DNA of 64,000 bases. Source: Romanomermis culicivorax. Its lineage: Eukaryota > Nematoda > Enoplea > Mermithida > Mermithidae. This document shows positions 1 to 64,000 of the stretch, one piece after another. How positions within the stretch are numbered: the stretch's first letter is position 1; the number at the start of each line of letters is the position of its first letter. The stretch spans positions 992,001 to 1,056,000 of the forward strand of contig CAWUHX010000081.1 in assembly GCA_963922205.1 (NCBI GenBank), given 5' to 3'. The notes beneath the pieces are model-generated. The model saw only the letters and a program-made list of their open reading frames with translations. It did not search any database and was not told the origin of the DNA. The translations under genes were made by a program, and so were the position numbers.

Positions 1-311
1 AAAAACGGAGATAAACTATTTTAAATCAAGTTTTTTGGATAAATCTCAACGATATCTTTTGATTCATGTTAAATTTGTTGCGCTGAAAAAAACGCGTGCT
101 TGCCTTAAAAAGTCTAGATTTGATCAAAAACACATCCGAGTAGAGTCTTTCTGGTCGAGGTCAACCTGAAACAGACTCACTCAATCAGCGAACATTTAAT
201 GAACACTAAACGAAATTAACGCTCTGTCGATTTAGCTACAGTACACTGTAAAAATCCGGAACTTTTATGCTTCACTTGAGGATCAAGAATCAAAATTCAT
301 TTTATCCGTAG

Positions 312-604
312 ATTATCTGTCGTGGCGGAGCGCGAAAACTCACTGCGACGATGAGGAAAAGGCGCTAAAACCTTGCGATTGTTGCAAAATTCGGTGCTGG
401 TACGACGCGTACGACGGCGAAGCAGTCGTGGTCAAAAAGTTTTTGCCACCGTTGTCAGGCGATTCGGGCGTCATAGGAACGCTAAAACGCATAAAAAGTT
501 GCATCAGGGACAATTGTCGAACGACCGTTTGCTCGTCGAAAATGGACAAACGAGCTGGCGCGCGGCTTAATCAGGAGGATAATTTTGAATTTCGGCCTTT
601 TTGA
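312..604 (+). CDS. Cysteine-rich protein, last exon (paralogue of 17040-19184)
   Basis: I do not recognise the family. An acceptor at 309-311 (ccgtag) opens a frame needing one upstream base, which then reads about 96 residues to TGA at 602-604. The core is H-C-DDEEKALKP-C-D-CC-K-I-R-CWYD, followed by a charged stretch and LKRIKSCIRDNC with a further C. The same cysteine spacing, the motif C-x-CC-K-x-R-CWYD and the LKR.K.C.R..C tail recur in the gene at 17040-19184, including the same intron phase at the acceptor. The upstream exon, presumably a signal peptide, is not seen in bases 1-311 and probably lies left of the window. Secretion is inferred from the paralogue, and disulphide bonding from the cysteine content. 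The frame is open, so a live gene is more likely than a pseudogene. Confidence 0.6.
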
Positions 605-2789
605 TGAACCGGCCGTTTGCACGTTTCATCATGTGTTTAATGAAAAGTTTCAAATATTGAATATCCTTCAGTTGAGTTACAAAATGTAAACTAGCGTAAA
701 CATACTTAATCGGATGAAATTAGTGTTTTTCGTTATTACCTAGATAAGTTTCACTATTAGAATTGGAATTGTATTTCTAACTTACTGTATTCTTCAATTC
801 AACTCGAATTTTTATTTATGAAATTTCAATGGGTTGGCCAAAACGGAACAGAGAACTGTTTCAGGTTAGTTTGCTGCAGGGATCCTATTGGTTTTATATG
901 TTTTCTGCGTTTCAGAAATGTCTTATAAGTATTTATAAGTTACGAGATTCTCTGTAACTTTCTGATGATTTATCTTCAATACAATCTAATCAATCACGGC
1001 TCCTTATAATAAGAGAACATTATCAAAAAATTTCTACAGCTGTAATGTATCAATTAAACATCTTTTACTAGTTTAGATGTTTTTACATATTATGAGACTT
1101 TTTCGACTTGAACCTTTCTTCTTTGTTTGTGAAAATTATCTTTCGAGATAGTCATTTAGTTTCTGTGAGCGGGAGTACGTTTGCCACGCCGGAAACGCGT
1201 TGAACAATCATCCATAACAATTTTGCTGAAATAGGAATCAATTATCAACGATTTTGATGGATATGCCTTCAACACTTTACCTCGGCATAACGAGGTCGGA
1301 TAATTAACTTCAATACTTAATTATTTTTAGCTTTCAACTTTCACATACATTTTTGTATTTACATTAGCTAACAAAAGCTAACCAACGTTAAAACTTCCGA
1401 TCCAAGTTGGAAACCATCGAAAATGGATAGTCTGTTTTCTAATCAAGTGCTAAATCGGAGAAGAGAAAAATTAGCGCTGTCATCGAAATCTGTCACGCAA
1501 AGCTTTTACGATAAAATTTTGTTCCGACAAAAAAATGTTCAAAGTTTTTCGGCATGCTCACAAATTTTCAGTCCTATGCAATATTTTCAACAGAAAATCC
1601 TAAAAATATTAAATTGTACTTGCTCTCCATTGTTATTTTGTTCAAGCATTTCAAGAAAAATGGGATACACATAATTCAATCATCATATGCACATGAGCGG
1701 GAAGTGCCATAGGAGCAGTGCCCTTAGCATCGTTTCTTATTTCCTATCAATCATGCTTCATTACTAAAAAACACAGATGAAAACAATGTAGTGACCATCT
1801 GCGGATCATTTGCAATAACCACAATTTAACATGAAATTTCATGTTCTATTTGCAATACATACGAGCATGAAAATTTGTTTACGAATTATGATGAAAAATA
1901 TTCAGTTTTGAACACTCATATCAGAATTTTGAGTTCAGAATGTACATGTAATTCTTATGGCTGTAAATTCTGCAATCACATATTTGGTGGTATATTCGTC
2001 GGTATCCCATAGCGATCCGAGCAGTAATACAATTTTCATAACCCATTAGCATTTTTTGAACAAATTTTCATAACTGATATATAATGATTTCTAACCTCAG
2101 AAACGATAGAATGCGTCTCGGCATCTATCAAAAGCCGGTATGTCGCAAATCCAATTTGGTTTATTGATCGTAATCGATTCAATGATCATAATCATTAATC
2201 ATTCGTCAAACATCATAATACTTGTAGATAACGCCTTATTTTTTGAATTTAATTTTTTTCCTTAAAAACTGAAGACGGGTAGGATTTTTGCTCTCCTCGA
2301 CAAGCTGCCAAAATCATCATCTATATTTCATCCACTTAAAATTTTTTCTTCAGTATCATGTAGAAATTTTCTAATTCTGGTTTTGCATACTGTAGAATAT
2401 GAATGGTTTTCAGATGAATCATTAGCATGTCAGGAGAGACATATTCAATTTTGAGAATCAATCAATATTCAGAGCTCTTGTCGTTAAAAAATTGCAGTAT
2501 ATTATGGTCCGCTGTTCTAATATCAGAGTAAGAATAATTGCGTTCCAAACGAGTTCTACAAATTAGTCGGTAGAACCTGTAAAAATTTATATCTATATGT
2601 GGAAGTAATGTCGTTTCAGTACAAAAGTCATACTATTTAACGGATTTTTGAAACTTCATGAGAGGAAGCCGCTCCCTCTTTCACTGTTCAAAAGATAGCA
2701 TAGAGTTCGGGTTAACTTTTTTGGACTATCATTGTACATGCCGGAAAAACTGGAAATTCTGTTACAGAAGTAAAAAACTAATTTCTACG

Positions 2790-3240
2790 CACCATTCATT
2801 TTAAAACGATCGATGCAACGATCCCACAAATGTAAGTTCAACACAGAAAAATTGGTATAGCTTATCATCGTAATAAATCAAGAAAATTTCTGGCTCATGA
2901 GTTATAAACATGGCAGATGAAAATTTTCTCTCACAATCTCGTTAAATGGTCAAAATTTCTCATGTAAAACTCAGGTGTCAAACACAGTTCTATCAAAATC
3001 GAAAGTATATAAGAAGCATGACTTTCCTATGACATCGGCGTACCCATTGTCATGGAGAAATTTCACATTTTTTATGGTATAAATTTTTTTACTCCGCCAA
3101 AATTGTGTATCAAATTAGACTTACTTTTTTGGTTCTCGCTGCATGTTTCATTTCAAAATCAAATAGGATTTTATTCGTATAGAGAGATCCGGGTAGAACA
3201 TTCGACTGCTTATCATACTAGAGCAAAATTCAGCGCAGAG
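2790..3240. repeat. Dispersed repeat, copy A (pairs with 22420-22830)
   Basis: The stretch matches 22420-22830 in order over several hundred bases with many substitutions. Shared landmarks are: 'cgatgcaacgat(c/t)cc', 'tgtaagttca', 'gtcaaa(a)tttctc', 'catggagaaatt' against 'catgaagaaatt', and 'ttttttggtt(c/t)tcgctgc'. No ends or coding capacity could be defined. It looks like an old, non-coding transposon family. Confidence 0.45.
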
Positions 3241-3499
3241 AAAACCTATGAACTAAAAACTGGTTCCACAAAGCTTGCGAAATCAGTTCGTCAACGAAAT
3301 TTTTGTACTTCCCTGCCGAAACCAGCTGGGTTCTACAAAGCTCAGAAGAATTTCACCAACAAAATTTTCGCTAGTCTCGGTTCTACAAATCTCGTTAATC
3401 AGTTCGCTGGCAAAATTTTCAGTTCGCAGAGAAATAAAACGTAGACTGGTCGAACTTATCGAAATTCAAGTTCGCTCTCGAAATTTTCATAATAGAGCA

Positions 3500-3948
3500 C
3501 CAAGTTCTGCGGTAAGGGACAAGGGACGTCCTTATGGCCGGGTTCATCGATTGTCTGAAAGTATTTTTGGGTCATATAGGAAAAAAATCGGCATTTTTTG
3601 CCTGTCAGGTTTGAAAAAAAGCTGTTCAAAAATCAATAACTAATTGTTCTAGAGATCATTAAGGTAGCATTTATACTGTAAAACCCCACAAATTGAAATT
3701 TTCGACCATTTTGTGTTCAAAAATGGCCATTTTCTACGAAAAGATGAACAGTCTCCAGTTTTTTCGCCGAACATGATGAGGTTTCTATGGCTAGAGTTAG
3801 CCGTATGATTAGAAAATATTTTGCGGAACACTTTGTGACTGGTCATATGTTCAACGATTTCTGCTGGAGTTTTTATGGCATCCCTCACTTTCCTGTATGT
3901 TTCACGGCATACGGGATCATACAAACTTATAGGGGTGCCATCATTTAA
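3500..3948. repeat. Degenerate copy of the CATACATGTAA-family element
   Basis: The internal part carries the family's signature stretches: poly-A/T runs around 'gaccattttgtgttcaaaaatggccattttc', then 'tatggctagagttagccgtatgattag' close to the family's ATGGCTAGCCATATG palindrome. The ends are not recognisable. Compare the better copies at 14009-14412 and 51564-51997. Confidence 0.35.
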
Positions 3949-3949
3949 G

Positions 3950-5660
3950 AAAAATTATTTATGGTCCTTCAACAAAGTGCACTGCACCAAAGATGTAGGG
4001 TGCCCTGAAACGAGCAAAATAAGTATGTCAGAGGGTCAATTCCTCTGACCTTTGGTCCTCTAATTACCTCACTTTCATTTTCTAAAGTTCCTTTGTTGTT
4101 AAAGTGCTTTCATTTATTCTTAGGTAAACAAACCGGTAAAACGGTTTGTGTCACATACATTTTTTGGTTCAAAATACATAAATGGTGGCGCGAATGTTTT
4201 GCATGCAACTGGCAAGTCGATGTTAGACGCGTTGCAGTATGTTTTTTCATTATTAATTCACTTATCATTATTCGTCTGGTCGCTTTTTTTATTGCGTCTT
4301 CGAAGAAGACTTGCGGTGACTGAGGAAGGATTGAGGGCGCATTCGCCGTTCTGATTATTGTGCGCTTTTGGATTTCGCGTCGCAGATTCATCTTGAGGAC
4401 TCCCGCGGCCTGAGGAGATTTTCGACGTTCAATCTTGATCAAGGAGATTAGTGAGTGGTTGTTCAGGAGTTAGGTAGACTGTTTTTTGTCTTTGGACAAG
4501 CTTTCAGCTTAGGTCGTGGATTAAGATACCCTGAAGTCCCTGGGGCTCTGTGCACAGGGACGAAAAGAAGGGTCAGCGACGTAGGGAGGAAACCGGTGTT
4601 TGTGTTCACACACTTTGGCACTTTGCATTTCGTTTATCACTTGCCCTCACTGTTGTATTTACACTTTTGTCTATTTCAAAATAAATATCTTCGTTCGTCA
4701 AGTCTCCGTGACCTGCAGTAGGATTGTATTCAGTACCGGGTTAGCGTCATGGGCCGTACCAGATTGGATCTCCCAAGAACCGCAGGTAGGTAGCCGAGGG
4801 TATACGATCACATATACAACAAGTATACAAACCCGGGCCTTGAAATCAACAGGGTTTCTGCTAATTGGAAAAACATGTAAAAATAGGCAACGACACCTCC
4901 CTTAATCTCCAAAGCTGTTGAGCCTACAATCTAGATATTTTGTAGCAGTGCATAGTGCCAAATTTTATCGGAAAATTTTCAGTGCTATGAGGTACCATTC
5001 GATACATGTAGGGAGCACTGCGTCAAGCTTTTGTCTTAGGGTTTCGTAAACCATGCTTTTGCCACTCGGTCGGCTTCAAAATGGGTGTATAAACTATTTC
5101 ACTAATTTAATGCTGATGTTACAGTAAAAATTTAAAAATGTCAAGTTATTAGCCGCATGGGTTCCAAAAGCCTGAGTGACAGGACTCGAGTGGTGAAGGA
5201 AATTTCGCCTGTTTGAGGGTACAGTACTTCAGGTTCGTGGATTCTTTTTTAGCACATTGGTAGCAGTCATGGCGAACAATATTTTGTATATCTTCATTTT
5301 TAAATTAAATTATTTACGAGTGCGGCACAGAGGAAAGTTTTAATCCAAAGTTTGGGTTACTATCGTCTCATGCCGAGTAACCTGTTTCAAATTTTTTCAT
5401 ATACTTACCCGTGAAATTCGGCACCAAGCACACCTACAAAATATCTAAATTTTGTGCCCAATAGTTTTTGGGAATCCAGGAAGGTGTTTTTGTCAATTTT
5501 TACATGTTTTTCCAAATTTGCAGAAACCCTGTTGATTTTAAGGCCGGGCTTTGTACATTTGTATTGCTTCTTTCAGGGTACCCAACATCTTTGGTACAGT
5601 GCACTTTGCTGTAGGATCGAAAAAAAACTTTTCCTCATATCATGGACGTACATCTATGTA
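3950..5660. mobile_element. Foldback element, ~220-bp inverted arms, left arm split by a solo LTR
   Basis: The left arm runs 3966-4025 plus 4826-4972 and pairs in reverse complement with the right arm, about 5408-5625. Paired landmarks are 'caaagtgcactg(c/t)accaaagatgt', 'cccgg(g/c)cttaaaatcaacagg' and 'tagatattttgtag'. The unpaired loop is about 4973-5407. Removing 4026-4821 makes the left arm collinear with the right arm, which shows the LTR came later. No coding sequence is evident in the loop, and the outer target duplication was not resolved. This is a non-autonomous foldback or long-TIR MITE. Confidence 0.7.
4026..4821. mobile_element. Solo LTR-like insertion (796 bp)
   Basis: The segment begins TGTCAGAGG and ends ACAACA (TG..CA termini). 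It is flanked by AGTA at 4022-4025 and 4822-4825, a 4-bp target duplication. It interrupts the left arm of the foldback element exactly where that arm loses alignment with its partner. It has an AATAAA-like signal near 4679 and a short hairpin (CAGAGG..CCTCTG) at its start. It is more GC-rich than its surroundings and has no retrotransposon body, so it is most simply a solo LTR left by recombination. The superfamily is not assignable from sequence alone. Confidence 0.6.
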
Positions 5661-5661
5661 C

Positions 5662-6133
5662 GGGATAGCTGCTTTAGTCGTTAATGAAATTTAAGATAAT
5701 GCTTATCAATAATAGCAACTGAAATCCATGAAATCTCACATTAATTACTATCTCGTCGTTTATTAGAATCGGCTTTTTGATCTGTTCCCTATGAGGTGTT
5801 AAAATATTTTCAATCAACGACATATAAAAATCTTTTTTACATTCATGAACTGTCAGAGGATCTCCTGAATTTTGATCGTTTTTAGTTTTTGGGCGGTACT
5901 CAGTTCAATGCTATAAGGTGGATAACCGGCGGTCTTTTTCCTGAATTAATCACCTCGAACATACCTTTTGTAGCCTTCAATGTGTTGATTTCAGCAAATG
6001 AACCAGTTCTCAGAAGTATCTAAAATTACTCCAACACTAAACAAATTCGGGCCCATTTCCTGGCCGACTTCATTTGAGTAATCAACAACGCAGTGCACAC
6101 AAAGGTGATACAGAAAAAGTCTAATAAGTAATA
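5662..6133. other. Intergenic, nothing recognised
   Basis: AT-rich sequence with no open frame of note, between the foldback element and the TA-flanked MITE. Confidence 0.5.
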
Positions 6134-6771
6134 AAGGGTGAGCCAAAAAAAGCGACCGGTGCTGACTTTCATATTTAGTAAAAGTGGTAATTTGTCAAAA
6201 AGTTGTGAAATCAAAGTAAAAGTTGTTCTATTGTGAAAAAAATGTTTTGTAAAGCTGCTTACACACAATAATACTTTAAAAATCATCCAGATTTGTTAGT
6301 TACACGTAATTTAAAGTCAGTAACTTCGTGTTTCAATAAGGGCCAAATTTCACATAAATCAAAAGCTTTTGTTATGAAATTAAAAAAAACTAAATTGAAG
6401 CAAAATTGAAGCAAAATCAATTCTGTCATTGACCAGATCAAAAAACGATTGAAATTATTAGTCAAACAGAAAGTAAGACACACTAAAACGGCTCTCTTGT
6501 AGTTTCCACTAGTTGCATGGTTCTTATGATTTTAACCTATTGTACTTTTCGGTTGTAAACCATGTTGATTTCGCCAATTTTTTAAATTAGTAAAAAATCG
6601 ACGTTTAGTATTTTTGATTCTAGTCAGTCAATACCCGAGAAATTTGGCTGAAACTTTACGGTTTATGCCAGATGTTTTATCCGTCGACGGCAAGAAACCG
6701 CATTAAAAAAGCTTCACCCGTTTGGAAGCAATAAAAGTCAGTATCGGTCGCCTTTTTTTTGGCTCACCCTG
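6134..6771. mobile_element. MITE with TA target duplication (638 bp)
   Basis: The ends are inverted: AGGGTGAGCCAAAAAAAGCG on the left pairs with CGCCTTTTTTTTGGCTCACCCT on the right, and the match continues into 'gtgctgactt' / 'agtcagtatc'. TA flanks the element on both sides (6132-6133 and 6772-6773). Terminal CAGGGTG-like bases with TA duplication are typical of Tc1/mariner-derived elements. I found no transposase. Short frames inside, such as that at 6026-6483 on the minus strand, look like chance. Confidence 0.7.
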
Positions 6772-9700
6772 TAAATTGTTTCTATTTTTCGAGCGGAAAA
6801 ATATGATTCGCTGCCGAAATAATTTCGCTGAATAAATATCTAGCGAAATTCGTTGGCGAAAAAATAAATTTAGATGGTTTCGCTGGCGAAATTTTAGGAA
6901 TCTTTCCAGTAATCGTTGACCGTAAATATACGGTGATCCAGTGGTCCAGGCCCAAGTGATGATCAGAGTAATGATCCAAGCATCAGCTGAAATGTTCCGA
7001 GCTCAAGTTCAACCCGAGAACCCCGTTTCATAAGGGCTTTTACAAAAATTTTACAAAAAATGGTTCGCGAGCTAGCATAAATTTAAACTAGATTTTGTTC
7101 AGATCGAATAAATTCCTCAGTGAAAAATTGGCAGAAACCGCTTTGAACACAGTACTTTTTTAGCCCTTTTTATATTTATAAGAATTTTATGAAAAGCAGA
7201 CTGGGAAATTCGAATCGTGCTCCGATTTATGACGATGAAAATTTGATTCGTATTATTTGTATCGTCGAACATGACTCTTTTAGAAATTTAGATTATTGTG
7301 CTCGTTAATGTAAACTTTTTGTTATTCAAGAAATTACCTTATAGTTGAAAAGCTAAAGCAATTGTAATATTTGTTATTCGTGTTAATAATCGTTTTTTAT
7401 CAATGACAGGCAATGTATTACATTATTTAGCATTTGATACGCACTAATTTGTACATGTTTACCCCATATTTAAAATATCAGAGACAATGTTTTGCATTTT
7501 TACCGACGTTTCGCGTGTTTCCGACGATTTGTTCTCTTTTTGCTTAATTTTTTGTTTTCGATCACTCTACACATGAAGTAATGAAGGAAATAATATTCAG
7601 TTGTTCAAAGGTTTGCCTTGTCGTCAATCGCAAGCTACACGTCGCGTTGCGGATGAAAAATAAGGGAAAAACGACATAATATCCGCCGATAGGGCCATCA
7701 TCTATCACAATTACCTTCGGTTGGAGTAGACGTGATTTTTTTCGTTTTTATGTAAATTTGCGTGGTAATTAGTAACATGCGCAATTCAACTGTGTCAAAT
7801 GCAGTGTTTTGTTGATGGTGGCTCGTGCAAGTGAAAATATTTCAAAGCAAAGGCTCTGGAACAATAGTGTTGTGTTGGTATGTGGCCTGATACCTGAAAA
7901 TTATTTAGACTCACTAACGTTTCACCAGGTCATTCTTCCAGAAAAGACGGACGCGCAACATGTCATGTGACTTAAAGAAACTCAATCCCATGAATGCACG
8001 AGAGGATCAAAAAAGCCAATGACAACCATGTCATAGTATTGCTAAATTCAGATCCAATTAATGTGGTTACTATGGAAAATTTTAAAATTTCTGTTTTTGC
8101 AACAACTTTATTGTATTTCTTCAGACTTGCGGTGATTTCGGTCTATCTTTACCATGCTCTTGAGCTAGGAGACTCAAATTTTACCCGTATATCACTGAAC
8201 CAGCCAGAGATAAAAAGACTTGGCTTCTCTGAGATAAAAATTCGATAGAGTTTTCGCCGAATTGGTAATTTCGTGAAATTTTAAAATTTTTACTGAACTT
8301 ACTGTTTGTTGACCCGACTGGAATTTATTTTGTGCTCTACAATAAGCGTTTATTTTTAGAGTTCACTTCAGGCAAATTGATTTTTAGATGTTCGACGTTC
8401 CATATGTCAGTGTTAAAATGTGAAGCCAATAGAGTGAGATAAAGAGCTCATTTAATATATGATACGCAATACCACTTTTCCGACAGTGAGTGATATTAAA
8501 TGCTTCAAAATTAATTTTTTATGATCTGAACATTAATTGTCGATAGTTCAATATACCTACAGCGTTTCACAAAATATCGGTTAAAAATCGTTTATTACGG
8601 TTATCGTTGAATCGAATTTTTGCTGTGAAACTATCATTTAATTTTTATTACAACAAGAAAAGTGTGTAATGAATTGAAAATGAACTAAAATTCTTGAGGT
8701 GTTGGTTTCTCACAAGTCTGTTACTTGTGGTGTTCTACCATTGCATTTTTATAATTCAAAAAAAGGCCTGTCTTGGTGGTAAAAGTTCAAAGAATGGAGC
8801 TCTGTTTATAACTGCTCGACGAAATGTTGTACTGTAGATATCCATGGGCTAGGATTTGCAAAAAGCGCAAGATATTAGTTTTGTTGTTAGAAATGACAAT
8901 ATGCTAATAATTCAAACGATTTCTTCCATACTTCTAACGCTCGTTAATGGAGAACGAGAAAATTTTTTCCTTCCAACGATTCAGCATCCTCGATAATCGG
9001 CTACTGGGTGCATTTCACTTGTTTTCACATTCGTGGATACATATACATTCACGGAGGAGTCTATAAATTCACTAATTTTACACGCCGACATGCAGAAATT
9101 CACAGTATCGTGAGTCATAATAGTAGAATGAGAAAAGTATCCAGAGAAATTTTAAAATTCTAGATTAGTAAGAGATAATGGCGACACATGGGAAGTGCAC
9201 AATAAAGCTTTTACGTCAAACCATGAAACATGAACTTATTACAGTACATTTATACTTGCTTTTTCCGACGGAATAAAATGGATCGTCAACGTCTTGGAAC
9301 GTTCAGCCTGAAAATCCATTCTCGGTCGGAATGGATAACTGCAATTTTGCGGAAAACGACCGACGGTAACCTCCAACCGAGCCGAACGGAACGAAAATTT
9401 GCCTTTCGTTTGGTTACGTTCCGTCGGTTGCATTCCGTTACGCTCCGTTGGAAAATGCAAGTTTAAATGAGCCTTCATTGTGCTGCATGTAAAATTATAT
9501 CGGATTCTATCCGATATTGCCATGAAAGTGAATTTTGTAAATTATAATTCAATTAATCTGCAATTCTCAATTGATTTCCTTGAATTGTACTAACCAACTC
9601 ATTAGTTGTATTTTAGACAATTTTCACTACTCCGCTGCATTTTGATAAGGATTAACACGTCAAATTATCTTCCGGTGTTCCAACGAGCCTAATTCTGTGA

Positions 9701-12700
9701 TTGTTACTTTTTTCAAACAAACTTCTTAAATCAACTGAATTTTTGTGCTAGAAGTTACTACTGAACAATGGTACTAATTCTTTTTCTAGCCTATTCGGTT
9801 TTTGAAAATCATTTGAGGCTTTGGCGTTTAGAGTAGTGTTATGCTGGCAGAAATCAATTTTTCTCGTGTATAAGTTCGTAAATTCACAATTTTTAACTTT
9901 ATTTAGGTTTTCCATCCGGAAAATCATAAGCATTGATATATGTGTTGAACAGCCGTGCTCTTTAATAAATATAGACCGCAAAACTGAATGATAAATGGAG
10001 CAAAGGGCAAAAATGTAGCTTTTGGTCGCCCAGTAATCTTATTTATTGTATGCAGATTTTTCAAAAATAGCAAAAGAAAGGCCAAATTTTTCCAATATTA
10101 TTTCTAAAATAATTAATAATATTGATGACCATTTTTTATATTTATTAATTACAAGTATTTTCTTAATTAATTAAAAGCGTTTTGAAAAGATTTGGAAACT
10201 AACATGTTGAAGTTGTTCTTGACCCCAGGTTTTTTCACTACTTTCAGTAAAATTCTATTTTTGACGTTCTGATAAACTTATTTGTTCATCATTATTTCAA
10301 ATTTAACACTCTATTTTGCGTAATTCTCGCGCAGCATTGCTTGATAATCATTGCTTGATAATCAACTGTAGTCTGTTTATCCCGAAATGATTGTTCACAT
10401 TAGGAGTGGAAAGCAAGTGCTATTTCATATTTTAACTATTTCCTGCTTAACCATATGCCGCATAGGACTAAAAATTTACGAGCCTGCTTATTCAACACCA
10501 AATATTCTTTGAGTAAAAAATCCTACAGTAGAATCATCGTGTAAATGACTGACGGCGGCACTTTTTTTACTTTACATCTCTATACTAACATGCAAAATAA
10601 ATGTCAACAATCATTCTATTTGTGAATATTTTACCTGATGTATGTAACATGCACAAATTTATTACTATGCTTTTAATCATGTTTTTTTTCAAAATGCTGC
10701 AAAATCTAGCCATACTTCAGAATGAAATTTTTCCACATTTTTAGGGTTTCGATTGAAGGAAACTGATTTAAGACACCTATGTTTAATTTTGAATAACGGA
10801 CTTTTTGTCCAGCAATAATCTCCAGGAGTTGTAAATTATGAAAATTCACCGAAAAAACCGCAAATGAATACAACTTGACTCCTAATTCCACGGCATTAAC
10901 AAGCAAAATTTCTGAACCACAACCTCCATTTTCTGCTCGTGGGCTAATCGTATATTGTCTGTTATTTATAAAATGCTTCTAAAATGAAAAATTGCACAAA
11001 TATGCGGTGATTTAAAAATCTTTTAAATGAATCTGGTAGCGTAGAATTTTTCATTCAAAAAATCTCCAAGTGTTAGTCGAATGTAGTCGCAAATTTTGAG
11101 TTTCATAGGACGTAGGGCTTGGCAGAAAATGCTGAAGATATAAAATAGTACTTGCTTTCCACATTCATTATTCAGAAGCATTTAAAAAACAGACTATAAT
11201 TTTTCATGTCAATTTTTTTCTACAATCTCTTTTGTCTGTCGGTGAATAATTTACCAATTTTCCGTACCCTTTTAATAATTACTCAATACGTTTCGCTGTT
11301 TATAACGAAAGTTCTGCATGTGCGCAATAGTTAGCCGACTAGCTACAGCTCCTGATACATATATAGCCTACTCGGCCTTTTCATGCCGAAAGTATGTAGC
11401 GAGTGGGTGTACGTAATGCTGGATACAAAAGCTGGCATTTTTGTACGTCGTTCCACACACAGGTGGGTGATCTCCATGCAATAATGAACTACAGCCGCCA
11501 AGTACCGTAGCCTTTCATTTCTGGCGGTAATCAAAGTTTTCCTCGATGAGTTAGCTAAAAGCCTTCCGAAAGCAAGTAGCTCTCTTTCTCCATTCTCTCA
11601 TTTTTCAATTTTGACCGACCAGCCGAGATTAATCTTATTTGCATGGATTTGGGCGTAGTTAATTGACCAATTATGCTGCAATTTTTTTATTTGCTAGAAA
11701 ATTCTCGATATCTTTCATCAAATTAATAGATTTTCGTCGTGTTTAAATTTTGGATGTTCGAGCTGATTTTTCTTGTTTTTGATGCAATTCTCGAATGAAA
11801 ATAGGATTTTCAACATTCCGATAGAATATAACCTTGCTGTGGATGTCGTGTCGTATTTTTCGTCATGTGTTTAATGCTAATACTTTGGGTTCAAAGCTAG
11901 TCTATGAGGTGATGTTGGCGTCTCAGCCAGTTCATTCAGAGTCAAAAATAGTGTTGCAAGATTTTCGACCTCGTCGTCATTCCCAAATGATGCTGTCTAC
12001 AGATTCACGTAAACCGCTTGAAACAGTCGTTCCTGCATGGACAGACATAGAAACGAATGCAGTTTGGGATCTGTGCTCAGCTCGATGATCGCACTGCGGG
12101 CGTTCCACTGATTTGCAAAAACCGCTTGCATTTATGCCGGGACGTTTAGCATGAGAGTTTTATCTGCTGAGGATAAGGTGGTTGGAAACAGTCCACTTGC
12201 AAGGTCTGCAATAACTCAGTCGGTCAAGCTAGCGTGTTCGGAGTTGTTAATCGTTCATTAGACATTAGCTTATCTACTCTAGTTTCTCACCTTAAAATTT
12301 CACAACTATATCTATAGTATACCATGAGCTGCACTTGTCCATATAAACCTTTATTTTTTATGTCAACTTCAAAATTAAGTAATCCGCGGAAAGTGATCGA
12401 CTATTATATTCTAGAAATGCTTCACCACCAACGAATATTGAGTGTACAAAATATAAAGCGTCTGATCTCCGAAGTCGTTAATTACGATTATCTCTGAAGT
12501 CGTTAATCACGAATAAAAGTACTGGTCAATAAAAATTTGAACTTTTTTTCACATTTCCAATACTTCTTTATTGAGACATTCATAGATAACATCTTCTTTG
12601 AGCGTTTTTTATTCGAAACTGGACTGTTTTCTGGAATCTGTCATAAAATGGTACTCTAAAGTTCATGGTTTCACATTAAATTTTGACAAACAGTCTGTGA

Positions 12701-14008
12701 ATTTCGAAATTCATGAAATTTCGAGTTGATACGACAGTAATTTTGCTATCGAACGCAAAAGACTGGGACCTCATATTCCTTATTACCGTGTAAGAGCAGA
12801 ACTATTCCTTTGGGATCATAGTGGTTCATTTTATCATCTTATACATCTTATACATGATCATCTTATACAGGATCATGGATCATCGATCATCCTGTATATT
12901 AGTTGTGATGCTGAATTTGTTATTCGATTATCTGATGATCCATTCCGAGTTTTTGAGATGGTTGTTGAAAAAATGGCTGAAAACGGCATCACTTCTTCAC
13001 TAAATCAAGACGAAAGGGGAAATATTTTCAGTATGAATCAACTGTTCTCGAAATGTTGACAAGTATTTATTTTGATTGAATCAAATGCGGGTTATCGATG
13101 CTGTTATGAATCAGTTTTGGTAGTGCTGTTTATAAGTTGGGTCCCGAGTATGTAAAAAACTCTACCTAAAATCTGTCACATTAAATCAACGTATCTGGCC
13201 TGAGAAATCTCAAAATTTCACTACCGAAATTTTGGAAAATAACCACTTTCTACACAATCATGAATATTTACGGGTACATTAGTTTCACAGACAATGGAAA
13301 AATATTTATCATTACTCACGCTATATGGGATTCTTCTACATGTTAATATAGAGCGTTGAAATCATGACTGAATATCAAAATCATTTCATGGACAATATCT
13401 CAACAGTTGCTAATCATACAATGCTGTCTAATGTAGCATAGTGAGCTGAATATACACGTTTGTAGAGAACTCGTGATGTGACTAGCAACTCACTTTAACA
13501 CGTCTCCTCTGATCAGTCTTAGTTTCATCTGAAAGGCTACGATCACTCATACACTACAGTATAGTGATCAAAACCATAAAAATAATTGTTGGAAGTGCCA
13601 CAGGAATCACCCCTCCAAATTGTCAACCATATGGCTAGCCAAATAGCGCCTTCATGATTCATCAAACGGCTGTCATTAGGTTAAGATATGAGACGCCATC
13701 TTTTGGGATGGAACAAAGCTGAAAAACTTCTATTTTCTGGTGGAGAATGGTCATTTTCGGACGAAAATTATGAAACAATGATGCTACATTATGTCTGGAT
13801 CGGAGTGTTTATCTGAATGTCTTTATCAGTTTCAGATTGGTGCTTTGGAGTACGTTTTCCGTGTCTTCAATGCCAAAATTAACTGTCCAACATCTACGGA
13901 AGATGAAACATGTTAAAAAGTATCAACAGTCGGGTATAAAAGCTTTTTCCTTCTTTATCACTCCTCTATTATAACCTGACACCGATTTCTAAGCAGTGTC
14001 TTAGAGCA
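6772..14008. other. Long intergenic stretch, no convincing gene
   Basis: This is AT-rich throughout. It holds one small MITE (9254-9462) and a partial CATACATGTAA-family copy (about 13583-13650). Two open frames stand out slightly: 7994-8248 (84 residues) and 11834-12088 (84 residues, locally more GC-rich). Neither shows a known motif or good splice context, so neither is called as a gene. Confidence 0.45.
9254..9462. mobile_element. Small MITE-like inverted-repeat element (209 bp)
   Basis: The termini are inverted: ACTTGCTTTTTCCGACGGAA at the left and the reverse complement of ACTTGCATTTTCCAACGGAG at the right. The interior is unusually rich in CGGAACG-type words compared with the flanking AT DNA. 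Flanks are TTAT and TTAA, so the target duplication is uncertain. The open frames in it read through repeat DNA on both strands and are not called. Confidence 0.5.
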
Positions 14009-14412
14009 CATACATGTAACGCGGCCCCGAGGTCTGGGGGTATCGGTCGACTTTTTTGGGGCCGGGACTCAGTAATTCCCCAAAATTTTAGGGGAGAGGT
14101 CTCTGAAGGAAAAAATCAATTTTTTTGCCGAGAAAGTCCGAAAACAGTTTAAAAAAAGTAATTTTTGTCTGAAAAAAACATAAAAAATGTATTCATGGCG
14201 CGAAGCGCTGAGAAAATAGACGTTTTTGACCATTTTTTGTTCAAAAATTGACATTTTTCATCAAAAAATAGAGATTTTTCGGATCTCTATGACTACCATG
14301 TGGGTAGCCATAGGATTGGAAAATCTTGGAGCGGGGTCACCCAATGGCTAGCCATATGGCAGACGATTTCTGGGAGGGGTTCCTGTAGCACTTCCCCCCA
14401 ATTACATGTATG
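14009..14412 (+). mobile_element. CATACATGTAA-family element, copy 1 (404 bp)
   Basis: It starts CATACATGTAACG followed by a GC-rich GGCCCCGAGGTCTGGGGG. It ends CCCCCCAATTACATGTATG, so CATACATGTAA forms the terminal inverted repeat. The interior has T/A-rich hairpin words and, near the right end, 'ccaatggctagccatatgg'. Related copies lie at 51564-51997 (inverted), 52425-52783, and in fragments at 13583-13650 and 3500-3948. It is non-coding and non-autonomous. Confidence 0.65.
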
Positions 14413-17039
14413 TAGGGGCATGTGTGACTCAAGACGTCTTTTCCGATGTGGACAGTCTTAGGATAATTGTGTCCCAGGATGCTGTCCGGTAATGGGCCTC
14501 AGATGGTACTCTATTCTGATTTTTACGTTTTCCGATCCATGCTTGCCGCACTAAATTTAGGTGATATCTTTTACTCCGCCTAATTTGCGTATATGTTAAT
14601 CCGCCCTGAACTGTTCAGTATTCTTTCCTGACTGTTCACTAGGGACATTTCGCCTCCGTGATTAGTTCCACTCGAAAGTGCCGTACGAGAAACGTGCAGA
14701 ACTCTCCATGCAGGATGGTCATCAAGCACTTGGCATATGCAATCTAATAGCTTAAAATGTCTAGAAAACTTTTATTAGTCGCCTATACGTCTGTTATGGG
14801 ATAATTCGTCTGTTGCTGCCCATATGTCTTGCTCGTTTTTAGTTTGACGCTTTGTTGCATTAAATATATTCAAATGAAGTGAACTCCTCTCTCGCCATTT
14901 TATCCTTGGATGACATAGTTATTTTGATTTGTGTCGGTATTTTTGTATTTTTTGATCAACGGTGTCAGTCACGTGACTACCACGGTTCTTCACACGACTG
15001 GAACGACAAACAGCAGAATAGAGTAAAATTAACGCGAGATAAATCATCGAACGTTCTGATCTTCAAACAGAAAAGAAGTAAATTTTTCTGATGAAATGTA
15101 AATCATGATTGAGAAACAACGTATCATGCTGACGTCAAAGGTGTGCTCTCGAATTGTTGATTGTTATTTATTTCATGCTCAGCTGCCAGATTTGAACTAT
15201 GATCATCTCGTAAAAAAGCAAATTAGCCACAATCATCAAGCATCATTATCGTGCTTTCCGGTGTTTTGCATTTGGCCTTTATAAGAGATCGAATGCGGCT
15301 TTTTTTGTTTATTAAAAAGCTTAAGCTTCAATTTCGCGGTTTCCTATACCTACATCATCATTCTGCCCTATCTTCCTAGAATATTATTCCAGTAAAGAGT
15401 AGTAGGCGAGGAGATGCACAATCTTCGGTTCTTTATTAAAGCTTGTGTGGTTGCTGTGCCCGGGGCTGAACAGGCGAGCAATCATAACCACTTATTACCT
15501 TTGACACCCTGCAGGTCATAGAAGATTACTGCCTCCTTCTTCATCAACACTTCTCTTTTTTTAGAACGATAATAAATCTTTTCCGCTTTTAATAATTCTT
15601 ATTTATTTTCCAACCCTGAAACACAACGGTTTTCTCTATTGCGAGGTTATGTCTCAGAATCGAAAGTATCAGAAACCTGACAATAAATCTGTTGTTTGCT
15701 TGCATGTATAGGAGTTCTGTTGGTGTTGTTGTCGTTTACCCTAATTCCAACCATACATGCACTTCAGTCAAAATCTGCTAGGGGTCAGGATCCATGAGCT
15801 AGGTTTGGTTTGATCGGAGAGACTATTTTTATACGCTGCACAACAGCTCTACTTGATATGTTATACCATTCCTCTAAGGTATAAGGTTAATGTTAGGGTC
15901 ATTTTTAATTTATCGATATGTTTTGTGTGTATGAGTTGAACTGATCTGAACCTTAACAGCCGTGAAACAACAAATAAGAGTTATACTACACCTTAAGCGG
16001 CAGCTCAGCTTTAGCATAAATCTATTCGATGAAACCGGCCTCTAGAATTTGTCTACTATATTTGTAAAAAATTTTCATGGAAATTTTTCGAGCTGTAAAA
16101 AATTCCATTCATATTTCGAGAAAGCGAACTAAAATAACTCTGGTCGCACATAAAATTAACATGGACGGATAGTCAATAAAATTTTTGAGCGACAATTGAA
16201 TATTCCATTCTTTACATCAAAAACTGAAAGCTTGCTGAGCCGATAGACCTGAGAATCTACGGGGAGGATGGAAATCTGCAGGGGTCAGCCATAATGCTGC
16301 ATTGGGTCGTTAAGCAGTCTGCATCGACTCACAAACCCAAGCTCCTCAAGTTCTAAGTAAACTGATACAATAACATCTTGGAATTTTTTGACTATTCCTA
16401 CCATTGATTTTCATGTGCCAATCAAAAATTGAACCTATGTGAATTTTCTATCTTATGTCTCATGTTAGCTCGGTCACGGTATTCTATACCAGCAAAGCTA
16501 GTCTGGAACAGTTCTGATGTACTTATTTCTGGAAATTTTCACGCCGATTCCGATCTTGATAATGCTGCTCAGCCCTCTCATAGATAAAAAGAATTTTCGA
16601 CAATTTTCGGCAATTTAGGAACAGCCAGTAACTTCGGTACTTGGGAACTTTTTCTGTTGTTCCAAAGACGCAGAAATGTAGCATCGAATAAATGATGCAT
16701 TACTGTTCTTTTGCAGTGAATTTTTCGTACAAAACGTTTCAATGACGTAATTGCTTACACCACTCTGTGATCGCAGGAATCAGGATTTTTACTTGCTCAT
16801 CAATTTTATCATCCTTATCCCACCTCTTCTAATTAAGTGACTTAGAACGATAATTAGCCCATTTCCTTTTTTCTCAAATCGTAAAATTTTCAGGAAAAAT
16901 TGAGCCATATTCGTCGCCCTGGATATTTCCTAATTGACGAGAAACGAATAAACGAAGTTTTTATTTGATACTATTCAAAGAACGGGTTCTTTTTGCGTAA
17001 AAAAAGATCGTCAGTCCTTACCGTTAAACGCACAAGAAA
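14413..17039. other. Intergenic, nothing recognised
   Basis: AT-rich with a few more GC-rich patches (15350-15560). I found no splice-compatible coding frame, tRNA-like cloverleaf or defined repeat ends. Any promoter of the gene starting at 17040 would be here, but no TATA-like element is convincing among so much AT. Confidence 0.45.
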
Positions 17040-19184
17040 ATGATACAGCTAATTTCCAGAGCGTTGATCCTATGCGTGGTGATTTCCACGATGACATCCG
17101 CGCTTGGTGAGTGTACATAATGTATGAAATTCGACAGAACTCTAGAAACTGAATTTTTAGGAGTATACACTCCAAAGCCATTAAATCAAAAACTGTCTGA
17201 TTTTTTTTAATAAATGAAACAGATGACGTATTCAAGAAGCCCTGAATATAATACCCATTCAAATGCACAAACTGTAGATCTTTGCATTTCCAGGATCAAT
17301 ACTAACATTTGCAGGTGAGAATCATATCTATAGTATTTGCATAAACGTCAGAAATTTTGTGGTTCTTATGCCTTATCTTACAACAAAAAATTGAGTAGTG
17401 TAAAAACATGGTATGAATTCCAGCTGCCTGCAGAAGAACGACAGTGAATAAAAAATGAGTATTTTATTTAATGCGAAATGGATTCAAGAAAACTCTTGAT
17501 TAACACAGCTTGATGACAAGTGTTTTAACATTCATACGAATATCAAACAAAAGCGTGCCATTAATATTTCATTAGCTATCCACTGCTAAATCTGATGTTT
17601 GAGTCGTGGATTTTTTCCACGATTCACTTTGTCCACAGACAGGACCGATACTTTTTGTAAACATATAAAAAACTTGCTGCACATAATGTGCCAAAAAAAT
17701 TTCATGTGAGGATTTCTGGCCTTCTGTTAAGAAATTTATTCAGTGAGTTTCTACTGACGAGAGGATTTTCAGGTTTAGATTCTAGAGATTTGCACGTTGT
17801 AATGAATTCTATAGCCGATAGGTATGCAATTAATATTACACAAGTCTCTTTGTCCATATGCCATATTTACACTAACATCATTTGTTCATACGCCATATTT
17901 ACACTAACATAACATTTACATAAATTTCTACAGTAGTTAGTTAGCCCACCTGATCTCAGCAACGATGAAAGATAAAAAGATGCTGAGACATGCTATCGAT
18001 AGATGATTATCAGCATGACTATTTGAAAAACGTTTAACTCTAATGCCCAATGAAATACACAATTATGAATTTTGATTAAGTTCTAGAGCCCGCAGTTTGA
18101 AAGAGGTGCAAGATCGGATTACCTCCCTGAAATCTGATTTTGAATTTGTCCATATCTGCTGTAGTTTCCTGAGATCACGTGTAGGTGAACTTTCGATTGT
18201 TTGATGCAAATTTCAGAGTAAAGAATAACTATGGGCAGAAACGTTCGATGTAACATTATTCAGGTTGCTATGGACTGTCGAATACATGATTGCAGAATAA
18301 TTCTTCGTGAGAGTAGATGGTCAACTTCGGAAATACGAACCACTGAAACTTTAAATATATATTCTTTTATTTGCTGTTTTGATCAGCGTAATAGTGGATT
18401 TGGACAGAAAATTTCATCATTATCTGAAATAAGACATGAAATAAACCTACATCCTTTGTATCACTCAGCAAAAATATGCCTTCTTCTGGTATAAAAGATA
18501 ACTCCTGCAATGCGTTTATACATGATTTGCACAATCAAATCGCTCACAATTCATGAATTCCTCACAGATCATTCTTGCACACTTACTCCAAATTCGTTTT
18601 TCAAATTATATGAACAAGATCACTCCGATTCTGTCATGAAATTTTACCTATGCGAAAAGTTTTCTGAAAATCTTGCTTGAGGAAGTTCGACTACAATGAT
18701 CCAAGCTTGCTTAAAAAGCACATGCAGATATTAATTTTTCTTGCCTGAAAATTTCGTGGGACATTGCTAGCATTGCTGACGTCAGATCTAGTGTAATCTT
18801 TTTTACATTTCCGGGACTCTAATACTGTAAGTCACGTGAACACCAAAAGTTTTAGTGCGATTTTTTCGCCTCTCCTTAGAATTGGAAGACGAAGACGCAG
18901 TCAAGACCTACTGCGCCCCGGATGAAGAAGCCCGCAACCCGTGTACATGCTGCAAAATGCGCTGCTGGTACGATACGCACCAAGACATGGTTAAAAAGTT
19001 GGGAACGGCGGCCACCGAGGATTGGGGCGAACACGAAGTTTTGAAGACCCTGAACCGCATGAAACAATGCACGCGATTCATGTGCCAACCGATTTGTAAG
19101 CTAGTCAAAAAGAGTCAAATTACCGATCAACAACAACACCAGCCGGATTTTGATGTGCCCAGGAATTTGTTGTTTCCATTGTGA
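17040..19184 (+). CDS. Secreted cysteine-rich protein, CxCCKxRCWYD family
   Basis: Exons: 17040-17106, possibly a 21-nt microexon 17294-17314, and 18880-19184. Exon 1 encodes Met plus a hydrophobic signal peptide (core ALILCVVIS, ending TSAL) and ends in phase 1 at gtgagt. The last exon starts in the matching phase after ctccttag. The mature part is acidic (ELEDEDAVKTYC), then PCTCCKMRCWYD, then LNRMKQCTRFMCQPIC, and a polar tail to TGA. The microexon lies between cag and gtgaga and is in phase, adding seven residues. Total length is 123 residues without it and 130 with it. Eight or so cysteines suggest a disulphide-bonded extracellular protein. It shares the core and intron phase with the exon at 312-604, about 18 kb away. 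I do not recognise the family and give no function. Confidence 0.7.
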
Positions 19185-21503
19185 ATATTGAGCTAGACGT
19201 GAACTGATTTTATTCGATGATATAACTTGAGCTGCAGTCAATGTTTTGAGGTTGAGCTGTAATCAAAGATTTTTAAAAATGCTGGAATGATCCTCGTGAT
19301 CAGCATTTTTAGACCCGTATAAGTAATGTGAAAAGTGATGAGCTTGACTATTAGCATTTTCATTCATGCTGAAATTTTTTAATACGAAATCTTTCAAACC
19401 ATGAATAGTCGCAGCATTCACCTCCATTATTCCTTAATATTCGAAATCATGCTTCCTGAATTTTTTCACAGGCAGAGATCTAACCGACAGTAATTAGATG
19501 TTAATGATTTCTTGCATTGGGATAATTTGCACTGATTTTCCATACTTTGAAGCTGGTTGTTTCCTAACTGGAAAATTTTTCATTCATTTTTTGATTCCAA
19601 AGTAATCTACAGTATTATATGCAATATGTAATTCTACATATCTAAGATAAGTTACAGTAGAATATTTTACTTGAGGAAGGATACTGTAGAAATATACGAT
19701 ATTATGCTGCGTTGAATTCTATATTTTCTTACTATTTTGACAACATTTCTGCTACTGCAACGTTATTCTTGAACAACGACCCAAACTAATTTTCGAACCT
19801 TCTTTTGAGTTTGCCAGTTTCAGATCTGGGTCAGTGGAATCTTGACACCTGACTAGCAATATTTACTGCAGTTTTTGTCACATAATATCAGTCTGTACTG
19901 AATTTTTGGAATCAGCTGCAGCTCAAAGTTATTCAACAACTTTCATTTTTTGATGATCGATCTCGAAATTTTACTTTTCTCATTTGAATGTTGTGTCGCA
20001 TATGGGTTTTGTTTTTTTCTATATAGAAAAAAAATGTATACGGAGTGTAATTTTCTCAGATCTAATTTGCCTAAAAGCCAATTAAGCTCGATATCCTTGA
20101 AAAAAGTAAGCAAAAAATTGACTCGGCCAGCGCCTCTCCAACGGTTTTTCTTTTGCTCGTCGATGAATCAATTAACTTGGCCAATTTTTTGTGTTTGAAT
20201 CATTTTTCCCACGTAGGCGAAAGCGGATCGAGTCAATCAAACAAAATTGGACTTATTTTTCGTAGAATCAAAAAGTAGAGGAAAAATCATTAACGTGATG
20301 GTGAAAAATACTATATAGTCTGTTCGGCAATATCCGGAATCCGATGAACGTAATTAAGTTTGAGGGCAAATTACGTGAAGCGAAAAATTTCAGCAATATC
20401 CTGCAGAAATTATCCATGGGTTGATCCAATTTGCTGGTGATTAGCGCGAAGAGGAATCAATAGTCGAGAGAATCGGGATTGAGCATTGTAGAAATATTAT
20501 TTTACCGGAAGAAAACCCTTAAATTACACTATAGAAATTTTTGTGGCCTTTCTGACGTCAAATATACTTTCACTTTTTGAGTAACATGAACTGACCGATA
20601 TTTTCCACTGATTACTGTTTTAGAAAACTTTTGATGTCAGCAAGCTACAAAGAAAAAATTGAGGTGTATATAAAGATGTATAAATAAGCTCAATAGAACT
20701 GTATACTAAAACAGACGAGTTTCATACTCTACCCTTTTGTCTGAACCTAATAGCAAGAGTTTAATTCAATTTATTTACAGCAAATTTTTCATTTTTTACT
20801 CAAGTTTCGCCCTCTAATGATTGTTTAACAGAATTCGTACAATTCTGATGTAGGCACTATAGTAGAAATTTTTCTCAATTGATGCCAACATCAGATGCGA
20901 TTCTTGGCTACACTGATGAAAAGATACTGTTTTTGAAAAAAATTAACGTTTTTCGTTTGGTTTCGACTTGTAATCTCTGGAAACATTAGCAATCGAAGCT
21001 AAACGCCAGCTTAAATGATGATGAATCTAGAAATTTTTTAAAATTAGAATTTGTAACGACAGTTTGCTTTGAATTTTCATAGAATCTATTGAGTGCTGAA
21101 GAGATGTGTCTTCAAAAAAATTTTTCGATCGGACTGTTAATATCGAGCATTAACGAAAGATTGAAACATGATACTACACATCAATGCGAATAATGCAGCC
21201 TAATATCCAACTATAATGTGGTTCAAGTATGTATCTTATTGACTTGTTCATGGACAGAATCGGTAAGTTTTCGAATTTTTCAAAAATACCCAAAATCTAG
21301 AATCGTAATCGATATGATTGAATTGCTAGATGACACAAACTACAGTCAATATCTGACAGAATGCTAGATTTTTTTATTTCAATATCTATACATTATAATA
21401 TCAATGCTTAAAATGAACCTGGAATCAGCAAGATATGAATTGGTTGTTTCATTTCTTGATGACGTCAAAACCACTTGCGCTTTTTCCTAAGCAGTTGAAA
21501 TAA
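19185..21503. other. Intergenic, nothing recognised
   Basis: AT-rich DNA between two converging genes (this side + strand, next gene - strand). Open frames are short and of biased composition. No repeat ends were found. Confidence 0.45.
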
Positions 21504-24500
21504 TTACACGTTATTAGAAAGAACATATGACGACGATCCGTTAGAAATTTTGACCAAATTTTTCGACTGATTATGCGTATTAATCATGGCCGTTTTTCTT
21601 TCGCTCCATCGCCGCCAACAATAGGCCGAAATAGCGCCCGTAGCCGACACTTTGCCCAAAACGCTGAACAAAGTGACGTGGGCCATATTTTGGAGCAGCC
21701 ATTGGCCATAGGCGCCCAGCAAATATTTCGAATGTCGTACGACAGCGTACGATTCGGGATTCAATTTACATAGGAGCATGTATTTGGTGCCTATCATGCC
21801 GGAAACGACAAAGCACGACATGGCGATAATAAGCTGTAGAGAAGGAAATAGGAAGTTCGATGGTTTTTAAGACTGTTCTACTATTCAGGTTAACCCAGTC
21901 TGAGTAGCCAGAACAACTAGAAAAGATACACTAGTCAAAGCCATGTATTTAATTATTGCTGAATGCTAAAATCAGAGAGAAAAATTCAGTAGTACAAATT
22001 GTGGGCTCTCAACAGAACTTACAGTATTCTATTAGTTCATTATTAAAAATGACTGTCGCACATTTAAACCTTGTATACCTAATCAATTAGCGACTTTTCA
22101 CAGAGACTTGTCATGTGGGACTGGGAACTCGTGAGCCCGATCTGCTAACCTTAAACCAATTTTTTAGTGAAAAATTCTACAGCACGTAAAAGCAGTGTGT
22201 AAAAAGAAACGAACGTAACCTATTTATTTCATCTTCTAAATTTACAAGCATTTTATGAATATCGGACTGTTAGTTTTTTATGCTATTTTTTTCTTGTTCC
22301 ATGGTGGTGTCAGATGAATTCACATCACGTTTAAGTCTGGACATTTTGGCCATATACAGGTTTGGCAACGAATTATAATTAGTAGATCAATTCCTAAGAT
22401 GTCATTTCCGTAAGAAAATCTATCATTTATTTTGAAATGGTCAATGCAGCGATTCCATGAAAGTAAGTTCATAATGAAAAAAATAGCAAGCTTATTACTG
22501 TAATCAATGGAAACAATTTTCGTCAGTGACCGACGAAAAGAACTTTTGAAAATTTTCTTCGGTAATCTGCTTAAGTGGTTCAAATTTCTCGAGTAGCCCT
22601 CTGGTATCGACGTCATTCTGTCTAAATCGACAGCAGATGAGCTTGATGTTTTTCAATAATTTTGGCCTTTCCTATTTTCATGAAGAAATTTAGCATTTAC
22701 AGTATGAGCTTCTCCACGAAATGAAAATTGTGAATCAAGTTCAACTTAATTTTTTGGTTTTTCGCTGCCTCTATCATTTTGAATTAAATGGACTATAGTC
22801 AAACATTTATCGAAATGTTACTTGAAATTTCAGCGCAGAAAAAAATTAAAAAACTAGGCATATTACAGATTTTCGATGAGTGGAAAATAAAGGTGAAATA
22901 TAGATATTTCAAAGTCAGATGATAGATAATCTGAAATCAACTTACATAATCGATTAGTTCCCAAGCCGAGGTGACGTCTTGAGTTTCGCTGTTGAAAGAA
23001 TCGGACGTAAAAATCAAAGCCAATGGGCACACCAGTATACTGGTCAATCCGCAAATTTGTCTGGTTAAAGTTAACGGGTGAACCTTGGTCTTTTGAGCTA
23101 TTTGGAAGGTCAACTGAAATAAGTGATGAGTTATTGCGTGTAAGACCAAGAAGATTCTTGAAGTCTCTCTCAACCGAATGGCCCAAGGAAATACTGTCGA
23201 AAACGAAAAATTATCAAAAGAATTGTGTTGAAGAGGATTTTCTTTATTCTCGATTTTTAGATTGTTGGCATTCACATGGTGCAAAAAACGAATCATTATT
23301 TTTCATGGAAAGAAGTCACGTTTTTTGTGCACTAGCGAGACTGGGGTGCAGTAAGCTGAAATAGCCTTACCATGAAATGAAAGGACGTCGATAGCACTAT
23401 CAGCGGCCAGACAACTATGGTCTTCAAATTGAAGAACATAATCGGTTCCATCCAGGCTATTGAGCTACTGATAGCGATGACAACCTGAAAAATACATGTC
23501 CATGAAAAAAATTATTCGTAAGTCATTGCGCAGGTTGTACGAAATTTGTTGCAAGCGACACTGTCTACACGCATAAGACGATCAAAAAGCATTGGGTACG
23601 CGAAATTCCTGAACCTCCACAACTTACAGCCCTAGAAAATCATGTATTTGCTAAAATGATCGTGGAAAGATGATGTCTGACAAACGCAAAAAATAATTAC
23701 GGTTATCAAAGGAGGCTCTTCTAGGTTTTGGTGCAAGAGCATACCCGAAGTATGTGCTGAAATCTGTGGAAGAAAACGTCATGAACGTTTTAGGCTTGCA
23801 ATAATGATCCATGTCAAAAATGAAACAAGGGGATGACTTGAAAAAGAAACGATCTATGAGTATTCGGATTCAGTATCGATTTATTTCCGATGATTTATGT
23901 AAAAATTTAAGCGAGTCGAATATTGGGAATCCATTTGATTAATTACAATTAATTCTAATTTGATCTAGGACGTCATCTCGAGCAGGATTTTGAAACAGAT
24001 ACTACGAGTAAGCTTTGAATTGCCAATCTGATCCTGCGACATTTAATATCAGTGTAAAAGTTGTAAATTTTCGACGTGAAACGCTATAGATTCTAGTCCT
24101 ATTCATTCAATGCATTGCAGATTTACGAATGATTTTGTTGGGATAGACTTTTTAACTGAAATCCAATACATCGGATTTTCCACAAGATATCCGGATTTTT
24201 TTGCACATGCACGAGTATCTCCAATAGGGAATCCTTCACAGTAATTGTGCTTCGTTGAATTTCAGATGACCTCGAGGCCTGTCAGAATATTAACTACGTT
24301 TCAAGCACCGAAACATTCTGCTCCCAAATCGTATGACAATGATAGCTCCTCCTTTTGATTCTATAAACGAATATTATTTTCAAAGATATCTTTGCGTGGT
24401 AGTAAAAACTCAAAAGGTAGAAAAAAGAAATCAACAAATCGTTGCATTTTAATAATAACTATTCAAATTCTGGTAAGAACTGCACCACAACTTTATCGCT

Positions 24501-25080
24501 ATCCGTATATGACCAGATCAAGACTTCAGACACTGCCTCAACATGCATGATCAAGTACTGTTTCACTTATCGTTGACGACACACGCACCTCTCAGAAACG
24601 CAACTGTGTTGCGGTTTCTGTAACGTATCAACACATGATTCTTACGTTTGCAGATCAAGTGCTTACTAAGAGCAAAGTGTATTTGCTTTTGGCGGCCGAA
24701 TAGTAGGCTTCTTCGATGAAAAATCTGGCCGCGAAAATGACCAATAAAGTAACCGCGAAATCTGTCACCCTTATAGAATGGACGGCGCCGTCCGATCCGC
24801 CCGTATGGACGACGCATGTAGCCACGCTCAAAATTGTTTCCGTCAGAACTAAAGGCCACAATTGGCTCAGCGTCAAACGTGGTTCTTTGGGCGTGTAGCC
24901 CAGCCAAAAGAGGACGTATAGAACCAGAAAAGTCAAAAAATAATGGCCAAAATGCATGGCCCAATAAGTCAAATTGAGCAAAAAATAAAGACATTTGTGC
25001 AGTTGGGAGCACAACATGGACAATACAGCGTTTACCACGAAAAGAATCAAAGTTTCGGACATAGACGATTCTTCGATCAT
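21504..25080 (-). CDS. Multi-pass transporter, SLC35/triose-phosphate-transporter-like
   Basis: Minus-strand exons: 25080-24667, 23484-23371, 23113-22946, 21833-21504. All junctions are phase 0 with gtaag donors or pyrimidine-AG acceptors. The product is 341 residues. Hydrophobic segments lie at about 8-24, 30-60 (two), 74-92, 105-121, 134-150, 153-175, 194-212, 230-253 and 266-300. The length and nine to ten helices fit the drug/metabolite (DMT) superfamily. The segment around 85-150 and the 'L.P.SYAV..H.K' stretch near 255-270 recall the TPT/SLC35 group, where a late helix reads 'P.TY.VAN..KR'. Members exchange phosphorylated sugars or nucleotide sugars across Golgi, ER or plastid membranes. 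The substrate cannot be read here, and the assignment rests on topology and weak motif likeness. An internal Met at residue 7 is an alternative start. Confidence 0.6.
22420..22830. repeat. Dispersed repeat, copy B, inside a transporter intron
   Basis: It is collinear with 2790-3240 in the same orientation, with many substitutions. It lies in the 1.1-kb third intron of the transporter gene. No ends or coding potential were found. Confidence 0.45.
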
Positions 25081-28000
25081 TTTTTCAACTATATGTTCCG
25101 AAAAAAGTGTTACAAAATAACTAATAGAGCCAAATATGAGCGAAACTCGACAACAAAAAGTTCAACGACTGATGGTTTATCGATTACTTATCGCTCTCCG
25201 TGACTAGTTTTCGACATCTCTCAAGTCCACACAATATATGGTATATCTTTTTCGAAACCTTGCGACGAAAAGTAGGTTTATTGCATTACATGCTCGACCT
25301 CTATGTTGCATCCTATTTCCTATGAAATTAAATATTCCATTACTCAACTTAGTAAAAAGTGGTCACTGTGGACAGTGATGACGCAAAAGTCATGGGAACA
25401 GAAGCCAATTTCATGCTCCAGGCGGAAATCGCAGCGGGTTTTTTTCATCTTTTTACATTTCAATCTTCACGATCATCCATCTGGAAATTTGTTTTTTTGA
25501 ATTTTCACTTAGTTTTATATAGTGGAAGATAAAGTTTTTTCCTTTTGGTACTACCATATAATTTTGGAACGACTGCATTTTTCGGCAGGATTGGAGTGTG
25601 GGCGCACATCAACAGCAAGGAAACTTTTGGGGAGGTCAAGTCAAATGAAAGTGTAGCATTTTGAAGGATGTTTTTGAATTTATCTCAACCAGATCTATCG
25701 ATTGCTACCCCATTTCCCCAACTTGCCGTAATTTGGAAATAAAAAGTTTCCGATCACTTTGAAAAGTCACTATTTGGATGGAGTCCTACGCCTATCTGGG
25801 TGGATTCAAACACTTTCTAGATGTAATCAAGTATTCCCCAGCCGATGTATAAGTGTAGGCTATAAGTATACATTTATTTTCAAATGAGTCTCGAAATGCA
25901 AAATAATTCGCAGAAATCCACGAACAGACAGTAAACCTGCGTCGTATGCCGATTTTTTCTCTCAAGTTGTTCTGCAGTCGCTATAGTCAGCTAGAAAAAA
26001 TGCTCATATATTTGCAGGTTGCTAGTCGTTCTATACAAAATTTTTACTGTAGTTTTTTTAGTGCAAAAATGGTGATGATTAGTTGAATGGGCTCATAAAC
26101 TTGCAGTATATGCGGCGTATGATTCTGCAGTAAATGGTGAGAATATTTAACGGTAATTGTTTTCCCTAAGACACGATTTCTGAGAGGTTCCACCTTCCCT
26201 ATGATAAGTTGAAAATTAATCATATCTCAAAATGAGATATTTCGGGTAGTTTCGCCCGCTAACTTTCATGGTGTCATTGGTTTTGCTTGAAGACGAAAAT
26301 TTACACTGCTACAGTATGCCAAAGTTTGAAAATAGGTGTATTTTTGGCATTTTCTAGTGGTCTTGCTAGCCAAGCGATATTTCAGCATCGGATTTACATT
26401 CGATAAATGAATATTCGTTCTACACAAGAGAGAATAAGCTATCTTTTGGTGTAATATTTACAGTAAATAATTGCATACTACAGTTTTTCAGACAGTTTAA
26501 AGTATCGAAAATGAGCGGTCAAAATTGAAAATTTTTTTTTTATGTGCACTCCAGAGCATCTTTCCATCGGATACCGCAGAATTTTATTTTCAATATTATA
26601 GCTCATGCATTTTTACTGCATTGTTTAAATTTTCATCGAAATTTTTGTACTGTAGATGCAAAGCTCTAAAGAAGGTATACTTACTGAAATTGCTCAGAAG
26701 TCACTGCATTTTCCAGGTGGCCCTTGTTTACCGCTTGTGATACATTTATTATCTGTACTATGGAATTATGAAATAACTAACAGGCTATAGCTTGATGTAC
26801 CAATTGTTTCACAAATGAACATTTTACACTGTGCAAAAAAAGTTTAAATTGTCGAAAATGAGAAGCAAAAAAAGATAAATCCTGTCAAGGGGCACTCCCG
26901 AGAACCTTGAGCAATGATACCGCTGAATTATATATTTTTATAATTTAGTTTATACATTCCTACGGTAGCTGTGAAGGTAATATCGTCCTTATCGCACACT
27001 ATTTTTGGAGCTGCAAAGATTTGCACACACTGGACCGTCATTAAAAATTTTCCGAACCTAACCAAGTAAGTTCTGGAACTACGCGATGCTTCTTTGCCCA
27101 AGCATGAGAAAATATGGCTCGAAGTCCTTATAAATTTTCATTGATCCAGGTTTGATGGTTGCTGAACGAAGTTGTGAACGAAAGTAAATCGAAAATTTCA
27201 AAAAAATTTCAAAAAATTTTAAAAATCGAGTGGTTATGTAAAATTCATTAATAAGATAACATCAAGAGTTATTCAGAAGCCCTTTCCTGCATTGGAAAGG
27301 CATTGCAATCCACCATCGTTTGGTCTATTTTTGTGTGGCTGACATCACGTGGTGTGAAACACAGTGCCTTTAACTATAAAGCACTTTCTCACAGCTTATA
27401 ACATAGGCAGGAGTCATACAGCCGACATCTTACTTTGTAACAATAAACTTGCAGCAGAGGAATTTTTGTTGCATCTCTTCTGGGGCATCCTGTTGCACAA
27501 CCATTGTAAATATATCGATGAAATTTTACCAGTGATTCGACTTACATCTTTTCTTTTTATTCGTTTAATCTTAACGTTTTCAATTTTTCTGCATCTCGTT
27601 GATGGCATGTTTAGTGGAACTAATCACCATTTTTGTACTGACTTTCAGAATGTGCAGACACATACAGCCCCCAAAACGGTACATTTATCTGATTGAAATT
27701 TTATAATTTTATCACAATGTGTTGGACATTAGTGGCTATAGAAATGAAGAAAAAATTCTGCAGCATCCTATGGAAGGGTACCCAAGTAAGGCTACAAATG
27801 ATTTTTTCGTTTTATTTCGACTCAGTTTTCGACACTTTAAAACAGCATAAAAAGTGCAAATTAAGGGATTGAAAATTATTTTTCATATATAGAGCATATC
27901 TTCTAGATGTAATGAATGATTGGCTACAGAGTAACGCCTTTTCTGGGCTATGATATTTTGAAACACGTATACAAACTGAAAAACGTCAAAAATGTAATTC

Positions 28001-29015
28001 TAAACTTCAATTTTAACTTTTATGCGAAATGAATCTTTCCACGATACTCAGAATCCAAACTAATCAAAATGTCTCATTTTCAGATATTATCAGCATTATT
28101 ATCTATCTCAGGAATCATGTTTTAATATTTATAAACATTTCAGAAAAACTGACCTGAATTTGGTAAAGTTTTTAATACATGTATCATGAACCAATGACGA
28201 GTACAGCTAGCAATATAAGCCACATTGCGTTAATGACTGTGTGTGTGTGTGAATTTAAAACTGATACAGAATATATTAATAAAACTCGTTTTCCCTGATT
28301 ATTTCATTTCAAAAATTTACTGATAGGACTTTTTTCCTACTCTTTTCTTCAAAGTTCACCTGGAATAATCGAAAATTTTGGAAAATATCTTAAAGCTATT
28401 GGAAAAACGTTTCTCAAATTTCAAAAGAAAATTCAAAAAGGAAAATTACTAGCTTATTATAATCAGTGTGATATATTTTTTTTTACAACCGTCATATAAA
28501 ATCAATTGTTAATTTTCTTTCGGTAATCGTCAAATCGTCAAAATTTTTCGAGCAGTTCATTTAGTTGTTGGCTCAAATCAAAAGATGAATACGCACGATA
28601 TTGTTTGGAGGATTTTTTCTTACGCGCTATCTAGGCATAACGTTAGCGTCTTTGTCTCAGTTATAAAATTTTTTATTCTGTGAAAGCTGCTGCCACATTG
28701 GACATTTTTTCTTGCTGTGACCGCCATTCTAATGCAGCTGAACTATTGTTGTATAAACTGGAAAAGAGAATACGCTTTACGCTTTTTCTACAAGTATGTC
28801 ATGAGTGTTCCCCGCCAAAGTTCCTAGGTGTCTCATGAACTTAGGCGACAAGCTTTCACCGCAAAATTTTAGGTTATACGAGATTACTTGAAAGTCATTC
28901 AATTTCAGCGAGGACAAGATTAATGCTGCATTGCTAACGTCAGACACATCTTTATCTTTTACCACTCGAATTTCCAAGACTCCAAGAACAAATAATATTC
29001 CTTTTTAAGGCTGAA
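25081..29015. other. Intergenic, nothing recognised
   Basis: AT-rich. One 110-residue open frame at 27364-27696 (+) has a long hydrophobic middle but no splice or start context I trust. A short (TG)n run is near 28236-28250. It also holds the upstream region of the minus-strand transporter, in which I see no clear promoter element. Confidence 0.4.
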
Positions 29016-32000
29016 TTACACACTAAACATGAATTGATCTGATACAACATTGCAAATGTCCATGAAAGGCACAAATTTGACCTTATCCACGGAGTCCTCG
29101 CCGCAAGTCGTGTTAACCATGGTGACGCCCACTAAATAAAATATATCACCAATTTTCAATGAAACGCTCGACCATTCTAGAACCTGACAAGGCATTTCTT
29201 CTTCGAGTTCTAAACATTTAATATTGTGAGTTTCAATCGCGTCCGACGGGAAACAAGTTTCTGATCGAGAAATTCGGGCCGACAGAAGTCGATCGACGGC
29301 CGCTGGCAACATTTTCGAGCTCGCATTATAAACGGCGACCAATAAGCCGCAATTCGAGACGTTTAAATTTGCATATTGGTCGCAAAATTCCGAAGGAGGG
29401 ACGTTTATTTCGTGAATTTTCGGCGTAAAATTTATCGAACGATTCAATTCCAATTTGGCCAGGCCGTTGAAGCGACCATCGATCGGTTGAACGGATCGGA
29501 CAAACATCCATTGATCCGAAATTTTCAGCGAATTGTTGTGCGACTGGAGGCAATCGGATTTTGCGTACAAATGTCTGGAAAGATGAAAAAACTATGGTGG
29601 TGGCTATCATAACTACGCGCCAAAGAATTTGGAAGGGAAATCAAACTAATTACGTCTGGTTGCAATATTACGCTTTCATGGGATGTGCAATAAGAGCCAT
29701 TACAGTGTTCATAAATCTGAATAAAAAATACAATTCCGAATATCTAGTTCCATACATTGATTTTGACTTCGGATTCAACAAGGTTTTATAACAAAATATT
29801 CATCCGGAAAATTTGAGCAGATTTTCGATGTAGATGCGTAGAAAATTTGGGATTAAGGTGAAAATTATTCAAAATCAAGTTTCTGTGCTTACTGACTTCG
29901 TGAGAATTTCTTCAACGTTGTATAAACAGATTACAGTTGCAGTTAAGTTGAAATTCCAGAGATCTGTGAATTTCTCGTATTCTGACTTACAGTACTCATC
30001 ATAACTGATCGTGAGCTAATCTATTTTTCAGAAGTTCGACTTTGTTTGAAACGATCGTGAATTTAATTAATTTGCCCAAAATATCATGAACTTTAGATTT
30101 ATGAAAGATGGAATGCGGGTACATTGTACCTTTCTGAAAGAATAATTCCATTGCACGATTTTTCGCCGTTTATCAAACGTAATTGCCAAGGAACTGTCAG
30201 ATTTTTTGCGATATTGAACGAAAATGGGTCGCACGCATCTAATTGCTCATTATCTGGACAAATACTTCTTTTGCAGCATTGTTGATAAGGTCGGACTTTT
30301 CGGCAGGGATGAGCAACGCCGAACTGAAAACACAAAACTGTAGAGTAATGAAAAGATGCCAAGGAAATCCTCCTGTAGCACTCTCTGGGCTCAGAAGTAT
30401 TTCGGGGTGCAGCATTCTCCCCGTGGTACTAGTCAAAGGGTTCGTATCCGACCAGTTTTAAATCTGAATGAGATGACCACACCTAGTCAGTAGTGAGAGA
30501 TACGGCACTACCCAGGATTCTCTTAGACGAGAGTGGAGCACCAGCGTTCTCGTGGATAATTGGAATGAACGGCGGAATATTTTTTGACGAAAGAAATTTG
30601 AGAAGTAAGACTTCATAACCTCCACATTATTCTAATGATCCACTTTCCATGAACTATATATCATATCCGCACTTTTAGCCACTTCATTCCACAGATAGAC
30701 TAACTTTTCTAATGCTTTGCATTTTAAATTTAATGCGCATAATGTGTACGTACTTTGCTCTATACAATAAACTCAGCACCTCTAGCACTAGTTTTCACCT
30801 TCTTCGAGCAAAATGATTAGCCAATGGTGGAGAAATCACGCAAATCAACCTGTAGAACCGTCTTCCGTACTCACATAAATACAGGGTGTCTAAAAAAGGC
30901 TACCCCTAATATTTTTCTATAACTTTGCTTTTGTTTGATCTTTAACATGCGGTCGTTTGCATTACATACCCACACCACTAGCTATCTTCGGGCAAGCTTT
31001 GGTTCCATTTCATAATCCGTACAGTTAATAATTCAAATTTAACTAAAAAGATTTTTAGCATGCCTCAGCTCTGCCAGTTAAAAATTAATGAAGCCATTCA
31101 TGAGTCTTCTATGCGGCTGAAGCTCGTTAGTCAAGCAAAAGATGGTCACATAGAAACGAAATTATTGTGATTTGCACATTTGATGTGTTATTGTTTCAGG
31201 TTACATGAATTTTTTTATCGTTTAATTGAAAATAATAATAATTAAGCGTTCTGCTGAAAAGTGTTGTTGGGATTTGTAAAATGTATTTTGAATAAAAACT
31301 AGCGGTTCAGAAGTTATGAAATCCAGCAAATTTGTGGCTATATGTTTGGTATATCGATCACAGAAAACGGCAAGAGAAAATATTGAGTTGGAAAAAAGTT
31401 ATGCAACAAAGACGAGGGTAGCGTTTTTATATTTTTAATTTTTTTTGTATTTTTTTACTATATATTTTTTAAATATTATTTTATTAACTTTTATATTTGA
31501 TAGAGTACGAGCCACTATGCTGACTCCAACAAAATCGGCAATTTTCATCTTTTTATTTTTCATGTCTTGGAAAAGTTCTAAATTGTTCAAAATTCAGCTA
31601 AAGTCAATATAATGATTTTTTATGATGCTCTGTTTCCAAGTTGACTTTTGATCAATATTTTTACAATCTCGTCGAATATTTTACAAAAACTTTTTGCAAA
31701 TAAGATTTATGATAGTCTCCGTACTCCATATCCAAACCAGCTCATCATTTGTTAACAGAAACGTGGGCACCTTGGAATGAGAAATAGGCTACATTAGCTT
31801 TTGAAATTGTTCAACAATGTGAGTTCCGTATAACTGATGCGTCATCCGAAACCTTTTAACGGCTGATACCTGCATTATTCCCTAAAATTTGCATACCAAG
31901 GGGCACAAAGAAACGCAATTGTAGTCTCCACTGCCGGACAGGTCACAAGTGCATTTGGCGAGGCAGTCTTTTTCGAAAATAATCCCAGCTTCTACGGATT

Positions 32001-32112
32001 TTCCGCTGCCGATGTCGCACGATTTAGCAAAGACGCCTGGTGAAGTTTGGCTCACAAGGAGTAACGATGAAATTATAGAAAGCGCTAGTAACATTGTTGA
32101 AATGAGAGTCAA
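29016..32112 (-). CDS. Secreted VWC-domain / inactive trypsin-like (S1) protein
   Basis: Minus-strand exons: 32112-31897, 30323-30130, 29574-29016, with junctions in phase 0 and phase 2 (frame continuous). The product is 322 residues. Residues 1-29 are a signal peptide. Residues 32-94 are a cysteine domain with the order C..DC..KC-TC...C..LCP....C....QCC..C, typical of von Willebrand factor type C; the exon 1/2 junction falls inside it. Residues 118-322 follow the S1 trypsin fold: PWQLRL, then CNGIILSER, a LAKLEL strand, CQ near 266-267, and FYLVGV. The triad is gone. The His site reads AKSDC (Asp144), the Asp site reads NGLAKL (Gly174), and the Ser motif reads CQVLEW (Glu270). The activation IVGG is also absent. 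It should be extracellular and non-catalytic, perhaps a binding or scaffold serine-protease homologue. The fusion depends on the long first intron being real. Confidence 0.65.
30324..31896 (-). other. Intron 1 of the VWC/pseudoprotease gene
   Basis: The donor is gtatgc and the acceptor ttttcag on the minus strand. The intron holds a slightly GC-richer patch at 30360-30560 and, at 30883-30910, a CAGGGTGTCTAAAAAAGGC sequence resembling one end of a Tc1/mariner element. I could not find the second end. Confidence 0.4.
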
Positions 32113-32780
32113 TAAGAATCCAAAATTAATTCAATTGACTGTCACACCACATTCTGGAACATTTGGATAACGACCTCTACATACTTGACAATCATCAGAA
32201 GAAAAAATGACAATAAGGCCATTTCACAATTGTTCATGAACTAGAATAATTCTTCATTCGGCATATAATTGTTATTATGTATAAGAATATAGAATTTTTG
32301 ACATAAAATTCGTAATTATGTGCCCCACAGCCTGGATCATTGTCAAACTAAAGGCGTGTTCTGCACATGTCAAACGAAGCTTAATGTTGTGTTACAGGAA
32401 CTAGAACAGATCTAAGGTTCCGTTGCTTTGCCATCAAAATTGGAATCTACAGACTGATAATATGTGAGGCTACTGATTTTTGTGATTTTGCAAACATAAT
32501 TTCTCAAAATATTTTAGAAGTATCAAAAAAATTTGGGGAAAAGCGCCTACATTCGGGAGGGAAATCGCTGGATATCTTCAAACAAGTGATTTTAGTTGCT
32601 TTTGATCATTAGAGGGAGTTTCCGAGCTCCCACAATTCTCGATGTCAGGTTAAGTGTGACCATATCCCGACAAAGGATCAACAAAGGGGTGGGGATCGGT
32701 ACATGTCGAAGTGGGGGAAAGATCTGTCGAGAGGGTGGAATGTTTTATTCGAACACACAACATAATATGTTTGTAAATCT
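32113..32780. other. Upstream region of the VWC gene, nothing recognised
   Basis: No gene or repeat end was found. This would contain the promoter of the minus-strand VWC/pseudoprotease gene, but no specific element is supportable. Confidence 0.4.
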
Positions 32781-33473
32781 CATGGCCGACCGTACCGCGT
32801 GGCCAACTGTACCGGTTGGCCGACTGTAGCTTATGATCTACCGTACCGGGTGGCCGACTGTGCCAGGTGTCCGAATTCAATTTGAAATAGTTTATAAGTC
32901 GAATTTTGAATAAAATGTTTCTGCACTGTGAATGAAATCTTGCTAAATATAGGTTTCAATGCGCACACTATACTGTATTGCTGGAAAAAAACGCGGCAAT
33001 TTAAGTTTGACGGAATGGGAGGCTATTTGTTGGGAAAAAAAGTTGGAAATGAGAAAAAAATTTTTGAACATGGTTCTCATTCAATAAAAAAAATTGGGAG
33101 TCAAGATTGTGATACAATTGGTGTGCTTTGCGAAGTTGAAATCTCAAAATCCAGCACATCGCGCCGCAGCACTGGTCATTTGCATAGTTTTTTCTGCGCA
33201 GAGCTAATATTTTTTAGCCGTGCGAAAATTTTTTAGGACATTTCTCGCACCGGACGGAAATTATTGTTAAAAGATTTATCTTTTATAATGAATTAAAAAT
33301 TATGGAGGAAAAAATAATCGGATAGTCACATTTCGGCAACCCCGTACAGTGGATCATCCAGTACAGTCGATTATGTGCAACGGTCGGCCACCCGGTACAG
33401 CCGGCCAGCTGGTACGGTCGGCCAGCCTATACAGTCGGCTAGACGGCACAGTCGGCCATCCGGTACACAGTAG
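32781..33473. repeat. Inverted arms of a 17-bp minisatellite (GGCCGACTGTACCGGGT)
   Basis: The left arm (32781-32878) has degenerate copies of a ~17-bp unit reading GGCCGACTGTACCGGGT. The right arm (33345-33473) has the same unit in reverse complement (ACCCGGTACAGTCGGCC and variants). They enclose about 470 bp of AT-rich DNA with a 102-residue open frame at 32928-33236 that I do not recognise. The layout, tandem repeats forming long inverted termini, is that of a foldback-type transposon. Target duplications were not resolved. Confidence 0.6.
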
Positions 33474-36148
33474 TATATAACATTCGTAGACCTACAAGCT
33501 AGAATTTGGCGCCAAAAGTTCCACAGATCCACAAGCAATAGCTTGTGGCAACTTGTACCAACAAGCTTTTACGAATTGTAGATAAAAGACTACAGTCAGC
33601 GATTGAAAGATTTGTTTTTCACGTGATATTTATCTTGTAGAATTCGTCCATAACTTGTAGAAACTTGCAGCTATAAATTTCCGACTTGAATGCTCTTCTT
33701 ATAGTTTGTCGGTCTTTTAATGTCAACTTGTAGCTCGTACGTCTACAAGTTATGCAAGTTGTTTGTTACTCAATTTAACAGTAAAAAGTTGTGATTCGCT
33801 GTATTTAGTACTGCATAACGGTTAGCGTAAATAGTGCGAAATTTTGAGATAGAATATTACAGCAGATAGGTCTTTGCCTGACATACTGTAATCATACGGA
33901 CCTTTTTATTGGACTCTTTTCAGACTATTCGGATTTCAATTTTTTCATATATACATACGCTCGTATTTTGACGTCGTCAGTGATCAATAACATAATTCAT
34001 TATCAAAAAAGGGCCGCTGTAATGGAGGAACTAGTTTCAAGTATACTTCAATTTTTGTGACCATCATACATACAACGGAAAATAAATAACGATGAGTAGA
34101 AGGTATTTTTACATGCATGATCAAGTTCAGTGTTAACATTACTGCAATAATTTAGCTAAGTTCTTATCTATTTATGAAGACAAGTCGAGAATTATATCAT
34201 TTTTTGAGATGTCACATAGTCAACACTGACGAGGTCGCACATAACCATTATATCACGTTTACTTGAATTTTTTAAAGAGACGATTAAGCTTCTTTTGTGA
34301 ATAAAATCGTTAAGAATGTCTGCAGATGTTGTACTTAAAGATTATCAAGCTGCTATGTGCTACAATTATGAAAAGTTGTTATAAATCTTCATTCCGTAAA
34401 ACTCTTACTGAATAAAATTCACGTACCAGGAGCCATATGTTAAAATCTAGCTTGTGCTTAACCTTCCCTAAAAAATTTTTTTTGCACTTGTAGCAGCTAG
34501 TTGATATTTGAATTTAAATGACAGTACTTTGTATATATTTAAACGTGGTGAAACCTGCTGTCTATCCATTTTTAAATGAGCCTCTGAAAGCAAAATAATC
34601 ATAAAGCAAAAGTTTACGCTCCAGGCTCATTTAAAACATAGATAATAGCTCGTGATTCTGCCAGTAGTTGCTATTTTTTAACATATGGCCCAAGGACACA
34701 TTAGCACCAGCTTAGATATCCAGAAGTTCAGAAACTCCAAAAGTTCATTAGTACTCTTCAGAAGTTTAGAAATGTTGGATATCAGCAATAATGAAAAGTC
34801 ACATAATATAGAGTCACAAGCATATAAATGTTGGTTGCCATGCGAAGATCTCCAGACGAGTCAATTTTCTGGTAGTTGATATATTTTTGGCAAAGGATCG
34901 GATAGTTACTGCTACTGTCCATAAGTTCCATGTTAGAAATTTAGGCTTTCCTTTCAGATATGAAAATAGAGGAATATGTCATCTTTCAATAGTGTTTTCA
35001 ACTACTAGAAAAATATATTGCTGAAAAGATTTCTTAACATTACAAACTAATGAACTTTGTCATTCTCGTGTACGCGATACTTTTCCAAAGCTAGAAAAGC
35101 TTTCGTTAAACCATGCACGTAGCTGGTTCTAATGATTTGGGGAGACCAATTTTTGTTTTGTAAGTACAGCTAATTTGTGAAAAATGCAATCGCAACCCTG
35201 ACTGTACTGGAGCAAAAGTTCTACAGGTAAAAGTTTCGCCTTACATACGGAAAATGAAATAAACGTTTAGAAAAATTACACTACACTAGATTTTAAAGTT
35301 TCAGCACAAAGCCGGCCAGAAGTGCACTAGATCGCATGTAAAATATACTTTCATGGCAACATTGTTATGGTGTGTCGATGTATGATTAGATTAGCATGCA
35401 TTGTGCAACTTTTACAGTAAGTATTTTCAGTGCTTTTTATTTAGCTTAGCGCAGCAAGATGTACTTACTGATCAGCTATGTAGTCTAAAAGCAAAAAACT
35501 TTTTTTGGAAGGGACCATTCCCCCTGTCCTCTTCTAAGCTACGTGCCTGCGTTGAGATTTTGAAGATTTTTGTACTTCTCGGAAAAGCTCCCTGAGTTCA
35601 AAAGTCCTCAAATATTTGCGAGGCAACAAAATATGGTTCCTTTGTTTTATAAGTTGGGCTTTCTATAGTTTCGAAAATACCATAATTTACGATGGGAAAT
35701 TACCTACAGTATACTGACGCGAATACTGATCCTTTTTTGAGCTTATTGTTAAATGAACGTTTTAACGAACATGGATAAGCGCTACTACACTTGAATTATG
35801 TATTTTCCAATTTAGTGATGCAATACTTTCATCGAACTGCGCTTTTTTCTACATCATTGATCTAATTTTTGCCGGATGTGCTGGGAAATCTTTTTTCTTC
35901 GAAGATTTAGATCGTATCAGAGGAGGAAAATCTGGTGGGTTAAAAAGACAAGATTAAGTAAAGTAAATTGATTTCCTTTTATATCATTTGCATCGTCACG
36001 TTTTTTTTTCGCGCAAAAATTCTCTTCCGCAAAAGATTTGATCATTTTCGTCCTCTTCGAAGCGAGATAACCCGATTTTCGACGCCTCTTGAATTTTTTC
36101 GGTAGCCCCAAGTGATTAAGTTACTCGATCTTCACTATACATTAAAAA
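33474..36148. other. Intergenic, nothing firm
   Basis: 33490-33780 has many scattered copies of 'acttgtag'/'ctacaag'. A small inverted repeat ('ttaaatgagcct' / 'aggctcatttaa') lies at 34568-34638. A lysine/arginine-rich frame on the minus strand at 35917-36111 has no confirmed splice partners. No gene is called. Confidence 0.4.
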
Positions 36149-38351
36149 ATGCACTTTGTTTTACTTTTTCTCACTTTTTGTCGAAATTTTTTGTTTCTAT
36201 GTTTTCTACGATATTTATTTTCGACTTTCGACGGGACCAATTTTTGCTTCTCGGAAGCTAAATACGTGAAATCCGGGAAAATTAATTTGCAATATAATAA
36301 GCAAAAATCGTCAATATCGACCTCGAACAGCGACGATCAAGAATCGGATACGATACATTGGTCGTTGTTCATCGAAACGCACAAATCGATGATTCCATCG
36401 GATAAATTTTACGATTTTTTGTCTAGAGCCGAATCAGCCCAATTGGCCACCGAAGAAGGTTCTTTCAGCAGACTATATTATTTCAGGAGGGACGGTTCTC
36501 CAGCCGACAAAATTTATACAGTAATTTTTATGTAGTAAATTTGTTCTCGAATAGTGCGGGTAAAATTACCGTAACTATTCCGTCACTAAATTTACCGGCA
36601 GGATCAAACAGCAGATACATAATGTTCGATGGCAGCTGAATGCAAAACTAGAAATTTTGAATTTCCCCTCATGTAGTCCATCTCCTTGTTTTAAAATTAA
36701 GATAACTGCAATGAGTACGCTCTACTCACTCATAGTAAACCCTTGCCCTTTCGTGTCAGTTTTTAAAACTTGAAGATGAAGTAAACAGTATTCAACTACA
36801 CACTTTACTTTAAAAATTTTTCATTTTCAAAGTAACATTTTTTTTGTGTCAAGAACGTAGCTTCTATTTTCGAAATAAAAGAACAGATTTTTCAAGAGTT
36901 CCATACTTTTTTCGTTGGAAGGATTCATATAAATCAGGAATCAGTTGTCAAAAGCTGACTAAGATCAAATCTTTTTGGATATAATTCAGGCGTGTTTCAA
37001 AATTTTTTATTAGCTCTAAAAAATATTTACAAAAAAGCGCATATTAAGTTTTGTAAATCTCGGGAACAGAAGCGGAAACCTCAGAGTTGTCTGTTTACTT
37101 TGATGTAGCATTTTGGGTGAGATTTTTTTCTGGAAAACCCTGTATGCCAGAAGATTGCATGTCAATTACTGAATGCACTGATCAGGTACGTATTAGAATT
37201 TCAGACTCGTAGTAGTAGGTCGACAACATTTTTAAGTAAGATGTTAATAACATGAGGCGTTGTAGTCCGCAAATCCGACCGTTCTTCGGTATTCCCAAAT
37301 TTCCGCGTATATCTACAGTGTACGAGAACCATCCTTTTTAAGAATAATGGAGACACTTGCGGGATAATGATCGAGACAACAGATTTGATGCCGTTCCGTG
37401 AATATTATAGAAAATTACCGGAATCTATTCCAGCATATTTTTTGTAAGTCTAGATTTCTATATGAAAAATCCTGATCAAATTTGTGAGAGATTCATGTAT
37501 TGCAAATCACTTAAAATATTTGGCTAAATTTCGTAAAATCGAGTGACTTTTGATCAGACTTAGAGAACTGGGTCTGCGTGAACCGATGGTTTTATCGTAA
37601 ACTAAAAAATGGCTAAATTTTTTCTGCTTTCACCTTCTTATAGATGCACTGTGAAAATTTTATCATCACATTCAAAAATGGCTTCTGCTATATTATATCT
37701 CATGCTTCTACAGAGTTCATTCAGATCACTTTTCAAAACTTTCCATGCAAAAAGGTATAAAAAGTAACATTTAGACTTACTGTCAAGTTGATTTTCAGGT
37801 GCAGAGAGTATTGTTGTGGCTACGAATGTTGCGAGTTGAATCAAGTGCTAGTCGGTTGCTCATTGTAAGTGGTTATCGAATACAGTAAAAAAATAATTGA
37901 ATGAGATTCTGAATGATTCGCCTTAACGCTGAACTTTTCGTTATTCTCAAGTAAAATGATTGAAAGTTGCTTTGTAACGTTTATTTCAGTCACAAACTTT
38001 TGCTCAAGAAAATGACGTATTTCTCGTTATAGTGCTTTCCGTTCTATTCTCAGTCCAAATTAGTCCATTTTCAGATTCGCCGTCGTCATACTGTTCAGTA
38101 GTCTTATATACGTCTACTTCCGATTTTTCTACCACCATTTTCCGTGCTTGAAAAGACCGCAAGAGCTGGCCGTTTTGAGGGCTCACAGTACACGCTACAA
38201 AAACGACACGGATCAATCGGTAATTACGACCAAAATGGTTGCAGACGTCGTCAGAAAAATGGAAGAGAAAGAGAAGGAACGGAAAATTAGAGAGTCTGCG
38301 AAAATGGCGTTGCTATTCAAATATCATCTATACGATTTTCACTATAAATGA
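36149..38351 (+). CDS. Type-I membrane protein with YCCG..CC (CX-like) cysteine motif
   Basis: Exons: 36149-36520, about 37087-37185, 37319-37443, 37799-37864, 38075-38351; about 312 residues. Exons 2 to 5 join in continuous frame (phases 0, 2, 2). The exon 1/2 junction is uncertain: a phase-0 join uses a weak acceptor ending at 37086 (cagag), while stronger nearby acceptors (37069, 37084) need phase 1, so a small exon may be missing. Residues 1-29 are a hydrophobic leader. The ectodomain has C-MPED-C, EC-TDQC, DTC and, at 203-210, YCCGYECC. A membrane segment spans about 222-240 (FAVVILFSSLIYVYF). The cytoplasmic tail is basic with a coiled-coil-like run (RKMEEKEKERKIRE). The CCG..CC motif just before a membrane helix is known from nematode CX-module and Shisa/WBP1-like proteins. 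No biochemical function is known. Confidence 0.6.
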
Positions 38352-38678
38352 ATATATTATGAGATTTGTATGAATTTTTTGACGAAAGTTTCTCCTTATT
38401 CTTGTACTCATTTCGAACTATATTGTCTTCTGAAATGTTATGACTCAAAATTGAGTTATCCATGTCAGCAAACCGATTTCTAGATTGGACATTTAGAGAA
38501 TAGAAGCACTGAAAAATTAAACAAACAAAAAAATAAATAAACTAGAGAGTTAAGAATAGATGATTGAAAAAAATAAAGTAAAGAAGAGGGTAAAGGGTTT
38601 TCCAATTTCTCAATTAGGATTCCGCGGAAGGTCACCGAGGGGTCGGAATTTGTGTTTTCGACCTTATCGGATTTATTC

Positions 38679-38905
38679 GTCGCCTGCCCGGCAAAAGGGC
38701 ATAAGGGCATCTCCCGATCAAAATGGAGTTTTTTACATCAAGAAATATCTGATAGTGATATTAACATGTAATATTGCATATTGACAACAATATGAATGTT
38801 TGAAAAAAGGCGTAAGTAAAGGTTGTCGTTTACGTTCCTGGCAAAAAAAGTAGTTTTCTCGAAATTTCGGTTTTTGTAATTACGCCCTTTTGCCGGACAG
38901 GTGAC
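38679..38905. mobile_element. Small MITE with 25-bp inverted ends (227 bp)
   Basis: The left end reads GTCGCCTGCCCGGCAAAAGG and continues GCATAA. The right end is the reverse complement of GTCACCTGTCCGGCAAAAGG continuing GCGTAA. This gives about 25 bp with two or three mismatches. The interior is AT-rich and non-coding. It lies about 330 bp downstream of the CX-like gene. No clear target duplication was found. Confidence 0.6.
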
Positions 38906-40040
38906 GCATTGTTCACATTGAGACCATGTCGCAATGACGATAAATTCTTTTGGGTCAAGACCATGATTTTAGAAAAACGAGATGGTCCACTAAAGGATTT
39001 AGTATTTGAAGTGTGATGACAATCAGGCGCTCGATGTCAAAATAAAATTGAGACATGAAGTGTTTCCAAATTTTTCATTTGGAGGAACACCAACGCAATC
39101 AAAATTTTCGTTTTTGTGAAGACCTTTTCTACAGTACGATATTCAGGATTAGTTTTTTGTTTGCATTGATTCTCTTTCGATAATTTTTTATCATAGATAG
39201 CAGTAAAAAAGCATTTTGAATCAATCGAACATTGATTAGCAGACATTGCATGCAGCTCATAAACAGAAACATTGTTTGCATTAAGTCTATGAAATACGTA
39301 CGTACTGGGTTAAGCTAAAATCGCTAAAATATGGCCAATGCAATCAACAGAGAGAAAAGTAAAATCTAAACGTCAGTACTGATCGAGAAACCAAGGCCAA
39401 CGAGCACCTGCAAAGAGATCCTAGCTGACAAAATCCTGTCTACCAAGAAAAAAGGAAAATCAAGAATCAAAAAACGTCGGCTTCGTTGGAAAATATGCCT
39501 GGCTGACGTAAAGTCCGAATCTTTTTTTGAATACCAAAGTTAGTATCATCTAAAAATTGTATGAAAGTATATAGGAAAGATTGCATGATATTTCAACATT
39601 AATTGGTCCCATTAGCCATTCGGATATTCATCTAATTCATTCTTATTGAAAATAACTTCAAAAGTTGAAAAGTCAAACAATTGATTTTTAGATCTATCAA
39701 ACCCTAGGCTTTGTGGATCATGTTGAACCTGTCTGATTCTTTTTTCGTTTAGTCAATGTATAAAATAATTCCAAAATACATGATAGTATTTGAAATTTCG
39801 CTTATTACACCGGAAAATACCTAGCCGAATGAAATATACATCATTTTAGCCATTTTTTCCAAGTCTTTTGTGACGTAATTTCCAAACAGACACATTACAT
39901 CGAGATCTGTCGTCATAACTAGAAGCTTGACTTGTCAAAAAATGAAAATATCGTAAACTCTTAGTGACGCAAGTTGTCGCTGCATATATAATTCGTTGTC
40001 AGCCGAGTTTCTAAAATGTGATAAGTGAATTGTTTTCCAG
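38906..40040. other. Intergenic, nothing recognised
   Basis: AT-rich. If 40041-40442 is a terminal exon, its upstream exons should lie here, but I could not pick them out with matching phases. Confidence 0.4.
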
Positions 40041-40442
40041 AAGGTAGATGATTTTTCATGTTTTTTGTTTTTCGGCAGAATATTGATTTTCATAAGTGCT
40101 ATTTTATGCTATCATAATAAGCAGGGAAAAAATCCCGATTGCTGTTTGACATATTTAAAATCTAAAAATTTTTATGTCGGTTTATTTGGATTTGACGGTC
40201 AAAAATTTTTGAACATAAAGCCTTGTTCGCTAAATTTGATAGATAGCAGATATCAAAATTATTCCAAATTAATTTATTTTCCCGTTTTAATTTTCCTGGT
40301 TTCCAGAAGAGTTTACAGGTTTGAAATAGATGTGAGTAAATGTTTGCTGGAACACAAAGTTGATTATCCTGTTATGCGACATCTAAGGATTTCTGACGAA
40401 AATAGCCGCAAGAAGTTTCCTTACTGTAGATTTTCACAATGA
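40041..40442 (+). CDS. Unassigned terminal exon with hydrophobic stretch
   Basis: After an acceptor tgttttccag (ends 40040) one frame is open for about 133 residues to TGA at 40440-40442, long for DNA this AT-rich. It starts KVDDFSCFLFFGRILIFISAILCYHN, a hydrophobic segment that could be a signal or membrane helix. It continues with NPDCC, a single KPC, a second hydrophobic run (YFPVLIFLVS), DVSKC, and a charged tail ending CRFSQ. There is no in-frame ATG near the start, so it would need an upstream exon. I do not recognise it. A resemblance to chemokine spacing (CC..C..C) is not credible in this lineage. Alternatives are a retained transposon fragment or a chance frame. Confidence 0.35.
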   Translation, partial: KVDDFSCFLFFGRILIFISAILCYHNKQGKNPDCCLTYLKSKNFYVGLFGFDGQKFLNIKPCSLNLIDSRYQNYSKLIYFPVLIFLVSRRVYRFEIDVSKCLLEHKVDYPVMRHLRISDENSRKKFPYCRFSQ

Positions 40443-40984
40443 TGCAGGCAGGAAGCAGTTATATTATTGTGTCAAACTAGCGTTTTTTTTGTGCACGGAT
40501 ATTCGCTGTTATTTTTTTCCACAAATCGTGCTTTTTGGTGAAAAAAATTCCGAAAAGGGGAAAAAATTTTTGAGATCGGATACAGAAAAGATGCATTTGG
40601 TGCATTTTAGAAGGACCAAATCTGAAAATTTTTCGGCGTTTTGCGCAGCGTTTTTTTTGTGCACGGACATTTGTGCCTATTGGCACAAGAGGCCAAAAAA
40701 ATTTGTAAAATTTGTTTCTGCTAGAAACATATACTGAAAACTGCGGAAAGATTTTAGGCCAAAAATTTCGATGAAAAGTTAACGTTTAACCCATTAACTT
40801 TTTGTAAAAATCGTGCCCTACCTATTTTTCAGCTAACCACGTCAGTGAGATAAGAAAAAACTTTGCAGGAAAATAGTTCACAACGACTCGAAAAGAAATG
40901 GATGCTGAGAAAATTTAAATAATTATTCAGGAAATTCAAATTGATTCAATTTTTGACTACGAATATGAATATAGGTAACCCGTA
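40443..40984. repeat. Low-complexity DNA with a direct repeat
   Basis: 'agcgttttttttgtgcacgg' occurs at 40481 and again at 40648. The second copy is followed by 'tgcctattggcacaa', close to the TGCCAATTGGCA palindrome seen at 41832, 43429 and 43604. The open frames here follow the repeat on both strands and are not called. Confidence 0.4.
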
Positions 40985-41214
40985 CTTGGGGTGGGGGGGG
41001 GGACCCCCCCCAACTTGGCCAACCCAGTACCCAAAATCATTTACCCCCCCCCAGTTGGGAAAAAATTAAAAAAATTTGCCAAAAAGTGTATGTTTTTTGG
41101 GAAAAATTTCGACTTTTTCCTACCCCCCCCCCCAAAATTTCGGATCTACCCCCCCCCCCCAACTGGTCGGAGGTCTTACAGGTCAAGGTCATATATATAT
41201 ATATATATATATAT
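40985..41214. repeat. C-run / G-run microsatellite block and (AT)n
   Basis: Several runs of seven to ten G or C (40992-41001, 41004-41010, 41044-41052, 41124-41132, 41149-41160) are separated by short words containing 'aacttgg'/'cagttgg'. They are followed by (AT)n at about 41191-41214. It resembles the G-run block at 53236-53515. Non-coding. Confidence 0.6.
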
Positions 41215-41925
41215 TTAACAACAATGTAAAGACTAGAGAAAATAAAGTCGAAAATTGTGTAAATTTTCGGTCGAAACATTGTACCATTACCAATGATATT
41301 GATTTTTTCATTATTCTATTTGAATTAATCAAACACAAAAAGTGAGAATTCAAGTTTTAAATCCGAATCTGACTGAATGGACAGAGAATATTCACAATTT
41401 CTTTTCACTCATCAGTCTATCAATCAAATAATTTTATTGTCACTGGAAAAATAGGTAGTAAGAACAAAACGCAATACGAACAAGAATTATTCATTTGTGA
41501 ACATAAATAAGAGTATAGAGGCCAGTGAACAAAAGGGCCCACGAGTCATTAGGTGACATCATTAAACCTGCACCCCCTGAATACTTATCGAAATTCATTT
41601 TCGCGATTTTGGATTGAAAGATGTTGACAATGACAGCCCATAGAGTTTGCTGCAACGATACCAACACACTGTTCGAAGAGAAATTGTTCGCGTTCGGGTC
41701 AAATATACGAATAGAAAATATTATATTGGTTGACTTCGGCGCGAAGCGCCGGAAAATTTTTGCATTTTCAGCCCCTAAAACGTCTAAAAATCAAGGAAAT
41801 ATAATGTTTGACCATCGAAAAATTTTGTGCCAATTGGCACAAACGCTCAAATTTTTTTGTGCCATTCCAAATTTTTTTGTCCCAAAAACCATGTTTTGGC
41901 ACGAAAAAAACACTGGCTTTGCGCC
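41200..41925. repeat. Direct repeat, copy 1 (pairs with 43040-43515)
   Basis: The order of landmarks is the same as at 43040-43515: 'tatatttaacaacaatgtaa', 'aaataaagtcgaaaa', 'attttcggtcg(a/g)aacattgta', 'cgttcgcgttcgggtcaaata', 'cggcg..aagcgcc', and 'gtgccaattggcacaaacgc'. Copy 1 has extra sequence around 41430-41620. The right part contains the palindrome GTGCCAATTGGCAC and the hairpin word CGGCGCGAAGCGCCG. It is a transposon-derived family, without coding capacity that I can see. Confidence 0.55.
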
Positions 41926-43039
41926 TGTTATAACTTACATAATCTATCTAGCTCCTCCAGGACGCGGCCTTTAGCATGTCTACCTTGAGTTATTAGATCC
42001 GCATTTTTCTATTCATCAATTTTTTGAGAAAGATCAATAACGTCAAGTCTCTAAAATTTTTGAAACGATTATTCCTTTCTTAACGTAAAATCAATTCGAA
42101 TGCATAAAGGTAGCTTTTGGAAATTTCTACTCTCCTTACTCATATTTCTTCGGCCAAGTTCATGAAAATTTACGAATAAATTACTGATTTCAAAATTTTT
42201 CAAATGATAAAATTCTATCTTTTTCTGACATCTTTTTTGGGCTCCCAGTTGTCATCATAATAAGACTTGACCGTCGATTTCCCATGTAATTCAAAGTCAT
42301 AATGCTCTTGGATAGTATGCTGAAAAATTTGTTCCACAATGCCTGTAAATTAGACTTCAAACCAGTGTTTTTTGTACTCGGTCCATTTGTACTGGTACAA
42401 ACGACCTCTCAAAAACCGTTTGTACTCCAAAATTTGCGAAAAATTTCTAAAAAAGCATTTATTGTTATAAAATGCAACAAACATGCTGTGAAATATTAAT
42501 AACGTCGGCTATTTCCACGAGACACATAGGAAGGCTACGAATTCAGACACATAAAACACTTGATCATGAGACACAGAATATGCACTAGTGAAAAAAGCTT
42601 TTATTATGCACAAAAAGCTTCTATTATGCTATAGCTGCTAGTACGTCGTTATCGATGGGGACGCGTAACAAATAAGTTCATTATTGATACTGAATACTGA
42701 TGGCTGTTAAGTGACAAAAAAATTTTTTGTCCTAAAATTTTCGTTTGTACCGGTACAAACAAAGCCAAAATTTTCGTTTGTTCTCTGGAATATTTCGTTT
42801 GTGAAGTACAAATAAAAAAATACTGCTTCAAACTCGAAAATTTCGATTTTTTCCTCAATTTTAATGGATGAATGGCTCTAAAAACACCAGAAGGTTTGAA
42901 AAAGCTGAGGAACACTTGAATAAAGCGTCAATGAGCAGTTTTTAAAGAGAATAACGACTTCGGGAAAATGGGTGAAAAAATTTTGGCCTCTTTCCCAATT
43001 GTTCAGGAAGTTCAAGTTGATTGAATTTTCGACTACGAA
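41926..43039. repeat. AT-rich stretch with inverted GTTTGTACCGGTACAAAC words
   Basis: 'ttgtactggtacaaacg' at about 42385 and 'cgtttgtaccggtacaaac' at about 42742 are each palindromic. Further 'cgtttgt' words lie around both. This resembles other foldback DNA in this region. No gene. Confidence 0.35.
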
Positions 43040-43515
43040 TCTCTATATATATTTAACAACAATGTAAAGACTAGTGAAAATAAAGTCGAAAACTGTGTTA
43101 ATTTTCGGTCGGAACATTGTATCATTATCAAGGATATCGAATTTTCTATTTGAATGAATCAAGCACAAAAAGTAAGAATTTAAGTTTTAAGTCCGAATGT
43201 GACTGAATGAACAGAGAATATTCAGAATTTACTTCCATTCGTCATTCATTGATAGCCTATAAACTTTGCTGCAACCATGCTGATACGCAGGTCGACGGGA
43301 ACTCGTTCGCGTTCGGGTCAAATACGAGTCCATTGACTCGGCGGAAAGCGCCAAAAAATTTTTTCCTCTTCGGCCGCTAAATCGTCTAAAAATCAAGGAA
43401 ATTTAATGTTCGAACAGCCCAAAATTTTGTGCCAATTGGCACAAACGCTCAAAATTTTTTGTGCCATTCCAATTTTTTTGTGCCAAAAACCATGTTTTGG
43501 CCAAAAAAACACTGT
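43040..43515. repeat. Direct repeat, copy 2 (pairs with 41200-41925)
   Basis: This is the second copy of the block described at 41200-41925. Its right part also serves as the left arm of the foldback at 43322-43740. Confidence 0.55.
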
Positions 43516-43740
43516 GTCAAACCAGTGTATGTTAGTGCAAAAACATAGTTTTTGGTACAAAAAATTTGGAATGACTCAAAAAATTTTGAGCGTTCGTGCC
43601 AATTGGCACAAATTTTTTAAGTGGTTTAAGGCCAAATTTCCTTGATTTTTAAACATTTTACGGGACGGGGTAAAAATACAAAATTTTCTCGGCGTTTGGG
43701 CCGCCGGGCGCCAAGTCAACGAGCATAATATTTACTTCTC
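43322..43740. repeat. Foldback: ~200-bp inverted arms
   Basis: The left arm 43322-43512 is reverse-complementary to about 43520-43740. The match includes 'aaaatcaaggaaattt' / 'aaatttccttgattttt', GTGCCAATTGGCAC on each side, 'ccattccaa' / 'ttggaatga', and the GGCG..GCGCC ends. The loop is very short, so a transcript would form a long hairpin. Confidence 0.6.
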
Positions 43741-44600
43741 TTATTTAGTCCGAACGTCAGGCCATTAACATTAAATAGTATGTTTGTATTATCGCAGAAA
43801 AATTATTGGTTGTCATTTTCAATAATGACTTATAAATGAATAGAAAATTTGAAACTTCCTCTGAGTTGAATATTATGGGATTCTGTTGGGAACACCGTTT
43901 TTTCCTCAAAAATTTTTTCCACATGAGAACCGGACCCAAAATTGTTTTTCTCATTTTCCAAAAATTTGCCACATTTTTAAAAACATGTATGATGTACATA
44001 TTCACAGATGCGATGCTATTTCCTGCATTTTAGGAGTAAAAGTATACCCAAACATTCTGATGTTTTCGGAGTCAGTAACCTGCATAAATGAGGAAAAAAT
44101 TCAAAAAATTTTAGTCAGGTAGTCAATTTGAGCGGATGATATATTGGTATTCTACAAGAGCTAAAAGCATATTGATGATTTCTCATGAATTTATCTGCTA
44201 ATAACATTGCGGTTCCGATTAGAATTATCGCATTTTATTTATTTTTGAGGCCACTTTTTAAAACTAATAGAGTGTAATTAGTTTCCCATTCCGCCGCGAA
44301 GCTCCGGAAAACCTTTCGAGTTTTTATATTCTAATCTAAAACACTGGAAAATTAATCTCTGTTACAAATACTCCTGAATAGTCTTTAAAATTACAGTCTA
44401 GACTCTAGAGTGATGTCTTCAATCTTCATCGTCTATTAATGCAAAATTTCATGTTGTGAAAGTTTGGAAAGTTTCAAGCTCCGAAAGAAAAAATTGAGAG
44501 AATTAATAAAAAATCTCAATTCTCGGCCAATTACTAGCTAAAAAATAACCGAAAACAAATTTACTCATTTTATGATTCATCTTAATCTGAGGTTAGTCAA
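43741..44600. other. AT-rich spacer, nothing recognised
   Basis: No gene. 'cgccgcgaagctccggaaaa' near 44290 is another copy of the recurring GCGCGAAGCGC-type hairpin word. Confidence 0.4.
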
Positions 44601-45190
44601 GTAAAAGATCTTAGAATCATAATTACTGACATTCTCTCACAAATTGCTCAGTGCACTATACTGTTTAATAAAACTTAAAGGATCGCAAACCCAATATTGC
44701 GCAGCTTCAGATTCCAGGTATAAAAATTTATTGATAAAAGCTTTCATCACTTATGTTTGTCTTATAATTGAATATTCTACAGCCCTATGGATCCAAAGTT
44801 TCAATCTTATATCAACATAATTGAAAATGTTCAGTGGAGATTTACAAAAAAATTATTCAGATCTAACAACAATATGTCATATCTTAAACAGCGTCTAAAC
44901 ATCTTGAACCTCGGAACCTCTTCATCTTTGACGCCAGCGCTTTGACCCTGTTCAGGCCTATAATATAATACCCTGCAATATTTTATCTTTTCAACAATTT
45001 TTCCCGTATTAGGTTCATAATAACAATCGTGCTAAAAATTCGTTCAAATTAGAGCTTTGTAAATTTCATCGTAATGTTTTTAAATATGACTTTTGTAATC
45101 GTATCGTTAAAGCATAGAATCCTTTAGATGAAGATACAGTGTCTTCAAGTAGTGTAAAATTTTTTTCAAACAAAATAAGTAAAGAGATTG
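44601..45190 (+). pseudogene. LINE reverse-transcriptase C-terminal remnant
   Basis: Conceptual pieces in the + strand, broken by several stops and shifts, follow the end of a non-LTR reverse transcriptase. 'DLRIIITDILSQ' comes at about 44610. Then come the KAFITYV..IIEYS motif near 44740, IENVQWRFTKKLFRS..NMSYLKQRLNILNLG at about 44818-44920, and 'FCNRIVKA.NPLDEDTVSSSSVK' near 45095-45160, the usual final block. This order is that of Jockey/CR1-like LINEs. The 5' portion (fingers/palm, endonuclease) is absent, so it is a 5'-truncated, inactive copy. Confidence 0.7.
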
Positions 45191-45694
45191 GTCGAAAATT
45201 TTGCAGACTTCCGAAAATGTTCCTAAAAAATTGAAAATGTCACTTTTGTCCAATTTTTTGAGTTGGGCCTCCCTAATTACTGGTTATTAGGGGTGGGCCA
45301 GGTCGACTTTTTTGGCGACAGCGGATCCGGGTCCGGATCCGGATCTTGGAAAATTTGGTTCAGCGGATCCGGATCGGATCCGGATCCAAAAAAATTTGGT
45401 TCAGCGGATCCGGATCCGGATCTTGAGGAACAGATCCGAGCGGATCCGGATCGGATCCGGATCTTTCATTAAGTATATGTACTATGTCTAATTTGTCTAA
45501 AATTGAATTAAGTGAATTTATATTCATTGGTGTCAATAGATTAATAGATTATTAATGATTGAGGTGTTCGTTTATTGAAATAGTTCTTATATACTAATTG
45601 ATAATTTTCATTCATTAAATTGTATTCATGTTTAGATTAATATTGATTTCATCAGAAAAGAAATGAATAGAAATGGAAACTTTTTTCAGAAATT

Positions 45695-45883
45695 ATGGAT
45701 TTAAGTTTTTCTTTCACTAGCAGATTGTGGGACTACTTCACAGTGTCCCAAGATGATGAAGGAAAGGCAAAGTGCAATAAATGCAGAATCCAGTTATCCA
45801 GAAAAGGTTGTGCTACTGGATGTCAGAGAAAACATTTGGAGAGGAAACATATGGCAATATATAAGCAATTTGCGGCTAAATAA
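45695..45883 (+). pseudogene. BED zinc-finger exon of hAT transposase
   Basis: This 62-residue frame follows a good acceptor (cttttttcag) five bases before its ATG. It contains the BED finger: LWDYF aromatic start, K-CNKC (C-x2-C), and HLERKH (H-x4-H). BED fingers bind DNA and form the N-terminus of many hAT transposases. It ends at TAA without the catalytic domain, so it is a fragment, although it could still bind DNA if expressed. Confidence 0.75.
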
Positions 45884-46053
45884 AAAGAAGATAATGAAAA
45901 TAGAAGTAATTGTGGAACAAATTGCTACTAGTAAAGTAAAGTTATGTTAAAGAATTAATTTTTGTGTTTTCTTTAGAGATAGCCAAAAAATGAATCTAGC
46001 TACACAAAAACCAAATTAAAGCATGAACTTAAATCTCAAACGTCTCTGGACAA

Positions 46054-46205
46054 TTGCTTCATGCAGAAAGTAAACTTAAATTAGCACCAGCGAAAAGTGT
46101 TCCCTATGAACAGCTATTGAGTGGTGCTGGTCAAATTCATGATCCTACCAAAAATCGTTTGAAGAGTGGTACTGTTGAAAAATTACTTTTTCTCAAGTAT
46201 AATTT
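46054..46205 (+). pseudogene. hAT C-terminal dimerisation fragment
   Basis: The frame reads ...SVPYEQLLSGAGQIHDPTKN then RLKSGTVEKLLFLKYNF. This is the conserved C-terminal hAT block (S..SE.LFS.AG.....R..L....E.L.FLK.N). The sequence upstream is broken and the frame after it leaves the family. It is a remnant inside the 45288-46923 element. Confidence 0.75.
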
Positions 46206-46931
46206 TGCTACCATTGCAGTGATTTTGTGTACAAGCCTCTTTGTACCTGTAAAACGATCGGCCAAAAAGTCTTTGTACGAAGAAATTTTTTTTTGTTCAC
46301 TGAAAAAACCATGATCTTTTATGTATTTTCGTACAAAGTTTCTTCCTAATAGCACTCGAGTTCCCGTCCTTCATAATCATCTTAGAAATTAAGAAAATAT
46401 ACTCATAACTTTCATAAATCTGAAAAACTTCAATTTAAACCTGAAATTTCTGAAAATTAATTCCATGATGCTTCTCAATTCAAACTCGGCTTCATGTTTA
46501 AAATTTAAGTTGCAAAAAAGTTGGAGTAGATTTTGATGTTCTGAAATGGACCAAAATTCGCATTTTTCGTACAGGAGGACTGCCAACTTTTTTTCTTTTA
46601 CTGGAAATTTTTTCTCTAGGAAGCACTATTTGTTGAAAAATAGTATTGCAAAGAATTATTTAATCTGGCGCGAAGCGCCGGAAAATTTCTGGTGTTTTCT
46701 AATACTGCAAAATTTTATGTGAATAATAATGAATAAAGATCCGATTATGACCGGATCTTAATCATTGACAACAGCGGATCCGGATCCGGATCTTAAAAAA
46801 TTTGGTTTGGCGGATCCGGATCGGATCCGGATCCAAAAAAATCTGGTTTAGCGGATCCGGATTGGATCCTAAAATTTAGGCGGATATCCGCGGATCCGGA
46901 TCCGGATACCCGGCCCATCCCTACTGGTTAT

Positions 46932-47989
46932 GTACCGATGAAGTATTTTTAAGAAAAATTTACAAATGCTAAAAATTGATATTTTTTAAAATTAATCTTA
47001 ACAAATTTTTCCTTTGGAAGAACGATGAAAACATCATTCTGGACTGTAAATGTTGAACCCTATACCTGTAGTTGGGGGAAATTGGGATGGGGGTCCCTCC
47101 TCTGCTCTCGAAATCTCCCTCCCAGACCCTGTTGGAAAAAATTTTCCGACAGGATCTGGGAGAGAAAAATAGAATCTAGATTAAGTCAAATCAGAATCAC
47201 AGAAATATCAGTAGCAACTGAATTTCCAGGAAATCTGCCGTTATTATGCATTTGGCCGTTGTTATAACACCGATTATTTCGTTTATGAGCACGATACGGT
47301 TTTACTGATCTGACCGAAATTTTTGATGTAATACTGCGTCTGGTTATACGCATTGAGGCATAGTGCTTTATTGTAAAGAAGTTAACGGGAAAGGCGCCCC
47401 GTGCCCACCTATACGTGACTCCTCGCTGTGTCCTCCGAGCACATCTCTACGCTTCTTGCGTTTCAACGTTATGTCTTATTGATTTCTTAGGCTCAGGCTT
47501 AAGGGACTAACGAGTAGCGAGGCGCTCAAGGTGCGCAGCGCGGACCTATCTTTTGATTATCCCTTCCCCAATATCCAACGTATATAGTATGCATAACGTT
47601 ATAAAATGGATGTGAACCAAACGCAGTATTACTAAATTTCTCAGGTTTAGCTCCTGAAATGCACGTTACAATGTAAAGGTTTTTAAAAACGTGGAAAATT
47701 TCCGGACAATTTGGAAAATAATTATAGGCCTGCTTTTCATGCTCGTTACAAAAATTCTTAGTGGTTCGCGACGCGAGCAGTTCCCTCACAAACTGCCCTG
47801 CACGCGTCCTAAATTTTATGATGCAGTTTCCTCTTGCATCCAGAATACATTTGAAAAATTTTTTGTTGTTTTAATTAAATACATTTTATTGGTTCTGATT
47901 TCAATTTTCCATATTTTTAATTTTAATTCTCGAGATTTTTGGCCATTCGTTCTATATCGCTTCAAATTTGACTCATTTGCCCGACAATT
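46932..47989. other. Upstream region of the GTPBP2-like gene
   Basis: No gene. A more GC-rich patch at 47390-47560 carries 'ggcgccccg' and 'gaggcgctcaaggtgcgcagcgcgg' but no tRNA fold or repeat ends. The promoter of the gene starting at 47990 must lie here or at a distant untranslated exon. No core element is certain. Confidence 0.4.
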
Positions 47990-50900
47990 ATGGATTTCAT
48001 GATTTCGTTATTCGGCAGTGATCAAACAGGCAAACAAAAGGTGCGTAAAAAACGAATAACTCACCGTTACAATGAGAAAAACGACGAAAATGACTCTACG
48101 TCGCTAATCGCCTCCGGCTCTGCGGTCAAATGCACCAAAGTGAAGCACATGCCGCCCGAAGAAGAAGAAGGAAATGTAGAATACAAGGTAGTTTCATATT
48201 ATTCAAAAATCGATCTTCACAAATGACTTTACTGCTAAAAAGTCAATCGCTTCATATTCGATTTTGAAAAAACTATTGCAATGTGTTATGCACACAGGCC
48301 CTTAGCTAGGCGAGAGATCATGCCCTCCTTGCGGAGGAAAATGAATTTTTTCTTCCCAATAGATGTCCCAGTACGCATTGTTTTGCATTTCTGAAATCGG
48401 AAATGTTCAAATTTTCCCGTGATTTATAAAATGTAAATTATCATTCTTGGTGCAAAGGTCGGAGCCGAAAAGTGTTCCCAATAATCAGATTTCTCAACTT
48501 ACTATGTTTAAGATACCAAAAACTGAATGCTATAACGTGACAAAAAATTTTGGCTCAAAACGCGGCAAAATGAATATAATTCGATAGAACCCGTCGAACA
48601 CTTTTCTTAGCATTCTATACTTCAATTTTTTAGTGAAAAAAAGTCGAAATGATGATTTGCACATAGGGGGTAGGTGGCGAACCCCCTTACCTGAGACCCT
48701 GGCCACCGCACCTGGCCCAAAAAATCGTCAGACACCCCCCCTGAACTTTTTCCAAGACAGATTTTTTGATGATTTTTGTGCATAGTATGTACAAAAAATT
48801 GGCTTGCAGAACTTTATTTGTTTTTTTGCTCGCCCACCCCTTATCCCCATGAATAAAAAGTCCAAGCGCCCTCTCCATGGAAATTTCTTGCTGTGCATGT
48901 CTGGTGTAGAATACTGGTTACGGTTGTGTATCCACGATTCGCAAGTATTACACTGTCGTAGAGCAGCTTTTTTGGTCGAAAACGACTTTTTTGAATCGAA
49001 ATATGTAGCACATTTGAAAATAATTGATGTCGAGCATGATTTTTCGTTTTTGGAGGCGAAAAACATTTTCAATACTTCCTCGCCCATTCTCCGAAATTTC
49101 AGAATAGTGGCTATCGCTCCCATACCTGTATGAATTCAGTATGGGGTGAGATCCATTGTCATGGATCCACGCCCATAATGAATAATTTTTACTCGTACTT
49201 CGAAGGTTCTTAGCGCAAAAAATCGTTTTTGTCCAAAAAATAGACGTTATTTCATAATTTTTTTTTGAATTTCATAAACTGTCTGGAATTTCATACACTG
49301 AACATAATTTACCGAAGTTTGCTGAAATATATTCTTTTAGCTTAAATTGGTCAATCCTTCGCCCAGCCGTTTTCAGCATTTAGTTACTCAAATGAAATGG
49401 CGACTCAGAGAAGGGCAAGGGGAAGCTATCTATGAAATCGGCGTCGAAGATGACGGGCGTTGCACCGGGTTGACTCAGAAAGAAATGGACGCTTCAATGT
49501 CTACCTTACGGCGTATGGCTGTCGAGTAAGCATATTGGTCTTTCATTCGCACTTAGCCACTAAACAGCTAAAGGTTATCGCGCTATATTTTGGTTTTGTT
49601 TGTTTCTGTGTATTCATTTTATTACACATATTCAATTAATTAGATATGTTCGATAAACGGCGATCAAAATTTTCATTCTTACAATTTCAGGCTTAATGCA
49701 CTGCCAATCGTCTTGAGAGAGCGCGAAGTTAGCGACAACAATCAAAATCGGTTTGTTGCTGAAGTCCTCGTTCGGCGAACGTCCGATCAACAACAGGTTC
49801 TTCAGAATTTTGACTTTGACGTTATTGAAGTGGCCATTATCGATTTTTTTTCGTTTTGTAGTTCATTGACTTACGCGTCGCCGTTTTAGGGGCTGCCGAC
49901 GCCGGGAAATCAACCCTATTGGGTGTTTTAACGCAAGGTGAAATGGATAACGGGCGGGGAAAATCGCGCTTGAATTTATTCAGGCATTTACACGAAGTCC
50001 AAACGGGTCGCACGTCTTCCATTAGCATGGAAATTTTGGGTTTTGACGCAGAAGGCAAAGTAAAACCTGACGGAATACGCTTTCAGTAGAAATCTACTTT
50101 TCTGCGTCATGTTTATTGGAAATTCAGAACGATTTTGTTCTTGTATTCCAATTTTTTCAGACTCTGCAGCATCAAAATCATAGCGTTGAAGAAATTTACG
50201 ACAAAGCTGCAAAGTTAATCACGTTTATCGATTTGGCAGGACATCAGAAATACATGAAAACCACTTTATTCGGGCTTACGGGCTATAAACCACATTTCGT
50301 TGCCCTCGTAGTGGCTGCTAATATGGGAATAGGTAACTATAAGCAAGTCTCTCAACATAATGATGATCTGAACATCATTTTAGCAACTCATTATATAGTA
50401 GTTATTTGTAAAAATAATGGTCCATAATTATCACGTTCTGAGTGACAACTATCTTTCAACGTCACTCACATCTGTAAAAAATTATTTTTTATAGTTGGAA
50501 CAACAAAAGACCACATTGCTTGGGCTGTTGCGTTGGAAGTTCCGTTTTTTATTATCGTCACCAAAATCGATAAAATCAGGAACGGCTTGAAATTGGAAAA
50601 ACTCTTAAGTGGTTTAGAATTCTTCCTCAAGCAGCCTTGCTATTCTAGAATATGCGCCCGAGTCCGAACTGAAGACGACGCATTGACGTTGGCTGCCAGT
50701 TTCAACTCTACAAAGTGAGAATTTGAGAATTTAACGTCGTGCTACGTACACCAGAGTTTCCAAAGATCAGATTTTTAGGTAAGGGTAAAGTTGAGAATTT
50801 TCAGGGCTAGCGTCGCTAAGTGGCCACTAAATATACCGAAATCAAGCCCCCAGTGATAAATCTTTATGATTTCGGGTAGAGGTAATAGCCCTCATACATC

Positions 50901-53900
50901 CTGTGAGGCATTCTGGCGTATACTAATTATTTGCCTTTTGACTGTTATTGAAAATTCTCATTTAAATTTTTGATTCGCGACGCTTCATTTTTAGGGTTGT
51001 GCCAATTTTCGCTGTATCAAGTGTCACGGGTGATAATCTCGATCTATTGGAACCGTTTTTAAACCTTTTACCAAGCTACAGTAAACGAGATTTAGAATTA
51101 CAGCTCAACGAACAACCGGAATTTCAGGTAGAATATTTTTTTTCGGTTTAAAATTCGCACTCCAATTTAAAGTTTTCTAGATCGATGAAATCTTCAATGT
51201 TTCGGACGTTGGAGTCGTCGCATGCGGTCTATTATTCAAAGGCATAATCAGAGAAGGCGATGAATTGTACATCGGTCCGGATAACGATGGTAGATTTAGA
51301 TCAGTGTTCATCGATTCTTTACAAAGAAATCGTACGCCTTGCCGCTACGTGCAAGCCGGGCAATCAGCGGCGGTTTCTCTGGGCGATTTTCGAGAATTTT
51401 CGTTGCGCAAAGTAAAAAATATGAAAAATGATTTTCAAAGCAGTGAGAAAAATTTTAGATGAACATTTTTGAATGGTAACAGAAATCTAATAGCGCAGTA
51501 GCAGATCATAGACGAATAAGAGGACATCTCGCGTACCTATAGTGTGTTGTGACACCCACCGTACATACATGTAATTGGGGGGGGGAAGTCCTATGGGAAC
51601 CCCCCTCCAGAAATCGTCGACCATATGGCTAGCCATTGGGCGACCCCCCCCCCAGGATTTCTAATCCTATGGCTAGCCATATGGTAACCCTAGGGACCCC
51701 CATAGTTTTAGTCGGAAAAATACTGAAAAATGTCATTTTTTTCATGGAAAATGTCAAATTTTGAACAAAAAATGGTCGAAAACGTCAATTTTTTCGGCGC
51801 TAAGTACATATTTTATCATTTTTTAGACAAAAATTAATACTTTTTAAACCGTTTTTTGGACATTTTTCATGAAAAAAATCGAATTTTTTTTCCTTCAGGG
51901 ACCCCTCGCCCCAAAATTTTGGGAATTACTGACCCCCGGCTCCAAAAAAGTGCTCCAACCCCCCCCCCCCAGACCTCGGAGCTCCGTTACATGTATGCCA
52001 ACGTCGCCCAAAAAAGATCATGCTACTACCCTGCCAAAACCATCAATTTACCCCTACCGAAATTGCTGATGTATATGACGCAGATCGTAATGAAACGTTG
52101 TTTGGAGTAATCGTAAAGAATTTTTTACACTACCATTGCGAATATGATTGAATTTTGAGCGATTTTTCATCGGCATTTCCACGGGTTTTCAAACACATGC
52201 TCTTCAATAGAATTTTCAATGCATTTTGTTGGTTATCACTGTTTACGTACAACATGGAAACCTGGAATTGTCAGGGGATTTATTTATTGTCTGGGAAATC
52301 TGAGCTCCGCGAAGAATAATAATTTTCCGCATGCAGATATAAATAAGTTCAAGATTTACGGTAACAACAGTAGTTTTTTCACAGTATTTTTCATATGCTG
52401 ATAATGAGTTCTTCTGTTAGAATCGTTTATGTAACGGAGCCCCTAGGTCTACGGTGTTCAAGCGACTTTTTAGGAAGTTGTTTCGCCAAAAAGTGGTTCA
52501 AAAATAGTAATTTTTGTTCAAAAACCGTAAAAAATGTTGTTGTGTCGGGACCGTCGAGAAAATTAACATTTTTGATCTTTTTTTTCAAGAATGACCATTT
52601 TTGATCAAAAAATTACCGTTCTCAAATTTTTTTTTGTGAAAAAAATTATGGGTCCCTGTTGCTACTATATGGCTAGTCATATGATTGTCAAATCTGGCGG
52701 ATCACAATATGGCTATTAGCTAGTTTGTATGGCTGACGATTTGGATGGGGTTCCTATGGCACTCCCACTCAATACGTGTATGGTTTGGATACTGTTAAGG
52801 CTGCTAACACTGATGTTGGATCGTTGGAGTTGATAGATTTTTCACTAGTTAAACGTAAGCATATTTAACATTCCATGTCTTTTAAAAATTCTGAGCGATT
52901 TTAAGAACTTGAGAATAACTTTAATTTTAAATGAAGAAATTGTCAAGCATAGTATTTTCATTCAACAATGCCACAATGAGGCGAGTAAACTTAACGGTCA
53001 GAATTATTACATAAAATATACAAATTATGCGGAAACGCCGAAAATTTTGGACATTTTAATGTGCTAAAAAGTCGGAAAAATCACCTGCTTGTCGATTCCT
53101 GAATAGGAAAATCCGAAACTTCGACAACTTCTCTATCAAAAATATGTGTATTGTGCAGAGGAATGTCGAAAAATTTTTTTTGTTTGGCCAAAAAATTGTT
53201 TACTAAGTATAAAAAAGCATACATATGAGAAGTTCGACCAGGTGGGGGCTTTGAAACCTGAAATTTTGGGGTGGGGGTCCGAACATTTCCAAAATTTGGG
53301 GAGGGGGCGAAAAACACCGAAAAAGGTCGAAAAAATTCGAAAACTTGTCCCAAAAAAGACCAAAAAAGCCATTTTTCCAATTTTTCCTTGTTTGAGGAAG
53401 GGGTTGGGTATAGGGTTGATCAAGTTGGGGGTGGAGGTTCTGACATTTGGATATAGTGCTCGACCAAGTTGGGGGCGGCCGTCCCCCCCCCCCAACCCCC
53501 GTCCAATTACAAACCATCTCAAAGTACATGACGCGACTTGCCTGGCAGTTTCAAAATGTTTTTCTTCCATTGATTCATGGAGCCCATTATAGTTTTCAAT
53601 CTTAGGAGCATTTACTTGTATTTTAAAACAATTCGGTCCGAGGCATACTCAAACGAGCTAATGATCTGTTTTTCTCGAAATCTTCCTAAATAAAAAGCAA
53701 GTGGAAAGCAAGTACTATTGTTATTTTCTTATGATTTTCCGCAGAACCATATGTCAAATCAGACTGAAAATTTGTGTGCATACTTGACTAATTTTTAGCA
53801 ATTTTTGACCAAAAAAACTAACCATCAAAGCTTTTCGTAAACAACTACGATGACAGTAAGGATGTAATTGTGATTTTTCAATTTGGAAATATTTTACAAG

Positions 53901-55186
53901 AAACAGGCTATAACTCCTTTGTTGATATTCTAAGCACGCAGGTTCTGTGCAAAAAGTTGAAAGAAAATACTCACAATTATAGCATTCTCAAATCAAAAGT
54001 ATAAAGTGGAAAATCATTAAATCTTAAGTTGAAGAACCTTCGTTTCTTTTAAATCATTAGCTAAGGATTAAGAAATTGGAATGTAGCAATTTTTACTCTG
54101 CAGAATAGCCAGTGCTCTATTATAATTTTAAACATCGAAATTAGTCTAGCAGTTTTAATTATCCTACATCATTTTCAAATGAGCCCGAAAATTCAACAAT
54201 ATTCGTAGGATGGCGATTGACCGTGCATCGCAAAGCTAATAGTTTATTTCCTGGAGTTATAGTTTTGACTGCTACCTAGAACAGTCATTCTGAGAAAAAA
54301 CGCGGTCGCGTACCCTGTTCATAATTTTTACGGTCGTCGTCTTTTTTTCCGAGGCTCATTTGGAAAGGATGGACTCGAAGTGAATGATCTAAAAAGTTAT
54401 CGGCGTGTAGTGGATTGACTTTTTTGTTGCAAAATACATAAATTATCCCATAATTTTATACAGAAAAAATGGAAATTTCTTCCCGAAAAACATCAACAAC
54501 CAAAAAATAGGAGAAACCTGGAAAAGTCAGAGGGTTTGGTCTTTGAGAATCTCTATGAACCCTGCGCTATTCAGTTCTTTACATTTCTCGATTTTTCAAT
54601 TTTTTTGAACACTGGAATGACAGTATGGTCAAATTCGAATGTTAACTTTGAAATGATTTCTCAACAGCTAGGAATTGATTGATTCTCCCGTCCAGCCTAA
54701 TTTCCTCAAGAATCTTATGTATAATTTCATGCATTTAATTTTTGTAAGTACATATTTCAATTACTTCCGGCCAGTTCGAAATGAAATTATTGCAAAACCT
54801 TACTCGATTTATGAAAATGTGCTCAATTTTTAACGTCCTCGTTTTTCCAGGGTATGGTTCTGATCAGTAACGATTCTTTGTCATTACCTCAAGCCACTGT
54901 CGATTTTGAAGCAGAAATTTACGTCATATACCACCCGCACCGTTATATCGCAGAAAAATTTCAATGTACGGTTTACATTGGTAACGTTTGCCAAACTGCT
55001 GTCATGGTACGTATAAAAACGGATACGTCATCCGTGAGCGTCGGTCAAACGGCTTGCGTTCGGTTCAAATTCGTACGCGTCCCCGAATACATAAACGTCA
55101 GTAGTAGGATCTTATTCCGCGAAGGTCGGACGAAAGGAATCGGGCAAATTACGCGAATATTGACCGACATGAACGAAGAAGATTGA
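47990..55186 (+). CDS. GTPBP2: GTP-binding protein, GTPBP1/GTPBP2 family (complete, 9 exons)
   Basis: Exons: 47990-48187, 49341-49525, 49691-49796, 49862-50059, 50161-50332, 50495-50714, 50995-51127, 51181-51411, 54851-55186. All join in frame to give 592 residues, close to the ~600 of animal GTPBP2. An acidic/basic N-terminus ends [12 protein letters not shown], followed by [20 protein letters not shown], a family signature. The translational GTPase domain starts at 164: P-loop GAADAGKST (173-180; most relatives have GNVDSGKST), switch-I RTSSIS (213-218), DLAGH (253-257) and TKID (309-312) in place of NKxD. EF-Tu-like barrels follow (405-481, 482-592), with NVCQTA and [12 protein letters not shown] near the end. 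Family members act in ribosome rescue and resolution of stalled ribosomes, and mRNA surveillance, in the cytosol. Intron 8 (3.4 kb) is full of transposons. Confidence 0.93.
51564..51997 (-). mobile_element. CATACATGTAA-family element, copy 2 (in GTPBP2 intron 8)
   Basis: It begins CATACATGTAATTGGGGGGG and ends CCTCGGAGCTCCGTTACATG, then TATG, so it is inverted relative to 14009-14412. It contains 'gaccatatggctagccattg' and 'cctatggctagccatatgg' close together, two offset halves of a CCATATGGCTAGCCATATGG palindrome. It also has C runs near 51645 and 51961 and A/T-rich hairpin words between. Non-coding. Confidence 0.65.
52425..52783 (+). mobile_element. CATACATGTAA-family element, degraded copy 3 (GTPBP2 intron 8)
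   Basis: The left end reads ATGTAACGGAGCCCCTAGGT, matching the GC-rich end of copy 1. The right end reads 'cctatggcactcccactcaatacgtgtatgg'. It has the same orientation as copy 1 and is opposite to copy 2, which lies only 430 bp upstream. It is more diverged than the other two. Confidence 0.5.
53236..53515. repeat. G-run / C-run repeat block (GTPBP2 intron 8)
   Basis: Repeated words of the type 'ttggggtggggg', 'ttggggagggggcg' and 'caagttgggggtgg' end in a long C run at about 53483-53492. Open frames run through it on both strands (up to 148 residues) because the unit lacks stop codons. They are not genes. The 'caagttggggg' word links it to the block at 40985-41180. Confidence 0.55.
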
Positions 55187-55926
55187 ATAGGAGAGATTAA
55201 ATAAGCGGGGTTAATTTTGGTTGGTTAGTCAGATTTAGTTGAAATCGTGATTGGTTAGTTCTGGTAGATAAGTGTTACATATATATATATAACCTAGATG
55301 AAGCTTGTTTAAGTGTACCTTCTTCTACAACACCAAATTTGCATACGCATGCCTGGAAAGTAAACGCTTTATTCTGAAACTTTAATTTTCGCAGAAAAAT
55401 CAGGATTTGTCACTTATATTTGCCACACAATTCGTAGTTGAGAATATACGTAAGTATAACGAGTTTGAATACATTCAAAAATGAAAATCTGCTTATGAGG
55501 ATTAATTTCACACTCTCAACAATTATGAAAAATCAAGACTTCAATTTTTTTATTAGTAGTTCCATCCGTTATACTACGTAATTTTAATTATTGATTTATT
55601 AGTCCGCGTTCCATTGATTAGCGTTGAATTTTATCCGAGATGTTCCATTGCAGAATGTGTAGTTCGTTGTACTTTACTTTTTACATGTGTCAGATATTGA
55701 ATTTCTCATCCGAATGCTGCGCATCTGTGTAATACGTTTTACGGAAAGTGTTCAATTTAATGTGATGTTTGGTTTTGATTTGCATATTTCGAACTGATGT
55801 ACTGTTAAAATATGAAAGTTTAGTTCAATCGGTCTTATTCTGTACTTCCTATTTTGATTTTCATAGATGACAGTCTGCTTTATTTTTCATTTTCTGTGCA
55901 ATTTTTTTACATGTTTTCAAATTTAG
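55187..55926. other. Spacer between GTPBP2 and the GCP5-like gene
   Basis: This 740-bp stretch is AT-rich, with an (AT)n-like run at 55279-55291. No canonical AATAAA stands out right after the GTPBP2 stop. The gap is larger than the usual ~100 bp inside nematode operons, so an operon is possible but not indicated. Confidence 0.4.

Positions 55927-55934
<8 letters not shown>
55914..55934 (+). promoter_or_regulatory. Possible spliced-leader trans-splice acceptor
   Basis: A T-rich tract ending 'caaatttag' at 55926 is followed after only five bases by ATG (55932), which opens the GCP5-like frame. A strong acceptor immediately before a start codon, with no upstream exon recognised, is what a trans-splice site looks like in nematodes. 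An ordinary cis acceptor from an unseen 5' exon is equally possible. Confidence 0.35.
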
Positions 55935-63774
<7,840 letters not shown>

Positions 63775-64000
63775 GTCAGTTGAATTTTCTTAAAAACTAG
63801 GGGCGCTCAAAAAATGCTATAAACGCGATACATCTTGAAATAAAATTATCTTTGAAAATGTTTTATGAATAAAATCAATTTTTTAATGTGCAAGATAGTG
63901 AAATCGGAGATCTTCCAATTAGATTTTAAAGTGATGAAAATCAAATTTTCTTAGTGCACGATGAAACCAATCTTTTTCTAATATCTCAATTTTTTGATTT
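63775..64000. other. Intron after the last visible GCP5 exon
   Basis: It starts at donor gtcagt (63775). AT-rich with no further exon recognised before the window ends. The remaining C-terminal coding sequence should lie to the right. Confidence 0.55.

Follow-up and report, generated by a model that had tools for sequence, protein, structure and literature searches.

A Romanomermis culicivorax gene predicted to encode a secreted CCN-type VWC module joined to a trypsin-like domain with replaced catalytic residues

The fold of S1 serine proteases can be used for binding, as in the vertebrate inactive S1 proteins HGF, which has kringles, and protein Z, which has Gla and EGF domains. The VWC module occurs among others in CCN proteins, each built of IGFBP, VWC, TSP1 and CT modules, whose VWC domains bind TGF-beta/BMP-type ligands; to our knowledge, CCN proteins have no trypsin-like domain. 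It also occurs alone, in the single-domain VWC proteins (SVWC) of arthropods, which usually contain eight cysteines. These SVWC proteins are small, secreted and reported in venoms, and in the portions of the two papers drawn on here VWC modules and serine proteases are separate proteins (PMC12758981, PMC7930282). Insect clip-domain serine protease homologues (SPHs) of the CLIPA and SPH1/SPH2 type are described, in the sections of the source used here, as extracellular multigene products with an N-terminal cysteine-rich domain and an inactive S1 domain (PMC6901238). In the beetle Tenebrio molitor, 125 inactive serine peptidase homologues with triad substitutions have been catalogued, 23 of them with regulatory domains and 13 with a substituted Asp102; the terms VWC and Willebrand are absent from the main text of that report (PMC11172050). 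Finally, the SMIPP-S proteins of scabies mites from human patients comprise 16 inactive trypsin homologues alongside one active member, Sar s 3 (PMC4930577, as far as the part consulted goes).

Here, we describe a gene from the nematode Romanomermis culicivorax that compares with each of these systems in part. The window, the whole stretch of DNA that was analysed, is 64,000 nucleotides long (contig CAWUHX010000081.1, our C81, positions 992001–1056000), and homology searches covered the 359-Mb source genome, in which contigs and loci are cited below by our own C and L labels. The gene consists of three minus-strand exons that, joined at GT-AG sites, encode a product of 316 residues (Table 1). 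A hydrophobic N terminus (mean hydropathy on the Kyte-Doolittle scale reaches 2.5 across 11 residues) agrees with the signal peptide proposed in a preliminary description of this DNA and suggests that the protein is secreted. It is followed by ten cysteines in VWC order (residues 26–88), a linker Cys97, a P-W motif and then an S1-like cysteine spacing, giving 20 cysteines altogether; seven N-X-S/T sites may be glycosylated. The ten VWC-type cysteines are indeed split by an intron, as described earlier, with six in exon 1 and four in exon 2. Exon 1 had been placed at 31897–32112, of which the end at 31897 holds while the start does not: position 32112 begins a TTG codon, and the ATG lies six codons on, at 32094, so that the earlier residue numbers, counted from the TTG, were 6 too high.

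Table 1. Features of the window gene. Positions are those of the 64,000-nucleotide window.
Feature	Position	Strand	Remarks
Exon 1	31897..32094	(-)	ATG, signal-peptide-like start and first VWC part; residues 1–66; GT donor after 31897
Signal-peptide-like segment	32023..32094	(-)	about residues 1–24; Kyte-Doolittle
VWC part in exon 1	31897..32019	(-)	residues 26–66, cysteines 1–6
Intron 1	30324..31896	(-)	1,573 bases, GT-AG, inside the VWC domain; not in the single-exon paralogues L009, L012, L015, L017, L018
Exon 2	30130..30323	(-)	VWC end, linker Cys97, P-W motif, first trypsin-like strands; stops just short of the His57 position
VWC part in exon 2	30258..30323	(-)	residues 67–88, last four cysteines
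Intron 2	29575..30129	(-)	555 bases, GT-AG, phase 2
Exon 3	29016..29574	(-)	remaining trypsin-like domain and stop codon
Asp138 at the His57 position	29553..29555	(-)	adjoins Cys139 = Cys58
Gly168 at the inferred Asp102 position	29463..29465	(-)	by-eye alignment on a short motif
Glu264 at the Ser195 position	29175..29177	(-)	four residues past Cys260 = Cys191; Leu263 at the Asp194 position

The first intron, given earlier as about 1.6 kb, is supported by its GT-AG ends and by paralogues in which the same region is one exon. Window exons 1 and 2, once joined, align in one stretch to a single exon on C14 (query 18–121, E 1.3e-13) and to another on C225 (query 8–128, E 6.6e-10), as well as to two single exons on C8 (12–128, E 2.8e-8; 9–128, E 2.2e-7). 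In the reverse search, the C14 exon recovered window exon 1 (query 21–69, E 1.4e-6) and exon 2 (query 58–126, E 0.014), the two matches sharing 12 residues where the exons meet. Because single-exon paralogues align across this joint, the first splice is supported independently of RNA. The second intron, of phase 2 and just 5' of the His57 position, is common to the window gene, L009, L012, L015, L017, L018 and the C142 locus.

Scanning the window for Rfam families and for tRNAs gave no match in either case. Elsewhere in the window, two cysteine-rich open reading frames on the plus strand (236–604 and 18840–19184), 39.7% identical over 78 amino acids (E 4e-16) and with no Pfam match, perhaps represent a second small family. 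EF-Tu-like GTPase pieces at 50071–50427 and 54815–55186 (plus strand; sub-threshold Pfam GTP_EFTU and GTP_EFTU_D3) are taken by us for a GTPBP1/2-like gene, and a simple repeat of about 0.7 kb at 56480–57410 translates as (KKER)n from one strand and as (FFLS)n from its complement. On another contig of the assembly, the 1.03-Mb C117, positions 984000–1003000 (L042, L043) hold mitochondrial-type cox1 (519 aa under genetic code 5), nad5, atp6 and cob, with cox1 on the strand opposite to the other three; this segment is either a nuclear insertion or a mis-assembly.

The window gene belongs to a small family. A genome search with exon 3 (E up to 10) returned the exon itself and twelve other places, ten of them at E 9.9e-10 to 2.3e-5. 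The weakest two were on C142 (E 0.08) and C52 (E 9.5); the latter was treated as a chance match and rejected as a family locus, leaving ten closer loci and the distant C142 beside the window gene. A genome search with the C14 paralogue exon gave 11 matches, namely itself, nine of the exon-3 loci and the window, with C142 absent. Three family loci lie on C8 and three on C15, and neither search found a further one on the window's own contig. The exons of C142 resemble the window protein over its VWC region (residues 40–100, E 1.2e-10) and its S1-like region (133–254, E about 1e-10), the E values coming from a three-sequence comparison without composition correction. Downstream of C142 (L044/L045) lies a retroelement-like open reading frame with CCHC zinc knuckles.

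Nine paralogue loci could be joined across exons. Five are open over their full length (L009, L012, L015, L017 and L018), with signal peptide, VWC module and first strands in one exon, and four are broken (L010, L013, L014 and L016); at L011, the first exon was not seen in the stretch examined. The window protein and the five open paralogues, hereafter the six intact copies, share the P-W motif and a C-terminal PF-x-D-x-CN motif, and their alignment has 49 invariant columns, 20 of which are cysteines. Two pairs of loci are nearly identical although on different contigs: L014 and L016 (99.85% over 5.25 kb, with the same disrupted first exon) and L015 and L017 (99.2% over 3.4 kb, 92–93% elsewhere). 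These pairs may be recent duplications or uncollapsed haplotypes, and because of such near-identical copies the number of family loci may be inflated.

The broken copies raise the question of whether the window gene is itself a decaying pseudogene or a mis-joined model, a reading to which the failure of the window protein to match Pfam would also lend itself. It is, however, very improbable, since the window gene has a three-exon open frame with GT-AG sites, homology runs across the first splice, and the window protein, though only 26–27% identical to the other five intact proteins, shares each of its 20 cysteines with them.

Between paralogues, dN/dS was 0.20–0.22 for L009 against L015, L017 and L018, at dS 0.70–0.78, and 0.25–0.40 among L015, L017 and L018, where there are few changes. 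These ratios, computed from the sequences, show purifying selection between these paralogues and apply to them alone, synonymous sites being saturated against the window gene. Values below 1 speak against a role as a feeding, reproductive or host-interaction secretion, multiplied to compete with outside proteases in the manner of scabies-mite proteins, as does the position of the window gene, which is divergent (at the identity just given) and the sole family locus found on its contig. This role is nonetheless suggested by the multicopy arrangement on C8 and C15, by near-identical and broken copies, and by analogy with the comparable inactive multicopy S1 family of Sarcoptes (PMC4930577, in part); we regard it as possible, though on the unlikely side. 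The resemblance to SMIPP-S lies in multicopy inactive trypsin homologues; the part of that paper used here mentions no accessory VWC domain, and, unlike in the mite, no close active relative appeared among the genome matches of exon 3 and the C14 exon.

The N-terminal module is assigned to the VWC type by its cysteines, ten of which are invariant and in VWC order in the six intact copies. The Pfam VWC model PF00093 found no match in the window protein or in the five intact paralogues (E up to 10, with HMMER filters that drop most weak matches), whereas the first exon of the distant C142 locus scored 31 bits against a cut-off of 27.6 and matched CCN3/NOV in the PDB at E 6.9e-7. A VWC profile built from five of the six intact copies gave a single PDB match at E up to 10, again CCN3/NOV (E 0.48), the alignment bringing nine cysteines into register. 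The family spacing, C-x3-C-x-C ... CC-x4-C, agrees with that of NOV, unlike canonical VWC pieces of the same genome, which are spaced C-x2-C-x-C ... CC-P-x-C; hhalign of the family profile against six such pieces gave a probability of 16% (E 0.0016). The structure model of the VWC exon reached a pLDDT of 34.

The VWC module is all that the protein has in common with CCN3/NOV: it combines a VWC-type module with an S1-like domain, has no Pfam match to IGFBP, TSP1 or CT modules, and is thus not a CCN protein. The absence of those modules weighs against a CCN-like binder or antagonist of growth factors, in which the VWC module would bind a TGF-beta/BMP-type ligand while the inactive trypsin domain would offer a second face as in HGF, and so does the multiplication of the family, which would rather be expected of defence or secretion genes. 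In its favour are the CCN3/NOV type of both the VWC spacing and the PDB matches, and the presence of HGF and protein Z among the structural matches listed for the second domain (see below). The accessory domains of these two proteins differ from the one found here. Altogether, we consider such a binder unlikely. The SVWC proteins consist of VWC alone, in contrast to the fusion of a ten-cysteine module to an S1-like domain in the present case.

Sequence and structure comparisons of the second domain point, though weakly, to the trypsin fold. In a PDB search at E up to 10, all 22 matches of the window protein were S1 proteins (best E 0.12), and with few exceptions the match lay within residues 106–151. 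With the family profile, 23 of 25 were S1 (best E 0.016), mostly at profile positions 103–149 with two matches further on, the remaining two being the NOV VWC domain and a mitoribosomal protein. No member of the six intact copies matched any Pfam family, Trypsin (PF00089) included (E up to 10 with the HMMER filters active), and hhalign against three active trypsins of the genome, assembled from exons, aligned the first strands only (probability 2%). A structure model of exon 3 from eight aligned rows was of low confidence (pLDDT 53.6, pTM 0.55). Its Foldseek search against the PDB returned 265 matches with E values up to 10, not one of them below 0.001; the best 50 of the 265 were all trypsin-type (best E 0.02, probability 0.97, TM-scores 0.30–0.37), and the matches listed included factor B, factor Xa, tryptase, HGF, protein Z and two HCV NS3 proteins, chains in complexes being assigned from title and chain length. 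The trypsin-like structure expected in the preliminary description is weakly supported by the type of the matches listed, within the limits of a low-confidence model that covers exon 3 only and of the E values reached. Each of these results is weak but they are uniform, and it is their mutual agreement that persuades us of a probable trypsin-like identity. Because the sequence matches fall mainly on the first strands, we hold the overall reading as a secreted binder with less confidence, and give the pseudogene or mis-join alternative more weight, than we otherwise would.

Given this fold, the catalytic positions can be placed. Asp102 was located by eye on a motif, D-I-A-L-L, that we take as its marker, and Ser195 by the assumed rule that it lies four residues past Cys191. 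The replacement of the triad by Asp, Gly and Glu, reported previously as Asp144, Gly174 and Glu270, is correct in residue type; the residues are properly numbered Asp138, Gly168 and Glu264. At position 57, the window gene has Asp, L009, L015, L017 and L018 have Gly, L012 has Asn and C142 has Thr, so that His occurs in none. At the by-eye Asp102 position, the paralogues have Gly or Lys. At position 195, the window gene has Glu, L009 has Thr, L012 has Pro and C142 has Asp, while L015, L017 and L018 retain Ser; all three triad residues are therefore replaced in the window gene but not in every member, Ser being retained in three of the six intact copies. At position 194, the six intact copies carry Leu and C142 carries Met; none has Asp. 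Ser266, invariant in the six intact copies, was considered as a catalytic serine and rejected: it lies six residues past Cys191 in the window protein but seven past it in the other five, and its counterpart in C142 is Ala. Ahead of the P-W motif, no IVGG-like or Ile16-type activation end was found in the six intact copies, as the preliminary description had stated for the window gene. The three active trypsins of the genome, by comparison, keep AAHC, the N-D-I motif and GDSGG.

Judged by its triad, its activation end and its Asp194 position, the window protein cannot be an ordinary S1 enzyme, and, as far as the fold is accepted and secretion is predicted correctly, it would be a serine protease homologue by definition. 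Triad substitution is shared with the T. molitor homologues, although a change at Asp102, as in the window gene, affects only 13 of the 125 there (PMC11172050, main text). Like CLIPA and SPH1/SPH2, the protein is extracellular (here by prediction), with an N-terminal cysteine-rich domain, an inactive S1 domain and multigene membership; in contrast to them, that domain is of the ten-cysteine VWC type, and the activation cleavage site, Asp194 and the Ile16 end are missing.

These likenesses suggest a cofactor that assembles with an extracellular protease cascade of the melanization or clotting type and requires cleavage between its domains. By analogy, the insect clip-domain SPHs are non-catalytic proteins with an N-terminal cysteine-rich domain that act as cofactors of prophenoloxidase activation (PMC6901238, sections used here), and the genome holds many S1 exons, with at least 156 matches to PF00089 (150 of 347 candidates scored). 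Against such a cofactor, the N-terminal domain is of VWC type and no clip domain, and where cleavage would fall no basic residue precedes an IVGG-like end, whereas clip-SPHs need inter-domain cleavage according to the same sections of that source. A clip domain was itself rejected as an identity for the module, because the ten-cysteine pattern, the NOV match and the C142 Pfam match all indicate VWC, and no clip model was matched in Pfam. A cofactor of this kind is conceivable, and we would rate it as improbable rather than remote.

We consider it likely that the gene encodes a secreted, disulphide-rich, non-enzymatic binding protein with two domains, one of CCN-type VWC and one trypsin-like, as its sequence and the structure model together suggest. 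The loss of the cutting machinery, combined with the small gene family in the genome, indicates that it probably binds rather than cuts. In such a protein, the conserved disulphides would keep the trypsin-like domain in shape and zymogen cleavage would be unneeded; an S1 fold free of the zymogen switch would present a constant surface, with the VWC module as a second binding face, and both domains would bind extracellular partners. Its most likely role, in keeping with that of other serine protease homologues, would be to compete within an extracellular pathway of proteolysis or signalling, or to serve there as a decoy or cofactor. The secreted binding or decoy protein suggested in the preliminary description thus fits the sequence picture, within which the role may be that of a cofactor or decoy of a protease cascade, a multicopy competitor or a growth-factor binder, the data favouring none of the three.

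The earlier statement that no standard family joins a lone VWC domain to an inactive S1 homologue is not contradicted within this genome, IMG/VR, the PDB, Pfam and open-licence papers. A VWC module and a serine protease homologue in one protein were not found among the open-licence papers listed, and a scan of IMG/VR viral contigs yielded 39 pattern matches and no relatives. An active VWC-trypsin was also sought in the genome: PF00093 matched at 18 places on eight contigs, and none of these contigs was among the PF00089 matches listed, a weak test because 150 of 347 candidates were scored and because PF00093 misses the VWC exons of the family except that of C142. Given the scope of these searches, the pairing may already be present in public genomes.

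On our best reading of the available comparisons, serine protease homologues are a known kind of protein, of which the present one, with its CCN-type VWC accessory domain, would be a new variant. More speculatively, and we think it rather doubtful, the genes could represent an undescribed animal family that arose when a CCN-type VWC module joined an S1 domain. That domain would have lost His57, Asp194 and the activation end before the members diverged, leaving extracellular binders that require no activation and might antagonise TGF-beta/BMP-type ligands or S1 proteases. If the fold assignment is wrong, the genes would instead form an orphan secreted family. Inactive S1 proteins are recurrent binding scaffolds, and here the six intact copies lack His57, Asp194 and the activation end at once, in combination with a CCN-type VWC module. 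They would offer a way to study what maintains a protease fold whose sole use is binding, and would give comparative work a defined set of genes to search for in other animals.
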